Of a stretch of 64,000 bases of DNA, positions 1 through 64,000 are shown piece after piece; positions within the stretch are counted from its first letter, which is position 1; every line of letters begins with the position of its first letter. Both the position numbers and the translations under genes were made by a program. The notes under the pieces were generated by a model. The model searched no databases and was not told where the DNA came from. It saw only the letters and a program-made list of their open reading frames with translations. The stretch is from an uncultured Armatimonadota bacterium (lineage in GTDB: Bacteria > Armatimonadota > Armatimonadia > Armatimonadales > Armatimonadaceae), in contig CAIVZM010000048.1 of NCBI GenBank assembly GCA_903910385.1, positions 1 to 64,000 of the forward strand. The letters run 5' to 3'.

Positions 1-154
1 CGCGTTGCAGCACCATATTCTCGGAAAAGAGAGGATGGAGGAACGGTTTTTGCGGCGCAATCTGCGCGTTCGCCGTTACGGTCGCCAGTAAGACGGCGAA
101 CAGGGTGACGGCGCGAAGTAAGGTAAAGAGACGTTTGTTCAATGGAGTGGGCAT
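1..154 (-). CDS. Sialate O-acetylesterase-like protein, N-terminal fragment
   Basis: Only the first 51 codons lie in the window; the gene runs off the left edge. Reading from the ATG at 154, the protein begins with a basic stretch and a hydrophobic segment ending near ANA-Q (residues about 9-31), a signal peptide. This leads into HPLFSENMVLQR, which matches the conserved start of the mature sialate O-acetylesterase/SGNH esterase family (LFSDNMVLQR-like). Such secreted enzymes remove O-acetyl groups from sialic acids or other acetylated sugars. The catalytic GDS and DxxH motifs are outside the window, so activity cannot be judged. The start has only a weak AGG close to the ATG. Confidence 0.7.
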   Translation of the reverse strand, partial: MPTPLNKRLFTLLRAVTLFAVLLATVTANAQIAPQKPFLHPLFSENMVLQR

Positions 155-415
155 CCTGTTAGGCCGCAAGAATCGTTGGCGGCGTATGGTCACGTATTCG
201 GTATGGGGGAAGAAAGTTCCTTTATAGCGCCTGCTCTCACGCTGTGACCCGCCCTCACCCCCGGCCCCTCTCCCTAAGAAGGGAGAGGGGAGATTAACCC
301 ACATTAGGTTATCTGGCTAAAACAGACCGACTATCGCCACAGTCTCCCCTCTCCCTTCTTAGGGAGAGGGGCCGGGGGTGAGGGCGGGTCACACCGAACG
401 TGAAGGCGGGGCGAT
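155..415. repeat. Gene-free gap holding a large perfect inverted repeat
   Basis: The arms at 244-293 and 343-392 are exact reverse complements over 50 bp, separated by a 49-bp spacer. Each arm carries the C-rich core CCCTCACCCCCGGCCCCTC and a smaller internal hairpin (ccctctcccta/agaagggagagg). No ORF fits. Cores of this kind recur as dispersed palindromic elements in many environmental bacterial genomes, so a MITE-like or REP-like element is the likely identity. It sits between two minus-strand genes and could fold into a long RNA hairpin that ends or stabilises the transcript of the gene at 416-1369. The right-hand part (393-415) shows nothing. Confidence 0.8.
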
Positions 416-1369
416 TTACCGCTGGAGGCGTTCTTTCAGGAATGTGGCGTCGGGGGCGAGAATCTGGAACTGGTGGACGCCGTGCGGTCGATTGGTGTAG
501 AGGGTCCAGACAATTTTTTTGTCGGGGGTGATTTCCAGTAACTTGATATCGTCCGCACCGCCCGCGCCGTAGCTTTCGAGGACGGTGTTACCATTGGGGA
601 GGCGTTGCGCTCCGCAGACATCGCGCAGCGGGGCGCCGGGAAGGTCTTCGTTGGTGATCTGCCAGATGATCTTTCCTGTTTTATCGGTCTGGATGGCGGT
701 ATTTCCCCGGGTGCAGGTGATGAAGGTTTCGCCGTTGTCGAGGCGCAGGGCGAGGAAAGGCCAGTTCGGGGTTTTAATTTCGGAGACGACTTTGCCGGTA
801 CGATCATACTCCCGAACGGCGAAGTCCAGAAGATGGGGGACGAGGTAGTTACCGTTGCGGAGTTTTCGCGCCATGCGGGTTTCCATGTGGAAGTCATTGG
901 TCTGGCACTGCAGGGGAAATTCCCGAAGTATTTTGCCCTTGCGATCCAGTTCCATCAATCGGGGTTTCGGGCCGGACTCGGTGACCAGATACCGGTTGTT
1001 GGGCAGGGGTTGAACGGTGTCGACTTCGCTCTGTGTTCCCCGGTACTCAAAGAAGGTTTTGCCTTCCCGATTGATCTCCACAACGCCGCCGCCGGGATAG
1101 TCGGCGCTTTTGGTGATGACCAGCAAGAGGTTGCCATTCGGGAGCATCCATCCGTCGCGGGTGGGGCGCGGATCGCTCCAGACGGTCTTGCCGTCGCCGT
1201 CGAGGATAAAGGTTTCCGCGCCGAGGCAGAGGACGCCGTGCTTGATGCCCGTCGGCGATACCTGACGGGCGATGGGGGCGTTCGTTTCCTGTTGCGGAAG
1301 GGAGATATTGTGCCGGGGTAAGCTCGGGCTGAGAAGCGCCAGAAGCAGTCCGGTGAGTGAAATGAGCAT
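416..1369 (-). CDS. Secreted beta-propeller protein with LPNGN repeats
   Basis: A 317-aa protein with a short N-terminal signal peptide (hydrophobic residues 2-16). It then shows about five propeller blades marked by LPNGN-type turns at residues 76-80, 122-125, 170-174, 210-214 and 257-261, each followed by short hydrophobic strands and by DxxGK/ExDRxGK turns (for example LDRKGK, YDRTGK, TDKTGK). This resembles PQQ-like or arylsulfotransferase-type propellers, but no catalytic residues are obvious, so the substrate is unknown. The ATG at 1369 is preceded by AAAGGA. It is read in the same direction as the serine hydrolase upstream, with a 67-bp gap. Confidence 0.65.
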   Translation of the reverse strand: MLISLTGLLLALLSPSLPRHNISLPQQETNAPIARQVSPTGIKHGVLCLGAETFILDGDGKTVWSDPRPTRDGWMLPNGNLLLVITKSADYPGGGVVEINREGKTFFEYRGTQSEVDTVQPLPNNRYLVTESGPKPRLMELDRKGKILREFPLQCQTNDFHMETRMARKLRNGNYLVPHLLDFAVREYDRTGKVVSEIKTPNWPFLALRLDNGETFITCTRGNTAIQTDKTGKIIWQITNEDLPGAPLRDVCGAQRLPNGNTVLESYGAGGADDIKLLEITPDKKIVWTLYTNRPHGVHQFQILAPDATFLKERLQR

Positions 1370-1436
1370 CAGTCATCCTTTGGATTCAGGTGGATTCCGT
1401 TCGATTTCGTTCGACGAGAGCGGTCAATCAGTATGG

Positions 1437-2726
1437 TCAATCGATAATAGAGGCGCAGACCATTTCCAGGGTGCGGCGCAGTCCGTCCTCACCGCCGAGA
1501 CCGCCATCGAAGAAGGGAGTGCGGGGTGGCGATTGCCAGTTATCGTGGCTGGTGTCGGGAGCGGGTTGCGGAATGTCGGTGAATGTGGGGTCGTACTGCC
1601 CGGTGGAACCGCCCATTTTGTAGAGGACGAGGTCAAGCGAAGGGACGACATAGAGGCAGAATCCGCCCGCGCCGGATTTGAAAAAGGCGTCGCGCGGGGC
1701 GCCGGGAATGTGACCGTCGGCGTTGTGCTCGAACTGCAGGCTGAACGGACTGTGTGAGTTATAGGGTAGGAACTGGTTGCATTTGGCGATGTAGTCGGCG
1801 GGAATCAGTTGCTGATTTCCCCATCGCCCCTGATGCAGGAGGCAGTAGGCGAAGCGGAGGGCGTCGGTGGAATGGAGGGCGATGCTTCCGGCGCCGTTGG
1901 CGTGGGGCATCCGGTAATCGCCGCGCTGGAGGCAGTAGCCCCAGGGGCCCCATCCCATCGGTTTGGCGAGGCGTTCGTCGATATAGTCCTGTAGTTCCCG
2001 TCCGGTGACACGGCGCAGAACCATGGAGGCGATGTGCGGTGAGGGGGAAGAATAGGAGTAGCCGGCGCCGGGTGCAGTCCAGAGGGGCGTTCGCAGGGAG
2101 GATTGATCCAGATTGCGGATGTCCTGACCGGGCACGGGGGTGAGCGGTACGACCTTGCCCTGCACCATGCCGGGACTTCCGCCTTCGCCGTGGTAACCCG
2201 CGGACATGCAGAGCAATTGACCGAGGGTGATATCCGCCTTGCGGGGGTCATCGAGAGGGAAGGCTTCGGGCAGGTATTTTTCGGTGAATACTTTTTCGTC
2301 GAGGCCGCCGGGAATTTTATCTTTGAATTCGTTGAGCATGACGCCGCAGGCGATGCTGGTGAAGGCTTTTCCGGTGGACGCCATGTCGGGGTTGACGTTG
2401 CGCTGGGCGCGACCTTCGTACTGTTCCAGAACGAGATAGCCGCGACGGACGACGACAAGACCCATGTGCTGACCGCAACGGCGGGTGAATTCCCATGCCT
2501 GATCGAGGCGGGTTTTATCCACTCCGGCGCGTTTCCGCAGGGCGGCGGCATCGGGCAGGGTACGCCATCCGCCGGCGCTATCGGGCGGGGGGAAGTAGTC
2601 GGCGGGCTTTGATGACCGGGTCGTCGTCGTCGCGGGAACGGCAAGGACGGCGGCGGATGCCAGGAGCGAACGTCGAGAAAAAGCGTTGGCGTTTTCGGGT
2701 AGGGTGGATTCGTTGGCGGAGGGCAT
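1437..2726 (-). CDS. Serine hydrolase, class C beta-lactamase/esterase family
   Basis: A 429-aa protein. Residues 17-32 (SRRSLLASAAVLAVPA) form a twin-arginine-like signal, pointing to export in folded form. The family catalytic motif SxxK is seen as STGK (Ser117, Lys120), and a YSS triad equivalent to the Y-x-N motif lies at 225-227. The family includes penicillin-binding proteins, esterases and class C beta-lactamases; members with this Tat leader are usually esterases or peptidases of unknown substrate, so a resistance role should not be assumed. The ATG has AAGAAG upstream. The gene lies 67 bp before the propeller gene on the same strand and may be co-transcribed with it. Confidence 0.8.
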   Translation of the reverse strand: MPSANESTLPENANAFSRRSLLASAAVLAVPATTTTRSSKPADYFPPPDSAGGWRTLPDAAALRKRAGVDKTRLDQAWEFTRRCGQHMGLVVVRRGYLVLEQYEGRAQRNVNPDMASTGKAFTSIACGVMLNEFKDKIPGGLDEKVFTEKYLPEAFPLDDPRKADITLGQLLCMSAGYHGEGGSPGMVQGKVVPLTPVPGQDIRNLDQSSLRTPLWTAPGAGYSYSSPSPHIASMVLRRVTGRELQDYIDERLAKPMGWGPWGYCLQRGDYRMPHANGAGSIALHSTDALRFAYCLLHQGRWGNQQLIPADYIAKCNQFLPYNSHSPFSLQFEHNADGHIPGAPRDAFFKSGAGGFCLYVVPSLDLVLYKMGGSTGQYDPTFTDIPQPAPDTSHDNWQSPPRTPFFDGGLGGEDGLRRTLEMVCASIID

Positions 2727-3120
2727 GGGCTTACTTCTTTGTGTTGAGCCGTTTTTGGGCGGCGGGATATGCGAATTATTCGCAGAGCGAAGACGTTTCT
2801 CCTGCCGATAAGAAAACGTGGGAGCGCAATCCGTGACTAAAGTCGTTCCTATATAGATTTGAAGGGCGTCCGCTTCCCGAGGAGTGTGTGCAAAGCGGGA
2901 GACGTTTTGCGAGAGAAGGCAGAGATCAGGCGCTTGACATGGCGTAATCCGCAGTGGTCAGAGAGGTGATTCTGTGGGTCAGGATTTCTCCCGACCCACA
3001 TCCGATGGGTTATTCAGCGCGGGGCGATGCGGGGAAAATTGGTGGGAGAAGCGGATATACTGAGGGTGATTCAGGGGATAGTAGCGATGCCGTGACGCGT
3101 TCCCGGAATGGAGCGACGCT
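2727..3120. other. Intergenic gap between divergent genes
   Basis: No supported ORF. It contains a TTGACA at 2934-2939 without a convincing -10 box at 17 nt, and a hairpin with 8-bp arms (2973-2980 and 2993-3000, TGTGGGTC/GACCCACA) in what would be the leader of the downstream transporter gene. The hairpin is not followed by a T-tract. It should hold the promoters for the two divergent genes, but none can be named with confidence. Confidence 0.4.
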
Positions 3121-4503
3121 TTGGAAAATGAGGAGACGACTCCGAACGGTTCGAAACTCCCGACGGATGATATCGCGAGGGATGCGGACGATCTGGCACG
3201 GGCGCAGGACGCCACCGAGGAGGCAGGGGCAGGAGAACCGCTGTGGAAAAAACTCGGTCCCGGCCTGATTACGGGAGTGGCGGACGATGACCCATCTGGC
3301 ATCGGGACGTACTCGGTGGCGGGAGCGCAGTTCGGGTATGGGCTGGTCTGGATGGCGCCGTTCACGATACCGCTGGTGATTGTCGTTCAGGAAATGGCGG
3401 GGCGTATTGGTTCCATAACCGGTGAGGGACTGGCGGCGGTTCTGAAAAAGCATTATCCGCCAGGGATTCTCTGGACGGCGGTGGCGCTACTGTTTTTGGC
3501 GAATATCATCAATGTCTGGGCGGATTTAAATGTGATGGCGGCGTCCGCTCAGATGCTCTTCGGGGTTTCCTTCACGTTCTGGCTGACAGTTATTTCCGGC
3601 GGGACGATTGCGTTGTTGATTCTTGTCCCTTACCGTCTCTATGTGCGGTATCTGAAGTGGCTGTGTCTGGCGCTGCTGGCGTATGTGGTGACGGCGCTAC
3701 TACCGAGCGTCCATCATGACTGGGGGGCGATTGCTCGGAATCTGGTTTTGCCTCAGTGGCAATCTGATTTCAGCTACCTGATGGCGGTGGTGGGGTATCT
3801 CGGGACGACTATCTCTCCGTATTGCTTCTTCTGGCAGGCAGGGGAGACGGTGGAGGAAGAGATTTCGCACGGGGTCGAAGCGGAGCCGGGGCATCGGCGT
3901 TTCCCGGTGAATGAGACGGAGATACGCACTGTGCGCGACGATACGGTCGTCGGGATGCTTATCTCGCAGGTCATCGCTTTTTTCATTATTATCTGTACGG
4001 CGGCGACGCTGCACGCGCAGGGAAAGACCGATATCGAGACGGCGCAGGATGCGGCGCGGGCATTGCTGCCGCTGGGGCCGTCGGCGTACTGGCTGTTCAC
4101 GCTGGGCATTCTGGGGGCGGGCCTTCTGGGGATTCCGACGCTGGCGGGTTCGGCGGCGTATGCGCTGGCGGAGACATTCGGGTGGCGTTACGGATTGTAT
4201 CGGCAGTTCGGGCGAGCGCGGGCTTTCTATGGGACGATTGCGGGCGTTGTGGCTCTGGGGTATGTGTTGAACTTCGTACAGTTCATCAGTCCGGTGAAGG
4301 CGCTGCTGTATGCGGCGGTATTGAACGGCGCAGTGGCGCCGCCATTGATTGTTCTGATGCTTCTTATCTGCAACAATCCGGCGATTGTCGGGGAGCGGCG
4401 CAACGGCTTGTGGAGTAATATTGTCGGGGGATTTGCGGCTGCGATCATGTCGCTGGCGGTCTGCCTTCTGCTCTGGGGGTTAGCGATGGGCAAGGCCGGA
4501 TAG
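3121..4503 (+). CDS. NRAMP-family metal transporter with atypical metal site
   Basis: A 460-aa membrane protein with about eleven hydrophobic segments after an acidic N-terminal tail of some 40 residues. TM1 carries Asp57-Pro58-Ser59-Gly60 where Mn/Fe transporters have D-P-G-N. TM6 carries S232-P233-Y234 where they have M-P-H. The canonical methionine ligand is therefore missing, as in NRAMP-related clades with altered metal choice; Mg2+-transporting NRMTs are a known example. The fold and membrane location are secure, the substrate is not. The start is a TTG with GGAG eight bases upstream; an in-frame stop at 3082 excludes a much longer form. Confidence 0.85.
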   Translation: MENEETTPNGSKLPTDDIARDADDLARAQDATEEAGAGEPLWKKLGPGLITGVADDDPSGIGTYSVAGAQFGYGLVWMAPFTIPLVIVVQEMAGRIGSITGEGLAAVLKKHYPPGILWTAVALLFLANIINVWADLNVMAASAQMLFGVSFTFWLTVISGGTIALLILVPYRLYVRYLKWLCLALLAYVVTALLPSVHHDWGAIARNLVLPQWQSDFSYLMAVVGYLGTTISPYCFFWQAGETVEEEISHGVEAEPGHRRFPVNETEIRTVRDDTVVGMLISQVIAFFIIICTAATLHAQGKTDIETAQDAARALLPLGPSAYWLFTLGILGAGLLGIPTLAGSAAYALAETFGWRYGLYRQFGRARAFYGTIAGVVALGYVLNFVQFISPVKALLYAAVLNGAVAPPLIVLMLLICNNPAIVGERRNGLWSNIVGGFAAAIMSLAVCLLLWGLAMGKAG

Positions 4504-4521
4504 ATATCTGCGCGGTTCTCG

Positions 4522-5391
4522 CTACGGCGTCACGGGAGTAAGGCGAATGGTTTCGCCGTCGTGGGGCCAGAAGGCGTTCGGGAAGATTTTTTGGGCGACG
4601 GTGAGGGTTGCCTGCTGGCTACGTTCGCGACAATGGACGAGGGCAAGGCGAGTGACGTTACCGTCGACGGCAAGTTGCGCCGCCTCCGGGGCGGCCTGGT
4701 GTCCCCATCGGTTTTCGGCGGGAATCGGTCCGGGGCCGTAGGATGCCTCGGTGATGAGCAGGTCGGCGCCGCGAACGCAGTCGACGAGGTGTGGGGCAGG
4801 GGCGGTATCTCCGGTGAAGGCGACGACTGAACCTGTCCGCAGGTCAGTGAAGCGGTAGCAGAGCGCCGGGACGGGATGTACGGATGCGGCGGTCTCAATG
4901 CGGAAATCGTCGTTTTCGAAGTGGTCACCGGGCGCAAGAGGACGGATATCGACGGCGGCTTCGGCATTCAACTCGGGAAACCGGGAGGTCTGGAGCAGAT
5001 CAAGGGACAGTCGGACGACTTTTTCTACATCCTCCACCGGGCCGAAAATGGTCAGTGGCGGGCCGCTGGGGGCGTTCATGGCGCGATAGAAAATCAGGGC
5101 GGGAAGCCCGAGGTAATGGTCGTGATGGCAGTGTGTCAGGAACAGACATTCCAGCGCGAGGGGATCGAAGCCGAAGGACTGCATGCGGAGGACGGCGCAC
5201 CAACCAGCATCGACGAGATAGCGCCCATTGAGAAGAAAACTGGCGGTATCGTGACCGGGGCCGGGCGTTGCGGCGGCGGTTCCCAGAAAGGTGATAGCGG
5301 TGGCGTTTATCGTCGAAGTGGATGTTATGGATTCCATATTCAGGATACTCTCGTCACGGCTTGGGCTCGGTTTCGATTTTTTGCCGGACAT
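4522..5391 (-). CDS. Metallo-beta-lactamase-fold hydrolase, RNase Z-like
   Basis: A 289-aa protein with the full set of zinc ligands of the RNase Z/arylsulfatase branch: H87-C-H89-H-D91-H92, H172 (VHPVPALCYRF, like the family's VxHxxxxxGY element), D195 in FTGDT, and H253. The family cuts tRNA 3' trailers or hydrolyses phosphoesters and sulfate esters. The long exosite of true RNase Z is not evident, so tRNA processing is only one option. Met19 (position 5337) may be the true start, because the first 18 residues are polar and unconserved-looking. It converges with the transporter gene; the stops are 18 bp apart. Confidence 0.8.
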   Translation of the reverse strand: MSGKKSKPSPSRDESILNMESITSTSTINATAITFLGTAAATPGPGHDTASFLLNGRYLVDAGWCAVLRMQSFGFDPLALECLFLTHCHHDHYLGLPALIFYRAMNAPSGPPLTIFGPVEDVEKVVRLSLDLLQTSRFPELNAEAAVDIRPLAPGDHFENDDFRIETAASVHPVPALCYRFTDLRTGSVVAFTGDTAPAPHLVDCVRGADLLITEASYGPGPIPAENRWGHQAAPEAAQLAVDGNVTRLALVHCRERSQQATLTVAQKIFPNAFWPHDGETIRLTPVTP

Positions 5392-5521
5392 CGCAGTTGT
5401 CAGAAGTCGCTAAATTTTACCATTTTCATCAGTAAGTTTGATTCGTGCTATACCGGGTGCGCCAGGAATAGAAGTGATATATGTTCCGCTTTTTATATTC
5501 CGCCGTTGAACTACTGCCAGT

Positions 5522-5549
5522 TTGTTTTTTTTCGTGATTGTGGTAAATT
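5522..5549 (+). promoter_or_regulatory. Probable leaderless-type promoter before the lipoprotein gene
   Basis: A -10-like TAAATT lies at 5544-5549, six bases before the ATG at 5556, with a T-rich TTGTTT about 16 bases further up. No Shine-Dalgarno sequence is present. The spacing would place the transcription start at or next to the A of the start codon. Confidence 0.4.
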
Positions 5550-5555
5550 TATTTT

Positions 5556-5792
5556 ATGACGGCTCATTCTGATCAGTATGCTCGACGTCTCTGCGCCAAA
5601 ATTGGCGTCATTTATCTGCTTGCTACGCTTGTTTTTACTACAGGCACTCTGACTTCAGGATGTTCCAGTGATCCGCCACCGCCGCAACAGGCGGAATTGT
5701 CAGAGAAAGACAAGGCGATTCTGGAAAGAATGAAGAATAATCCTCCTCCGCCACGTACCAGTGGACGAAGCGGCGGCGCAGGAGGGAAATAG
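5556..5792 (+). CDS. Small lipoprotein
   Basis: A 78-aa protein. A basic N-terminus, a hydrophobic stretch at about residues 15-33 and a lipobox LTSGC (Cys36) indicate signal peptidase II processing and lipid anchoring. The mature part is short and charged, with a Pro-rich PPPPQQ start and a second PPPP run, and a Gly-rich tail. I do not recognise a function. It sits 156 bp before a pseudopilin gene on the same strand; such lipoprotein-pseudopilin pairs recur in Armatimonadota-like genomes and may act together at the envelope. Confidence 0.7.
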   Translation: MTAHSDQYARRLCAKIGVIYLLATLVFTTGTLTSGCSSDPPPPQQAELSEKDKAILERMKNNPPPPRTSGRSGGAGGK

Positions 5793-5948
5793 TATTTACG
5801 TTAACTTCCTGCTTCCCTGCGGACTATCAGGGGATAGGATGTCAGTTGCGCTATTTTCCTTCTGTAATTCCTTGTATCTTACCGACTTTATCTTGCCGAC
5901 TGTATCTCACCTAACTTTATCTCACCCAACATTTGAGGAATAAACCTG

Positions 5949-6851
5949 ATGCACTCATTGAAGACTGTTGCACCGCGTAAAGCCTTTACGCTGATCGAAC
6001 TGCTTGTGGTTATCGCTATTATAGCGATACTTGCCGCTATTCTTTTTCCTGTCTTTGCGCAGGCGCGCGATAAGGCGCGTCAGACTTCCTGTTTGTCCAA
6101 TGTAAAGCAGATCAGCCTCTCGATCCTGATGTATGTTCAGGATTATGATGAGGCGTTCCCGCTGGCGGCGGCGGAATCGCCGACGGACAAGTATATCTAT
6201 GACTATTCCTGGGTCAGCAAGACTCAGCCTTATGTCAAGAGTCTGCAAGTATTCATCTGTTCAAACGGTAAGATGTCGCCTTCTCTCAGTAGCGCCGATG
6301 TCGCCCCCTCTACAGATATAACTCAGTCTGGGACGGTAGGCGTCACTACCCGACCAAAGGGAGGACCAATCGTCAGTTATGGGATGCCTTCTCGCGCCGC
6401 GTATTCTTATTTTTCCAGTGAATGTGTCGGCGAGGCGTGTTACTACCAGAACGAATATACCGGCGATATCGCTCTTTACGACGGTATTGGCGGGTATGGA
6501 GCGGATGTCAATTCGGCGCAGGAATGTGGCGGCCCAAAATATGCCACTCCAAGCCTGGGTATTGCGGGAATCGCCCGCCCGGCGGATTTTATTCTTCTGG
6601 AAGAAACAAGCCGCTATGATGTAGGCGGATGTTCTGGCTTTATCGCTTATCCCCGTACACGCCATGCTTTGCAGGGAACACAGTTAACGAAAATCCCCGA
6701 TGACTTGCCGAAAGGCATTGTCGGTCTTGGAATATGTAATGTCGCGTTTTCGGATGGGCATGCCAAGGCACTACGAGGCGAAAAACTGTATGAAGTCCAG
6801 CAAGACGAATCCGGGACGAAATACTATACGCATTTCTATCCCGTCCGATAG
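5949..6851 (+). CDS. Type II secretion-like pseudopilin with DUF1559-type C-terminus
   Basis: A 300-aa protein with a class III signal: prepilin peptidase would cut before Phe13 (KA|FTLIE), leaving Glu17 as the conserved Glu5 of the mature pilin, followed by a hydrophobic helix to about residue 37. The C-terminal part ends in a [10 protein letters not shown] motif, close to the processing-associated H-X9-DG domain common in Planctomycetota, Verrucomicrobiota and Armatimonadota, where dozens of paralogues per genome occur. The role is probably a surface or pseudopilus subunit; the actual substrate is unknown. GAGGA lies 10 bases before the ATG. A strong hairpin follows the stop. Confidence 0.9.
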
Positions 6852-6873
6852 AACTCTGGTTTGAGTAGGTTCA

Positions 6874-6913
6874 GGCAGGGCAGCGGAAACGACCATGATT
6901 CCGCTGCCCTGCC
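6874..6913 (+). terminator. Hairpin terminator after the pseudopilin gene
   Basis: A perfect 15-bp stem (6874-6888 with 6899-6913, GGCAGGGCAGCGGAA/TTCCGCTGCCCTGCC) with a 10-nt loop starts 22 bases after the stop. There is no long T-tract after it, so it may stabilise the 3' end as much as terminate. Confidence 0.7.
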
Positions 6914-7250
6914 GCATTTATGGCAATGATGCTGTAAAATGTTTCCTTCAACAATTTTGCCATTTTTCTTCCCTTTCCCATTAATCTTTTGTACAAGACG
7001 CCGAATAATGTTCAATAGATATGAGGGAATGTTTTTCTGTGCGCTATCATGGGCAGCGCCAAATCTTTCCTCGGGTTGTTAGTTGCGCTATAGCGGAAGA
7101 ATGCCCCCTGGCTTATGACTGTCATCGTCGATGGTCAGACGCCGGGAGGGCGCTCCCTTTATTCTCGCTTTAGAATTTTTTTAGTCTGAGAACGAATTGA
7201 CCGGACTGTCCGAAATTTCGATGTTGAACGCACCGTGGCGTCCCGGTCAA
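6914..7250. other. Gene-free stretch, possibly a second short RNA on the plus strand
   Basis: No protein gene is supported. On the plus strand a weak promoter-like pair (TTGCCA 6957-6962, 17 bases, ATTAAT 6980-6985) precedes about 190 nt of hairpin-rich sequence. This ends with a GGGAG/CTCCC hairpin (7144-7157), a small ATTCT/AGAAT hairpin and a run of seven T near 7176-7182. The -10 box is poor, so this is only a possibility. Confidence 0.25.
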
Positions 7251-7259
7251 GAAAATGAC

Positions 7260-7301
7260 AAAAAAAGACCTCTCCGGCGCTGGAAGGGCTAGCCGGAGAG
7301 G
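7260..7301 (-). terminator. Intrinsic terminator of the minus-strand RNA
   Basis: Read on the minus strand, CCTCTCCGGC (7301-7292) pairs perfectly with GCCGGAGAGG (7278-7269) across a 13-nt loop, followed after two bases by seven T (7266-7260). This is the cleanest Rho-independent terminator in the window. Confidence 0.85.
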
Positions 7302-7596
7302 CAAAATGTCCGCTAAATGTGCGTTTAGCGTAAGCGAGAAGCTACGCGCTCCACCCCAAACGACCCGGCAAACGCGAGACCCTCAATGCAGATCAAATCA
7401 ACGACCGTACATTGGCGCCTCGGTCTTACCGCGTCCGCCATACGGGACGCTCGTCTCGTTCGGAAAATCCGTAACGTGCAGGAGAAACCGATGCCATGAA
7501 CATTGGATTGTGTTATGACTGCGCTATTGGTGCTGTCCAATCTAACGTTCAAAGTGGCGGCGCTTCCCTGGGCGAAAGGGCGTAACCTACCCACGT
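7260..7596 (-). ncRNA. Candidate stand-alone structured RNA, about 337 nt, family not recognised
   Basis: A near-consensus minus-strand promoter (TTGCCA, 17 bases, TATAAT at 7630-7602) points to a start near 7596, and a strong intrinsic terminator lies at 7301-7260. Between them are foldable elements read on the minus strand: TGAACGTT-A-GATTG pairing with CAATC-C-AATGTTCA (13 bp around one mismatch, near 7536-7498), GCGTCC/GGACGC, and CGCTAAA/TTTAGCG just before the terminator. The only long ORF here starts upstream of the -10 box and so is unlikely to be expressed from this promoter. I looked for and did not find the conserved cores of RNase P, tmRNA or SRP RNA. There is no downstream gene close enough for a riboswitch role. 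Confidence 0.65.
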
Positions 7597-7601
7597 TTTG
7601 A

Positions 7602-7630
7602 ATTATACACACGTTGTGGTGTGATGGCAA
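7602..7630 (-). promoter_or_regulatory. Sigma-70-type promoter driving the minus-strand RNA
   Basis: Read on the minus strand: -35 TTGCCA (7630-7625), exactly 17 bases, -10 TATAAT (7607-7602). The predicted start is six to seven bases on, near 7596. Confidence 0.75.
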
Positions 7631-7641
7631 GTAAATTTAGG

Positions 7642-7679
7642 ACTTATTTCAAAAAAAGTTTTTTTATTTTGAAATAAGT
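7642..7679. repeat. AT-rich palindrome upstream of the RNA promoter
   Basis: Arms 7642-7654 and 7667-7679 (ACTTATTTCAAAA/TTTTGAAATAAGT) match perfectly over 13 bp, with an A/T-run centre. It lies 12 bases upstream of the -35 box of the minus-strand RNA, in DNA much richer in AT than its surroundings (about 7640-7760). It could be a regulator site, an UP-like element or a bidirectional terminator. The following 7680-7954 holds a TATAAT (7694-7699) and a 63-codon ORF (7709-7900) that I cannot support. Confidence 0.6.
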
Positions 7680-7954
7680 GTTTGTAAAGAGTTTATAATG
7701 TATCAATAATGAAATTAAATAGTGTTTATAACGGATATATTAGCATTAAAACTTTGTGTATTGATTTTGAAACTGGACAATGTCTGTTTGGGAGATCAGG
7801 GATTATGGTGAATGTGATTCGAAATACGTCGCTCCAGATTATTGATAGCGTCGGAACGATCATGGACGGTCTGTCAGGGGCTCTGATGCACTGGCAATGA
7901 TTGTATTGCTCAAGAGGAAGGGCGTTTATCGTCTTTTGGCGAATCTATTTTTCT

Positions 7955-9430
7955 ATGAGCGATCTATTTCTCGCTTTCGATATCGGCACTTCGTCCTCGC
8001 GGGCGATGCTTTACGATCGGGATGGCGTCCCTGTTCCCGGCGCATCCTATTCGTTGGGACATCAACCGGTCACCACGACCGATGGCGGCTCGTGGCTGGA
8101 TGCCGACACTCTGGTAGCGGAAGTGGTCACCTGCGCAGAGAATGCGCTGGCGAACCGGGGAACCGGGAGGATTATCGGCGTCGGCGTTTCGACGTTCTGG
8201 CATTCGGCGGTCGGGGTGGATGCGCAGGGGCAAGCGGTGACGCCGATCCTGCTTTGGAATGATTCCCGCTCCGCTCCGCAGGTGTCTGCACTACGGCGTG
8301 AAGTGGATGCTGCGGCGAATGTCCAGCGAACGGGATGTCCTTTACATACCTCCTTTTTGCCGGGGCGATTGCGATGGCTTGCCGAGACGGAACCGGACAC
8401 CTTTTCCCGGTGCTATCGCTTCCTGTCGCCGGGAGAGTATCTATACGCCCGGCTCTTCGGCAGGGAGAAGGTGACCGCTTCGATTTCTATGGCGTCCGCT
8501 TCCGGTCTTTTCGATCAGACGCGCGGAGTCTGGGATGAAAAGATAATCGCGCATTTGCCCGGAATGAGCGTTGATAAACTTTCGTTGATCAGCGATGCGC
8601 CGGTTTCCGGTTTGCTGCCGCCTTATCGCGACCGCCTGCCCGCCCTCGCGGATGTCCCTTTCTTCCCTGCGCTAGGCGATGGCGCCTGCTCCAATATTGG
8701 GTGCGGCGCGTTGACTCCGGGTCGTCTGGCATTGATGATCGGCACTTCGGGGGCGCTGCGGGTTGCGGTTCCTTCCGGCGACGCTCCTGCTGTTCCGCCG
8801 GGGTTATGGCGGTACATGGTCGGGGCGAATCGGTTTCTTCTCGGAGGAGCGCTGACCAATGGGGGAAGTGTCTGGGCATGGTTGCGCCGGACGCTGAATT
8901 TCGATGGTAAGGACGATGATGCTATCGAGGCGGCAGTGCGCGCATTACCGGCGGACGGGCATGGGCTGACCGTTCTGCCGTTCCTGAGCGGCGAACGCGC
9001 TCCCCTGTGGCGCGATGATCTTCATGCGACAATACACGGGCTTTCCGCCGCCACGACTCCGGAAGAAATAGCGCGCGCGCATCTGGAAGCGGTGGCGTAC
9101 CGCTTTGCGGCAGTGCGTGAAGCGTTGTTGCCGGTTGCGCCAAAGGGAGAATTGCTGGGTACGGGCGCGGGATTGCTGGCTTCACCGACGTGGGCGCAGA
9201 TTATTTCCGATACGCTGGGGGAACCGATCCATCTGTCCGATGAGGAGCAGGCGTCCGCACGAGGAGCGATCCTGTCAGCCCGCGAGAATCTGGGATTGGG
9301 AAAAATGGAGGATGCTCCCCCGCCAAAAATCACTCTGACGGTGACGCCTGACGCCGCGAATACGAATATCTATGCGCTGGGGCGGCAACGACAGGAAAAG
9401 TTCTTCGAGGCGGTCAGTTTGGGAAGTTGA
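7955..9430 (+). CDS. FGGY-family carbohydrate kinase, gluconokinase/xylulokinase-like
   Basis: The enzyme transfers phosphate from ATP to a sugar or sugar acid in the cytoplasm. The N-terminal phosphate-binding signature is FDIGTSSSRAMLYD (residues about 8-21). The C-terminal ATPase half shows MIGTSGALRV and LPFLSGERAPLW, the latter closest to FGGY gluconokinases (LPFLAGERSPGW), so gluconate is my best guess, with xylulose an alternative. With the ATG at 7955 the protein is 491 aa, normal for the family; longer upstream reading adds unrelated residues. No clear Shine-Dalgarno is seen. It is not in an obvious sugar operon, though a rhamnosidase follows. Confidence 0.85.
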   Translation: MSDLFLAFDIGTSSSRAMLYDRDGVPVPGASYSLGHQPVTTTDGGSWLDADTLVAEVVTCAENALANRGTGRIIGVGVSTFWHSAVGVDAQGQAVTPILLWNDSRSAPQVSALRREVDAAANVQRTGCPLHTSFLPGRLRWLAETEPDTFSRCYRFLSPGEYLYARLFGREKVTASISMASASGLFDQTRGVWDEKIIAHLPGMSVDKLSLISDAPVSGLLPPYRDRLPALADVPFFPALGDGACSNIGCGALTPGRLALMIGTSGALRVAVPSGDAPAVPPGLWRYMVGANRFLLGGALTNGGSVWAWLRRTLNFDGKDDDAIEAAVRALPADGHGLTVLPFLSGERAPLWRDDLHATIHGLSAATTPEEIARAHLEAVAYRFAAVREALLPVAPKGELLGTGAGLLASPTWAQIISDTLGEPIHLSDEEQASARGAILSARENLGLGKMEDAPPPKITLTVTPDAANTNIYALGRQRQEKFFEAVSLGS

Positions 9431-9432
9431 AC

Positions 9433-9654
9433 TTATCGGGCGTTGACGATGCGTTCCAGATGCGCCAGCAGGGCGTGAGAACGAAGCAGATGGTAATCAG
9501 TATCGCCGAATCCCTGTAACTCTGCGGTTTCGATATCGTTTGCGAGAGGATGCGTCGCCACTTTGTTTGAAAAAAGGCGGCGTGCTGAAGCCGTCTCCGA
9601 CGGAGCGCGGAGAACCGCAGGGCGCGCATTAATGCCTGTCATTGTTAGAGCCAT
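9433..9654 (-). CDS. Small hypothetical protein
   Basis: A 73-aa reading frame from an ATG at 9654 with AGG about 14 bases upstream, ending two bases from the kinase stop in convergent orientation. The C-terminal half (from about residue 30) looks like a real amphipathic protein with several His and Leu residues (DTDYHLLRSHALLAHLERI). I recognise no family. It is kept because its composition differs from shadow frames and it fills a gap otherwise without a gene, but it may be spurious. Confidence 0.4.
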   Translation of the reverse strand: MALTMTGINARPAVLRAPSETASARRLFSNKVATHPLANDIETAELQGFGDTDYHLLRSHALLAHLERIVNAR

Positions 9655-9785
9655 TATTTTTCACTACCTGTTTGACCGACCGTTGTCGCCGCGCTGCAAA
9701 AACGTATAACCGGTTATCTGAGACGCAGTAAACGAACCAAAGTTGCGATTAGTTTCATGACAGGATCATTCTGAGGAGAAACCCA

Positions 9786-12167
9786 ATGTCCGATGTTACC
9801 GTTGACACGATTGCTCTGGACACGCTGTCCCTGATGCCCAAACCGACCGAGGAACGAAGAAAGCGTCGCTGGCCCGCCGCCTGGTGTCGCTGTCCAGAAT
9901 CGACGCGCCATGAAAGCGTGGTGACGCTCTTCCGGAAAACGGTGACGCTGGATTCGGTCCCGGTCACTTTTATCGTTCATGTGACCGGGGATCAGCGTTA
10001 TCGACTCTGGGTGAACGGTGAAGCGGTTTCCTGGGGACCAGCTCGCGGGGATACGAAACACTGGCGCTACGATTCGGTCGATATCGCGCCGCAGTTACGC
10101 CCCGGCGAGAATGTGATTGCGGCGCTCGTGTACTATTTTGAGGACGATGTCGCGCCCACGGCGCAGATGACTGCTGAAGCTGGTTTTCTGTTGCAGGGCG
10201 CAACGGAGGCGGAAAAGGCGGTGAACACCCCGGAAGGCTGGAAATGCCAGCGTGATGATGCGTACTCGTTTTCGCTCGAGGACGCCCGCTCCCTGTGGAC
10301 TTATGTGGTAGTGGGGCCGTCCGAATATATGGATTGCCGGAGCCATCCCTGGGGATGGCTGTCGGCGGGATTCGATGATTCCGGGTGGGTCGCCCCGACG
10401 GTGATCGGACGACCATATGCGGCGCCGCACGGGATCGAAGATGCGGAAAGTTCCTGGTGGCTGGTTCCTCGACCAATTCCGGCAATGGAGGAAACGCCGA
10501 CACTCATCGGATCGGTGGTTCGGGCGGAGGGAATCGCGCAGACTTCGGGCGCGTTGACACTGCCTATAGTGATTCCGCCGCATCGTCGTGCATCGATTCT
10601 CATTGATCATGGGCATGAGACCTGCGCGTTTCCGTCGCTCACGGTGGCGGGAGGACGCGATGCGACATTGCGCCTTTCCTATGCGGAAGCGCTGGTGGAC
10701 GGTTCCCTGAAGCCCAACGACCCGTTGCGTAAGACGAACCGCAACCTGACGGAGGGGCGCATTCTGCACGGTTACGCCGATTACTGGACGCTGGACGGTG
10801 GATCTCGCTCCCTGCGCCCGCTCTGGTGGAAGACATTCCGCTACACGGAACTGGTGATTGAAACGCAGGCGGAGGAACTGATTCTGGGGGACTTCCATGC
10901 GATTTATACCGGATATCCCTTTGCGGAGAAGGCGCAGTTTGAGGCGACGGAACTGGCGGACGCGGATCGTATCTGGGAAGTGAGCTGGCGGACGATCCGT
11001 CTGTGCGCCCATGAGACGTATATGGATTGCCCGTACTATGAGCAACTGCAGTATGTCGGTGATACCCGGATTCAGGCGCTGGTCAGTCTGTATATTTCCG
11101 GTGACCATCGATTATTCCGGAACGCTTTGCAGCAGCTGGATGAGTCGCGATTGCCGGAGGGATTGACGCAGAGCCGCTATCCTTCCCGAACCGCGCAGGT
11201 TATCGCGCCGTTTTCGCTGTGGTGGGTGGGAATGATCCATGATTACTGGCGGCATGTTCCCGGCGATGAGGCATTTATACGGGGGTTGTTGCCGGGCATT
11301 CGTGCGGTGAATGGCTGGTTTGAAAGCAAGATGGGGCAGGATATCTTACTGGGGCCTCTACAGTGGTGGTGTTTCGCTGACTGGGTCCCGGCATGGCGCT
11401 TTGGCGTTCCCGCTGGAGCGCTGGAGGGCGGGTCGTCGATTATGAGCCTTCAGTACGCGCTCGCCCTGCGCGAACAGGCGGATTTAGAGGAAGCGCTGGG
11501 CAAAGCGAACGATTCGGAAGGGCTTCGTGCGGCATCTCGCGCAATTGCTCTTGTGGTTCGTGAAAAGTGTTATGACGCCGCCACACATCGGGTGGCAGAT
11601 ACCCCGGCGCACGAGACTTTTTCACAACATGCCGCTATTCTGGCGATTCTTGCAGAGGCGATCCCGGAAAGCAATTACGCAGCGGTAATGGAACGAATCT
11701 TGTCCGACGCTTCACTGGCGCAGGCGACCTTCTATTTCCGCTTCTATCTGAACCGGGCGCTGGTGAAAGCCGGACGGGGCGATCATTATGCGGAGACGCT
11801 GGGTCCCTGGCGGGATATGCTGGCGGCGGGACTGACCACATGGGCTGAGAACCCGGAACCCGCCCGTTCTGACTGCCACGCCTGGAGTTCCTCTCCTGCT
11901 TATGAATTTCTGGCAACGATACTGGGAATTACGCCGGACGCTCCCGGTTTTGGTAAAGTTCGTATCGCGCCGAATCCGGGTGCGTTAACGCAGATTGCAG
12001 GGAAAATGCCTCATCCGGCAGGGAAAATTGTCGCATCTTGCCATCAGCAGACGGATGGCATCTGGAATTTCGAAATAACGCTCCCGGCAGGGGTCACGGG
12101 CGTATTGGGCTGGAAAGGAACTGACACTCCGCTTGTAGAGGGTAAGCAAACGATTACCCTGCCTTAA
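9786..12167 (+). CDS. GH78 alpha-L-rhamnosidase-like glycoside hydrolase
   Basis: A 793-aa protein. An N-terminal beta domain with a sugar-binding look (residues about 50-300; WVNGEAVSWGPARGD is typical) leads to an (alpha/alpha)6 barrel with the GH78 signature DCPxxExxxxxxD: Asp414, Glu419 and Asp426 fall at the spacing of the catalytic/binding trio known from bacterial rhamnosidases. The C-terminus (HAWSSSPAYEFL, then GFGKVRIAPN) is also typical. There is no signal peptide, so the enzyme probably acts in the cytoplasm on imported oligosaccharides. A GAGGAG site precedes the ATG. It releases terminal L-rhamnose in characterised relatives. Confidence 0.88.
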   Translation: MSDVTVDTIALDTLSLMPKPTEERRKRRWPAAWCRCPESTRHESVVTLFRKTVTLDSVPVTFIVHVTGDQRYRLWVNGEAVSWGPARGDTKHWRYDSVDIAPQLRPGENVIAALVYYFEDDVAPTAQMTAEAGFLLQGATEAEKAVNTPEGWKCQRDDAYSFSLEDARSLWTYVVVGPSEYMDCRSHPWGWLSAGFDDSGWVAPTVIGRPYAAPHGIEDAESSWWLVPRPIPAMEETPTLIGSVVRAEGIAQTSGALTLPIVIPPHRRASILIDHGHETCAFPSLTVAGGRDATLRLSYAEALVDGSLKPNDPLRKTNRNLTEGRILHGYADYWTLDGGSRSLRPLWWKTFRYTELVIETQAEELILGDFHAIYTGYPFAEKAQFEATELADADRIWEVSWRTIRLCAHETYMDCPYYEQLQYVGDTRIQALVSLYISGDHRLFRNALQQLDESRLPEGLTQSRYPSRTAQVIAPFSLWWVGMIHDYWRHVPGDEAFIRGLLPGIRAVNGWFESKMGQDILLGPLQWWCFADWVPAWRFGVPAGALEGGSSIMSLQYALALREQADLEEALGKANDSEGLRAASRAIALVVREKCYDAATHRVADTPAHETFSQHAAILAILAEAIPESNYAAVMERILSDASLAQATFYFRFYLNRALVKAGRGDHYAETLGPWRDMLAAGLTTWAENPEPARSDCHAWSSSPAYEFLATILGITPDAPGFGKVRIAPNPGALTQIAGKMPHPAGKIVASCHQQTDGIWNFEITLPAGVTGVLGWKGTDTPLVEGKQTITLP

Positions 12168-12211
12168 GTGAATTCCAGTCGCAAGCGTCGATCTGAAGAA
12201 CAGGAAATATT

Positions 12212-13372
12212 ATGGCGATAATGACCGGGCTTTCCGGCAATGAAATGTATTGTTTGCACCTGAAAGGCTTTGAGCCTGGGGAGTTGGTCATCGGTAACAG
12301 CGTCTTCTCGATGGGATTTCTGGGAAGCATTGGCGCGGGATTCCAGACAATCGCTGGCGGTGAAGTGGAGCAGGTGACGAAGATAATACATGAAGGTCGT
12401 CAGAACGCTCTGGAACGCATGGTCAAGGAGGCGGAACACGAAGGAGGAGTCGGAATTACCGGCGTCTCCAGCGAGTTGATCTGGCAACAGAGCAATGTCG
12501 AGTTTTTGTCTATCGGTTCCTGTATCCACCATGAAGGGAAGAAAGTGGAAAAATTGCTTTTCTCCACCTCCGCTGATGGTCAGGAATTGTACTGCCAGTT
12601 GGATGCCGGGTTTATGCCGCTTAAGTTTGTTTTCGGTAATGTGGCTTACTCTATCGGACTGGGCGGCGGAATCATGGGCGGTCTTCGTTCTCTGGCGCGT
12701 GGGGAGGTAAAGGAATTCTCTGATGTTTTCAACGAGACGCGACACCGGGCGCTGTGGCGTATCACGGAGGAGGCGCGAGAGGTGGGCGCAAACGCCGTTC
12801 TCGGAATACAGACGACGATCCTGCCGTTTGGCGGTATGCAGGAAATGATCATGGTAGGGACAGCATCGCGCCATGCGGCATTGCCGGAAGACCGGAAACT
12901 ACGACCGATCACCAGCGATCTGACCAATGAAGAGATGTGGAATGTCATGCACATGGGATATATGCCGATCCAGCTTGTCCTCGGGGTATCGGTTTATTCT
13001 CTGGGATTTGTCGGCGGCCTTACAGCGGCATTCAAGTCCTTCGTGCGGGGCGAGATCAAGGAGATGAGCTCCTTGATTTATGAGGCGCGGGAAAACGCCC
13101 TGCGCCGAATTCGTGCAGAGGCGGAATTGATTGGTGCGGATGATGTGGTGGGCATCAAGACATATGTCTACAATCTGGGGAGCGGTCTAATTGAATTTAT
13201 GGCGATAGGAACCGCTGTGAAAAAGATGCCGGAAGTAAAAACCCTGACCGATTTTTTGCCGCCGCAGGCGGTCATCAAAGATAAGGATACGTTCTTCAAT
13301 GCGGCGGAGATGTTGCGAGGGGCGAACTTGAACGAACCGAAACGTTCTCGAAGCGGTTCGGACGGAGGTTGA
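12212..13372 (+). CDS. Three tandem YbjQ-like (UPF0145) domains
   Basis: A 386-aa protein built of three repeats of about 100 residues, at roughly 10-105, 124-222 and 239-340. Each contains a VxGxSVYSxGF-like strand, a Gly-rich turn, an RGEVKE segment, a helix rich in Arg/Glu that begins ARxNALRR-like, then GANAVxGI and a closing M/FxxIGTA strand. This is the pattern of YbjQ/UPF0145 proteins, which are normally single-domain and oligomerise. The function of the family is not established. AGGAA precedes the ATG. It is 44 bp behind the rhamnosidase and may share its transcript. The repeats have diverged, so the fusion is not recent. Confidence 0.75.
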   Translation: MAIMTGLSGNEMYCLHLKGFEPGELVIGNSVFSMGFLGSIGAGFQTIAGGEVEQVTKIIHEGRQNALERMVKEAEHEGGVGITGVSSELIWQQSNVEFLSIGSCIHHEGKKVEKLLFSTSADGQELYCQLDAGFMPLKFVFGNVAYSIGLGGGIMGGLRSLARGEVKEFSDVFNETRHRALWRITEEAREVGANAVLGIQTTILPFGGMQEMIMVGTASRHAALPEDRKLRPITSDLTNEEMWNVMHMGYMPIQLVLGVSVYSLGFVGGLTAAFKSFVRGEIKEMSSLIYEARENALRRIRAEAELIGADDVVGIKTYVYNLGSGLIEFMAIGTAVKKMPEVKTLTDFLPPQAVIKDKDTFFNAAEMLRGANLNEPKRSRSGSDGG

Positions 13373-13479
13373 TGGCTGTCCGATTCACGCCTGTCCGGGA
13401 GCGTGGGAGCTAACCGGAAGCGCATGGCGTCGTGGCGATACTGCCCGATTTCGTTACCCTGTTTTCGGTGTCTTTAGGC

Positions 13480-13485
13480 TACAAT
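13480..13485 (+). promoter_or_regulatory. Leaderless-type -10 box of pckA
   Basis: TACAAT ends six bases before the ATG at 13492, so transcription would begin at the start codon itself. No Shine-Dalgarno is visible. Confidence 0.45.
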
Positions 13486-13491
13486 GAAGCA

Positions 13492-15087
13492 ATGAACAAT
13501 CTGATTATTCTTGAAGAATATGGCATCGAAGTTACAGATATATTGCACAATGCGCCTGCGTCGGTGTTGTATGAAGAGGCTGTACGCTTCGATTCCGGCG
13601 ATAGTATCGCCGCAAGCGGGGCGCTGGTCGCTTATTCCGGAGCGAAAACAGGTCGCTCGCCCAAAGACAAGCGCATGGTGAAGAATCCGGGATCGAAATC
13701 AGATGCGAATATCTGGTGGGGTAAGGTCAATATCCCGATGTCGCCGCATGGCTTCGATGTGAATCGGGAACGAGCGATCGATTACTTCAACACGCGGCCA
13801 CGGCTTTATGTTGTGGATGGGTTTGCGGGTTGGGACGAGCGCAACCGGATCAAGGTGCGGGTTATTTGTTCGCGACCGTACCATGCGCTTTTCATGCATA
13901 TTATGTTGATTCGTCCGACGAAAGAGGAACTGGCGCAATTCGGAACGCCAGATTTCGTGATTTTCAATGCCGGGGCGTTTCCAGCGAACCGCCTGACCGA
14001 AGGAATGACCAGCAAGACCAGTATCGCGATCAATTTTGAGGAATCGGAATCTGTTATTCTGGGCACAGAATACGCCGGTGAAATGAAAAAGGGCGTCTTC
14101 ACGGTCATAAACTATCTGATGCCGGAACGGGGTGTCCTTTCCATGCACTGCTCGGCGACCACCGATCCGAAAACGGGCGATTCTTCGCTCCTGTTCGGGC
14201 TTTCGGGTACGGGCAAAACAACACTTTCCGCAGACCCGAAGCGCTTGCTTATTGGCGACGATGAACACTGCTGGTCGGATGACGGCATCTTCAATATCGA
14301 GGGGGGATGCTATGCCAAGGCGGTGAACCTTTCGGCGGAGTCGGAACCGGATATTTATCAGGCGTTACGATTCGGCGCGGTGCTGGAAAATGTCGTACTG
14401 GATCAGGATCATGCGGTGCGCTTCGATGATGTGCATATCACGGAGAATACGCGAGGGGCGTACCCGGTAGAACATATCCCCAATGCCAAAATTCCCTGTG
14501 TCGCCGGGCATCCGACCGATATCGTCTTTCTGAGCGCGGATGCTTTCGGGATTCTGCCGCCGGTCAGTCGCCTTTCCCCGGAACATGCGATATATCACTT
14601 CATCAGTGGCTATACCGCCAAGATTCCCGGCACAGAAGATGGCGTTGCCGAACCTGGTGCGACGTTTTCCGCCTGCTTCGGCGGTCCGTTCCTGGTCTGG
14701 CATCCCGGCAAATACGCCGAACTGCTGGCGGAAAAGATCGCGCGGCATCATGTCCGTGTGTATCTGGTGAATACGGGCTGGAGCGGCGGGGCGTACGGGG
14801 TCGGGCATCGTATCAAACTGGCGTATACCCGCGCCATTCTGGATGCTATCCATAGCGGAGCTCTGGCGACCGCCCCGACGGAAACCGATCCCGTTTTTGG
14901 TTTCGATGTGATTACGCAATGCCCGAATGTGCCGGACGAAATCCTGCGACCCCGCGCCGCCTGGTCTGACCCGGATGCGTATGACGCCGCCGCAAAAAAA
15001 CTCGCCACCCTGTTTCGGGAGAACTTCAAGACCTTTGAGGAAGGGGTCAGCGCTGAAGTTCGTGCGGCAGGTCCCTCCGGAATCTGA
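13492..15087 (+). CDS. pckA: Phosphoenolpyruvate carboxykinase (ATP)
   Basis: Converts oxaloacetate and ATP to phosphoenolpyruvate, CO2 and ADP, the first committed step of gluconeogenesis. The 531-aa length from the ATG at 13492 is normal. The kinase-1a P-loop GLSGTGKTT (about 236-244) is followed by LIGDDEHCWSDDGIFN and FNIEGGCYAK, the metal and PEP-binding kinase-2 region of the ATP-dependent family; upstream SGAKTGRSPKDKR binds oxaloacetate. A GTG start 60 bases upstream is possible but would add an atypical tail and would lie upstream of the apparent -10 box. Transcription ends at a hairpin shortly after the stop. Confidence 0.97.
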   Translation: MNNLIILEEYGIEVTDILHNAPASVLYEEAVRFDSGDSIAASGALVAYSGAKTGRSPKDKRMVKNPGSKSDANIWWGKVNIPMSPHGFDVNRERAIDYFNTRPRLYVVDGFAGWDERNRIKVRVICSRPYHALFMHIMLIRPTKEELAQFGTPDFVIFNAGAFPANRLTEGMTSKTSIAINFEESESVILGTEYAGEMKKGVFTVINYLMPERGVLSMHCSATTDPKTGDSSLLFGLSGTGKTTLSADPKRLLIGDDEHCWSDDGIFNIEGGCYAKAVNLSAESEPDIYQALRFGAVLENVVLDQDHAVRFDDVHITENTRGAYPVEHIPNAKIPCVAGHPTDIVFLSADAFGILPPVSRLSPEHAIYHFISGYTAKIPGTEDGVAEPGATFSACFGGPFLVWHPGKYAELLAEKIARHHVRVYLVNTGWSGGAYGVGHRIKLAYTRAILDAIHSGALATAPTETDPVFGFDVITQCPNVPDEILRPRAAWSDPDAYDAAAKKLATLFRENFKTFEEGVSAEVRAAGPSGI

Positions 15088-15103
15088 GGTTGAGACAAAA
15101 AAA

Positions 15104-15133
15104 GGGCAAGTGACCATTTTCAGGTACTTGCCC
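15104..15133 (+). terminator. Terminator after pckA
   Basis: GGGCAAGT (15104-15111) pairs with ACTTGCCC (15126-15133), with further partial pairing inside. It is preceded by seven A and followed by GGTTTCTCTCTC, so it could work from either side. The rest of the gap to 15398 has T-runs (about 15250-15282) but no gene. Confidence 0.65.
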
Positions 15134-15398
15134 GGTTTCTCTCTCTCCTTCAACCCGCTCTCTTCAGGTCAAAAGATATCTCTCTCTCGAAAACTCGCTC
15201 TCAGAAGGTTGGACTACGGAGCCCCGGATAAATGTTCCATTCGCGACACAATTTTTTTTAATATTTTTTGTAACAGTTTTTAGGACGGCAAACGAGAGGC
15301 GACGATGCGCCGGAAACGCAGGAAACAGGGGGGCGTAACGCGAATTCAGAGTCTCGTTACGAAGGTTATCTCAAACAGAGCAATAAGGAATTTTGAGG

Positions 15399-16373
15399 AT
15401 GGATTATGTGTTAGAGCGGATGCCCCGGCAACGCTTCGCGGGAATAATTATCGCCATCTTTACGCTGGCGGCATCGGCGTTTTTCCTGTCGGGATGTGGG
15501 GGCGGCAGTAGTGACAATGGTGGGGGATGTAGCGGCGGAGACCGCTATGTAGCGGTCAATACCTACGACGGTTCCGGGCGCTATATCGCGGAATTCAATT
15601 TTTCGCAGTATAACGCTGACACTGTCTGCTCAGGTGGTTCCACGACCGTCTTACGCATTCGTAACCGCAGTGGCTACCCGCTCTGTACAACATACCGCGT
15701 TGAATTTTTTGATACGTACGGGTCACGTCGCTGGACTTATGAGGGGAGGATCAATTATCTCAACCCTAACAGCAGTACAGATGTGGGAACGATTTCCACC
15801 AATCCTTATCCGATTGACTCGGGGACATTGCGGGTGACCTTTCTTTCCGACCCCTACGATTCTTGCTCCAGCGGCGGCGGCAATGTCATGGTCGGTTCCT
15901 GGCAGGGAACAGGACGCTCTTCGGGTTCGTTCAATCCTACGATTCCGTCCCGAAGTGTCAATATCTATATGACGGTCAGTCAAAACGGATCGACGAACAT
16001 TGATGTCCGATTTCTGGACGCTACCGGGACTTTTGAGACCGGGCAGGTGGAACGATACAGCGGTTCTACAGATACGGGTGCGTATTTTCAGGGAAGTGGT
16101 TCTGCGCCCTGGGGCGATTTCACTACCGAGGGCTTCTTCGATGATAAGGGGAATGGGCGGCGAGGGATTTTCCTCTCGAACTACTACAACGCCAACCATA
16201 TCAATAATCAGGCCGACGAAAATATCAACGGGTCGATTGTTAAGACCAGTAAGTCCGTCCTCGATGGTAAGAATGTTTCCGATAGCAAGGCGGGCGCAGT
16301 GAAGCCTGTCGGCGTTACGTTCGGCGGAGGTAACTCTACTCCGAAAACTCCAGAGAAGCCGCTTGAAAAGTAA
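15399..16373 (+). CDS. Ser/Gly-rich surface lipoprotein
   Basis: A 324-aa protein. The N-terminal signal ends in lipobox FLSGC followed by a GGGSSDNGGG linker, indicating a lipid-anchored envelope protein. The mature part looks all-beta, rich in Ser, Thr, Tyr and Gly. It has two parts: a first domain with several Cys (DTVCSGGS, YPLCTTYRVEFF) and, from about residue 165, a lipocalin-like segment (VGSWQGTGRSSG, then NGRRGIFLSNYY). I do not recognise the family. The ATG at 15399 has AAGGAA eight bases upstream and is preferred to the TTG two codons earlier. A repeat and terminator follow. Confidence 0.7.
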   Translation: MDYVLERMPRQRFAGIIIAIFTLAASAFFLSGCGGGSSDNGGGCSGGDRYVAVNTYDGSGRYIAEFNFSQYNADTVCSGGSTTVLRIRNRSGYPLCTTYRVEFFDTYGSRRWTYEGRINYLNPNSSTDVGTISTNPYPIDSGTLRVTFLSDPYDSCSSGGGNVMVGSWQGTGRSSGSFNPTIPSRSVNIYMTVSQNGSTNIDVRFLDATGTFETGQVERYSGSTDTGAYFQGSGSAPWGDFTTEGFFDDKGNGRRGIFLSNYYNANHINNQADENINGSIVKTSKSVLDGKNVSDSKAGAVKPVGVTFGGGNSTPKTPEKPLEK

Positions 16374-16387
16374 AAGCTGAGGGCTTT

Positions 16388-16437
16388 GAACATCGAATAC
16401 GAACATCGAATACGAACATCGAATACGAACATCGAAT
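16388..16437 (+). repeat. Tandem 13-bp repeat
   Basis: The unit GAACATCGAATAC occurs three times exactly (16388-16400, 16401-16413, 16414-16426), followed by eleven bases of a fourth copy. It lies between the lipoprotein stop and its terminator. Such exact short repeats change copy number by slippage. Confidence 0.9.
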
Positions 16438-16473
16438 GGCGTTCCCTCTCAATTGAGAGAGGACGCCATTTTT
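16438..16473 (+). terminator. Terminator after the lipoprotein gene
   Basis: GGCGT and the following CCTCTC-type stem pair with GAGAG-AGG-ACGCC around AATT, then ATTTTT. One mismatch interrupts the stem. Confidence 0.7.
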
Positions 16474-16618
16474 CTTGTAGGGATAGGGGTACGGGGACCT
16501 CCGGGCGCGATTAAGTCATATTTGCCCCGGGCATGTTCTTCCGAATGTATCATCGCCGACAAGGTAGAATAGCATTATAGAGTAGCAAAGTAGGGTGACG
16601 AAGAAGGATACGCGGCGG

Positions 16619-17593
16619 ATGGCTTGTCAAAGGGTTGAGGTGGCAGTTCGAGTTCCCGCCAGTTCGGCGAATATGGGGCCGGGATTCGATGCGCTGGGCG
16701 TTGCGCTGGGATTGTATAACTGGATCGGTCTGCGCGTACCGGGCGAAGATGGTTCTCCTGCCGCAGGGCGGACAATTTCGGAAGTGGTTGCGGCTTCCAG
16801 ACTGCATGATCCTACCCCCTACTCTGAATGGCGCGAAGTCCAAGAGGGAGCGGAGTGCCTGATGCGTGCGTCGGCGCGACGCGTTTTTGAGGCGGTGCAG
16901 GAGCCTTTCCCTCCTTTGAGTATCTTTTTCTCCGGCGAGATTCCCATGCAACGCGGTCTGGGTTCGTCGTCTTCGGTCATTTTGGGCGGACTGGTGGGAG
17001 CGAACGCTTTGCTGGGTAACCCGTTCGATAAATCCTGGCTATTGACGCAGGCGGCGGCGATGGACGGACACCCGGACAATGTGGCTCCCGCTTTGCTGGG
17101 CGGCGTCCAGATCGCTTATGCAGACGCGACGGGAGTCCATGCGGAGGCGATTCCGCTGGGCGCCGGCTGGGAGGAGTTGCGCTTCGTGGTTTGCGTGCCG
17201 GAAAGCCCGCTGGCAACGGCGGCGGCGCGGAAGGCGTTGCCCGCGACCGTTCCGCATGCGGATGCGGCATTCAATGTCGGGAGGGCGGCGCTTCTGGTGG
17301 CGTGTCTAGCATCGGGGGACTGGAAACGTCTGGGGACGGCATTAGAGGACAGACTGCACCAACCGTATCGTGCGCCCTTGATGCCGGGTTTTATGGCATC
17401 GCTGGCGGGGGCGCAGTCCGCAGGGGCTTATGGCGCGTGCCTTTCCGGAAGCGGTAGCGCTGCACTGGCGTTCGCGTCTCCGGATACGGCGTCTGCTGTG
17501 GCGTCCGCCATGGAAGACGCTTTCGCTTCGCACGGCGTCGCCGCGAAGAGTCGGATCGTTCCGCTGGATCATGATGGCGCGATTGTCGTTTAG
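16619..17593 (+). CDS. thrB: Homoserine kinase
   Basis: A GHMP-family kinase that phosphorylates L-homoserine with ATP in threonine synthesis. The N-terminus VRVPASSANMGPGFDALG is the ThrB signature. The ATP-binding loop is PMQRGLGSSSSVILGG (about 100-115), and the C-terminal motif GAYGACLSGSGSA is present. 324 aa from the ATG at 16619 (AAGGA ten bases upstream); a GTG at 16595 would add eight residues. Other threonine genes are not nearby; the next genes are LrgA/LrgB with a 12-bp gap, so co-transcription is likely although the functional link is unclear. Confidence 0.92.
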   Translation: MACQRVEVAVRVPASSANMGPGFDALGVALGLYNWIGLRVPGEDGSPAAGRTISEVVAASRLHDPTPYSEWREVQEGAECLMRASARRVFEAVQEPFPPLSIFFSGEIPMQRGLGSSSSVILGGLVGANALLGNPFDKSWLLTQAAAMDGHPDNVAPALLGGVQIAYADATGVHAEAIPLGAGWEELRFVVCVPESPLATAAARKALPATVPHADAAFNVGRAALLVACLASGDWKRLGTALEDRLHQPYRAPLMPGFMASLAGAQSAGAYGACLSGSGSAALAFASPDTASAVASAMEDAFASHGVAAKSRIVPLDHDGAIVV

Positions 17594-17604
17594 GCAGGGG
17601 GCAA

Positions 17605-18066
17605 ATGACAGAAACCGGGCTCAGGTCGGGTGACACGGACTATTCCCCACGCTTCACAGCGGCGACCATCTCCAGTCGGGCGACCGAGGGGTTGCGGGGG
17701 TTGTGCATTTTATTCGCTTTTCTGCTGGCGGGCGAAGGTATGATATCGCTGTTGCATCTTCCGTTTCCCGGCTCTGTCATTGGCATGTTGCTTCTGACGG
17801 TGGCGTTACGGATTGGGATCGTGCGCCCGGAATGGATACGACTGACCGCCCGAACTTTGCTCTTTTTCCTGCCGTTGTTGTTTGTGCCTCTGTGCGTCAT
17901 TTTATTCCATCCTCCGGTGGCGACGGTTTCCGCTTTATTACGCTACGGGGTTTTGGGCTTGCTGGGAACGTTGATTCTGTTGCTGGGAACGCCGCTGTGC
18001 CTGTTTCTCCTTTTTTCCTTTGCGCTGGGGCGTCGGGAGGCGCGGCGTAGCGGGAAGCCCGAATGA
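17605..18066 (+). CDS. LrgA/CidA family membrane protein
   Basis: A 153-aa protein with four hydrophobic segments beginning after a polar N-terminus of about 27 residues. The family core is recognisable: GEGMISLLHLPFPGSVIGMLLL and FLPLLFVPLCVILF. LrgA/CidA proteins are holin-like; in firmicutes they modulate murein hydrolase activity and transport of small metabolites such as pyruvate. AGGGGG lies just before the ATG. The stop overlaps the LrgB start by four bases (ATGA), a standard coupled pair. Confidence 0.85.
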   Translation: MTETGLRSGDTDYSPRFTAATISSRATEGLRGLCILFAFLLAGEGMISLLHLPFPGSVIGMLLLTVALRIGIVRPEWIRLTARTLLFFLPLLFVPLCVILFHPPVATVSALLRYGVLGLLGTLILLLGTPLCLFLLFSFALGRREARRSGKPE

Positions 18067-18770
18067 GCGGAGTTCCGCTGTTCGTCACATTGACCGCGTA
18101 TGCGGCGGCGGTGGGGGCCTCCCTGCGCTGGCGCGGTTTGCGCTATATGCCGCCGGTGTTGATTGCGGCGGGGGCAGTCGCCATTTATCTGTACGTTTTG
18201 AAGATGGATATGGAAACGTACCGTAAGGCGGTGGAACCGTTGACTTTTCTGCTGGGGCCGTCCGTGGTGGCGCTGGCGTTGCCGATTCATGAGCAATCGG
18301 CGCTTTTGAAGCGTAAAGTCGGACTTTTTGCGGTCACAGCGATGTTTACTACCCTTTTCGGTTGCCTTCTGGGACTAATCTGGGGATTTTTTGCGTTACA
18401 GGATCAGACAATGGCGGTCGTACTGTCCGCACGAATGTCCACTTCTGCGGTTGCCGCCGCCACCGCGCATACGCTACTGGGCGATCCCGGCGGGCAAGAA
18501 GCCGGAGCCGTGGCGGGAAGTCTGGCGATTTTGACCGGAATCATCGGACCGATTCTGGGACCGACTCTCCTGACCCGTTTCGGAGTTCGCGATCCGATTG
18601 AGAGAGGGGCAATCATGGGAACGGTTGCGGGGGGATTAGGAACGGCGAAAGCGCTGGAGGAAGGGCCGGAAGCGGGCGCCGCCTCTGCGGTAGGGATGTG
18701 TCTGGCGGCAATCGCGACGGCGTTGTTATTGCCCGCCCTTTATTTTCTGGTGAAAAGCAGGTGGCAGTAG
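18063..18770 (+). CDS. LrgB/CidB family membrane protein
   Basis: A 235-aa protein with about six or seven membrane segments and the LrgB hallmarks: LLGPSVVALALPIHEQ in the first half and the small-residue-rich GTVAGGLGTAKAL near residue 190. It is the usual partner of LrgA, encoded immediately upstream with a four-base overlap. The pair forms an inner-membrane complex in species studied; the substrate in this organism cannot be told from sequence. Confidence 0.88.
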   Translation: MSGVPLFVTLTAYAAAVGASLRWRGLRYMPPVLIAAGAVAIYLYVLKMDMETYRKAVEPLTFLLGPSVVALALPIHEQSALLKRKVGLFAVTAMFTTLFGCLLGLIWGFFALQDQTMAVVLSARMSTSAVAAATAHTLLGDPGGQEAGAVAGSLAILTGIIGPILGPTLLTRFGVRDPIERGAIMGTVAGGLGTAKALEEGPEAGAASAVGMCLAAIATALLLPALYFLVKSRWQ

Positions 18771-18812
18771 AGCAGGGAACTGCCGTCGATACCGGGGATC
18801 GAGACCGTTTGC

Positions 18813-20012
18813 TTATGGGTTTGCGCGGATGCAGAAGGCGCGGATGACGGGCAGAAATTCTTCCCGTGAACACTGCGACACCGCCGTGTAACAGAAACCA
18901 TTCTGTGTCCAGACCACAATGCTATAGGCTTGATCTCGACTCTGGCGGGAGTAGCCGATGATACCCGGCGTGAGATGGACCAGATCCCAATCTTCTATGA
19001 GAGGGCGGGAATCGGAAGGGGAAGCCCCGGTGACATCTGCGACGAACAGGGAGATGGCGCGTGCGCCGTCGCTGTAGATCAGGTGCGTGACACGTTCCGA
19101 GCTCCCGGGGCGTGTTGCGAGAGGGCGAGCGACGCTCTGAAGACGAAAACCGTAGGCTTCCTGCGGCAGACCGAGACGGTCGGCTTCCGCGACCGGATGT
19201 TGTGATTTTGGGGTTGTCGCTGCAATGGTACGCGCCGTCACCGGAAAATCTGGGAGGAATTCATCCCGGCTGACCGAGGCGGGAAAGCTGACGCTGGTAA
19301 GCTGGAATCGTCGGATCAGGCGTCCCGACGACGAATACGTCTCGGTTTTGAGACTGCGGTCTGTCGCAGTATCGATCCATCGTTTTTCCCACAGGTATTC
19401 CTTACCGTTTTCTCCCTGAGCGGTGGTGACCAACAGGCGAGTGGGACGTCCCAGCAGAACGGCGGAATCTGGGACGAATTGAGGAAGCAGATGGGGAGGC
19501 GAACGGATTTCTTCGGTATCCGGCGCGACCTCCTTGCGTTGCAGGATTGTGTTACGATCTGGTTCGTACTGATAGTTCGTTTCGCCATCAGAAAGGACGA
19601 TACGACCTGCCGTCGCTTCCGGTTGCAGGTAGGTGTTACGGTATCGTCCTGCGCCGTCGGCGATAACATTGATCTCTGTGCGCTGTTCGGGCGCCCCCCC
19701 GGTATCTTCCCAGCGCGAAACGACGGCGCGTCCTCGGAAAGGAACCACGTAGCCTGCGCGAACGCTTCTTTCCCAGGCGATTGTCGCCGGATCGTTTGTA
19801 GCCGAGAGAGGTTTCGGGAGTCGGGCGGAATTAATCTGCCTGAGATTCGCGGCAAAAGGCGGTTGTGTGTAGCATCCAGACACTCCGATCCCTGTGAGAA
19901 TAGTTATCGTTGCCAGAAACGCGCTGTTCATAATCATTCTCGTTATAGTCCCCGCTGACAGGGGCGAGGGCAACCGTAAGGAACGGACGCGGATCGTGAA
20001 AGCAACGGACAT
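18813..20012 (-). CDS. RseB/MucB-like lipoprotein of a sigma-factor operon
   Basis: 399 aa as read. The ATG overlaps the stop of the anti-sigma gene (TGATG), so translation is probably coupled; alternatively Met26 or Met28 starts a compact signal. The segment from Met28 ends in lipobox VSGC (Cys47), giving an envelope lipoprotein. The mature protein shows a LolA/MucB-like beta sheet (VVPFRGRAVVSRW, YRNTYLQPEA, a linker, then a second domain with RLIYSDGARAISLFV-like strands) as in RseB. RseB-type proteins bind the anti-sigma factor outside the membrane and control its cleavage. The position third in the operon supports this role. Confidence 0.7.
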   Translation of the reverse strand: MSVAFTIRVRSLRLPSPLSAGTITRMIMNSAFLATITILTGIGVSGCYTQPPFAANLRQINSARLPKPLSATNDPATIAWERSVRAGYVVPFRGRAVVSRWEDTGGAPEQRTEINVIADGAGRYRNTYLQPEATAGRIVLSDGETNYQYEPDRNTILQRKEVAPDTEEIRSPPHLLPQFVPDSAVLLGRPTRLLVTTAQGENGKEYLWEKRWIDTATDRSLKTETYSSSGRLIRRFQLTSVSFPASVSRDEFLPDFPVTARTIAATTPKSQHPVAEADRLGLPQEAYGFRLQSVARPLATRPGSSERVTHLIYSDGARAISLFVADVTGASPSDSRPLIEDWDLVHLTPGIIGYSRQSRDQAYSIVVWTQNGFCYTAVSQCSREEFLPVIRAFCIRANP

Positions 20013-20629
20013 CAGAGATTTCCCGCTGCCGTTTCGTCCGCCACTTCCAGTAGTCCGGCGGTGGCGTTGGCGCTCCGGTCACGATGAGCGACGGGTTCTT
20101 CAAGCGAAAGAGTCGAACTGTGGGCGTCATGCAGACGTGTCAACAGATTCATCTCGGATGCATCGGGTAACAGGTCGGTCATTGCGCCGGTTTTGCCGTT
20201 CTGGCTTTGATCGGGCTGGCGGAAGGGCGTTGTGAGCGGTGAACCGGGTAACAGGAGACCGGCGACGATGATCGCCATCGCTCCGGCGGTCGCTATTGCG
20301 GGACGCCACGCCGGAAACCATCCGCCGGAAAGCAGGGGGCGTCCGACCCGATTTTCGCCACGTTGCGTCGCGGTTTCCAGTCGGGCGAACGTCCGAAGAC
20401 GCGCCATTTCCTGAATCTTCGCTTCGGGGAGCGGTAAGGTTGTGAGAGCGGATTTGATCTTGCTCAAATCGTCATAGTGACGACGGCAGGCGCTGCATTG
20501 GGTCAGATGACCGGCGATACGCCCGGCATCGGTGGCATTGAGATCATTATCCAGGAAACGAGACAACCGTTCCTGTGTGGTCTGGCAGATCGGCGGTACA
20601 TTCGTACTGGCGGCAGAGAAGTCGTTCAT
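20012..20629 (-). CDS. Zinc-finger anti-sigma factor
   Basis: A 205-aa single-pass membrane protein. The N-terminal anti-sigma domain has the ZAS motif His41-x3-Cys45-x2-Cys48, preceded by the helix TTQERLSRFLDNDL. One transmembrane helix follows at about 111-128, then a periplasmic tail. It should hold the ECF sigma factor encoded just upstream inactive until a signal arrives. The gene overlaps the sigma gene by four bases and touches the RseB-like gene downstream, giving one transcript of three proteins. Confidence 0.88.
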   Translation of the reverse strand: MNDFSAASTNVPPICQTTQERLSRFLDNDLNATDAGRIAGHLTQCSACRRHYDDLSKIKSALTTLPLPEAKIQEMARLRTFARLETATQRGENRVGRPLLSGGWFPAWRPAIATAGAMAIIVAGLLLPGSPLTTPFRQPDQSQNGKTGAMTDLLPDASEMNLLTRLHDAHSSTLSLEEPVAHRDRSANATAGLLEVADETAAGNL

Positions 20630-21273
20630 AATTTTTTCGTTCCTTTCTCTGTGCGCTTTTCGGTTCCTTGTATGGTTCCTTGTATGGTTCCTTCTATCGT
20701 TCGCCGCATCATGGCGCGACCGCGACTGATTCGGGATCGTACGGTGCCGATAGGAACATGGAGCGTATCCGCTATTTCCTGATACTCCATCTGTTCGACA
20801 TCGCAGAGGAGGATCGCCGCCCGGAAATCTTCGGGCAGGGCGTCCAGCGCCCGTTGGATGTCTTCGGAGTAGATGTTTTTGAGGAGGAGGCTTTCTGGAT
20901 TTGCGGTGGCGTCGGAAATATCCCTGCTATGCGTTTCGCCTTCCAGATCGTTCCAACCGGCATCCAGACTATCTGCGCGTCGGACTTTGGCGCGTCTCGC
21001 CATATCGATCCGATTGGTGGTTAGAATCCGGAACATCCATCGGTCGAAGCCCTCGCCTCGATAGCGGTCAAAGATTCGGAAGGCTTCCAGAAGGCTGTCG
21101 GAAAGCAAATCTTCCGCATCGTCGGCATTTCCGCACAGACGGTAGGCGTAGCGATAGAAGCGGTCCCAATCTCTGGCGACCATGGTCTCGAAGGCGACAA
21201 GACGATTGTCTTCCGCCGTTCGTTTCTTCGTCCCAAATTTCCAACCGGTTAATGTCATTGCCGCACTCATCAT
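20626..21273 (-). CDS. ECF-type RNA polymerase sigma factor
   Basis: A 215-aa protein with sigma region 2 (about 28-95; GNADDAEDLLSDSLLEAF, RFR-like FDRWMFRILTTNRID) and region 4 with a helix-turn-helix (about 150-195; YQEIADTLHVPIGTVRSRI SRGRA). The last 20 or so residues are a repetitive, basic tail (GTIQGT, GTEKRT, GTKK) encoded by 12-bp tandem repeats. Its operon contains its own anti-sigma factor and an RseB-like sensor, so it probably answers an envelope signal. AGGAA precedes the start. Confidence 0.9.
   Translation of the reverse strand: MMSAAMTLTGWKFGTKKRTAEDNRLVAFETMVARDWDRFYRYAYRLCGNADDAEDLLSDSLLEAFRIFDRYRGEGFDRWMFRILTTNRIDMARRAKVRRADSLDAGWNDLEGETHSRDISDATANPESLLLKNIYSEDIQRALDALPEDFRAAILLCDVEQMEYQEIADTLHVPIGTVRSRISRGRAMMRRTIEGTIQGTIQGTEKRTEKGTKKL
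20662..20697 (-). repeat. 12-bp tandem repeats in the 3' end of the sigma gene
   Basis: GGTTCCTTGTAT occurs at 20662-20673 and 20674-20685, and GGTTCCTTCTAT at 20686-20697. Being a multiple of three, copy-number change would lengthen or shorten the protein tail by four residues without a frameshift. Confidence 0.85.
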
Positions 21274-21375
21274 GTCGGCGTTTCCTCATCGCTTTCCAAA
21301 ATAAACGGTGAAACTGCGATGAAAGGAAAGCGCGTCAGAATCGCAAGAAGTTCCCCGGAAACTTCGGAAACGGAA

Positions 21376-21990
21376 TCATCCGATGCCCAGGGCTTTCATC
21401 ACACGCTTTCCATGATGAATGGCGATGCGAATGAGGTAAACGCAGAGAACTAGAAACAGCGCCGCCAGCGCAAAGGCGATAAGCGGTATCCATACCGCCA
21501 GACCAATGCCTCCGAGCGAAAGAAAGTCCTCGCCCAGTGACATACCCAGATTGACTGTCCCGCCATGAACCGGCGCGGCGGCGGTGGATTGGAGGCGCGT
21601 GAGGGCTTTCGCGGTATGAACTGTGAGGGCAGTTCCCCCGCCGAGAACGACGCCGAGAACGGTCGCCCAGGTCGGGTCTTGCGGATTGATCAGCGAGGCG
21701 GCGACCAGCGCCCCGGCAATCGGACGAGCGAACGTCCCGATGGTATCGAGAAACTGATCGACGGCGATGATCTTGTCGCCCAGAATTTCAATGACAGTAG
21801 CGACTCCCAGAATCGTCAATAATGGCGTTGATGTCAGGAAAGCGAAGTTTTCGTTGAGCGGAATATGGCTGAATCGCGCCAGTAGGCCAACGCATAGCAA
21901 CGGCAACCAGGCGCGTAACCCTGCGCATGCTGCAAGACTGACTCCCATCATCAATTGCAGGGCAAGTTGACCTGCGGCGTTCACATCCAT
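21376..21990 (-). CDS. DUF4126 membrane protein
   Basis: A 204-aa protein with about five or six hydrophobic segments. The ordering matches DUF4126: a first helix with GVSLAACAGLRAWLPLL, then EILGDKIIAVDQFLDTI, RPIAGALVAAS, and a Gly-rich GVVLGGGTALTVHTAKALTR. The function of the family is unknown; the conserved Asp/Lys/Asp pattern in the second helix (GDKIxxxDxxLD) suggests ion or small-molecule handling, but that is a guess. GGAGAG lies before the ATG. It is read in the same direction as the sigma operon but 102 bp away. Confidence 0.8.
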   Translation of the reverse strand: MDVNAAGQLALQLMMGVSLAACAGLRAWLPLLCVGLLARFSHIPLNENFAFLTSTPLLTILGVATVIEILGDKIIAVDQFLDTIGTFARPIAGALVAASLINPQDPTWATVLGVVLGGGTALTVHTAKALTRLQSTAAAPVHGGTVNLGMSLGEDFLSLGGIGLAVWIPLIAFALAALFLVLCVYLIRIAIHHGKRVMKALGIG

Positions 21991-22079
21991 ATTTTCTTTC
22001 TCTCCTTATCCGATGCTTCCTATCGAGTATGAATAATCAATTTCCGATTAAAGGAATCTTGCTCGCTTGGAAATGTTCC

Positions 22080-25001
22080 TTACCCGGTGCTTTGCATGGC
22101 GGCGGCGATTCCGGTGATAGACAACAGGATGGCTTCGTTCCAGGTCGGCTTTTCGCCTTCCGATTCCTGAGCGTCCATCAGGGCGACCTGTAAAAGGGAG
22201 AGCGGGGCGACGGCGGGGTTGCGCAGAGCGACCGTATTACGCACGACGCTGGCATGGGTCATCAACTGTGTCTGACTGGTCAAGTCGAGAACGTGGTTCA
22301 CTGTCCGCGCATGTTCCTCCGATATCAGAGTATGGAATTTTTTGCCAATGCGCTCCTCGCCGATGCGTTTCAGACGAGCGGCGTACCAAACGGCGGTCGA
22401 AAGATGGGCGCGGGTCAATTCCAGTTGGGCATTATCGATGACGGCGCGGAAGAAACGCCAGTTCTGGTACATCTCCTTGAGCAGGTCCGCATTCTGCGGA
22501 TTCTCCGCGACAAACTGTTCCAGCGCTACGCCGAGGCCATACCAACCGGGAACGACATAGCGACACTGCACCCAGGCGAAGACCCAGGGGATCGCCCGGA
22601 GATCATCGACCGTAGCGAGTTTCGATCCCGAACGAGAGACCGGGCGCGACGCGATAGGAAGGCGACTGATATATTTGATTGGGGTCGCTTCGGCATAGAA
22701 TTGCCAGAATTCCGGGTCGTCATGCACCATCTGACGGTAGATTTCACGCGAATTCGCCGCCATGCTGCGCATTGCGGTCAGCCATTCCTCAGGTTCGACA
22801 TTTTCAGCGGCTTTCTGCGTTCGGGCGGGAGAAACGGCGATCAGTGAGGCATTGACGATCTGTTCGAGGTGGCGGTGAGCGATGGGCGGCAGTCCGTAGC
22901 GGAACGAGATGACTTCGCCCTGCTCGGTGAAGCGGATACTCCCGTTGAACGCGCCCGGCGGTTGCGACAGGATAGCGCGATTCGCTCGTCCGCCGCCGCG
23001 TCCCACCGTGCCGCCGCGCCCATGAAAGAAGCGTAGCCGGACATGGTTTTCCTCGCAGGCGTGCGCGAGACGAGATTGAGTATCCTGTAGCGCCCAGTTC
23101 GCCGCCAGAAATCCGCCATCTTTGGACGAGTCGGAGTAACCGAGCATGATTTCCTGGAAATCGCCGCGCGTTTTCAGATGTCGGGCATATTCCGGCGAGG
23201 CGAAGATGGCGCGCATCAGGGTATCGCTACGGTGTAAATCGTCAATCGTTTCGAACAGGGGGACGATATCGAGTTCTGACTTCAATTGGTCGCTGTCATG
23301 CCAGAGCAGCAGACCCGCTTCCTTGGCGAGCAAGAGCGGTTCCAGCATATCGCTGACGGCATGGGTCATAGAAATGATATAGCAGATTACCGATTTATCA
23401 GATAGGCGATGACGGGATGCACGAATAACATCAAAGACGCGCAAGACATCCCGTGTTTTCGGTGAGAGGTCGGCGTCCCGATGTACCAGAGGGCGTGGAT
23501 TCCGGATCTCACGGGCGAGGATAGCGAGTTTTTCCTCTTCCGGAAGCAAGGAATAATCGGAGTCTGGCGGGAGAATGTTGGCGACTCGGAAGATTTCAGT
23601 CAGCGCCTTTGCGTGCTCATCGCTATGCTGGCGAATGTCCAGAGCGGCAAGATGAAACCCGAAGGTATGGGTTTGCGCGATCAGGTCTGCGACGATTCCT
23701 TCGTCGGCGACATCGGCTGCTTTGTTGCGCCGAAGCGTATCCTGCAAAAGCTGGAGATCGGCGAGGAAGGCTTCGGCGTCCGGGTACGCCCAGTCTTCGT
23801 CACTGGCGGTGGGAAGATCGCCGGAGAGCGCTTCCGCCACTTTGGTATCGGTGACCAGATTGGCGGTGGCGCGGAGGGTGGCGGCGAGTCGCTCCTGTAT
23901 AAAGAGCAGTTTCAGGACATAAGGCTCCGCCGCGTGACGCGACAGACGCACCGGACTGAGGGGAACCTCGACGCGGTCTTTGTCCAGCGATTCCCGCAAG
24001 GGGTCGTCCTGCGGAACATTGCGGTCACCGAGGGTAAGGTCGCGGCGCAGGGAATCGATGCGGGAAACATAAAACTCCAGAATCAGACGGCGATGTTCCA
24101 GCAGAGTGCGCCAGGTTACTTCCGGCGTGACGTTGGGATTGCCATCCCGGTCGCCCCCTACCCAGGAGCGATAGGTCAGGAAGGGTGGGATATCAAAAGT
24201 GTGTCCGGGATAGGCGACTGCAAGAGCGGCGCGTACATCGGCATGAAGCCAGGCGACAACATCGAAGATGCTGCGTTCAAAGAAGAACAGCGCATTTCGC
24301 GCTTCTTCCGGGACGGTGATCGTGGTGGCGCGGATTTCGTCGGTCTGCCAGAGTTCGATGAGGGCGCGGCGCATTTCCGCTTCCGCTTGGCCCCGGTCGG
24401 AAAGGGGCGAATCCAGAGAAACCACCGAGGGCGGGGCGGCGCGTTCGGCAAGGCAGACGGCGATACGCTGTAATTTGCTGAGCACGGAGCGCCGTCGCGC
24501 TTCGGTGGGATGGGCGGTGAGTGTCGGGCAGATATCCACTTTTTTCAGGAGAGCCTGCATCTGATCTGCGGTGACTCCTTGCGCCCGAAGCTGGGCTATC
24601 GCCTCTGCAATAGATTCCTGACGCGGCTTTCCCGCCGCCTTTTCGCCTCGTTCCCGGTTGACGCGCACAATCTCTTTTTGCTCCGCCGTATTCAACAACT
24701 GAAACAGTACGGTAAAGGCGCGGAGCAGTCGCGCCGCCGTCGCGGGCGTCCCCAGTTCGGGAATGACTTTTGTCAATTTGCCGGGGTCTGCGTCGTCTGA
24801 GTGGGCATAGGCGATCAGTTCCTGAGCAAGTCGTGTCAGATCATCGCCTTCCTGTTCGCGCAAAGTCTCGCCAAGCATTCGATCCAGCAGGAGAATATCG
24901 GAAGTCAGCGCTTCGGAGAGTTGACATTCTTGCGGTTTCAGACCAAGAAACGGGAGCGGAAGCAGCGATGTACCGGACGAAGGCGAGGCGATATCGTTCA
25001 T
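22080..25001 (-). CDS. ppc: Phosphoenolpyruvate carboxylase
   Basis: Carboxylates phosphoenolpyruvate with bicarbonate to oxaloacetate, refilling the citric acid cycle. At 973 aa it is slightly longer than the E. coli enzyme. The catalytic His is His164 in TAHPTEARRRS. The second signature FHGRGGTVGRGGGR, with the mobile catalytic loop, is near residue 660, and the metal region GGDRDGNPNVT is near 280. The C-terminus ends in NEAILLSITGIAAAMQSTG, matching the family's terminal SxNGIAAGMRNTG that binds allosteric aspartate. It presumably balances PckA encoded 7 kb away. Its promoter appears leaderless. Confidence 0.97.
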   Translation of the reverse strand: MNDIASPSSGTSLLPLPFLGLKPQECQLSEALTSDILLLDRMLGETLREQEGDDLTRLAQELIAYAHSDDADPGKLTKVIPELGTPATAARLLRAFTVLFQLLNTAEQKEIVRVNRERGEKAAGKPRQESIAEAIAQLRAQGVTADQMQALLKKVDICPTLTAHPTEARRRSVLSKLQRIAVCLAERAAPPSVVSLDSPLSDRGQAEAEMRRALIELWQTDEIRATTITVPEEARNALFFFERSIFDVVAWLHADVRAALAVAYPGHTFDIPPFLTYRSWVGGDRDGNPNVTPEVTWRTLLEHRRLILEFYVSRIDSLRRDLTLGDRNVPQDDPLRESLDKDRVEVPLSPVRLSRHAAEPYVLKLLFIQERLAATLRATANLVTDTKVAEALSGDLPTASDEDWAYPDAEAFLADLQLLQDTLRRNKAADVADEGIVADLIAQTHTFGFHLAALDIRQHSDEHAKALTEIFRVANILPPDSDYSLLPEEEKLAILAREIRNPRPLVHRDADLSPKTRDVLRVFDVIRASRHRLSDKSVICYIISMTHAVSDMLEPLLLAKEAGLLLWHDSDQLKSELDIVPLFETIDDLHRSDTLMRAIFASPEYARHLKTRGDFQEIMLGYSDSSKDGGFLAANWALQDTQSRLAHACEENHVRLRFFHGRGGTVGRGGGRANRAILSQPPGAFNGSIRFTEQGEVISFRYGLPPIAHRHLEQIVNASLIAVSPARTQKAAENVEPEEWLTAMRSMAANSREIYRQMVHDDPEFWQFYAEATPIKYISRLPIASRPVSRSGSKLATVDDLRAIPWVFAWVQCRYVVPGWYGLGVALEQFVAENPQNADLLKEMYQNWRFFRAVIDNAQLELTRAHLSTAVWYAARLKRIGEERIGKKFHTLISEEHARTVNHVLDLTSQTQLMTHASVVRNTVALRNPAVAPLSLLQVALMDAQESEGEKPTWNEAILLSITGIAAAMQSTG

Positions 25002-25008
25002 AGCCCCT

Positions 25009-25014
25009 ATTTTA
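25009..25014 (-). promoter_or_regulatory. Leaderless-type -10 box of ppc
   Basis: Read on the minus strand, TAAAAT ends seven bases before the ATG at 25001. The intervening AGGGGCT places AGGGG too close to the ATG to serve as a normal ribosome site. Confidence 0.4.
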
Positions 25015-25239
25015 GCGTTAAAATCGTCTGTCGTATAGATGCCCGCTGTGCGAGCGCAACCTCCGGGAGGGGTAGTGCGTCAAAATGATGTCGCTGATGT
25101 CAGCCCGCCGTTTGTGAACAGTTCTCATAGGGAGAGCGCCGGGCGCCGCTTTACGGCAGGGTGTGGGAACCGGCGATCCATCACAGACGATAGAGGATAA
25201 AACCGCGACAGGGGCGCGGCGCAAAGGAGTTTGAAAAAG

Positions 25240-25419
25240 ATGTTACGGAATAAAATGGGCGATATGTTGCAACTCGGGGTAGCGCTGGTGATTCTGGGCG
25301 TAGTAGTTCATCTTGCCCTTGCGCTGGCATCGGTCATGCTGCCTCTGGCGCATCTGGCGATTTTCGTGGGCGTCGTGCTGGCGATCATCGGTCTGGTCGT
25401 ACCGGGCAAAAAGTTCTGA
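25240..25419 (+). CDS. Small two-helix membrane protein
   Basis: A 59-aa protein of two hydrophobic segments (about residues 10-28 and 31-54) ending in a basic VPGKKF tail. AGGAG about 11 bases upstream of the ATG at 25240 supports that start over the TTG at 25231, which is too close to the site. I recognise no family. It stands alone with its own terminator between two minus-strand genes, so it is a monocistronic unit. Confidence 0.65.
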   Translation: MLRNKMGDMLQLGVALVILGVVVHLALALASVMLPLAHLAIFVGVVLAIIGLVVPGKKF

Positions 25420-25435
25420 TAGCAAAACGGAAAAG

Positions 25436-25478
25436 GCGCTGACGTGGAAACGATAATATTCCGCGTCAGCGCTTTTTT
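25436..25478 (+). terminator. Intrinsic terminator after the small membrane protein
   Basis: GCGCTGACGTGG (25436-25447) pairs with CCGCGTCAGCGC (25461-25472) over 12 bp with one G-U pair, followed by six T. Confidence 0.9.
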
Positions 25479-25497
25479 GCGTTGTGATGTTCCGTGA

Positions 25498-26859
25498 TTA
25501 ACGTCTTTTGCCGGTATAGGCGACGCGCCAGATGGAACCGGATGAGTCGTCGGAGAAGAGCAGGGCGCCATCTCGTGCGACGGTGACGCCTACCGGGCGA
25601 CCCCAGACATTTTTATCGTCGGCGACCATGCCGGTAGCGAAATCGACAAATTCGCCTTTCGCTTTTCCTTTACCGTCCACCGGAACGAAAACGACTTTGT
25701 AACCAGTGCGCTTGGCGCGGTTCCAGGAGCCGTGCTGCGCGGCGAAAATCCCGCCCTGATATTCTTTCGGGAAGGCGTTCGCGTTGTAGAATGTCAGGCA
25801 GAGCGAGGCGTAATGCGGCTGTAGCAGGACATCGGGGACAAGGACTTTATCCCGGAGATCAGGACGCTCGCCCGCCTTACGGGGGTCTTCATTCTTGCCC
25901 ATGTAATACCAGGGCCATCCGTAGAATCCGCCGTCCTTGACACTGGTAATATAGTCAGGAACCAGGTCATCGCCGAGTCCATCACGCTCATTGACGGAAG
26001 TCCAGAGCGTCCCGGTGCGGGGATCGACAGCGAGACCAACAGGGTTACGGATGCCGGCAGCGAAGATGCGTCGATCTTTGCCATCCGGCGTAAATTCCCA
26101 GATCAGTGCGCGTTCCGCCTCAATACCCAGTTTTTCCTGATTGACATTGGTGAAAGAGCCGACGGAGACATACATCTTCTTGCCATCGTTCGAGAATGCT
26201 ACATCACGAGTCCAGTGTCCGCCACCGCGTAATTGACCGCCACCGGAGATATTGTCGGTAATCAATTCGGGTTTTGCGGATGTGCTGAGGTCACCGGAAC
26301 GGTAGGGAATACGGACGATGGAATCGGTATTACCGACATAGAGCCACTGCGGATTTGCGCCCGCCGGATAAAACGCCAGACCAAAAGGCTTGTTCAATCC
26401 GGTAGCGAAGGTTTGATTCACTTCCGGTTTGCCGTCCCCATCAGAATCGCGTAACACCTGAATCTGCCCCGGATTGCTCGAGGCGACAAAAATATCGCCA
26501 TTGGGCGCAGTAATAATCTTGCGGGGATTGTCAAGGTTATTAGCGAAAAGCGATGCTGTGAATCCTTCTGGAACTTTAGGCAACGCTCCTTCCGGGCGGG
26601 CGGTTCCCTGTGGGCCGTTATCGGTGGAAGTCGTTGCAAAAGGGGCGGGGAGATCTGCGGCGGTAATCCGTCGCCGCGTTCCCGGCGCATCAGTCGTATA
26701 ATCTCCAAAAGCCGCTTTTCCCGTCAGGGGCGCCGCAGACGTTCCTGTTCCGGGAGTGGCAGGAATGAGATCGACGGATTTCGAATTGGCGCCGCATGCC
26801 GCTGCAATGGTCAAACCTGCCGCCGCCAGCGTCAGCGACGTAAACACTACCTTATTCAT
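25498..26859 (-). CDS. Glucose/sorbosone dehydrogenase-like propeller protein
   Basis: About 453 aa. An N-terminal hydrophobic segment ends in IAAAC, a likely lipobox. From residue about 100 the protein is a six-bladed propeller of the soluble glucose/sorbosone dehydrogenase type: VPEGFTASLFANNLDNPRKI, GLAFYP, WTRDVAFSNDGKKMYVSVGS, AAGIRNPVGLAVDPRTGTLW, and NERDGLGDDLVPDY, which carries calcium and PQQ-site residues. Relatives oxidise sugar aldehydes with PQQ outside the inner membrane, but many are uncharacterised. A GTG one codon earlier is an alternative start. Confidence 0.82.
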   Translation of the reverse strand: MNKVVFTSLTLAAAGLTIAAACGANSKSVDLIPATPGTGTSAAPLTGKAAFGDYTTDAPGTRRRITAADLPAPFATTSTDNGPQGTARPEGALPKVPEGFTASLFANNLDNPRKIITAPNGDIFVASSNPGQIQVLRDSDGDGKPEVNQTFATGLNKPFGLAFYPAGANPQWLYVGNTDSIVRIPYRSGDLSTSAKPELITDNISGGGQLRGGGHWTRDVAFSNDGKKMYVSVGSFTNVNQEKLGIEAERALIWEFTPDGKDRRIFAAGIRNPVGLAVDPRTGTLWTSVNERDGLGDDLVPDYITSVKDGGFYGWPWYYMGKNEDPRKAGERPDLRDKVLVPDVLLQPHYASLCLTFYNANAFPKEYQGGIFAAQHGSWNRAKRTGYKVVFVPVDGKGKAKGEFVDFATGMVADDKNVWGRPVGVTVARDGALLFSDDSSGSIWRVAYTGKRR

Positions 26860-26922
26860 CACGCTTGATTGTTCCGCATCTATAGAAAATTTTGTTGGTA
26901 CGCACTGAGAGCGACCAACAAT

Positions 26923-27597
26923 TTATACCTCAGGGGTGATCCGTCCGTTCCGATTCAATTCCGTCAGGGAGATATTGTCTCCCGATAAATAGCGTTCAAA
27001 ATTCTGGCGACGCTCCTGCCATTCGGAATCCAGCAGAGAAAACCAGGCGGTATCGCGATTTTCTCCCTTGATGACCATGTGTTGCCGAAAAAGTCCTTCG
27101 TAACGGAAGCCGAGGCGCTCTGCGGCGCGTTTCGATTCGGCGTTTTCGTTGTTGCATTTCCATTCGGCGCGTCGGTAGCCCAGATCATCGAACAGGTGGC
27201 GAAGCAGCAGGTAGACGCATTCGGTGTTGATCTTCGTCTTCTGGGCTTCGGGCGCGTACCAGATATGACCGAGTTCCGCTCGCCCTGCCTCTGGAACGAT
27301 ATTGAGCAAGGCGATCTGCCCGATGCGGCGTTGCAGGGCATGGCTATGGACGGTGAAGAAAATAGATTCCTCTTTGCCTTCGCGGGACGCGCAGTACGCA
27401 TGGAACGCTTCCTGATTTTCAAAGGGGCCGGCGGTCATATACTTCCAGATGCGTTCCCGCTCTGGCGAAAGATGTGAACAGGCATACAACTCCGGTACGT
27501 CGGCGTCGGCGTTCAGCGGGGTCAGAGTAGCGAAATTTCCTTTATAGGAGTCGGCTCTGGGGCGTTCCCATGATGGTGGGAAGGGGGTATGGATCAT
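26923..27597 (-). CDS. GNAT-family N-acetyltransferase
   Basis: A 224-aa protein of the RimJ/RimL-like branch. The acetyl-CoA binding core is seen as GQIALLNIVPEAGRAELGHIWYAP, then the helix INTECVYLLLRHLFDDLGYRRAEWKC and NAESKRAAERLGFRYEGLFRQH. Family members acetylate protein N-termini, aminoglycosides or small amines; the closest look is to plant/bacterial proteins ending in RDTAWFSLLDSEW, substrate unknown. AGGAA lies eight bases before the ATG. It diverges from the glycosyltransferase gene. Confidence 0.85.
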   Translation of the reverse strand: MIHTPFPPSWERPRADSYKGNFATLTPLNADADVPELYACSHLSPERERIWKYMTAGPFENQEAFHAYCASREGKEESIFFTVHSHALQRRIGQIALLNIVPEAGRAELGHIWYAPEAQKTKINTECVYLLLRHLFDDLGYRRAEWKCNNENAESKRAAERLGFRYEGLFRQHMVIKGENRDTAWFSLLDSEWQERRQNFERYLSGDNISLTELNRNGRITPEV

Positions 27598-27650
27598 ATC
27601 ATCGTTCCTGATATCTGGCAGGCGTTTTCCGCTTCACGGAGTCGGGAGGG

Positions 27651-27656
27651 TATAAT
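27651..27656 (+). promoter_or_regulatory. Leaderless-type -10 box of the glycosyltransferase gene
   Basis: A consensus TATAAT ends seven bases before the ATG at 27664, which would make the A of the ATG the first transcribed base. The -35 region is weak. Confidence 0.5.
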
Positions 27657-27663
27657 CGGGACG

Positions 27664-29859
27664 ATGTTCGCCTCTAACCGTTTTCCCTTCCGTGACGTAC
27701 TGACAGGTCTTATACTCGTCTGTCTTCTTCTGCTGGGCGCTTTCGCTTATATGTCTCGTGAGAGGACTGTCTACGCCTGGGATGAAGCTAATTATACTGG
27801 ATTGACCGCTGATGCCTATGAAGCGTTCTTTCCGGCGAAACCTGATCCGCCCTCCGATACCTTCCGACCCGTTTATGGTCTGCGCCGGGTGCATGGCTCG
27901 TTTCACGAGGAATACAACTGGCTGTTTACCGTGCCGATGGTCTTTGTTCAGCGGGCTTTTGGCGCATCGCGAACGGCGTATGTGATGGGACTGACGTTTT
28001 TCTATTATGCGCCTTATTGTCTGATCTGGGGCATGGTCGCCACACTGGTCTTTCGCTTGCCGACGCGGACGGCATTCTGGGGAACGGTCGGTCTGATTCT
28101 CGCCCTGCCGCTTACTTATTTTCCAGTGTTCCGTAGTTTCCCCGATGTGGGCGGAGCGGCATTACTGGGTCTGGCGACAATTCTGTATCTGCGCGATATC
28201 GAAATGAAATCGTGGAGGAGTGTCGTCGTCATCGGTTTGATCCTGTGTCTGATGCCGTTGTTTCGGCGGCATTTTATGTACGGACTGACGACTTTCTTTG
28301 CGGCGGCGATCCTGCAACATTTCTGTATTCTGGTCGGGCTTCTGGCGCGTCAACCACATGAGGGAGGTCAATACTTTATCAAGATGGCGCCTCGGTTCAT
28401 TACCCTTGGTGCGTCGATTCTCTTTTTCTGGTTTGTCTTTGCTCGTCCGTTTGTTCAGGTATTGCTCTCGAATAACTATTTCCATCTGTACGCCGGATTT
28501 ATGATTGCGCCGCGTGAAGTCTTTCTGGGTATTGTGTCCGCTTACGGGGTTGTGTTGTTTGTAACCGCGATTCTGGGCTATATCATCGGTTGGAGGATGG
28601 AAGTTTTTCGCAGCGCTGGCGGAGCGTTTATGGCGTTGACGCTTCTTATCGCCCTGTTGCAGTGGGTTTTTGTCGTGCGCCAACCGGGGGCGCATTATCT
28701 TTACCATTTCCATATTTTCCTGCTATTCGGACTGCTGGCGTTGCTGGCAGGGGCGGCGAAGGTGTGGCAGGGAACCCCGAGGCTTCTGGCATTCGTTGCG
28801 GTGGGTGCAATCCTGATATATCGCTTGCTGGTCTGTTTCGGTCTGTCTCCTGCATTTGATAGCCCGCATCCGGACGGATTGATCATGGCGCGAACGCCGC
28901 CTAAAGTGCGAAAAGACTATGACACCGTCAAGAATATGATCACGGCGCTTCGTGAAGCGGGAGTCGAGGACCCGAATGTGTATGTCGCCGGGTGTAGCTG
29001 GACGCTGAATTATGACACGATCAAGAACGGGGAAATAGATATGTTCGGCAGGGAGAACGTTCGACTGCACGTTCCCCCGCAACCGGCTATCGATAGCCGG
29101 GATTGGTTACCGCTGGATGTTTTACTCAAATCTCAACTGGCGGTTGCAGCGTGGCCGGTGCAGTACGGGGTGACTCCACCCGAACAGCAAATCATCGCCC
29201 TGACTGCGGAAGCGTTTCAGAATAATCTGCCAATCGCTCAGGACTTCGAGCGTCTGCCGGGGACGTACCCTCTGGAAAATGGCGCGACAGCGACATTGTT
29301 TCGGAGAATTCGCGCTTCTTCGCGGGCGACGGCATTGCAGGAATTGGCGCGGGAACAGGCGACACTGACGCCATTACCGGGACGGCAGAAGCCCTGGGTT
29401 TCTCTGGATGGCGATTCCCGATGGGAATTGATGGACGATGTCAAGCCGTCGCTACGGTTAACGCTGCGGGAAGATGGCGTTCGCCCCGCTTACCTGAGCG
29501 TGGAGCAGGCGCGGCGGCGGTCACTGGCTTATGTGGCGGACGCTTCGGCAGGAGCAGGATCGGTTCTCAATGTTCCCCCGCAGGGGCGCCTGACGGCGAA
29601 TGTGATTCTTGGGGGACGTTGGAACCGGCAAAAAACGGTGGTGCGGTGCGTCTGGGCGGATGCGAAAACGGGTAAGGATTGTTCTGACGCGACAAGCGTT
29701 TTTCTGGAGGACAGGATGCCGCTTGCCCTATCGTTACCACCTTATCCCAAAACGCTGGGAGCGCAACCGTACCTCTTGCTGGAATTCACGCTCCCGCCGG
29801 AAGGCGGGAGCGGACTGCGAGACGGGGCGCTGATTCTGGAACGCGTGCAGTTCCAGTAA
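27664..29859 (+). CDS. GT39/ArnT-like membrane glycosyltransferase
   Basis: 731 aa from the ATG at 27664. About ten or more membrane segments fill residues 10-430, followed by a soluble C-terminal domain of some 290 residues. The first loop after TM1 has YAWDEANYT, with Asp40-Glu41 at the place of the catalytic acid pair of GT-C transferases, which use polyprenyl-phosphate sugars on the outer face of the membrane. The soluble part has a Gly-rich beta region. The acceptor may be a lipid, protein or glycan. An upstream ATG at 27589 would overlap the divergent acetyltransferase gene. Confidence 0.7.
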   Translation: MFASNRFPFRDVLTGLILVCLLLLGAFAYMSRERTVYAWDEANYTGLTADAYEAFFPAKPDPPSDTFRPVYGLRRVHGSFHEEYNWLFTVPMVFVQRAFGASRTAYVMGLTFFYYAPYCLIWGMVATLVFRLPTRTAFWGTVGLILALPLTYFPVFRSFPDVGGAALLGLATILYLRDIEMKSWRSVVVIGLILCLMPLFRRHFMYGLTTFFAAAILQHFCILVGLLARQPHEGGQYFIKMAPRFITLGASILFFWFVFARPFVQVLLSNNYFHLYAGFMIAPREVFLGIVSAYGVVLFVTAILGYIIGWRMEVFRSAGGAFMALTLLIALLQWVFVVRQPGAHYLYHFHIFLLFGLLALLAGAAKVWQGTPRLLAFVAVGAILIYRLLVCFGLSPAFDSPHPDGLIMARTPPKVRKDYDTVKNMITALREAGVEDPNVYVAGCSWTLNYDTIKNGEIDMFGRENVRLHVPPQPAIDSRDWLPLDVLLKSQLAVAAWPVQYGVTPPEQQIIALTAEAFQNNLPIAQDFERLPGTYPLENGATATLFRRIRASSRATALQELAREQATLTPLPGRQKPWVSLDGDSRWELMDDVKPSLRLTLREDGVRPAYLSVEQARRRSLAYVADASAGAGSVLNVPPQGRLTANVILGGRWNRQKTVVRCVWADAKTGKDCSDATSVFLEDRMPLALSLPPYPKTLGAQPYLLLEFTLPPEGGSGLRDGALILERVQFQ

Positions 29860-29869
29860 TCCGTCGTAA

Positions 29870-32800
29870 TTAGTCGACGAAGAAGAACTCGTTGGTCATT
29901 AGCAACGCCTGCGCGTATTGCTCCCGGCGGGTCAGAAGCGCAATGGGCTTTTGCGGGGCGCGGAAGTGATGTTTCGCGTTCCACATCGTCATTTGAACCT
30001 GACCGTTTTTCTCTGTGGATTCCGTGATCACCGGGGACCAGGCGAAGGCGTCGAAACTATCGCTGGTCAAAGGGTCAACCACGAAATCAATGGTTTCGCC
30101 TTTCCGAACCGTGACGCTTTTTACGTCGGTCTTCGCTTCGCTGGCATGGGCGGTCCACTCGCCGAGTTTGCCGCCGCGATTGGAGATAATCAGGGCGCGA
30201 ACGCCGTCGCCGTCTTTACCGGGCCGATTGAGCGTTCCGGTGATCGTTATCGTGGCGTTGCGCGGGGCGAGCCATCGGCGAATGACGGAATGAGCGATGT
30301 CATGACCGGGATGACCACCGTCCGCGTTCAGGGTAATGAATCCGAGTTTGGGGTCGGGGAAAGCGGCGCCGACACGGTAACTGTTGTCCGCGAAGTGCGC
30401 CAGAGGAGTAAACCCGGTTACCCGTTGCGCGACTTCATCATAACCGCCGAACCCGTACTGCCAATCTTGCTCCGGGGAGGAAGCTGTTTCGGGGGTTTCG
30501 GGAGCCATCGGTTGACGCAGGAAGGCGACGCCGACCTGTAACTCGTCGTTCGTGGGAGGGCGATTGAAGATCGTGAGGTACAATCGCCAGACGCGAGCGG
30601 TGTCATCGGCGGCATTGGAAATCTCCGGACGATTCGCCAGCGCTCGCGCCTGTTCCACCGCAAACTTCGAGTTCATCATGAACAACGCTTGCTGGGGAAC
30701 TGTCGTGCGGAAGCGCTGAGCATTGGTAGTATCCGGCGAGGCGAAGTCGAAAGTGCGGAATATGCCCGGCAGGTTCTGCCGTTCGATAAATCCGTAGACG
30801 CTCCGGCGCGGTTTGTAGTCCGCTGTCCATAACTCCACCGATTTTCCGCCGACCTGAGTCGCATCCAGTTTTCCGCTGGCGAGAAGCAGCGAATCGCGCA
30901 TCTGTTCGATATCCAGACGGCGGCGGTTCTGATGGGCGAACAGTCGATTTTCGGGGTCTGCGAGTTGCTTTTGTGGCGTTATGTCCGCCGCCTGACGGTA
31001 GGCATTGGTGAAGACGATACGACGGTGCAGCCGCTTGATCGACCAGCCATCCTGCATAAAGGTGGATGCCAGATAATCCAACAGTTCCGGGTGGGTAGGG
31101 CGTTCGCCCTGCTTGCCAAAATCAGAGGGGGTGCGCACGATGCCCGTGCCGAAATGTTGCATCCAGACGCGGTTGACGAAAACCCGCGCCGTCAGTGGAT
31201 TGTTCTGCGAGGCAATGGACTGCGCCAGTTCCCACCGCCCACTTCCCTGTTTCCAGAGTGGGCGTTCCGCCTCTTCGGGGGTCAGAGCGAGGAGGAAGCG
31301 ACGGGGCGCGACATCGCCGGGATTACCGGGGTTGCCGCGCTTGAAGATTTGTACATCGCCAGCATCTCCCTTGTCCGCCATCGCCATAGCGAATTCCGGG
31401 GTCGGCGGCGCGGATTTTTTCAGTTCTTCCCGTGTGGCGCGCCATTTGTCCAGTTCTGATTTCTTTGCCGGGTCGAACGCCATTTCCAGCGTTTTGAGGT
31501 TATTGCCTTCGGGGCGCTCGTTTTCCCGAACGCTCTGCAACGCTTTTTTGACGGCATCGGAAAGCGTCGCCCCCTTTGCCGGGTCTTTGACTTTCTCGCG
31601 CAGGTCTTTCACCTGCGAATCGATCAGACTACCGACATTATTGTCCGCCTCAGCGACTTTGCGGTTGTAGGCTTCCCACGGGTCGCGCAGGGGCTTTGGC
31701 GAAATCGGTGGCGTTAGCTCGAAGGAACTGTTGAAAATGCCGTAGAGTGAATAGTAGTCTTTGGTGGGAATAGGGTCGAACTTGTGGTCGTGACAGCGAG
31801 CGCAACTCACGGTCAATCCCTGCATTCCGCGCATGGTGACATCGATTCGGTCATCAATGATATCGGGTTGGTTATTCAGGAACCGTCGCCCAATGGTCAG
31901 GAAGCCCAGAGCGGCAAGATCCCCTTTTTCGTCGCCCTGCGTCTCCGGTATTCGGTCGGCTGCCAATTGGGCAGTTAAGAATTTATCATAGGGCAGGTCA
32001 CGATTGAAGGCTTTGATCACCCAATCACGGTAGGTATAGGCGTTGTAATAATTTCGGTCTTCAACAAAGACATAGCCTTTGGTATCAGCATAGCGGGCGA
32101 TATCCAGCCATAACCGCGCCTGCCGCTCACCGTATTGCGGCGAGGCGAGGAGTCGGTCTACCGCTTTTTCGTAAGCGTCTGGAGATTTATCTTTCAGAAA
32201 GATGTCCATCTCGGCGGCGGAAGGCGGCAGTCCGGTCAGATCGTAGGCGACGCGGCGCAGGAGGGCGCGTTTTTCAATCGGCGGTGCGGGAGTCAGGTTT
32301 TTCGCTTCGATTTTCGCCAGTACGAAGGCGTCAATGGGGGTCTTCGCCCAGGCGACATTCTTCACTTTTGGCGTCGCCGGTTTCTTAACCGTCTGTAACG
32401 ACCAGAAGGAGCGCCAGTTCTCATCGCCGAGGGGAGCCTTGACGAACTCACCGGGCTTTTTTGCGACACTTTCTCCGCCCCGTTTCGACTCTACTTCCGG
32501 CCACGGGGCGCCCATTTCCACCCAGGCGGCAAGGGCGGCGATTTTCTCGTCCGAGAGTTTCGCACCGCCTTGCGGCATTTTCATTTTTCCGGTATGCCGG
32601 ACAACTTCGAGAAGAAGGCTTTTTTCCGGATGCCCCGGCACAAGGGAGGGACCGGTATCACCGCCTTTGAGCAAAGCGGCGCGTGAATCCAGACGCAGCC
32701 CACCCAACGCGGAATCCTTGTTGTGGCAACTCTGACAACTCTCGATCAGGAGGGGGCGAATTTTGCTTTCAAAGAACGCCGACTGTTCGGGTGTCGCTTT

Positions 32801-32902
32801 CGGAGGAACGTCTCCATCGCCGGTAGCAGGGCGAGAGATACCCGCTACCGCCAGAAGAGCCAGGAAGGGAGTCAGTAATAAGGCCGTCGTCGTTGTCCGC
32901 AT
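29870..32902 (-). CDS. PSD1-type cytochrome c / DUF1549-DUF1553 protein
   Basis: A 1010-aa exported protein with a signal peptide (hydrophobic residues about 5-22). A Planctomycete-type cytochrome domain contains the haem motif Cys56-x2-Cys59-His60 and a likely Met ligand in [11 protein letters not shown]1549 follows (about 190-400; [22 protein letters not shown]), with its own CARCHDH motif, and then DUF1553 (about 560-800; [30 protein letters not shown]). The C-terminus (after about 850) has a beta-rich domain. This family is expanded in Planctomycetota and relatives and is thought to act in polysaccharide degradation, but no reaction has been proven. Confidence 0.88.
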
Positions 32903-32910
32903 AACGCCCT

Positions 32911-32916
32911 ATTGTA
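32911..32916 (-). promoter_or_regulatory. Leaderless-type -10 box of the PSD1 gene
   Basis: Read on the minus strand, TACAAT ends eight bases before the ATG at 32902, with no Shine-Dalgarno in between. Confidence 0.35.
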
Positions 32917-33353
32917 CCGAACAATGGCAAGCGCTCGCCAAGAAGCGACTGTTTTTTTCGGGACATATTCCGCGCGTTTTGATTCAGGCATTATCTTCCC
33001 AAATTCCGATTTCCATTTTGACGGCTGGCTTCGGTTCGGGTTAATGGGGATCGGGGAGAGGGATGATCCGGGAGAGGGAGAGGATACTGCTGTGCCGATC
33101 AGGCAGTAATCCTGTTGGTCGAGTACGGACGTCACATATTCGAGTGTCTCGCACAGTCGCGTCCGATTAAGCAGACGTTCTGGTTCGGATTCTCTGATCA
33201 TCGATAAGTCCAACTTCGCTTTCTCTGAGTTACTATCACTGGTGTCATACGAATGATACTTCCAAGCGATCCGCCCGACACGTTTATGGTAGCTGAACGA
33301 TATCGGGGTTCCCAAGGATTTTCGGGTTCACCCCCCACGTTCGTAGGGAAAAC
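32917..33353. other. Gene-free gap
   Basis: I see no supported gene. A 147-codon minus-strand frame (32872-33315) overlaps the PSD1 start, has no recognisable domain and a low-complexity middle (SSPSPGSSLSPIP), so I leave it out. The gap has purine-rich GGGAGAGGG runs near 33055-33085 but no clear terminator or promoter. Confidence 0.5.
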
Positions 33354-33539
33354 TTAAGCGGCGACTGACACTATTTTCAACCGACGCGCCGCCTCATTGC
33401 GAACATACTCCAGGCGCTGGTCGACTTTTCTCGCGGCATCCACATCATCCTTCGCTTCAACCCAGGACGGAAACTCAGCCCACACCAAGAATTCCTCCGG
33501 GGTAAGCGGTCGATCATTGATCACCATATACTTTTTCAT
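33354..33539 (-). CDS. Small hypothetical protein, last gene of the PIN cassette
   Basis: A 61-aa protein that is short and highly charged, with an acidic/aromatic middle (PEEFLVWAEFPSWVEAKDDVDAARKV) and a helical C-terminus. No family recognised. The ATG overlaps the previous stop by four bases (33536-33539), so it is translated with the gene before it. Its size and charge would suit an antitoxin or an inhibitor, but that is inference only. Confidence 0.6.
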   Translation of the reverse strand: MKKYMVINDRPLTPEEFLVWAEFPSWVEAKDDVDAARKVDQRLEYVRNEAARRLKIVSVAA

Positions 33540-33871
33540 AGGTCAATATCCTCATAATTCAAGCGAAACCGCTTCACTACTTCCGCAAGCGATTTTTCGT
33601 AGACCTGTGTTGTGCGTTGCGCCTCTGTTATTTTACCACTTGTAACCTTCTTTTCTAACCGGTAAAGATGCGTCTTAAACCAGTTCAGATATTCATTGCG
33701 TAGCTCTTCCGGCCATCCACCTTCTGGTTCGGTGATTCGGAACAGGCGGCGGGCGGTTACAACTTCAAACACACGCGGCGCAAAATCCACGACTACCATC
33801 ATATCGGAACCAGAACAAGATAGCATCTTTTGCGGCGGGCGATATTTAAGATGAAGCGGAGATGGAATCAA
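33536..33871 (-). CDS. Hypothetical protein linked to the PIN gene
   Basis: A 111-aa protein. The first 25 residues are variable-looking; the remainder forms a beta strand (MMVVVDFAPRVFEVVTARRLFRI), a Pro/Gly turn, then a long charged helix (residues about 60-100, RNEYLNWFKTHLYRLEKKV and onwards). No family recognised. Start and stop each overlap the neighbouring genes by four bases, which places it firmly in the same operon as the antitoxin-like and PIN genes. Confidence 0.6.
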   Translation of the reverse strand: MIPSPLHLKYRPPQKMLSCSGSDMMVVVDFAPRVFEVVTARRLFRITEPEGGWPEELRNEYLNWFKTHLYRLEKKVTSGKITEAQRTTQVYEKSLAEVVKRFRLNYEDIDL

Positions 33872-34338
33872 ACTTGTGAGGGGTGAATCGCCGTGATGTT
33901 TCCGTAGCGCGTGAAATCCCCTGGGTTGAGCGTCAAAATTTTCGTTACTTTCGTTACTTGATAGACGTTCATAAAGGCGACCAACCTTGCATCATGAACC
34001 TGTACCCTGCTGACGCCCTGTGTGACCACAAGGCGCAACCATTCGTCTAAAACGCGCGGCGAATCATCCAGTGGGCGAAAGAGACGGTAAATCAGACGGA
34101 CGCCGAGTTCCGCTTCCGACAGCGTCAGCCCAAAGCCGCCGCGTGAGGCGGCGGGGCGTGTAGCTACGTTCCAAAATTCCACGATATTCTGCGAAGTGTA
34201 GTAGGGCGGCGCACCCAACAAGCGTAACTTCCGCACGGCGGCGCGGATAACTGTATGATCTGGATGGGGACGATGAGCGAATCGCAACAGACAACCCGTA
34301 TTTGCCAGAACCGACAACGGGTTAGTCGTGGTCGGCAT
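33868..34338 (-). CDS. PIN-domain (VapC-like) protein with altered first catalytic residue
   Basis: A 156-aa protein with the PIN ribonuclease layout: Glu54 in NIVEFWNV, Asp116 in VHDARLVAFM and Asp141 in LTLNPGDFTRY are the usual acidic residues. The first one, normally Asp in LLDTNVLL, reads Asn13 in VLANTGCLL. VapC proteins cut tRNA or other RNA and are blocked by a partner; with Asn at this place activity may be reduced or lost. It overlaps the antitoxin-like gene upstream by 17 bases and the 111-aa gene downstream by four. Confidence 0.8.
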   Translation of the reverse strand: MPTTTNPLSVLANTGCLLRFAHRPHPDHTVIRAAVRKLRLLGAPPYYTSQNIVEFWNVATRPAASRGGFGLTLSEAELGVRLIYRLFRPLDDSPRVLDEWLRLVVTQGVSRVQVHDARLVAFMNVYQVTKVTKILTLNPGDFTRYGNITAIHPSQV

Positions 34339-34567
34339 AAATCATCTCCCGAGAGTAGGTCTCGTTCGGGTCAACCGGAACATTCCTGCCGATTTCCCCC
34401 AACTCATCCATGAGTCGCTCAAATTCCTCGTCGGTGAGCTCTTCGGGTTCGGGCGTGTCTAATCGGGTCAGGCGGAAGCGATGACCGGAAAACTCTGCGC
34501 TTCGGGCGACTAATTCTTCCCAGGTTCCTTCAATAACGACGGTCGTCAATCGCATTACTCCCTTCAC
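34322..34567 (-). CDS. Antitoxin-like protein upstream of the PIN gene
   Basis: An 81-aa acidic protein. The start TTVVIEGTWEELVARSAEFSG with HRFRLTRLD is a pattern seen in small antitoxins encoded before PIN toxins; the second half is acidic (EPEELTDEEFERLMDELGEI). It would bind and neutralise the PIN protein and perhaps repress the operon. The GTG at 34567 has AGGA upstream; the ATG four codons in is an alternative. It heads a four-gene overlapping operon that lies just downstream of the gltD stop. Confidence 0.75.
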   Translation of the reverse strand: MKGVMRLTTVVIEGTWEELVARSAEFSGHRFRLTRLDTPEPEELTDEEFERLMDELGEIGRNVPVDPNETYSREMIYADHD

Positions 34568-34581
34568 TTTTTCCTATACGC

Positions 34582-36042
34582 TTATTTATACGCAGTCAGG
34601 GGGAGGCGGGAGGTTCCCATCAGGTACTTGTCGACGCCGTGGGCGGCTTCGCGTCCTTCTGCGATGGCCCATACAATCAGGCTCTGTCCGCGCCGGGAAT
34701 CGCCCGCCGCAAAGACGCCGGGAACATTGGTCTGATAGTCCGAATCTGTGTGGACGTTGCCACGTTTGTCAAAAGCGACGCCGAGATCATTGAGAAGACC
34801 GGGACGATGCGGTCCGGTATAGCCGATAGCGATCAGGATCAGGTTCGCCGGGTAGACTTTCTCACTGCCGGGAACGGGAACGATCTGACGCCCGCCGTCC
34901 GCTGACTTTTCGATGCGTTCCACCTCGACGGCATGAAGGGCTTTGATATTGCCGTTTTCATCGCCCTCCAGATGGGTGGTGTGCGCTCCCCAGGCGCGGA
35001 CGCCGCCTTCTTCATGCGCCGGACCGGTTCGGAGAATGAGGGCGGGGGTGGGCCACCATGGATTGAGTTCTGGCTTGTCTTTCGGGGGTTCGGGGTGAAT
35101 CTGGAACTGGGTAACGGATAAGGCTCCCTGTCGCAATGCGGTGCCATAGCAGTCGGCTCCTGTATCGCCGCCGCCGACGATGAGGACATGCTTGCCCTCG
35201 GCGCTGATAAATTCCGCATCATCGACAGTCAACCCCGCGATTTTGCGATTCTGCTGGGTCAGGTAATCCATGGCGTAGTGGATACCGCCCAACTCGCGAC
35301 CGGGAACGTCCAGATCACGCGGGGCGATAGAACCAGTCGCCACGACGATGGCATCGAAGGAGCAACGCAATTCTTCGGCGGTAATATCGACACCGACAAT
35401 CACACCCGCCCGGAAAAGGATGCCTTCTTCCTCCAACTGCGCCAGACGTAAATCCAGCAAATGCTTGTCCATTTTGAAATCGGGGATGCCATAGCGAATC
35501 AGGCCGCCGATTTTATCGTCCTTTTCCAGCACGGTGACGGTATGCCCGGCTCGGTTCAATTGCTGAGCGCAGGCAAGCCCGGCGGGGCCGCTACCGATGA
35601 TGGCGACGCGCTTTCCGGTGCGGATGGCAGGCGGTTCGGCAAGCACCCAGCCTTCTTTCCAGGCGCGTTCGATGATGCTGACCTCAACTTGCTTGATTGT
35701 CACCGGGTCATCATTGATATTGAGGACGCAGGCATCCTCACAGGGAGCTGGACAGAGTTTTCCGGTAAATTCTGGGAAGTTGTTGGTGGCATGGAGGGCG
35801 TCAATTGCTTCTTTCCAGCGTCCCCGGTACACCAGATCGTTCCAGTCTGGGATGAGATTGCCCAGAGGACAACCGGAATGGCAGAACGGCACGCCGCAGT
35901 CCATACAACGGGACGCCTGCGCTTTGAGTTTATCTTCCGCCATCGGCAGGTAGACTTCGTTATAGTCCCGCACCCGCTCGGAAATCGTTCGTTTCTTCGG
36001 CATTTCCCGCCGAATGATCATAAACGCCTTACTGTCTCCCAT
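34582..36042 (-). CDS. gltD: Glutamate synthase, small (beta) subunit
   Basis: Supplies electrons from NAD(P)H to the large subunit, which makes glutamate from 2-oxoglutarate and glutamine. The N-terminus has the two cysteine clusters CMDCGVPFCHSGCPLGN and CPAPCEDAC that hold 4Fe-4S centres. FAD binding is seen at VAIIGSGPAGLACAQQL (about 135-150), NAD(P)H binding at HVLIVGGGDTGADC, and the C-terminal FAD loop at VFAAGDSRRGQSLIVWA. The ATG at 36042 gives 486 aa starting MGDSKAFM, like other GltD; a start 51 bases earlier is possible. It is separated from gltB by a peptidase gene. Confidence 0.93.
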   Translation of the reverse strand: MGDSKAFMIIRREMPKKRTISERVRDYNEVYLPMAEDKLKAQASRCMDCGVPFCHSGCPLGNLIPDWNDLVYRGRWKEAIDALHATNNFPEFTGKLCPAPCEDACVLNINDDPVTIKQVEVSIIERAWKEGWVLAEPPAIRTGKRVAIIGSGPAGLACAQQLNRAGHTVTVLEKDDKIGGLIRYGIPDFKMDKHLLDLRLAQLEEEGILFRAGVIVGVDITAEELRCSFDAIVVATGSIAPRDLDVPGRELGGIHYAMDYLTQQNRKIAGLTVDDAEFISAEGKHVLIVGGGDTGADCYGTALRQGALSVTQFQIHPEPPKDKPELNPWWPTPALILRTGPAHEEGGVRAWGAHTTHLEGDENGNIKALHAVEVERIEKSADGGRQIVPVPGSEKVYPANLILIAIGYTGPHRPGLLNDLGVAFDKRGNVHTDSDYQTNVPGVFAAGDSRRGQSLIVWAIAEGREAAHGVDKYLMGTSRLPLTAYK

Positions 36043-36193
36043 AGCCCTACATCTTCCCTTTTGAACTTCAATTCTGGCAGGTATGTCAACCAAATGGAAC
36101 TGTCATTTTGTACCCGGACAGAATAATTATATCTCTGCAACAGCCGCATTCGGCTGTACGTTTTTGTGTTCCCGTATACTGCGAACGCTATTC

Positions 36194-38320
36194 CTACTTT
36201 GGCGTCACGCCGAGGTTGTAGAAAAGGAAGGAATAGACATCCGCCGTTTCCTCGATGGCTTTGGTCAGGTTACTCGAACCATGACCGGAATTGGTTTCGA
36301 TGCGGATAAGGAGCGGGCGCTCCTTCGACGCTTTTTCCTGTAGGGTGGCGGCGTATTTGAAGGAGTGCGCGGGAACGACACGGTCGTCATGGTCTGCGGT
36401 GGTGATCAGGGTCGCCGGATACCTGCCCCCTTGCTTGATATTGTGCAGCGGAGAGAAAGCGAAAAGGTTCTTGAAGTCCTCGACGCTCGCCTCCGACGAT
36501 CCGTATTCCGCTGTCCAGAATTTGCCCGCCGTGAACTTCTGGAAACGTAACATATCCATGACGCCGACCTGCGGATTCGCTGCCGCGAACAGTTCGGGGC
36601 GTTGATTGATAACGGCTCCGACCAACAGGCCGCCATTGGAACCGCCCTGAAGGGCTAACTTCGCGGGAGAGGCGTACTTCTCTTTGATGAGATATTCGGC
36701 GGCGGCGATGCAGTCATCGAAGACGCTCTGTTTTCGAAAGCGCATTCCCGCTTCATGCCACTTTTCGCCATATTCCGCTCCGCCGCGCAGGTTCGCCACC
36801 GCATAGACGCCGCCCTGTTCGAGCCATGCGACACGAGTGGCGGAGAAAGAAGGTGTCAGGTTGATATTGAAGCCGCCATAACCATACAGCAGGGTCGGAT
36901 TGTTTCCGTCGCGTTTCAGTCCCTTTTTATAGGTGATAAACATCGGGACTTTTGTCCCGTCCTTGCTCTGGTAAAAGACCTGCTTGACTTCGTAGGCGGC
37001 GGGGTTGTAGTCCTTGATTTCCGGCGAGCGAAAGAGGGTAGATTTGCCGCTGGTGATATCGAAACGGAAAATAGTGGGAGGGTAGTTGTAGGAAGAGAAG
37101 GTGTAAAAAACTTCCTTCGCATCCGGCTCTCCACCTAATCCGCTCGCAGTTCCGGGACCGGGCAGGGAGATAGTGCGCTCTAATTTGCCGTCATAGGAAT
37201 ACTGGTAGGCGCGGGTAGTGACATCTTTCAGGTAGGTAGCGAAGATTTTGCCGCCTGCTGTCGCGATGCCGTCCAGAGGCTCCGGTTTCTCGGCTATAAC
37301 GCTCGTCGCCTTTGAGATGTCGCCCTGGGTAGGGTCGAACAGGACGATTTTGGAATTCGGGGCTTTTTGGTTCGTGTTGATCAGGAACTTGCTCCCGACG
37401 TTATCCACCACGCCAAAAGAATCATCGCCAATGCGGTCTATAATCGGTTTGAACGGAGCGGCAGTCGACGCTTCGCGGAAATAGAGGGCGTTCCCGCGCT
37501 TTCCGGGTTCCGTAACATACAGTATCTCATACTTCTGATCTTCCGTGATGCCAACGGTAACGGAGTATTCAGGATGCGATGTGTCCTCATAAACGAGTTT
37601 ATCCTCGCTTTGCGGGGTCCCTACTTTGTGGAAGTAGACTTTCTGATTTTCGTTTTTGGCGGTCAATTCGGCGCCGGAGGCGGGAGCGGGATAGCGGCTA
37701 TAATAAAAGCCCTCGTCGCCGCGCCAATCCGCGCCGGAAAATTTGACCCATTGGAGATCATCATCCAGTTTCTTTTTTGTTGCGATTTCTATCACGGAGT
37801 AGGACTGCCAGTCCGAGCCGTTGCGGGAAATTCCGTATGCCGCGTACTTGCCGTTTTTGGATACTGCAAACCCGCTCAGGCGGGCCGTGCCGTCCGTTGA
37901 AAAAGAGTTCGGATCCAGAAGTACGTCCGGTGCGCCTGTAAATCCCTTTTGATAGTAAAGGACGCTTTGATTTTGAAGCCCCGTATTCTTGGAGAAGAAT
38001 ACCCATTGCGCTTTAAGCGAAGGTTGTCCATAACGGGGGTAGTTGATTAGCCCCAGCAGACGCTTTTTCACTGTCTCCCGGTAAGGAATCTTTTCCAGAT
38101 AGCCAGTAGTGACTTTGTTTTGCGCCTCCACCCAGGATTTGGTATCGATGGCGTTATCATCTTCGAGCCAGCGGTAAGGGTCGGTTATCGCTGTTCCGAA
38201 GTAGGTGTCCGTTTGGGAGACTTTCTTCGTTTCAGGATAAGGAAGTTGCTGTGCGTGAAGTGGCGCGCCGATAGCGACCATCAGGAGCGATACGGCAAGA
38301 GAAGTTTTGACAATGTTCAT
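36194..38320 (-). CDS. Prolyl oligopeptidase family serine peptidase (S9A)
   Basis: A 708-aa protein with a signal peptide (about residues 1-23), so probably periplasmic or secreted. An N-terminal seven-bladed propeller gates a C-terminal alpha/beta hydrolase. The nucleophile is Ser561 in GGSNGG, the acid is in DHDDRVVP (Asp645 or Asp646) and the base is His680 in SGHGSS. Members cleave short peptides after proline. The region YGGFNINLTPSFS is also typical. It lies between gltB and gltD on the same strand, with gaps of 123 and 151 bp, and probably has separate regulation. Confidence 0.93.
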   Translation of the reverse strand: MNIVKTSLAVSLLMVAIGAPLHAQQLPYPETKKVSQTDTYFGTAITDPYRWLEDDNAIDTKSWVEAQNKVTTGYLEKIPYRETVKKRLLGLINYPRYGQPSLKAQWVFFSKNTGLQNQSVLYYQKGFTGAPDVLLDPNSFSTDGTARLSGFAVSKNGKYAAYGISRNGSDWQSYSVIEIATKKKLDDDLQWVKFSGADWRGDEGFYYSRYPAPASGAELTAKNENQKVYFHKVGTPQSEDKLVYEDTSHPEYSVTVGITEDQKYEILYVTEPGKRGNALYFREASTAAPFKPIIDRIGDDSFGVVDNVGSKFLINTNQKAPNSKIVLFDPTQGDISKATSVIAEKPEPLDGIATAGGKIFATYLKDVTTRAYQYSYDGKLERTISLPGPGTASGLGGEPDAKEVFYTFSSYNYPPTIFRFDITSGKSTLFRSPEIKDYNPAAYEVKQVFYQSKDGTKVPMFITYKKGLKRDGNNPTLLYGYGGFNINLTPSFSATRVAWLEQGGVYAVANLRGGAEYGEKWHEAGMRFRKQSVFDDCIAAAEYLIKEKYASPAKLALQGGSNGGLLVGAVINQRPELFAAANPQVGVMDMLRFQKFTAGKFWTAEYGSSEASVEDFKNLFAFSPLHNIKQGGRYPATLITTADHDDRVVPAHSFKYAATLQEKASKERPLLIRIETNSGHGSSNLTKAIEETADVYSFLFYNLGVTPK

Positions 38321-38443
38321 ATAAGCTTATTGAGACTGCTGGCCCTAATACAAGGCAGGGAAACACTGGAAACGTGGAATTGCTTTCGTTCGCCTGCGCC
38401 GCTTTGTTGCGATACCGGCGACTCGATAGCGGCTTTTTCTCGA

Positions 38444-41400
38444 TTAATTTTTCTGATGGCTCCTAGAAGTGACCAGCGCTGCCTGGTGAGCGGTAAGTTC
38501 TTTGTATTCTTTCGAGATGACTTTGACGAATTTTGGAAGTTCCGTTTCCCAGTTCGCCAGCATATGGGCGGCGCGACGGCTTGCCGTGTATCCCTGATGT
38601 TTTTCGATCAGCGAGCGAAGCAAAGTGACATCGTTTTCCTCGGTGATACGTTCCTGCAAGAGGTTTTTGTCATCGTTGATCCGCTGAGCGAATCCGTTCT
38701 TGGGGTCATAGACAAAAGCGACGCCGCCGCTCATACCCGCCGCAAAGTTACGACCGGTGCGTCCCAGAACGACTATGACGCCGCCCGTCATGTATTCGCA
38801 ACCATGATCGCCGAGACCTTCGACGACGCCGACTGCGCCGGAATTACGTACCGCGAACCGCTCGCCGACGACGCCTGACAGGAACGCCTCGCCGCCGGTC
38901 GCGCCGTAGAGTAGAGTATTGCCCGCGATGACATTCTCTGCCGGATCGAATCCGACATTTTGCGGGGGACGAACGACAATCCGTCCGCCGGACATTCCCT
39001 TGCCCAGATAGTCATTGGCATCCCCTTCGAGGGTGAGGGAAAGACCGGGCGCAAGGAAGGCGCCGAAACTCTGACCGGCGGAACCTGTGAAGTGAATCTT
39101 GATTGTGTCGTCGGGCAAACCGGCGGCGCCGTACCTCAAAGCGATTTGACCGGAGAGCATGGAACCGCAGGTGCGGTTCGAGTTGCGGATTGGCAACCGG
39201 AATTCCACCGGTCGGGCATCTTCCAGCGCCGCCTTACAGCGATCTATCAACTGGTAATCGAGTGCGCCGTCGAGTCCATGATTCTGCTTTTCGACACAGC
39301 GGACAGCGACTTTTTCGCCGCCATCGGCACGGTGGGTCAGACGAGAAACATCGACTCCCCGCGCTTTCCAGTGGCGGAGCGCCGGGCTGACTTCCAGACA
39401 ATCGGCGCGACCGACCATATCTTCCAGTTTGCGGAAACCGAGCGATGCCATGATCTGGCGCACTTCCTCCGCGACAAAGAAGAAGTAATTGATGACGTTT
39501 TCGGGTGTCCCGGCGAATTTTTTGCGCAGGAGCGGGTCCTGTGTGGCAATACCGACCGGGCAGGTGCCCAGATGGCAGACGCGCATCATGATACAACCCT
39601 GAGCGACCAGAGGGGCGGTAGAGAAGCCAAATTCTTCGGCGCCCAGCAACGCGCCGACCACGACATCCCGACCGGTCTTCAACTGCCCGTCCACCTGTAG
39701 GCGGACGCGACCGCGCAACTCGTTCATGACGAGGGTTTGCTGGGTCTCCGCAAGACCTAACTCCCACGGAATTCCGGCATGTTTGACCGACGACAGGGGA
39801 GACGCTCCCGTACCACCCTCGCATCCGGCGATCACGATGTGGTCGGCGTGTCCTTTGGCGACTCCTGCCGCGACCGTGCCGACACCGACTTCGGAGACAA
39901 GTTTGACCGAGATTTCCGCTTTCGGGTTGACATTCTTGAGATCGAAAATCAACTGCGCCAGGTCTTCAATTGAGTAGATATCATGGTGCGGCGGCGGCGA
40001 AATCAGGGTGACGCCGGGGGTGGAACGGCGAATCTTTGCGATATACTCATCCACTTTATGACCCATGAGTTGACCGCCCTCGCCCGGTTTCGCGCCCTGC
40101 GCCATTTTGATCTGTAACTGGTCGGCATTCACCAGATAGTGCGTCGTCACGCCGAACCTTCCGGATGCCACCTGCTTGATGGCGGAACGGCGCTCATCGA
40201 GAAAACGCGCCGGGTCTTCGCCGCCTTCGCCGGTATTGGAACGCGCGCCGATGCGGTTCATCGCCATCGCCAGACCTTCGTGCGACTCCCGCGACAGGGA
40301 ACCGAGCGACATGGCGCCGGTAGCGAATCGACGGACAATGCTCGTGGCAGGTTCGACCTCTTCCAGAGGAACAGGCTTTCCGGCAGGTTTGAACTGCAGG
40401 AGGCCGCGCAGGGTCATCGCCCGCTCCGACGAGTCATTCACGGATTTACTGAATTGCTGGAACGTTTTGAAGCCCTGCGTCGGATCGTCGGTGCGAACCG
40501 CCTGTTGCAATTGCGCTATGGATTCGGGGTTCATGGCATGATGTTCGCCGTAGCGTCGCCACTGATATTGCCCACCGGGTTCCAGTTCCATCCTGCCCGC
40601 CATCTCTTCAATAGGGTAGGCTTCGCTATGGAGCAGTCTCACTTCGCGTTCCAGTTCCGCCAGCCCGACGCCGCCAATTCGTGACGGCGTTCCCGTGAAG
40701 TAATCGGACACCACATCGGGGGCGAGGCCGATCGCTTCGAAGATTTGCGCTCCGCGATACGACTGCAAGGTCGAGATTCCCATTTTGGACATGACCTTGA
40801 GCAGGCCCTTGTTGACCGCTTTCAGGAAATTCGCCCGCGCTTTGGCTCGCGTGATTCCTTCGGGCAGGTAGCCTTCCTGGATCATTTGATCCATCGTCTC
40901 AAACACGAGATAGGGGTTGATAGCGGACGCGCCATAACCGAGCAGGGTAGCGAAGTGATGTACTTCGCGGGCGTCCCCGGTCTCGACGATCAGAGCGACG
41001 CTGACGCGCGTCCCCTCCCGAATCAGATGATGATGCACCGCAGATACCGCCAGAAGCGCCGGGATGGGGGCGTATTCGGCGTTCACTCCCCGGTCGGAGA
41101 GGATGATCATGTCGCAACCGTACTCGATAGCCTCGGAGGCCTTGCGGCAGAGGCGATCCAGCGCTTTTTCCAGCGATCCTTCGGGCTTCTCGACCTGAAA
41201 GAGCATCGGCAGGGTGACGGTCTTGAAATCCAACCGGGTGTCATCGAAATCGCGGAGTTTTTCCAGATCGGCGTTGGTGAGAATGGGCGTTTCGAGGCGC
41301 AACTGTCGCGCGGCGTCCGGCGTTTCATCCAGCAACGATCCATTGCGCCCGATATAACCGGCGAGGCTCATGACCAGCGATTCACGGATCGGGTCAATCG

Positions 41401-42997
41401 GCGGATTGGTGACCTGAGCGAACAATTGCTTGAAGTAGTTGAACAGGGGTTGCGGTCGGTGCGACAGGACGGCAAGGGGGGTGTCCGTCCCCATGGAACC
41501 CAGCGCCTCTTCGCCGTTCGCCGCCATCGGGGTCAGAATGATGCGCAAATCTTCGGCGGTATAGTTGAAAGACCGTTGACGCGCCCGAACGGTGTCCGGG
41601 TCTTCCTTGTCTTCATACTCGAGTTCCGGAAGCATGGAAAGGTCGATCCGGTTCTGGGCGATCCACTCGCCATACGGGCTCTGACCGGAAATAGCGGACT
41701 TGACTTCTTCATCGGGAAGAATCCGTCCTTCCGCCGTGTCCACCAGAAAAATACGTCCCGGTTGCAACCTTCCACGCTCGATGACATTCTCGGGAGCGAA
41801 TTCGATCACGCCCGTTTCGGAGGCAAGCACTACAAGATCATCTTTAGTGACCGTGTACCGGGCGGGACGCAGGCCGTTACGATCCAGAACGGCGCCGATT
41901 TGTACGCCATCGGTGAATGCGACCGCCGCCGGGCCGTCCCAGGGTTCCATCAGGCAGGCATGGTACTCGTAGAACGCCCGTCGCGCCGGATTCATGAGGT
42001 CATTGCCCGACCATGCCTCTGGAATCAGCGTCATCATGACATGCGCCAGTGGCTTCCCGGCGGCGAGCAACAATTCGACGGCGTTATCCAGACTGGCGGA
42101 GTCGGAACCGCTGACACTGACCAGTGGGTACAACTTGGGCAGATCGTCTCCGAGCAGATTGGAGGTCAGGCTGGCTTCTCGCGCCCGCATCCAGTTCCGG
42201 TTGCCATTGATGGTATTGATTTCGCCGTTATGGGCGATGTAGCGGTATGGATGGGCAAGCGGCCAGGACGGGAACGTATTGGTCGAGAAGCGCTGATGCA
42301 CCAGTGCAATCGCCGAGGTGAAATCGGGATCGGTCAAATCCTGATAGTAGGCTGTCATTTGACCGGGCAGCAACAGACCCTTGTAGATGATGGTACGCGC
42401 CGAAAGCGACGGTATATAAAAATGGGAGATGTCGGGGATGCCGGTGGCATGCGCGACATCGTTCTCGATTTGCTTGCGGATGACATAGAGTTTACGCTGG
42501 AAGGCGTCCAGATCGGGTGTCAGCGGGCTTTTTCCGATGAAGAACTGACGGACGCACGGTTCCGCCGCACGCGCCTGATAGCCGATTTTGGAGTTGTCGG
42601 TGGGAACGGTTCGCCATCCGAGAAAAATCTGTCCTTCTCGTCTGGTGACGCTCTCGACAATATCCTCACAGATTTCCCGCGATTTTTTATCCTGCGGCAG
42701 GAAAGTCATGCCGACTCCGTACGCGTCGGGTTCGGGAAGTTCGATACCGAGGTTTGCGGTCTCGCGGCGGAGAAAGGTATCTGGAATCTGGATCAGAATG
42801 CCTGCGCCGTCGCCGGTTTCCGGGTCACAACCCGATGCGCCGCGATGCTCCAGATTATGAAGAATCTGAAGTCCCATTTCGACCAGACGGTGCGATTTCC
42901 GCCCTTTTATATGAGCGATGAAACCGACGCCGCAGGCGTCATGTTCAAAACGCGGGTCATACAGTCCCCGATTGTCGTCCCCAGAGCGTAGCGCCAT
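38444..42997 (-). CDS. gltB: Glutamate synthase, large (alpha) subunit
   Basis: A 1517-aa protein, full length for the family. After a 21-residue propeptide, Cys22 in ACGVGFIAH is the glutaminase nucleophile; [15 protein letters not shown] binds glutamine. The central and FMN domains follow, with [20 protein letters not shown] and [20 protein letters not shown]. The cysteines of [12 protein letters not shown] hold a 3Fe-4S cluster. The C-terminal beta-helix has GMSGGRIVV and [18 protein letters not shown]. It works with the gltD product, encoded two genes downstream. Confidence 0.97.
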
Positions 42998-43460
42998 ACG
43001 GCTTTATTAATCCTTCACCTGTGTACGCCGTTTCGGTAAGGACCTCATTGCCTGCCGACACCGACCAGAAAATACGATTGAACTATAACCGGAACCGATA
43101 AGATACGCCATTCCGCGTTCCGTTCGAGATGCTTGCCCTTCATTGGGGATAGTCATGTTACCATGCCCGAAAAGCGAGCGTCAAACCTGTCTTGCCCTGA
43201 TGGGCGAAATGGACATTTTGAGGCGCCCTTCTTCCGGTGCAATGGAGGATAAACGTGTATTCATTTCTGGGATATCTACCAAAATAGTATCTACTACGAC
43301 TTTTAAGACGTTGACCAGAAATGTTTGAGGAGTCGTTTTATTCGTACTGTCTTGGCGTGTTATGGTATTCCTGTTTGTTATGCCTATAGTCTATACTATA
43401 GTTTGTAGGGGATATCGAGGCTTAGAATGAGTAATATTAAGAGTGAATTCGGCGTTTGGT
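42998..43460. other. Gene-free gap between gltB and ffh
   Basis: No supported ORF. It holds a perfect 7-bp palindrome CTATAGT-CTAT-ACTATAG (43384-43401) that resembles a regulator site. The gltB start has TTAATA about eight bases upstream and AAGGA a little further, so its exact promoter is unclear. AT content rises towards ffh. Confidence 0.45.
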
Positions 43461-43489
43461 TTGACAATACTTTCAACGGGGGGTAAACT
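43461..43489 (+). promoter_or_regulatory. Sigma-70-type promoter of the ffh-rpsP cluster
   Basis: A consensus TTGACA (43461-43466), 17 bases and TAAACT (43484-43489). Transcription would start near 43496, giving a leader of about 95 nt before ffh. Confidence 0.65.
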
Positions 43490-43516
43490 CCGTAGAGCGG
43501 TTCTGTGGTAAGATTC

Positions 43517-43553
43517 GCCCGACCCGACTTATACCGGGGGCGGGCTTTGTTTT
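43517..43553 (+). terminator. Hairpin with T-run in the ffh leader
   Basis: GCCCGaCCC pairs with GGG-CGGGC (43517-43525 with 43537-43545), followed by TTTGTTTTG. It lies between the promoter and the ffh start, so it could attenuate transcription; it may also simply be a leader structure. Confidence 0.45.
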
Positions 43554-43590
43554 GTCTGGCGTTGGAACCTCTCAGGAAACGGGTTGAGCC

Positions 43591-45036
43591 ATGTTCGAGT
43601 CGCTGGCGGAGAAACTTCAGGCGGCGTTTGATAAGCTTCGCGGCAATGTCAAACTGACCGAGGCGGATATCGATGTCGCTCTCAAGGAAGTGCGTACGGC
43701 GCTTCTGGAGGCGGACGTCAACTTTCGTGTCGTCAAGGACTTTGTCGGACGAGTCAAGGAACGCGCCTTAGGCGAAAGCGTGCTGGAGGGGTTGAACCCC
43801 GGCCAGCAGGTTATCAAGTTCGTTTATGACGAAATGCTGGCGTTGCTTTCCGGCGACGCCGAAAATCCGGGGCAGGCATCCGCGCTGAACTTCGCTCCAA
43901 AGCCTCCTACGGTCATTATGCTCTGCGGCCTTCAAGGCGCGGGCAAGACGACGCTGGCAGGAAAACTGGCGAAACTGCTGACCAAGCAGGGGAAGACGCC
44001 GGTTCTGGTCGCTTGTGATATTCAGCGGCCCGCTGCGGTCAAACAGCTACAGATTGTCGGGGAGCAGGTCAAGACGCCGGTCTTTGCGGTTCCGGGCGGC
44101 GATCCGGTGCGTATCGCTCGTGATGCGGTGGAATGGGCGGAAGCGAACAAAGCGGATGTCGTCATTCTGGACACAGCGGGACGACTGCACATCGACGGCG
44201 ATTTGATGACGCAGTTGCAGGGCATCAAGTCGGCGACGCACCCGCACGAGATTTTGCTGGTGCTCGATGCGATGACCGGGCAGGATGCGGTCACGGTCGC
44301 CAAGGAATTCGATTCGGCAATCGATGTCACGGGATTCGTGCTGACAAAGGTGGATGGCGATACGCGCGGCGGCGCGGCGATCTCTGTCCGTTCGGTAGTC
44401 GGTAAACCGATCAAGTTCGTGGGCGTCGGCGAGAAGATGGACGCTCTGGAACCGTTCTATCCGGACCGGATGGCATCGCGGATTCTGGGCATGGGTGATG
44501 TGCTTTCTCTGATCGAGAAAGCGCAGGAGGCGGTTGATGAGAAAAAAGCCGCCGAGATGGAGAAGAAACTCCGCACGGGTAAGTTCGACTTCGAGGATTT
44601 TCTCGACCAGATGCAACAGATGAAGCGTCTCGGGCCGATTGAGAATCTGCTGAAGATGATTCCGGGCGTTGGGACGCAGTTAAAGGACGTTGACTTTTCG
44701 GCGGGCGAGAAGGAAATGGCGAAGTTCGAAGCGATTGTTCGCTCGATGACTGTCAGTGAACGCCGCCGTCCGGAAATTCTGAATGGCTCACGGCGCAAGC
44801 GGATTGCGGCGGGCGCCGGGGTGACGGTTCAGCAGGTCAACCAGACGGTTTCCCGCTTTGAGGAGATGCGTCAGTTGATGAAGGGGCTTGCCTCCGGAAA
44901 TATGCCGGGAATGCCCGGTATGGGAGGTCGGATGTCGCCGATGTCCGGTATTGCCAAGCGTAAAGCGGGTAAGGACAATAAGAAAAAAGGTGGCGGGAAC
45001 GCCGGAGGGCGTTTCAAGTTGCCGTTCGGGCGCTGA
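43591..45036 (+). CDS. ffh: Signal recognition particle protein Ffh
   Basis: The GTPase of the signal recognition particle; it binds signal peptides of nascent membrane proteins together with SRP RNA. 481 aa. The N-domain helix bundle is about 1-90; the G-domain has P-loop GLQGAGKTT (113-121), DTAGRLHID (G3) and TKVDGDTRGGAA (G4 and insertion). The M-domain runs from about 325, with SERRRPEILNGSRRKRIAAGAG for RNA binding and a Met/Gly-rich finger near the end (MPGMPGMGGRMSPM). It heads the cluster with rpsP, khpA, rimM, trmD and rplS. Confidence 0.97.
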   Translation: MFESLAEKLQAAFDKLRGNVKLTEADIDVALKEVRTALLEADVNFRVVKDFVGRVKERALGESVLEGLNPGQQVIKFVYDEMLALLSGDAENPGQASALNFAPKPPTVIMLCGLQGAGKTTLAGKLAKLLTKQGKTPVLVACDIQRPAAVKQLQIVGEQVKTPVFAVPGGDPVRIARDAVEWAEANKADVVILDTAGRLHIDGDLMTQLQGIKSATHPHEILLVLDAMTGQDAVTVAKEFDSAIDVTGFVLTKVDGDTRGGAAISVRSVVGKPIKFVGVGEKMDALEPFYPDRMASRILGMGDVLSLIEKAQEAVDEKKAAEMEKKLRTGKFDFEDFLDQMQQMKRLGPIENLLKMIPGVGTQLKDVDFSAGEKEMAKFEAIVRSMTVSERRRPEILNGSRRKRIAAGAGVTVQQVNQTVSRFEEMRQLMKGLASGNMPGMPGMGGRMSPMSGIAKRKAGKDNKKKGGGNAGGRFKLPFGR

Positions 45037-45073
45037 TCGTAAAAGTACGGCGCAAAGAAAAAGAAAATGATAG

Positions 45074-45113
45074 AATCGCTTTTCGGGTGGCGAAGGTCGC
45101 CTGAAAAGCGATT
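45074..45113 (+). terminator. Hairpin between ffh and rpsP
   Basis: AATCGCTTTTC (45074-45084) pairs perfectly with GAAAAGCGATT (45103-45113); inside, GGCGA pairs with TCGCC. No T-run follows, so it is more likely a processing or stability element that separates ffh from rpsP levels. Confidence 0.55.
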
Positions 45114-45164
45114 ATTAGTGTGTATTCTTAAAAGTGTCAAGATAACAAGGAACGCGAAGAAATT

Positions 45165-45503
45165 ATGTCGGTCAAAATTCGTCTGCGCCGGGATGGCGCC
45201 AAAAAGCGCCCGTTTTACCATGTGGTCGCCGCTGATGAGCGCCGCGCCCGAAATGGTCGCTTCATCGAAGAACTCGGTTACTACAACCCGATTGTCGCGG
45301 CGGATGTCGAATCCATCGTTGTCCTGAAGGATGATCGTATCAAGTACTGGTTGAGCGTTGGCGCACAGCCGACGGAAACGGCCGCCTACCTGCTCGAAAA
45401 GAAGGGTCTGTACACCCGGACGCCCCGAAAAGTCGCCAAGCCCGTCGCGGCTGCGGAAGCCGCTCCTGCGGCAGATGCGCCTGTAGTAGACGCTACGGAA
45501 TAA
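45165..45503 (+). CDS. rpsP: 30S ribosomal protein S16
   Basis: A 112-aa protein. The core (residues 1-85) has the S16 hallmarks [39 protein letters not shown] and [17 protein letters not shown]; it binds 16S rRNA in the small-subunit body. The last 25 or so residues are an Ala/Pro-rich extension ([12 protein letters not shown]), beyond the usual length. AAGGAA lies upstream of the ATG. Confidence 0.97.
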
Positions 45504-45532
45504 TTCGGTCAGAATCGCCTGAAGACAAGCGG

Positions 45533-45570
45533 CGCGTCCTTTCCGTAACTGGCAGGGACGCGTTTCGTTT
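45533..45570 (+). terminator. Probable terminator after rpsP
   Basis: CGCGTCC (45533-45539) pairs with GGACGCG (45556-45562), followed by TTTCGTTTG. Moderate strength. Confidence 0.5.
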
Positions 45571-45723
45571 GTCCGTAAGTGGCAAAATACGGGCGAAATT
45601 AAATACGGCGCAAGGAGGAAGCCCCATCGCCGGGGAAGAATTCTAACGGAACTGACGCAGTTTTGTGCGTCCCTATTGCCATCATCCCGCCCGCAGACGG
45701 GCGGACTGAGGAGTCGTGTCACC

Positions 45724-45954
45724 TTGAAACAGTTGATAGAGTACCTGGTCAAGGCGCTGGTGGATGCGCCGGAGCAGGTGGATGTAGTGGAAGTTCCCGG
45801 CGACGAGGCTACCACGTTCGAAGTCAGAGTTGCTCCAGATGATCTGGGTAAGGTCATCGGTAAGCAGGGACGAATCGCGAATGCATTACGCACTGTTGCG
45901 AAGGCCGCCGCGATGAAAGAAAAGAAAAAGGTCTACGTCGAAATCGTCGCGTAG
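45724..45954 (+). CDS. khpA: KH-domain RNA-binding protein KhpA
   Basis: A 76-aa single KH domain. LKQLIEYLVKALVDAPEQVDV opens the family, and the RNA-binding loop is VIGKQGRIANALRTV (GxxG = GKQG). The usual position between rpsP and rimM supports the name. The TTG at 45724 has GAGGAG ten bases upstream and gives the typical start; an ATG at 45676 would add 16 atypical residues. A GC-rich 7-bp hairpin (45687-45704) stands just before the ribosome site. KhpA dimers bind sRNAs and rRNA in gram-positives. Confidence 0.9.
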   Translation: MKQLIEYLVKALVDAPEQVDVVEVPGDEATTFEVRVAPDDLGKVIGKQGRIANALRTVAKAAAMKEKKKVYVEIVA

Positions 45955-46011
45955 CCTTCTGGTCGTCTGACGCGGGGCGCCCGGCGTTCGGAAATGTGAT
46001 AGATATAATCC

Positions 46012-46599
46012 ATGAGCAAATCCCGGACGTCGGACGCCCCTCCCTCCTCTCTCCCTGCTGAGAATCCTGATGCAGCGCTGACGCTGGTCGGTGAGATCGT
46101 TGCACCCTTTGGCGTTCGCGGTCAGGTCAAGATGCGCCCCTTGATGGACAATCCTGCGGCGTTGATCAAGTTGCCCTATGTTTTGCTCCGATGGCCTGCA
46201 ACCAGCGATGGCGTTAGCGGCGGGGGACATGAGGAAAAACAGCGCATCCTGACGGTCAAACCGCATCAGGAGGCCTTCCTGCTCACTCTGAGCGGAACGC
46301 CGGATCGAAACGCCGCCGAGATGATGCGCAATGTTCAGGTGTTTATCCGCCCGGAAGAACTTCCTCCGCTGGAGGAGGACGCCTACTATGAAAATCAACT
46401 GATCGGACTAACAGTGGTGACGGAGTCGGGCGCAAACCTAGGCAAAATCGAGCAGGTACACTTTGGAGTCGCTAATGATGTGTATGAAACCCCGCTCGCT
46501 TTGATTCCCGCTGTCGGCGCAATCGTTCTGGAAGTGGATCTTTCCGGGAAAAAAGTCCTTGTGAAAGATATTAAGGGCTTGTTAAAATCAGAGTCTTAG
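46012..46599 (+). CDS. rimM: Ribosome maturation factor RimM
   Basis: A 195-aa protein in two parts: RimM N-terminal barrel (GEIVAPFGVRGQVKMRPLMDNP, about 24-45) and a C-terminal PRC-like barrel (EDAYYENQLIGLTVV to LPA-like LALIPAVGAIVLEVDL). It helps the 30S head, near S19, to mature. There is a Pro/Ser-rich N-terminal tail of about 20 residues. A TATAAT lies only two bases before the ATG (46004-46009), and no Shine-Dalgarno is visible. Confidence 0.92.
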   Translation: MSKSRTSDAPPSSLPAENPDAALTLVGEIVAPFGVRGQVKMRPLMDNPAALIKLPYVLLRWPATSDGVSGGGHEEKQRILTVKPHQEAFLLTLSGTPDRNAAEMMRNVQVFIRPEELPPLEEDAYYENQLIGLTVVTESGANLGKIEQVHFGVANDVYETPLALIPAVGAIVLEVDLSGKKVLVKDIKGLLKSES

Positions 46600-46629
46600 C
46601 GTCCCTGTAGCCCCGTTTCTGAATCCTCT

Positions 46630-47505
46630 TTACCCGGTCAGTATTCCCATTCGTCCGGCGCGATAGTCACGCACGGCGCGAGAAGCGTCCTCCGTTGTTG
46701 AAAAGACAAATGATCCGTGGAAGATCAGCGGCTTTTCGGCAGGTTCGCCGCCGAAAAGGAGCAGTTCGCAGGGTTCTGTCCCGTTGTTTTTCAGGCGGAC
46801 GGTATCGGTGGAGCGTAGCAGGGTCAGGCTATGTTGCGGTACCGCTGCTTGCGCCGCGCCGAGATGGGCGTTACCCGCCAGCATATAGACGCCAAACTCC
46901 TGTGCAGGGTTGACGGGCAGATCGAGCGATGCGCCGGGTTCCAGATGCACATGCGCCAGCAAGGCGGGTTGCGCCAGATGAATCGGCCCCGGCGTCGGCA
47001 GAATACCCGGCAGTTCGCCGGCGGGAAGGCGCACTTTCCAACCGGAACCCGTGGCTTCGGGAATTTGATCCGCTGTGACATTGTGGTACTGCGGTGGGTT
47101 ATCATCGGCGGATCGGGGAAGGCGTGTCCACATCTGGACGCCGTGATAGGTGGGCGTCACATCCGCTCCGGGGTATTCGGCATGGAGAATGCCCCGTCCG
47201 GAGGTCAGCCATTGCGCCCCGCCGCTGGTGACGCGGGCGTGATTTCCCAGCGAGTCCCGGTGTTCCATCGCGCCTTCTATCAGGTAGGAAATGACTTCGA
47301 TCCCGGCATGCGGGTGGGGCGGGACCCCGTGTTTGGGCGCGGGAATCGGCCCGAGATGATCCAGAAAGACAAACGGGCCGACCGACTCCAACTCCGCCAG
47401 CGGCAGCGCACGGAACACTTGCATTCCGGGGCCAAGCGGCGCGATTTCCGCCGGACGTTGCAACAGGATTTCTCCGTTAGCGGAGGAGGTAACGTTGGTA
47501 TTCAT
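46630..47505 (-). CDS. Pirin family protein
   Basis: A bicupin of 291 aa from the ATG at 47505. The metal-binding motif of pirins is HPHAGIEVISYLIEG with EHRDSLG further on (in the first cupin), and TSGRGILHAEYP is also a family mark. Members include quercetin dioxygenases and proteins that alter metabolic enzymes; the role here is unknown. It sits on the opposite strand inside an otherwise conserved ribosomal cluster, which suggests later insertion. Confidence 0.85.
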   Translation of the reverse strand: MNTNVTSSANGEILLQRPAEIAPLGPGMQVFRALPLAELESVGPFVFLDHLGPIPAPKHGVPPHPHAGIEVISYLIEGAMEHRDSLGNHARVTSGGAQWLTSGRGILHAEYPGADVTPTYHGVQMWTRLPRSADDNPPQYHNVTADQIPEATGSGWKVRLPAGELPGILPTPGPIHLAQPALLAHVHLEPGASLDLPVNPAQEFGVYMLAGNAHLGAAQAAVPQHSLTLLRSTDTVRLKNNGTEPCELLLFGGEPAEKPLIFHGSFVFSTTEDASRAVRDYRAGRMGILTG

Positions 47506-47737
47506 AAGCGTTATTCTTTCGATGAACGCTACAGAAGAAGTGCGGAAAACGTTCCCGCAAGGCAATATGGTCTGACCGGATTATGCCGACTGACCAGCGA
47601 GACGCTTCTTGCGGCGATGCTCCGTGGCGACAGACCCTAATAATCGGCGCGTTCTGGCGGAGACGCTCGCTGGCTCTGGCGTATGCGACGGCTTTCTGAT
47701 AGGCGTCAGATGCGTGCTGTGGTAGCATCTACGCATC

Positions 47738-47974
47738 ATGGCTCGGACTACGCTCGATATTGACACGCCGATACGGAACGAAATATGCCGTCTACAGCAA
47801 AAGCAGGGGAGACCGATGGGCAAAATCGTCTCTGAACTGCTGGCGCCGGCGCTTGCGGAAGGTAAACAGCTTGCCCCGGTCGCCTTCAACTGGCGTCCGC
47901 GCCCGATGGGCGTCGGCGTCAACCTCAATGACAAAGAGTCACTTTACGCCATTTTGGACTCCAGCAATGAATGA
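47738..47974 (+). CDS. Orphan VapB-like ribbon-helix-helix protein
   Basis: A 78-aa protein. The N-terminus MARTTLDIDTPIRNEICRL followed by a helix and MGKIVSELLAPAL matches ribbon-helix-helix antitoxins that pair with PIN toxins. The C-terminal part (WRPRPMGVGVNLNDKESLY) is like the toxin-binding arm of VapB. No toxin gene follows: at the usual place an ATG (47967) opens a frame of only six codons. It may be a stand-alone regulator or the remainder of a lost pair. Confidence 0.6.
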   Translation: MARTTLDIDTPIRNEICRLQQKQGRPMGKIVSELLAPALAEGKQLAPVAFNWRPRPMGVGVNLNDKESLYAILDSSNE

Positions 47975-48013
47975 GTTTTTCCGCTGACCCCGGCTACCCC
48001 CGATGGATAGCCC

Positions 48014-48019
48014 CATAAT
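48014..48019 (+). promoter_or_regulatory. Leaderless-type -10 box of trmD
   Basis: CATAAT ends six bases before the ATG at 48026, and no ribosome-binding site is seen. This would give trmD its own promoter, independent of ffh. Confidence 0.4.
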
Positions 48020-48025
48020 GAGACG

Positions 48026-48814
48026 ATGACGATGCGAATAGATATCATTACCCTGTTTCCGGAGATGGTGCGGCAGGCGGCGGGGGCTTCGATTGTGGGG
48101 CGGGCGCAGACGGCGGGTATTCTGGATTTGCGGGTCCATGATTTACGGGACTGGGCGGAGGGACGGCACCGGCAGGCGGATGATGCGCCGTTCGGCGGCG
48201 GCGCGGGAATGGTGATGATGCCAAAACCCGTTTTTGCGGCGGTGGAGTCGGTTCTGGCGGATCAAGGGGACGCTATCAACGATGCGGTTCCGGTTTTGCT
48301 GACGGCGCCGGACGGGGAACGGTTTTCTCAGGCGATGGCGCAGGAACTGGCGGCGACGCCCCGATTCGTGATTTTGTGCGGACATTATGAGGGTATCGAC
48401 GAACGGGTGCGCGAGACGATAGTGACCCGTGCGGTCAGTATCGGGGATTATGTCCTGACCGGTGGGGAATTGCCCGCTCTGGTGGTTCTGGATGCGGTGA
48501 CCCGGTTACTGCCGGGAGTTCTGGGAAATGAATCGTCGGCGGAGGATGAAACGTTCGGCGCGAGCGACCATCACCTGCTTCTGGAATACCCGCATTACAC
48601 GCGCCCGGCGATTTTTCGAGAAATGGCGGTCCCGGCGACGCTTTTATCGGGAAATCATGGTAAGATAGCCGATTGGCGGCGACAGCAATCGCTGGTGCGA
48701 ACGCGGGAGCATCGTCCGGATTTGTGGGAGAAGTTCCTTCCCCTGTCGAAGCGTGACCAGAAGTTACTGGATGCGTATGATGACGAAAAGGAACGCAAAG
48801 CGGAGGCGGGTTGA
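48026..48814 (+). CDS. trmD: tRNA (guanine37-N1)-methyltransferase
   Basis: A 262-aa SPOUT enzyme that methylates G37 next to the anticodon and prevents frameshifting. The knot region shows DDAPFGGGAGMVM, ILCGHYEGIDERV, IGDYVLTGGELPALVVLDAVTRL and LLEYPHYTRP, all highly conserved. The ATG two codons in is an alternative start. The normal neighbours rimM (upstream) and rplS (downstream) are present, though pirin and the antitoxin-like gene stand between it and rimM. Confidence 0.96.
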   Translation: MTMRIDIITLFPEMVRQAAGASIVGRAQTAGILDLRVHDLRDWAEGRHRQADDAPFGGGAGMVMMPKPVFAAVESVLADQGDAINDAVPVLLTAPDGERFSQAMAQELAATPRFVILCGHYEGIDERVRETIVTRAVSIGDYVLTGGELPALVVLDAVTRLLPGVLGNESSAEDETFGASDHHLLLEYPHYTRPAIFREMAVPATLLSGNHGKIADWRRQQSLVRTREHRPDLWEKFLPLSKRDQKLLDAYDDEKERKAEAG

Positions 48815-48929
48815 TTTTTCGCTCCCTTCGCTTGGTGTTTGAACCTGTGTCTATGTCGGAATAATTTTTCCGTCCGTGACCGCCGGGGGATGCGCCAGAA
48901 CAAAAAATCCTTTCAGGAGAAAGAAAAAA

Positions 48930-49328
48930 TTGGCAGTTACAGCGAATGTCATTCGTGATATTGAGATGGCGCAAAAGCGAGAAGACGTTCCCGCTTTCCG
49001 TGGAGGTGATACCCTTCGCGTCCATGTGAAGGTTATCGAGGGCGGCAAAGAACGTATTCAGATTTTTGAGGGCGTCGCCCTTTCCCGACACGGCGCGGGT
49101 ATCCGCGATACCGTTCTGGTACGCAAGGTGACCAACGGGGTCGGCGTCGAGCGAACTTTCCTGGTGCACTCGCCGCGTCTGGATAAAATCGAAGTGATGC
49201 GACGTGGTCGTGTCCGACGCGCGAAACTCTATTATCTGCGGAACCTCTCCGGTAAAGCGGCGCGTATCAAAGAAGACAGGAATGGGCGCTTCTCTCGCGA
49301 ACGGAAAACCGATAGCGAAGCGAAATAA
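48930..49328 (+). CDS. rplS: 50S ribosomal protein L19
   Basis: A 132-aa protein at the 30S-50S interface. The conserved [25 protein letters not shown] is followed by [12 protein letters not shown] and [28 protein letters not shown]. The TTG at 48930 has AGGAGA nine bases upstream and gives the typical N-terminus; an upstream GTG would add 18 atypical residues. A basic/acidic tail of about 20 residues ends the protein. Confidence 0.96.
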
Positions 49329-49372
49329 ATACCGCCTGTTGACTTTGACGAGTTTACAGGAGGGCGGCGCGT

Positions 49373-50212
49373 TTGGAACAACTGAGCGAACGGATTGCCA
49401 GCGTTTCATTCCCGACGGTTCTTCTGGCGTTACTCTGGCTGACGATTGTGCGGGGAGCGTTCTACGCTTCCCGCAACCGCCTCTTCCACGTTGCCGGCGA
49501 TGCGCTGGAACCCCTTATTCTGGCAATCGGTCTGGTATTTCTGATCCTGCGACCGTTTCTGGTTCAGACCTTCTTCATTCCCTCGGCTTCCATGCGCCCT
49601 ACCCTCTGGGAAGGTGACCATATTGTGGTCAACAAATGGGTCTATCGGAATCAGTCTCCGGAACGGGGCGAGGTGGTTGTTTTCCGCGCCCCGCCGGATG
49701 TGGCGTCGGATGAAAAGGAATTTATCAAGCGGGTTATCGGATTGCCCGGCGACCAGATCGCCATTCACGAAGGGTTCGTCTCGGTCGGTGGACTGATTTA
49801 TACCTGCAATGAGATTCGCTCCGTACTGGGCGAAGATCTGAGTGCCATGGAATATTCTGGAAACGGGAACCTGCCGCCGTTGCGCCTGACCACCGAGGCG
49901 ATCTGGCTGGATGGGAAGCGTATCGCGCCGGAAGATTTCGCAGTGGCGGCGAAGAAGCCCGGTAAGACGGTCGTCATCCATCCGGGGCGCGTGGTTCGTA
50001 GCGGCGAGACGCTGATGGAGACGTATATTGCGGAAGACCCGCAATATCGGGTGACGGAAGTGGTGATCCCGCCGGGGCATTACTTTGTTCTGGGGGATAA
50101 CCGTAACCAATCGAACGATTCTCATAACTGGGGAATGTTGCCAGCGGATCGATTGATCGGTCGCGCCGAGGCGATTTTCTGGCCTTTCAACCATGCAAAA
50201 AGAATCCGTTAA
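49373..50212 (+). CDS. lepB: Signal peptidase I
   Basis: A 279-aa membrane protease that removes signal peptides of exported proteins. Two hydrophobic segments precede the catalytic domain. The catalytic pair is Ser73 (FIPSASMRPTL) and Lys119 (EFIKRVIGLPGD); box E, YFVLGDNRNQSNDSHNWG, follows. About 50 residues between them, after SGNGNLPP, form an insertion seen in larger SPases. The TTG start has AGGAGG eight bases upstream. It overlaps rnhB by 20 bases, so the two are co-translated. Confidence 0.95.
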   Translation: MEQLSERIASVSFPTVLLALLWLTIVRGAFYASRNRLFHVAGDALEPLILAIGLVFLILRPFLVQTFFIPSASMRPTLWEGDHIVVNKWVYRNQSPERGEVVVFRAPPDVASDEKEFIKRVIGLPGDQIAIHEGFVSVGGLIYTCNEIRSVLGEDLSAMEYSGNGNLPPLRLTTEAIWLDGKRIAPEDFAVAAKKPGKTVVIHPGRVVRSGETLMETYIAEDPQYRVTEVVIPPGHYFVLGDNRNQSNDSHNWGMLPADRLIGRAEAIFWPFNHAKRIR

Positions 50213-50930
50213 GATTGCGCCCGCTGAAATGTCACTTCTTGAAAATCCGCCTGTTGCCTCGTCCGTCGTTGCGCCTTCCCCGGTGGAAGTCTTACTTTCC
50301 GTTTCTCACTATGAAGACCTTGCCAGAGCGGAAGGGGCAATGTGCATCGTGGGAATAGACGAAGCGGGAAGGGGGCCGCTTGCCGGGCCGGTGGCGGCGG
50401 CGGCGGTAAGGTTACCGGAGAATTTCGATCCGAAGGGTATCAAGGACTCGAAAAAGATGTCCGCCCACGCCCGCGAAATCGCTTTTGAGCGGATTATGGC
50501 GGAGGCGTCTGTGGGGGTTGCGCTGGTTCATGCTGACGAAATCGACCGCCTCAATATTTTGCGGGCGACCCATGAAGCGATGCGCCGGGCTTTGAAGTCG
50601 CTGACGGAGATTCTGGGCAATGCGCCGGATGTGGTGTATGTGGACGGGCTTCCGGTTCCGAACCTGCATTCCGATTGCCGGAATCTGATCAAGGGAGACG
50701 CCCGGTGTCTTTCCATCGCCGCCGCCTCGATTATCGCCAAAGTGACGCGGGATCGTCTGCTCTGCGGCGAGTACGATGCTATTTATCCGGAGTATGGATT
50801 CGCTCGTCATAAGGGGTATCCCAGTCCGGAACATCTTGCCGCTCTGGCGCAATACGGCCCCTGTCCGCTTCACCGTCGCACTTTCGGTCCGGTCGCTCAG
50901 CTATCTCTTTATCAAAATCATCAAAATTGA
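50193..50930 (+). CDS. rnhB: Ribonuclease HII
   Basis: A 245-aa protein that cuts RNA in RNA-DNA hybrids, including single ribonucleotides. The active-site motif GIDEAGRGPLAGPV has Asp56 and Glu57; VDGLPVPN and AAASIIAKVTRDRLL follow, and the C-terminal HKGYPSPEH region is normal. The first 45 residues are a non-conserved extension, so a later start is possible, but the overlap with lepB is a usual arrangement. Confidence 0.93.
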   Translation: MQKESVKIAPAEMSLLENPPVASSVVAPSPVEVLLSVSHYEDLARAEGAMCIVGIDEAGRGPLAGPVAAAAVRLPENFDPKGIKDSKKMSAHAREIAFERIMAEASVGVALVHADEIDRLNILRATHEAMRRALKSLTEILGNAPDVVYVDGLPVPNLHSDCRNLIKGDARCLSIAAASIIAKVTRDRLLCGEYDAIYPEYGFARHKGYPSPEHLAALAQYGPCPLHRRTFGPVAQLSLYQNHQN

Positions 50931-50990
50931 ATGGTGAAAATTACAGCGCCGGCATTCAAGCCTTCAGTTGCTCCTGGCAGGGAATCTAAT

Positions 50991-51042
50991 AGACCAATTT
51001 CATCAGTCATTTTGCAACCGTGTATCTTGCCCCATCATGCGC
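50991..51042 (+). repeat. Dispersed repeat, partial copy 1
   Basis: These 52 bases (beginning AGACCAATTTCATCAGTC) match the left half of the element at 63318-63410 with one substitution and one extra C. The right arm of the hairpin is missing or diverged here. It lies between rnhB and the HNH remnant. Confidence 0.85.
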
Positions 51043-51107
51043 TTGCGCCAGACTTGTGGCAACTTTCGCAGAACGGGAAATACCGCGACGCCCTATACTA
51101 ACATCTG

Positions 51108-51620
51108 TTGACCGTCTATTTTCACGCCGACGTGGTACAGCGGGAAAGCGTCGAAGAATATCTTGATGTCGAAGCGCAAAAACTCATGGACGAGGCGCAC
51201 AGCAAATTCCGCGTGAAAAAGGTAAAAGAAGGAACGGATAATGGCTATTACGTTCGTCATGCGCTCTTTCCTCGCGTCATCAAGCAACTTTATAACCATA
51301 CCTGCGCGGTTTGCGGCGTTTCTGCACGGTTGGGCAATCAGGCGACACTGGTTGACGCTGCGCACATTTTGGAATTTTCGATATTCCACTACGACGACCC
51401 ACGTAACGGTATATCCCTCTGTAAAAATCATCATTGGGGATTCGACGCCGGGGCATTTACTATCACCGAGGACTATAAAATCATAGTATCCCCTACGCTT
51501 TCCGGTAATAGTCTGTCCCTGACGAATAACGCCCTTGTTATCCTGCCAGAAAACCCTCTCTATCACCCTGCGCCCGCCGCGCTTCTGTGGCATCGACATA
51601 ACAGATACAAAGCGAAGTAA
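51108..51620 (+). pseudogene. HNH endonuclease remnant
   Basis: The open frame of 170 codons encodes the C-terminal part of an HNH nuclease: HTCAVCG (zinc Cys pair), VDAAHIL (catalytic His) and ISLCKNHHWGFDAG. Reading upstream in the same frame, a TAA at 51099-51101 interrupts LAPDLWQLSQNGKYRDALY, whose pattern continues naturally into HLLTVYFHADV, so one gene appears broken by a stop. The frame remains open back to an ATG at 50931, but bases 50991-51042 are the dispersed repeat. Most of the N-terminal region of a typical 290-300 aa relative is absent. The fragment could still be translated from the TTG at 51108. Confidence 0.7.
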
Positions 51621-51950
51621 GGGGTATTGCGTATCTTCCTCACTTCCGGGCATTTTTCCTATCGTCAGGGAGATATTTTTTGTAACGAATGGGAAGTATA
51701 TTGTACTGCGCTGTGTACGCCTGTCGAGACCGGAACGTAGTGTGGAGAGTTTGTGATGCTTGAGGGGCGCATCGTCCGTGATGGGCTTACTGCCAGAGAC
51801 GAAAACTAACGCTGTTTTCGCTGCCCTCTTATATATCAAGGCAAAGGATGCGAACTCAAGCGGGGAATTCCGTTTTATCGCGCATGACGGCATTCGTTCG
51901 GGAAGGCGCTACAATGTTGTCACGATTACCACATCGGGAGACGATTCTTT
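51621..51950. other. Gene-free gap before fabI
   Basis: No convincing gene. A long minus-strand frame covers this and the HNH region but has no recognisable protein features. A TACAAT near 51911 could be the fabI promoter, leaving a leader of about 35 nt; GGGAGA stands 10 bases before the fabI ATG. Confidence 0.4.
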
Positions 51951-52736
51951 ATGGGCTTGCTTGAAGGCAAAAAGGGCATTATCTACGGACTGCGGAACGA
52001 GCGGTCGGCGGCATGGGGCATCGCGCAATCGCTGGCGCGGGAAGGAGCGTCTTTTGCACTGACGTTTCTGGGAGACCGTGAAGAAAAAGACGTTCGCAAA
52101 CTCGCGCCGCAACTGGGCGAGGGAAGTGTCCCGCTGATCGCGCCCTGTGACCTGACCGACCCGGCGCAGGTGACGGCGTTACATGAACAACTGAAAGAAA
52201 CGTTCGGGACGCTGGATTTCGTGGTGCATTCGGTCGCCTTTGCGAAGGGACTGGACGGTCGGTATGTCGATATCAGCGCCGACGATTTCAATATCTCGCT
52301 CAATGTCTCCGCTTATACGCTGGTGACGGCGGCGAAGGCGGCGGAACCGCTGCTGAATCCCGGCTCCTCGATTGTCACGCTGACCTATCTGGGCGGCGAG
52401 CGGGTGATTCCCAACTATAACACGGCGGGGATCGCCAAGGCGGCGCTGGACGCTTCCGTGAAGTATCTGGCGAATGATCTCGGCCCGGAAAAGGGAATCC
52501 GTGTCAATGCGATCTCGGCGGGTCCGATGATGACCCTGTCCGCACGCGGCATCAAGGGGTTCGTCGATATGTATAAATTCAGCGCTGAGGTTTCCCCGTT
52601 GCGTCACGCGACATTGATCGATGAGGTCGGCGATACGTGCGCTTTCCTCGTCTCAAACCTTTCACGCGGCGTTACCGGGCATATTCTCTATGTGGATTCC
52701 GGCTATCATATCCTTGGAATGCCAACCCGGGAATAG
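51951..52736 (+). CDS. fabI: Enoyl-[acyl-carrier-protein] reductase (NADH)
   Basis: Performs the last step of each fatty acid elongation cycle, reducing trans-2-enoyl-ACP. A 261-aa SDR-fold enzyme. The cofactor loop is GLRNERSAAWGIA, and the catalytic set is Tyr146, Tyr156 and Lys163 (TYLGGERVIPNYNTAGIAK), positions identical to the E. coli enzyme. The substrate loop AGPMMTLSARGIKGF and C-terminal VDSGYHILG are normal. It is the target class of triclosan; the residues seen give no sign of an altered site. It stands alone. Confidence 0.96.
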   Translation: MGLLEGKKGIIYGLRNERSAAWGIAQSLAREGASFALTFLGDREEKDVRKLAPQLGEGSVPLIAPCDLTDPAQVTALHEQLKETFGTLDFVVHSVAFAKGLDGRYVDISADDFNISLNVSAYTLVTAAKAAEPLLNPGSSIVTLTYLGGERVIPNYNTAGIAKAALDASVKYLANDLGPEKGIRVNAISAGPMMTLSARGIKGFVDMYKFSAEVSPLRHATLIDEVGDTCAFLVSNLSRGVTGHILYVDSGYHILGMPTRE

Positions 52737-52775
52737 ATCGCTTAGCCACGGAAGATTTGGAGTGCGGAGACTATG

Positions 52776-53198
52776 TTATCCCACCCCGATCACGATAATC
52801 CGCATTTCCGTCTCCCCGGTGTTTTCCAGGCCATGTGACCCACCGGGGTAGATAGCGGTCAGGTCGCCCGCTGTAATCGGGACGCGTTCGCTGTCCAGAG
52901 TCATGACGCCTTCCCCGGAGAGGATGTAGTAGTATTCCTCGTGATCATGCGGGTGGACGCCGATGGAGACGCCGGGAGCGAGAATATCGTCGTGGATAAA
53001 GAGAACTTTACGGGAGAGCGGCGCTCCCGGCGTCGTATTGTCCAGAACGGTGATCCAGTCCAGCGCCCCGACGCCGTTATGGCAGTTCGGTAACGGTTCC
53101 CGCCTCATGTCCTGCCGACGGTAAAGAAAAGTCGTTTTCGGGTGGTCATCTTTGGTCAGGTCATCTTTGGTCAGGTCGTCTCTGGTCAGGTCGCTCAT
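52776..53198 (-). CDS. Cupin-domain protein with repetitive N-terminus
   Basis: A 140-aa single cupin. Metal ligands are probably in IGVHPHDHEEYYYILSGEG and at the later His of GGSHGLENTG. The N-terminal residues 3-18 repeat D-L-T-K-D (DLTRDDLTKDDLTKDD), encoded by 15-bp DNA repeats; the true domain starts near residue 22, and Met31 is an alternative start. The substrate is unknown. It converges with fabI. Confidence 0.75.
   Translation of the reverse strand: MSDLTRDDLTKDDLTKDDHPKTTFLYRRQDMRREPLPNCHNGVGALDWITVLDNTTPGAPLSRKVLFIHDDILAPGVSIGVHPHDHEEYYYILSGEGVMTLDSERVPITAGDLTAIYPGGSHGLENTGETEMRIIVIGVG
53146..53190 (-). repeat. 15-bp tandem repeats in the cupin N-terminus
   Basis: TCATCTTTGGTCAGG at 53146-53160 and 53161-53175, then TCGTCTCTGGTCAGG at 53176-53190. 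The unit length is five codons, so the protein tail changes without frameshift. Confidence 0.9.
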
Positions 53199-53308
53199 CG
53201 TTCGTTTTCACTTTCTGTGGTACTATTGCGGCGGTTAACGTCGGTTTCCTTCTGACTCTGTTGTGGAGGGAGGCGTTGCCGAAAAAACCAAATTAAGGAG
53301 CGCAAATC

Positions 53309-54400
53309 GTGCTGCGCGATCAAATTAAAGAACTTCTGTCCGAATCGGACTATCCTTCTGTCACTATTACTCTGCCGACTCACCGGACTGCCCCGGATAA
53401 CGAAAAAGACCGTATCCGTCTGAAGAATCTGGCGGATGATGCCCGTGACCTGATCAATGCCGAACTGCGCGGGCGTGATGCCGCTCCGGTTCTGGCGCTA
53501 CTGGAATCGGCGATTGGCAGTGTCAACCCGCAACATCTGCTCGATGGTCTTGCCGTATTGGTCAACCGGAATCGCTCGGAAGTTTTCGTTCTGCCGTATC
53601 CTATGGCGGAAAGCGTCACGGTGGATTCCACCTTCGCTTTGCGTCAACTGGTCCGCGCCTCGAACCGCATGACGCACTATCGCATTATTGCGCTCAGTGA
53701 AAAGGCGACGACGTTGTTCGATTGCGTTGCGGATGCTCTGGTGGAAGTCAAGACGCACGGGTTTCCGCTGCGCCATGATGCGCCCGGCGGCGAACTGCGA
53801 CTCGGTGGCGGCGCCGGCGTCAATTCGTCGGCGCAACGGGACGAGTTCCATCGTCTTTTCTTCAAGAAAATTGCAGAGGCATACCATGCGGTCGAATTAG
53901 AGACCGGCGAAAAACTGCCCTGTGTCGTTCTGGGCATCGGTAACTTTCTTTCCTTTTTCCGTGAGGCGGCGGGTGATAAGATCGATATTCTGGCGACCGT
54001 CGAGGGAAACTACGATCATACCAATACGACCGCAATCGCAAAAAAAGTATGGCCTGTCGTTCAGGAAAAGATGACCGAAGTGCGGGCGCAACGTCTCGCG
54101 GATATGAAGGCGAACGGAACGCCGCAGAACACCGCTTCGGGTATCGAAGATGCCTGGCGGGCGACGCATGAGGGTCGTGGAGCTTATCTTTTTGTTGAGG
54201 AATCTTATAGCGTCCCCGGCAAAGCGGATGAAACAGGCCTGCAGTTGACGCTTCTGGAAGATGGTTCCGGTCCGGATGCTATGGAAGATGCCGTCGATGA
54301 TCTCATCGAAGCGGTCATCGCGCGTGGCGGTCGTGTCCAGTTCGTCAACGATGGAGAACTGGCGCAGTATCAGCGTATCGCCCTCTCGTTGCGCTATTGA
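53309..54400 (+). CDS. baeRF/Balon-like ribosome hibernation factor
   Basis: A 363-aa protein related to bacterial archaeo-eukaryotic release factor (baeRF) proteins, the group to which the ribosome hibernation factor Balon belongs. Marks: the opening LSESDYPSVTITLPTHRTAP, residues about 85-100 FVLPYPMAESV, then the NFLSFF region, EGNYDHTN, and the C-terminal GGRVQFVNDGELAQYQRIALSLRY, a common end of the family. No GGQ motif of active release factors is seen, consistent with factors that occupy the A site without peptide release. The GTG start has AAGGAG eight bases upstream. It is monocistronic, ending at a long palindrome. Confidence 0.7.
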   Translation: MLRDQIKELLSESDYPSVTITLPTHRTAPDNEKDRIRLKNLADDARDLINAELRGRDAAPVLALLESAIGSVNPQHLLDGLAVLVNRNRSEVFVLPYPMAESVTVDSTFALRQLVRASNRMTHYRIIALSEKATTLFDCVADALVEVKTHGFPLRHDAPGGELRLGGGAGVNSSAQRDEFHRLFFKKIAEAYHAVELETGEKLPCVVLGIGNFLSFFREAAGDKIDILATVEGNYDHTNTTAIAKKVWPVVQEKMTEVRAQRLADMKANGTPQNTASGIEDAWRATHEGRGAYLFVEESYSVPGKADETGLQLTLLEDGSGPDAMEDAVDDLIEAVIARGGRVQFVNDGELAQYQRIALSLRY

Positions 54401-54424
54401 TAGAACCGTTCTGAACCCGTAACT

Positions 54425-54467
54425 ATAAAGTAACGATAAAGCGCCGGGCGCTTTATCGTTACTTTAT
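54425..54467. terminator. Long palindrome between convergent genes
   Basis: ATAAAGTAACGATAAAGCGCC (54425-54445) is the exact reverse complement of 54447-54467: 21 bp around a single G. Located between the hibernation factor stop and the PIN gene stop, it probably terminates transcription from both sides. A 13-bp direct repeat (CAATAGCATACGC, twice) follows near 54497-54522. Confidence 0.75.
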
Positions 54468-54522
54468 CGATCATCTTATCCATGCCCTTTGGGTCAATAG
54501 CATACGCCAATAGCATACGCCA

Positions 54523-54936
54523 TTAACGGGTAATGAGAATAGTGAACCCTTCCTGTGTGAAATGATGGTCATTGGTCAGAACTTCCGTAATACCCTCAGC
54601 GCGGCAGGCATTCATCGAAATACAGTCCGTCAAACTGTAGCCCTTGTCTGGACGGGTCTGGTAAAGAGCGTAGCCGTCCAGAAAAGTCTTGCGCGATTGT
54701 GGAAGGATACTGACACTGGCATCAATGAAAAGCGCATTGACAAGGGTTTGGGCGGCAAGGCGCAGGAGCGGATTGCCAGACATAGCGGCAAGGAATCCGG
54801 TCAGGACTTCGTCGGTGGTGACGACTTCTACAACGCCCAGAGAGGCTTTTGCCTGTAAAATGAAAGGATGCCATTGGTCACGGCGGTTTGCCAGACCATA
54901 CCAGTAAAACGTGTCGGCAAAGACGCAACGCTTCAC
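54523..54936 (-). CDS. PIN-domain (VapC-like) toxin
   Basis: A 137-aa protein with all four expected acidic residues: Asp8 (VFADTFYWYGL), Glu43 (TTDEVLTGF), Asp104 (YSLTDCISM) and Asp123 (LTNDHHFTQEGF). Therefore it should be an active RNase. Its start overlaps the partner gene by four bases. It converges with the hibernation factor gene. The substrate cannot be predicted. Confidence 0.85.
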   Translation of the reverse strand: MKRCVFADTFYWYGLANRRDQWHPFILQAKASLGVVEVVTTDEVLTGFLAAMSGNPLLRLAAQTLVNALFIDASVSILPQSRKTFLDGYALYQTRPDKGYSLTDCISMNACRAEGITEVLTNDHHFTQEGFTILITR

Positions 54937-55208
54937 TGCTTTGGCGTTCCGTAAAGGTAATGGTCAAGGTTCTCGGCAAAATCCGCCGGTAATTTATCCC
55001 ATGCCGCATCAGGAGTATCGCGCCAAATCTTTAGAAGAGCCGCATCCAATGCACCGCCTACCTTCTGAGCCGGGAACGCCTCTGGAGAAAGGGGAGCGTG
55101 CGTACCGTTCCCATTGGTCGGAACGCCGTTTTCGCCGAGTTGCCTCTTTATTTCTACGACTTCATTTTCGACTGCGATCAGTCGTTCTTCGATGGTGAGT
55201 AGCTCCAT
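54933..55208 (-). CDS. Antitoxin-like partner of the PIN toxin
   Basis: 91 aa from the ATG at 55208. The N-terminal 25 residues are a coiled-coil helix (LTIEERLIAVENEVVEIKRQL), followed by a Gly/Asn-rich linker and a C-terminal tail (AAWDKLPADFAENLDHYLYG) that resembles toxin-binding arms of VapC partners in filamentous cyanobacteria and Armatimonadota-like genomes. No DNA-binding domain is evident. A longer frame from 55262 has a hydrophobic stretch that looks unlike the family. Confidence 0.7.
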   Translation of the reverse strand: MELLTIEERLIAVENEVVEIKRQLGENGVPTNGNGTHAPLSPEAFPAQKVGGALDAALLKIWRDTPDAAWDKLPADFAENLDHYLYGTPKQ

Positions 55209-55324
55209 ACCAATCTTTACCCCTTCTTCGATAATTGTAGAGCAAAAGAACAGGAGGCGCAAAAACGGGCAGGGTAAAGCGCCCGGAACTCAGGAATCGC
55301 GCAAACATTGTATGAGACAGTGGC

Positions 55325-55978
55325 CTAATGGTTCCAGTCGAAGTCGATGGCGTTCAGGAAGGCTTTCGCCAGTATCGCATGACCGATCTGATTGGGATGA
55401 ATCCGATCCCAGGCGAGGGTAGCGGGATAGTAATGTGTCAGAGCGGAATCGAAAGCCGCCTGCGTATCGATAAAAACGGTGTGATAGTCTTCGGAGAGGC
55501 GGCGGACGACGGCTCCGTATTCGTCCATACGCCGTCGCATTGCGTCCTCTTTGCGGTTTTCGATATAGAACGGGGTCGCCAGAATCAAGCCTTTCACCGT
55601 GGGGGCGGTTGACTCGATCAGTCGGCGCAGAGTGGCTTCATATTCGTCCAGCGGGACTGCCTGTTCCGGGCGCAGGGGGGAATCGAACTGTCGCCAGACA
55701 TCGTTGATGCCGATCATGATGGAGAGCCAGTCGGGTTTGAGGTCTATGACATCGCGTTGCCAGCGTTTTTCGAGGTCGCGAACGGTATTACCGCTGTTGC
55801 CCATGTTGACAATGCGAATCTGTTGTTCCGGGTAGGTGGCGCCGATGAGCGCATCCACGATATTGACATAGCCGCGACCCATGGGGTCAAAAAGCCCTTC
55901 GCCGATGGGTTGCGTCCGTCCGGCATCGGTCACTGAGTCGCCGATAATAATCCATTTACTGCCCGTCGTAATCTTCAT
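55325..55978 (-). CDS. SGNH/GDSL hydrolase
   Basis: A 217-aa cytoplasmic-looking protein with family blocks I (IGDSVTDAG, Ser15), II (MGNSGNTV), III (GINDVWRQF) and V (DRIHPNQIGH). These enzymes remove acyl or acetyl groups from sugars or lipids. AAGGA precedes the ATG. The first block carries V in place of I (GDSVT), common in rhamnogalacturonan esterase-like members. It may act on acetylated glycans, in line with the esterase and rhamnosidase in this window. Confidence 0.87.
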   Translation of the reverse strand: MKITTGSKWIIIGDSVTDAGRTQPIGEGLFDPMGRGYVNIVDALIGATYPEQQIRIVNMGNSGNTVRDLEKRWQRDVIDLKPDWLSIMIGINDVWRQFDSPLRPEQAVPLDEYEATLRRLIESTAPTVKGLILATPFYIENRKEDAMRRRMDEYGAVVRRLSEDYHTVFIDTQAAFDSALTHYYPATLAWDRIHPNQIGHAILAKAFLNAIDFDWNH

Positions 55979-56201
55979 GTCAGTCCTTCCGAGTGTCTGT
56001 CTTCGTTGAAAGCTCGCTGTGACGATTCGACATCGGATGGCTTCGTTCCTACTTTGGCGCGGGTTAACGCGATTGTCCTGACGAATCGACGGGTAATGTG
56101 TTAGTTTAGATAATTATTAAGAGTATTCCGTTTACAAACCAGTTTCTGATCTCAATCGGTATCCGGGAAAAGAAGGACGCAAACAGTTCGCCCGAAAGGC
56201 G

Positions 56202-56207
56202 TATAAT
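56202..56207 (+). promoter_or_regulatory. Leaderless-type -10 box of the helicase gene
   Basis: A consensus TATAAT ends five bases before the ATG at 56213, giving a transcript beginning at or just after the start codon. AGGG between them is too close to serve as a ribosome site. Confidence 0.45.
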
Positions 56208-56212
56208 AGGGT

Positions 56213-58534
56213 ATGAATCCCGAACGGTTCTTGACGCGTATGCGGCGGCATCCCGACTACCGCGACCAGATAGTCCATATTGAGGAGATTGCGGCGCGGG
56301 AGGCGGTCTATGGCGAACTGGATATGCCATTGCCTGCCCGACTGACTCAGGCGTTAGAGGAACAGGGAATAGCCGCTCTGTATCGCCATCAGACGGAGGC
56401 GATAGATGCGGCGCGGGAGGGCAGGCATATCATTGTGACAACCCCGACGGCGTCCGGGAAATCGCTCTGTTATAATGCGCCCGTTCTGGAAACCCTGTTG
56501 CTGGAACCGGAGGCGCGAGCGCTGTACCTGTTCCCGACAAAAGCGCTGGCGCAGGATCAACGGGGGAAGATCGAAGCCTACCGCCTGCATCCCGAGGTGA
56601 CGACCGCGACCTACGACGGCGATACGCCCAAAGAGGAACGCGCCTGGACGCGCCGCTACGCCAAAATCGTCATCACGAACCCCGATATGTTGCATCTGGG
56701 GATTATGCCCTATCATGCCGCATGGTTGACGTTCTTTAAGAACCTTCGGTATGTGGTCATCGATGAGGCGCATGTTTACCGGGGGGTGTTCGGGGCGCAT
56801 GTTTCCAATATCCTGCGGCGTTTGCGGCGGGTGGCGGCGCGGTACGGGGCGCGTCCGCAATTTCTTGCCTGTTCGGCGACCCTCGCCAACCCGGAGGAGC
56901 TTTTCGCCCGCCTGACCGGGTTAGATTCTCTGCCGATTCGCGGCGATGGCGCTCCTACCGGTAAACGTCACTTCGTTTTCTGGAATCCGCCGATTGTGGA
57001 TGCGGAGACAGGCGCACGAAAATCGTCCAACTCGGAGGCGACGACACTTTTTACGTCGCTGGTATCGGACAATGTACGTACGATCGCTTTCACACGCGCC
57101 CGCAAGACGGCGGAATTGTTGCTTGCCTACTCCCGCAAGGCGTTCGAGTCCACCGTCTCGCAACAGCATCTCGGCGACAAAATCATCTCCTACCGCGCCG
57201 GATACACGCCGCAACAACGGCGCGAGATCGAACAGCGTTTGTTTCACGGCGACTTGATCGGCGTCACGGCGACAAACGCTCTGGAACTGGGGGTCGATAT
57301 CGGCGGAGTGGACGCCTGCGTACTGACCGGTTATCCCGGCACCATCGCCTCGACCTGGCAACAGGCGGGCAGGGCAGGGCGACGGCAGGGGGAATCGCTG
57401 GCGGTGCTGGTGGCGGCAAGTAATCCGCTCGATCAGTTTTTGATGCGTCGCCCGGAGTACTTTTTCGGGAAACCGCACGAGCACGCCTCGCTGGACCCGA
57501 CGAATAAGCATATTCTCGCCGGGCATTTGCTTTGCGCCGCCTACGAAATCCCTCTGACGGAAGAAGATTACGCAATTTTTGGCAAGGGCGCCGGGGCGTC
57601 CGACGAGAATTCCGTGGAGCGCGTCCGCTGGGTAGCGCATCGTCTGGTGGAAGAAGAAGCGCTGGCGGCGCGGGGCGACCGCCTGATGTATGTCAGTAGC
57701 GAATATCCGGCAGGTCTGATCAATATCCGTTCCGCGTCTGCGAATCAGTACCTCATTCTGGATGATAGCCGGGGGGGCGCCGTCCTTGGCACGGTGGAGG
57801 AAACCCGCGCCTATGAGACTCTGCATCCGGGCGCAGTCTATCTGCATCTGGGCGAGACGTATGTGGTGGAGGAACTGGACACGCTAAACTTTCGCGCTCA
57901 TGTCATGCCCGCCGCCGCGAACTACTATACCGAAACCCGCTCTGATTCTAATATTGAAATTCTGGAGCAGTATAGTTCTAAAGAGTTCGGGGAGACGGTC
58001 GCTTACTTTGGCAGTGTCCGCGTCACTTCCCAGATCATGGGTTTCAAGCAGAAGCAGTTGTTCGGCGATGAGGTAATCGGGACGTTCGATCTGGATTTAC
58101 CGGAGCAGATTTTCGAGACGGAAGCGGTCTGGTATCCGATTCCCTCGGATTTAGTCCATCGTCTGGAGGACGCAAAACTGGATTTAGCGGGGGGAGTCCA
58201 CGCTCTGGAGCACGCCTCAATTTCCCTGCTTCCGCTTTTCGCGCTGTGTGACCGGAACGACATCGGCGGCGTTTCCACCGCGTATCATCCGCAGGTGGGC
58301 GCTCCCGCCGTATTTGTCCACGATGGTCATCCCGGCGGAGTCGGCATCGCGGAAACCGGCTTCCGTCTGATTGAAGAATGGCTCGGCGCGACAGCGACCC
58401 TGCTGGCGGAATGCCCCTGCGAAACAGGTTGTCCCTCCTGTATCCAGTCCCCCAAATGCGGTAACAACAACGAACCTCTGGACAAGGACGCCGCCCGAAT
58501 GATCGTCAACTACATTCTGGGAAAGAGCATCTGA
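56213..58534 (+). CDS. MrfA-like DEAD/DEAH helicase with DUF1998 domain
   Basis: A 773-aa superfamily 2 helicase of the YprA/MrfA/Hrq1 type. Walker A is TPTASGKS (77-84), the DEAH box is at 184-187 (VVIDEAHVYRG), and the second RecA domain has TNALELGVDIGGVDACV and QQAGRAGRRQG. The C-terminal region ends in a DUF1998-like zinc module with Cys734, 736, 740, 743 and 749. MrfA unwinds DNA 3' to 5' and removes mitomycin adducts with nuclease MrfB in Bacillus; no MrfB-like gene adjoins it here. The stop is 12 bases from the convergent McrC stop. A role in repair or defence is likely. Confidence 0.9.
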   Translation: MNPERFLTRMRRHPDYRDQIVHIEEIAAREAVYGELDMPLPARLTQALEEQGIAALYRHQTEAIDAAREGRHIIVTTPTASGKSLCYNAPVLETLLLEPEARALYLFPTKALAQDQRGKIEAYRLHPEVTTATYDGDTPKEERAWTRRYAKIVITNPDMLHLGIMPYHAAWLTFFKNLRYVVIDEAHVYRGVFGAHVSNILRRLRRVAARYGARPQFLACSATLANPEELFARLTGLDSLPIRGDGAPTGKRHFVFWNPPIVDAETGARKSSNSEATTLFTSLVSDNVRTIAFTRARKTAELLLAYSRKAFESTVSQQHLGDKIISYRAGYTPQQRREIEQRLFHGDLIGVTATNALELGVDIGGVDACVLTGYPGTIASTWQQAGRAGRRQGESLAVLVAASNPLDQFLMRRPEYFFGKPHEHASLDPTNKHILAGHLLCAAYEIPLTEEDYAIFGKGAGASDENSVERVRWVAHRLVEEEALAARGDRLMYVSSEYPAGLINIRSASANQYLILDDSRGGAVLGTVEETRAYETLHPGAVYLHLGETYVVEELDTLNFRAHVMPAAANYYTETRSDSNIEILEQYSSKEFGETVAYFGSVRVTSQIMGFKQKQLFGDEVIGTFDLDLPEQIFETEAVWYPIPSDLVHRLEDAKLDLAGGVHALEHASISLLPLFALCDRNDIGGVSTAYHPQVGAPAVFVHDGHPGGVGIAETGFRLIEEWLGATATLLAECPCETGCPSCIQSPKCGNNNEPLDKDAARMIVNYILGKSI

Positions 58535-58546
58535 GAAAGCGTCGCC

Positions 58547-59905
58547 CTAATCTAATTTTTTCTCGGAGGAGTGAATCTGTTCGGGTAGGACGTGTTGCAG
58601 GGAGATATTACTGTCGATGCGGACGGGCAATAAGTACAGGGGAGAATCGTTCCAGGCGATGGCATGATCGGCGAAAAAGGAGCCTTCGCCGACAAACGGG
58701 TACAGAATAGCAAGATTCGGCAAGGAATTATGCTTCTTTCGGTAAAGTTCAGCATAAACGGTCAATTGACGGACATCATCGGGAGAAAGACGGCGACCGG
58801 CGGGCGCATCGCCGTTCCCTTCCTCAGCGAAAAAAGACAGAGCGCTCTCTTGATGCTCGGTGAGATGTTTGTATTTGGCGTCGCCGATCCATACCGAATC
58901 GGTAGTCGCTTGCCAGAAGAAATCGGGCTTTTGCTCGATTCGTCCTTTTGTCTGTTTGGGGAAGAGGTGTCCCAGAACTTTCTGTTCCTCGACCGGGACG
59001 GCGAATCTTCGGCGTAGCGCCGCCGCCGCAAACGACTCGAAAACACGGTTCATATCCAGCAAAAAGACGAACGTATCCGAAACTCCGGAAATCATGTCGT
59101 GTGAGCAGCCACGTAGCAGGCGCACGGCGAGGGCGAACGTGCGTCGGAAGCGCAGGGCGTTTCTATCCCAACTCGTGAGCGTATCGGCGTCACGGAGCGC
59201 CTGCGTCGGTGTGATATCGCTGACGTCCTCTAAAAGGGTGAGGCAATCATTCAACTGACGAATAGCTTCCGGGTTTCCGGTTCGCGTTCGTAATTCGCGG
59301 CAGGCGCAACGGAGGATTCGGCAAAACGGGGTGTCGGGCGTGAACTCGTCGAAGGCGCAGGCGATGCGGTCATACCTGTCGAGGTTGCGGGTCGCCTGTT
59401 GACCGACAAGCAAACGTCCCCGAATCGCCTTCAGGTCATCCTCGAATCGCTCATAACGACGCGGGACGCCCGCCGCTAACTCTTCGCGCAATCGCCGCGC
59501 CAGCAATAGAGCGAAGAGATCAGTGAATGATTCCTCCTTATCCTCCAGACTGCCATCGCCGGTGTCGGCGATTTCTTCATACCCGCTTTGCGCCAGCATC
59601 CAGAGCAGATTTCGTAAGACCGGGCGACTTTCTGCACTGGTGACAGTATTGCTGTTAATCAGCCGTTTGTCCAGTTTCGGGTAAATCTCAATCGTCGCTC
59701 CGGCAACTTCAACGACCCCGACAAACTGCCGCGCCGTCAATATCTCTCCTGCCGTCCCTTCGAACGACAGCGGTGGATGGGTCATGCGATGTTCGCGTCG
59801 CCATTCCTGCGAAACCGCCATGATCTCTTGCCGTTGGCGTATCGAAAGTTGTGGCGTGGGGATGCGTCCCCACTCGCACAGACGGATCACGTTATCCGGC
59901 GGCAT
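58547..59905 (-). CDS. mcrC: McrC-like nuclease subunit
   Basis: A 452-aa protein. An N-terminal regulatory domain (ILTARQFVGVVEVAGATIEIYPKLD) precedes a PD-(D/E)xK nuclease: Glu290 (MNRVFESF), Asp328 (QKPDFFW) and Asp342-x-Lys344 (IGDAKYK) are the metal and catalytic residues, all present. McrC is activated by McrB and cuts modified DNA. The start overlaps mcrB by 14 bases. The length is typical. This should be an active enzyme. Confidence 0.92.
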   Translation of the reverse strand: MPPDNVIRLCEWGRIPTPQLSIRQRQEIMAVSQEWRREHRMTHPPLSFEGTAGEILTARQFVGVVEVAGATIEIYPKLDKRLINSNTVTSAESRPVLRNLLWMLAQSGYEEIADTGDGSLEDKEESFTDLFALLLARRLREELAAGVPRRYERFEDDLKAIRGRLLVGQQATRNLDRYDRIACAFDEFTPDTPFCRILRCACRELRTRTGNPEAIRQLNDCLTLLEDVSDITPTQALRDADTLTSWDRNALRFRRTFALAVRLLRGCSHDMISGVSDTFVFLLDMNRVFESFAAAALRRRFAVPVEEQKVLGHLFPKQTKGRIEQKPDFFWQATTDSVWIGDAKYKHLTEHQESALSFFAEEGNGDAPAGRRLSPDDVRQLTVYAELYRKKHNSLPNLAILYPFVGEGSFFADHAIAWNDSPLYLLPVRIDSNISLQHVLPEQIHSSEKKLD

Positions 59906-62585
59906 TCGTATCTTCTTCCTCGCCCGCTTCGAATGCCTGACTTGATTTAATCGAATTATTGGCTAATTTGTAATTGTCGATCAACTGGCCATAGGGAGAA
60001 AAAACCGACGTTGTTTCCGCATCGGAAAACCATTGCCAGCGGTTCCTCGTCCCTTCATTCTCGGAACCGGGTATCGTCCTGATGAATCCGCCGCCGTTTG
60101 GCTCGCCGAGAGTGTACATAACGCCCGCCCAATCGTTAAAGAAATACTCCTGTAGAAGCGGGATGATCTTCCGCCGGAAGACATTATCGAACACCGTCAC
60201 CTCTGCGCCGACGTTCATAAAAAACGCATGACCGATACGATGGTCCCGGTCTTTTCGCAGGGTGATTCGTCTGTTCAGTTCATTGAGCACCAAGTGCATT
60301 ATCGGCGATAGCGCGGGTTCGCACTTGCCGAAATCCGGCGTCAATTCCTGAAAGTCAAAGCGGCGGCGCAACGCGATATCCAGCAGAGCAAGGCTTTTAT
60401 CCGCTGTGTTCATCGTCCCGATGAGATACAGGTTCGACGGCAACGAGAACGGCTCCCGCGAATAGGGCAGGGTGACAGTTAACTGGTTTTCCTTGCCAAC
60501 ACGCTTATCGTCTTCCAGAAGCGTGATCAATTCCCCCAGAATCTTGCTGACATTCCCCCGGTTGATCTCATCCACGATAAGAACGTAGCGGGGCGTTTCT
60601 TTTATAGTCGCATCATCTACTGACGTTTCCTCCGGCGCTTCCGGCAACGGCGACAATCCTTCCTGCTCTTTCTGAATCCGTTTCAATTCATTGAAGAGAA
60701 CGGCGTATGCCGGAACTCGTTGTCCTGTCATTTTATTCGCTTGCGGCGAGGTGATTTTTGGATGGTTTATATAGGTCTGCCATACATTGACCATTTTTTC
60801 CGGTCGAATGATTCCCTTAGTGACTCCCTCCGGGTCATCTTGATGGATATGTTCTGTCCGCCACTGTAGATCTCCCGATGAGCTTTTTTCAAACACATAA
60901 TTTCGGTATACTTCCGCCCCTCCCAGTTGGTAACGTCGTTCCGGTTCCATTTCCATCTGGTGGTAGAATTTCGCCATCAGGGAATCTAAACCGGAATCGT
61001 TATACGGAACTTGTGCGACAGCCGCAGGCATTCGGGCGAGGTAGTTTTTTGGTAACCACCAGCGTTTTTCGAGCGGCGGTGGGTAGTAGGGTTTTTGAAC
61101 GATCCATAGCAGTCCCTGACAGAACTTAGCCAGCGATCCGCGTAAGGTAACAGATGGCATAGAAATTCCCGCGGTAGTAAATTCTACCTGTACATCCGGT
61201 CCATCCAATTCGTTGATATCCACCTTTTGAACCGACGCGGGGACTACCGCATCTTGCTCATTCGACGGGAGCAAAATGAAATCGCTATCTTCTCTATTGA
61301 CCTCATTCACCAACGCCTTGAACTCCGCAAATGAACTCAAAGGCCATACTTTACCGTAACGGATCTTTTGTTTTCTCCCCTCAAAAACGAATTCTTTCGA
61401 CTTATCCTTCCGGTAGGTCTGCCATGCGGGCGTACCCTCCGGAATGACATCCTTGCCGATCACATAGGGCTTCCATCTGGTACGGTCAATCGTAACGAGA
61501 GTAAGAGGGACATTGGTTGATACTGTTGAGGTAGGAGAAGTTGGTCTAATTTCTATTTCCTCCGGCTTTTCCTCATCTATTCTCTCAAACATATCTTCCG
61601 ATTCATTGAGAGCATTAAGGCTTTCTTTGCCATAACGGAGAAAATCAATTGCTCGTTTGCGGGCGTCGGCGTTCCCATCTGAAGGAAGAGTGGCAGCGAG
61701 GGCTTCAAGCGCCATGCGTTTCAGGATGCCGTCGGTGATCTCATAGCGAGGGGAGGTTGCGCCTGCGGCGTCTTGATCCATGACAGGGCGAATTCCCTCT
61801 ACGAAATCTTCGTAACTATAGGACTGGTGAAAGGTGACAAAGCCAATCCGCCCTAAACGTTGGAGTTCGCGGTAACGTTGCATCAGTTCGCTTCGGTCAA
61901 CTGGCGTGGCGCCATCAATGATTTGCACGGCGCTGTGGGCGGTTTCGTATGTTTTCCCCGTTCCCGGCGGTCCGTAAAAAATGGTATTGAGTGGAAAATT
62001 GGGTGTGGCATTGTCGCTGATATCTGTGGGATGGGTAGTTGCTACAAGATAATCTGGATCGGGCAGTTTGATGTTCAACTCTTGTTCCAAATAACGAAGT
62101 ACGCCGGACGAGTGTGCGTCCCTGGACTGCTTTATTAGAGCGGTCTGGGATTTGGAATTGGTCAACCGGATGAATGCAAAAATAGCGGGGACGGTGACGG
62201 GCAAATCGGGAAGCCATTCCGTAACCGGACATAGACGCCAATGGGAGTTCGGAACTCGCTTAAACGTTTCCAAAGGTTGTGGGGAGAGTGGTAGGGTCGC
62301 GTCGATAAAAGCACACCCTAAACGGTTGGCATTGATTCGGAGCGCCACCAAGCCACCGCCGACATTCAGCGAAACGACGTTCCAATCCAAGGTAATTCCC
62401 CATTTATCTGGTTTTTCATGGGCAACAAGAATTAGATTGGCGAGAACGCCTAAAATTGTCATTCGTGTTTGCTCTTCCGGTAGCAACTTCTCAATAATTT
62501 TCCTAGCTATTTGAGGGTCTTTCCGATCAAGACTCGCTATGACGTTCCCGTTGGTACTATCTGTCGTTGAGGTTAGTTGTATCAT
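59892..62585 (-). CDS. mcrB: McrB-like AAA+ GTPase with long insertion
   Basis: 897 aa from the ATG at 62585. Residues about 1-190 form an N-terminal domain unlike the DUF3578 or EVE readers I know; it presumably recognises the modified DNA. Walker A is FYGPPGTGKT (about 203-212), then TFHQSYSYEDFVEGIRP. Walker B, VLIVDEINRGN (about 668-678), comes 456 residues later, although fewer than about 150 is usual; the insertion at about 290-660 looks folded. The McrB signature MNTADKSL and the arginine finger region ALRRRF follow. It overlaps mcrC. Confidence 0.9.
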   Translation of the reverse strand: MIQLTSTTDSTNGNVIASLDRKDPQIARKIIEKLLPEEQTRMTILGVLANLILVAHEKPDKWGITLDWNVVSLNVGGGLVALRINANRLGCAFIDATLPLSPQPLETFKRVPNSHWRLCPVTEWLPDLPVTVPAIFAFIRLTNSKSQTALIKQSRDAHSSGVLRYLEQELNIKLPDPDYLVATTHPTDISDNATPNFPLNTIFYGPPGTGKTYETAHSAVQIIDGATPVDRSELMQRYRELQRLGRIGFVTFHQSYSYEDFVEGIRPVMDQDAAGATSPRYEITDGILKRMALEALAATLPSDGNADARKRAIDFLRYGKESLNALNESEDMFERIDEEKPEEIEIRPTSPTSTVSTNVPLTLVTIDRTRWKPYVIGKDVIPEGTPAWQTYRKDKSKEFVFEGRKQKIRYGKVWPLSSFAEFKALVNEVNREDSDFILLPSNEQDAVVPASVQKVDINELDGPDVQVEFTTAGISMPSVTLRGSLAKFCQGLLWIVQKPYYPPPLEKRWWLPKNYLARMPAAVAQVPYNDSGLDSLMAKFYHQMEMEPERRYQLGGAEVYRNYVFEKSSSGDLQWRTEHIHQDDPEGVTKGIIRPEKMVNVWQTYINHPKITSPQANKMTGQRVPAYAVLFNELKRIQKEQEGLSPLPEAPEETSVDDATIKETPRYVLIVDEINRGNVSKILGELITLLEDDKRVGKENQLTVTLPYSREPFSLPSNLYLIGTMNTADKSLALLDIALRRRFDFQELTPDFGKCEPALSPIMHLVLNELNRRITLRKDRDHRIGHAFFMNVGAEVTVFDNVFRRKIIPLLQEYFFNDWAGVMYTLGEPNGGGFIRTIPGSENEGTRNRWQWFSDAETTSVFSPYGQLIDNYKLANNSIKSSQAFEAGEEEDTNAAG

Positions 62586-62692
62586 AATGTTATTTCTCAA
62601 AAGTTAATATCGACGTAACTCACCGTAAAATTGCCACCTATCGATTCTATTTTTCGTATCTTACCGAGTCAGGTGGGTAAAATAGAAATATC

Positions 62693-63319
62693 ATGAAAAT
62701 AGTGATTTTTGGCGCTTCCGGGGCGTCCGGGTTGCCGCTGACGGAACAGGCGCTGGCGGCGGGGCATATGGTGACGGCGTTTGTTCGTACCCCGGCGAAA
62801 CTTACCCTTTCCTCGCCGAATTTGAATATCGTTCAGGGAGATGTTACCGATGCTGGCGCTGTTGCGAAGGCGGTAGCGGGACAGGATGCGGCGCTATCGG
62901 CATTGGGGGCAAAGACTCTGCAACGCGCCCCGGAACTGACCGAAGGGATTCGTCATATTGTGACGGCGCTGGAGGCGGAGGGCGTTCGGCGGTTCGTTTA
63001 CGAATCGTCGCTGGGAACGGGGGATAGCGCGGACAAGATGAGTTTTTCGTTTCGCTACTTTGTGGCGCCGTTCATTCTGAAGAATGCTCTTGCGGATCAT
63101 GAGGAGAAGGAAGGAATTATCCGCGCCAGTTCGCTGGACTGGGTTATCGTGCGTCCCGGTCAACTGGTAAATGGAGAGCGCACGGGAGTTTATCAGACGG
63201 GAATCGGGTTCGATAATCGGTTAAAATCCCGGATCTCCCGCGCCGATGTCGCTGACTTTATGCTCAAAAGCCTCGTCGAGGATGTCTACCTGCGGAAAAC
63301 TCCTTATATTTCCTATTAG
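62693..63319 (+). CDS. NAD(P)H-binding NmrA/SDR-like protein
   Basis: A 208-aa Rossmann protein: IFGASGASGLPLTEQAL at the start binds NAD(P), followed by VRTPAKL, GDVTDAGAVAKAV, ALSALG and VIVRPGQLVNG. These are atypical short-chain reductases, often flavin or quinone reductases or sensors. The substrate is unknown. TAAAAT lies nine bases before the ATG. The dispersed repeat begins in its stop codon. Confidence 0.85.
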   Translation: MKIVIFGASGASGLPLTEQALAAGHMVTAFVRTPAKLTLSSPNLNIVQGDVTDAGAVAKAVAGQDAALSALGAKTLQRAPELTEGIRHIVTALEAEGVRRFVYESSLGTGDSADKMSFSFRYFVAPFILKNALADHEEKEGIIRASSLDWVIVRPGQLVNGERTGVYQTGIGFDNRLKSRISRADVADFMLKSLVEDVYLRKTPYISY

Positions 63320-63410
63320 ACCAATTTCATCAGTCATTTTGTAACCGTGTATCTTGCCCATCATGCGCAAGCGCATGATGGGGCAAGATACGGACTTATG
63401 CAAGAGGTCT
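63318..63410 (+). repeat. Dispersed hairpin element, complete copy (MITE-like)
   Basis: A 93-bp unit with imperfect terminal inverted repeats (AGACCaaTTtC / GcAAgaGGTCT). Internally, GTATCTTGCCC-ATCATGCGC pairs with GCGCATGAT-GGGGCAAGATAC, a 20-bp stem with one bulged G. The left half recurs at 50991-51042. No transposase is near. As it starts within the TAG of the reductase gene it may also serve as its transcript end. The rest of the gap to 63590 has no gene that I can support. Confidence 0.75.
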
Positions 63411-63590
63411 GTTGAAGAGAAAAGGACGCCTGCCGTCCCTGGGTGACGTTTTATCTTTTGGTTCAGGACTTCGACAGGGGGGCGCTTTGGCGGTAGAGTA
63501 AAGGGGTTCCGGGTTCCGGTTTCGGCGCCTGTCGGGGAGTGAAAACGAAGGCGTTACGAGGATATCACCGCCCCTGCGAAAGAGACGGAT

Positions 63591-64000
63591 TTGGCGACCT
63601 ATAAAACGAATGCGATTGTATTGCGCCGGATGCCGCTGGGCGAGACGGACAAGATTGTCACGCTCTTTGCCCGCGAGTACGGCAAGTTCAACATCATCGC
63701 CAAGGGAGCGCGTCGCACCACTTCTCGCCTTGCGGGAGCCACGGAACCGCTGATGCTTCTCAAGGCGTTGCTGGCGGAAGGCATGAATCTGGATGTCCTG
63801 ACGCAGTGCGATATCAAGGAATCGTTCCCCGCTATCCGCGCCGATTTCGGTCTGTATCTCCGGGCAACCTACTGTTGTGAGTTACTGGATCGGATGAGTA
63901 TCGAGCGTGACCCGGATATCGAAACGTTCGATCTGCTACTTTCCACGCTGTATATTTTGCAACGAGCCGCTGATTCGGACGCCGTCGTTCACTCTTTCGA
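63591..64000 (+). CDS. recO: DNA repair protein RecO, N-terminal part
   Basis: Runs off the right edge after 136 codons. LATYKTNAIVLRRMPLGETDKIVTLF opens the RecO OB-fold; YGKFNIIAKGARRTTSRLAGATEPLM follows, then the start of the alpha-helical domain (LRATYCCELLDRMS). RecO binds SsbA/SSB and loads RecA with RecR in recombinational repair. The TTG at 63591 gives the usual start; a weak GAGA is upstream. The gap before it (63411-63590) shows nothing clear. Confidence 0.92.
   Translation, partial: MATYKTNAIVLRRMPLGETDKIVTLFAREYGKFNIIAKGARRTTSRLAGATEPLMLLKALLAEGMNLDVLTQCDIKESFPAIRADFGLYLRATYCCELLDRMSIERDPDIETFDLLLSTLYILQRAADSDAVVHSF

Follow-up and report, generated by a model that had tools for sequence, protein, structure and literature searches.

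A candidate free-standing structured RNA gene with its own promoter and terminator in an uncultured Armatimonadota bacterium

In a window of 64 kb (the whole stretch of DNA analyzed here), the minus strand from position 7596 to position 7260 carries a candidate gene for a free-standing, structured non-coding RNA of ~337 nt, which has its own promoter and terminator and would act in trans by its shape, via a protein or RNP. We lean toward this reading taken as a whole. By our judgement, it is highly probable that the RNA gene is real, and, given a real gene, a protein- or RNP-binding mechanism is fairly probable. The preliminary description of this DNA had proposed an undescribed, independently transcribed, structured RNA at this site, and the proposal is supported by the lack of any Rfam match, by the non-coding character of all frames, and by a fold that is specific to the minus strand. 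Free-standing structured RNAs are a known kind of gene, and the candidate would found a new family among them. Essentially no small-RNA work on the phylum was found in the open literature, so that the RNA, if transcribed, would represent a new family in a phylum almost without such literature. With its tightly defined four-way junction, the RNA would lend itself well to structure determination and partner identification. As one sequence from one genome, it counts as a good lead, not as a discovery.

The signals at both ends of the RNA were compared with the rest of the window. The promoter, TTGCCA-17-TATAAT at 7630-7602 of the minus strand, agrees with the consensus at 11 of 12 positions. Sites with at least 11 matches out of 12 occur only twice in the 64 kb when both strands are counted, and the promoter predicted for the RNA, of a strong sigma-70 type, is one of them. 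Farther upstream, at about -47 to -84 relative to the inferred RNA start, lies a palindrome (7642-7679) consisting only of A and T, which is the sole copy in the genome even when up to three mismatches are allowed. Since an UP element or operator would lie at this distance, the palindrome may possibly serve as an UP-like element or an operator; a bidirectional terminator is likewise possible. At the other end, the terminator stem CCTCTCCGGC/GCCGGAGAGG encloses a 13-nt loop and is followed by TCTTTTTTT (about 7301-7260, minus strand). Only two sites in the 64 kb combine at least nine contiguous pairs with a T run, this terminator being one of the two. It was missed by a standard terminator scanner because the loop limit of the scanner is 8 nt. 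The inferred start at ~7596 and the inferred end at ~7260 give the length of ~337 nt. The near-consensus promoter, the strong terminator with seven T, the ~337 nt bracketed between them on the minus strand, and the upstream AT-rich palindrome had all been reported in the preliminary description, and all four were found to be real. The coordinates of the features are listed in Table 1.

Table 1. Positions of the candidate RNA gene, its predicted structural elements, and adjoining signals in the window
Feature	Position	Strand	Basis or remark
Predicted non-coding RNA, 337 nt	7260..7596	-	Ends inferred from promoter and terminator
-35 hexamer TTGCCA	7625..7630	-	Promoter consensus scan
-10 hexamer TATAAT	7602..7607	-	17-nt spacer to -35
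AT-rich palindrome (ACTTATTTCAAAAAAAG...TTATTTTGAAATAAGT)	7642..7679	.	16-nt arms, 94% complementary
P1 closing helix, 5' strand	7570..7594	-	Pairs with 7334-7356; probabilities mostly 0.9-1.0 (lower for three internal pairs)
P2 arm of four-way junction	7480..7569	-	Arm alone, z -3.2
P3 short hairpin of junction	7457..7476	-	z -2.7
P4 arm of four-way junction	7357..7453	-	Arm alone, z -4.1
P1 closing helix, 3' strand	7334..7356	-	Pair probabilities
P5 hairpin, between junction domain and terminator	7311..7330	-	Fold
Intrinsic terminator: 11-bp stem with 2-bp extension, then seven T	7260..7302	-	Fold and window scan
Hairpin, 15-bp perfect arms	6874..6913	+	3' of gene 5949-6851; terminator role inferred

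No coding signal was detected in any of the six frames over 7260-7596. The frames scored -0.16 to -0.49 bits per codon, compared with a mean of +0.26 for the genes of the window and +0.05 for the weakest of them. Two spurious ORFs, at 7325-7630 on the minus strand and 7255-7518 on the plus strand, were rejected as genes; they have no Pfam match and negative codon scores. The RNA region matches the genome once only and is thus single-copy, and an intergenic repeat or MITE RNA was rejected on this ground.

The predicted fold of the RNA was evaluated against shuffled sequences. The whole RNA had a folding energy of -145.7 kcal/mol (z -5.55), and none of 100 shuffles was equally good. For the core, from which P5 and the terminator were omitted, z was -4.92, the ensemble defect was low, and none of 300 shuffles matched the energy, the ensemble defect, or the base-pair distance. 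Folding at 25°C or within either of two longer contexts left all of the 120 pairs in place. The pair probabilities were mostly 0.9-1.0 across the predicted structure. The same core on the plus strand gave a z of only -1.08, indicating that the excess stability is limited to the minus strand; the 17 G-U pairs of the structure become A-C mismatches on the opposite strand. The local null distribution, taken from 91 tiles on both strands of the window, had a mean z of -0.23 (sd 1.12, minimum -4.65), and a somewhat longer stretch around the minimum tile reached only -2.18 when refolded. These calculations, a thermodynamic prediction from one sequence, describe the RNA as a compact four-way junction in which few nucleotides are left single-stranded. 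The structured RNA proposed in the preliminary description finds support in a fold that is strand-specific and sharply defined. Fold, promoter, and terminator are three independent signals, and they agree on the minus strand. In favor of a structured gene, the promoter and the terminator both stand near the top of their distributions in the window and have the same orientation.

In the mechanism that we propose, the RNA would be transcribed from its own sigma-70-type promoter and stopped by the intrinsic terminator. P1 would join the 5' end to position ~264 and so close the domain, P2, P3, and P4 would radiate from the four-way junction, and P5 and then the terminator would follow. The RNA would work in trans through its shape, binding or sequestering a partner that is presumably a protein or an RNP. 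The predicted fold contains several unpaired runs, each of only 5-8 nt, and no extended single-stranded region. Because nearly all of the RNA is paired, action based on shape is favored over long antisense pairing, and we consider a folded, protein-binding RNA most likely, rather than an antisense sRNA.

The main rival to the protein-binding reading, less probable in our view but the one to be taken most seriously, is a base-pairing regulatory sRNA that is structured for stability and represses mRNAs with a short seed. In favor of this rival, the candidate has its own promoter and intrinsic terminator, as do classic trans-acting sRNAs, the predicted fold offers several unpaired runs, all of 5-8 nt, and the fast evolution of sRNAs would fit the missing homologues described below. 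The linker GACAUUUU (7310-7303) or the P5 loop CGCACA might conceivably provide the seed. Against it, the RNA exceeds the usual sRNAs in length, nearly all of it is paired, and no single-stranded region is extended.

To place the RNA among known families, the preliminary description had called for an Rfam search. No match was obtained by cmscan with 4227 families, either in the whole window at the gathering score or in the region at E values up to 10, and the covariance models of OLE, ROOL, GOLLD, raiA, and HEARO gave no match at the gathering score or at E up to 10. A nucleotide search of related genomes followed by covariation analysis had also been suggested. The blastn search of 291 genomes of the phylum (E up to 1), among which the genus of the source is represented by one genome, yielded merely chance matches of 18-41 nt scattered over the query. 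When a covariance model was derived from this one sequence and the fold predicted for it, the 291 genomes gave no match but the RNA itself. Thus, no relative was detected by either method in the 290 other genomes.

More focused searches gave similar results. When ~1.6 Mb of the family member G005 was searched with the covariance model without pre-selection of candidates, only chance matches were observed. The best of these (E 0.1, L108:14520-14660) was a long inverted repeat, near-perfect, that matched only through its palindromic stem, and it was rejected as a homologue. With nhmmer --max, selected loci gave only matches with E >1. Nothing was found by the RNA model beside FGGY kinases at 16 loci, and in two family members (L037 and L041) the orthologues of the neighboring FGGY kinase follow an ornithine-cyclodeaminase-like gene, not an RNA. 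A kinase scan of genome contigs returned only distant kinases, from actinobacterial MAGs. The phages and plasmids searched held no relative; in viral contigs, nothing was found by pseudo-translation, and a single 18-base match in GC-rich DNA was unsupported by the model.

The identity of RarA to that of the relatives compared is 72% at best. An RNA that evolves fast may thus readily escape recognition, and the missing homologues are therefore weak evidence against function. To that extent they may be counted against the structured RNA gene: with no homologue among the 290 other genomes, the predicted pairs draw no support from covariation. The same lack of relatives in phylum genomes, phages, and plasmids would also suit a non-functional or decaying segment, such as an old mobile element or pseudogene, in which the promoter, the terminator, and the fold would have come together by chance. 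We regard such a segment as unlikely, given the agreement of three independent signals on one strand, the single copy, and the lack of a family match for either spurious ORF. Furthermore, those neighboring proteins that matched Pfam have metabolic, transport, or regulatory roles, and none among them is a transposase, a reverse transcriptase, or an RNA-guided nuclease.

We compared the candidate structured RNA with known RNAs of similar character. Both tmRNA (RF00023) and RNase P RNA (RF00010) resemble it in length and are independently transcribed. In the window, ARAGORN identified neither a tRNA nor a tmRNA, and tmRNA was rejected because the region has no tRNA-like domain by ARAGORN, no T-loop motif, and no RF00023 match. 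RNase P RNA was also rejected; the bacterial RNase P models did not match the region, and the genome's own copy lies at C24:90038-90411 (271.8 bits). The earlier impression that neither RNA is recognizable in the region was thus correct. As a separate observation, the source genome (95% complete) contains no tmRNA over the Rfam cut-off, so its tmRNA may be missing, split, or diverged; six weak RF00023 matches were seen, and those checked mostly overlay tRNA genes identified by ARAGORN. Ornate RNAs of the OLE, ROOL, GOLLD, and raiA type are likewise elaborately folded, free-standing, bacterial, and of unclear function (PMC12286853). GOLLD members are often >800 nt, and GOLLD and ROOL reside in phages or prophages (PMC12286853). 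Unlike these RNAs, the candidate has no Rfam match, and no phage or tRNA context was found for it. The GC content of the region is 0.55, compared with 0.34 and 0.47 in the flanks. In this respect it resembles the candidates of GC-rich-IGR pipelines, structured islands that are GC-richer than their flanks and lie in long intergenic regions (PMC8632094, PMC8723152). Those candidates are backed by many homologues (PMC8632094, PMC8723152), whereas none was found here.

6S RNA (RF00013) is also free-standing, with its own promoter and terminator, and highly paired, and protein binding is expected of both RNAs. The characteristic partner of 6S is the RNA polymerase holoenzyme, on which 6S serves as the template for pRNA. 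We found RF00013 matches in 24 of 61 phylum genomes, including three of the seven genomes of the sister family, and in none of the 12 genomes of the source's family, the source genome among them. 6S has been lost or has strongly diverged throughout this family. In several relatives (L061, L065, and L066 among them), 6S adjoins an AAA-ATPase gene, which we take from its sequence to be rarA. The source's own rarA locus, on contig C84, has no 6S match; the candidate RNA lies on contig C48, flanked by genes for a DUF1559 protein and an FGGY kinase. 6S usually adjoins rarA, as in lactic acid bacteria (PMC8414754), whereas the candidate adjoins a sugar kinase gene. Furthermore, 6S RNA is a rod of 160-200 nt in which a large central bulge separates two helical arms (PMC8414754), whereas the candidate has 337 nt, longer than usual 6S RNA as had been noted at the outset, and a predicted four-way junction. 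RF00013 matched neither the whole source genome at E 0.001 nor the RNA region at E up to 10. The candidate was therefore rejected as 6S RNA on size, shape, the RF00013 model, and rarA synteny.

A functional replacement for 6S, binding the housekeeping RNA polymerase where the family has lost or radically changed 6S, would fit both the distribution of 6S and the empty rarA locus. We consider it improbable; the size, the shape, and the unmatched RF00013 model count against it as well, and the RNA occurs in one genus only, whereas 6S is missing family-wide. Still more speculative, and in our view very doubtful, is that the RNA founded a new structured class, confined to one genus, and that RNA polymerase, or another housekeeping complex, came under the global control of this class where the family lost canonical 6S. 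With the apparent absence of 6S from the family, what replaces it becomes directly testable.

The RNA is the sole occupant of a 1.1-kb intergenic gap on contig C48. On the terminator side lies the plus-strand DUF1559/prepilin gene 5949-6851, and the hairpin 3' of it, if it is the terminator of this gene, would leave the RNA region without a convergent transcript. On the promoter side, the palindrome is followed by the divergent FGGY sugar kinase gene. The closest downstream minus-strand gene ends at 5391, 1.87 kb away, in keeping with the almost 2 kb given in the preliminary description. A terminated leader would likewise show a promoter, a structured region, and a terminator in succession. 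At this distance, however, and with the opposite-strand gene 5949-6851 between, the RNA is highly unlikely to be the leader or attenuator of a gene downstream, and an attenuator or riboswitch leader was rejected on these grounds. In the same gap, the plus strand at 7031-7157, to which no gene was assigned, showed a modest fold excess (plus-strand z -2.5) and a short hairpin, with the T-rich GGGAGGGCGCTCCCTTTATT after it at 7144-7163. Elsewhere in the window, a perfect tandem array of GAACATCGAATAC (x3.8) was observed at 16388-16437, directly 3' of an ORF (15393-16370) for which Pfam gave no match.
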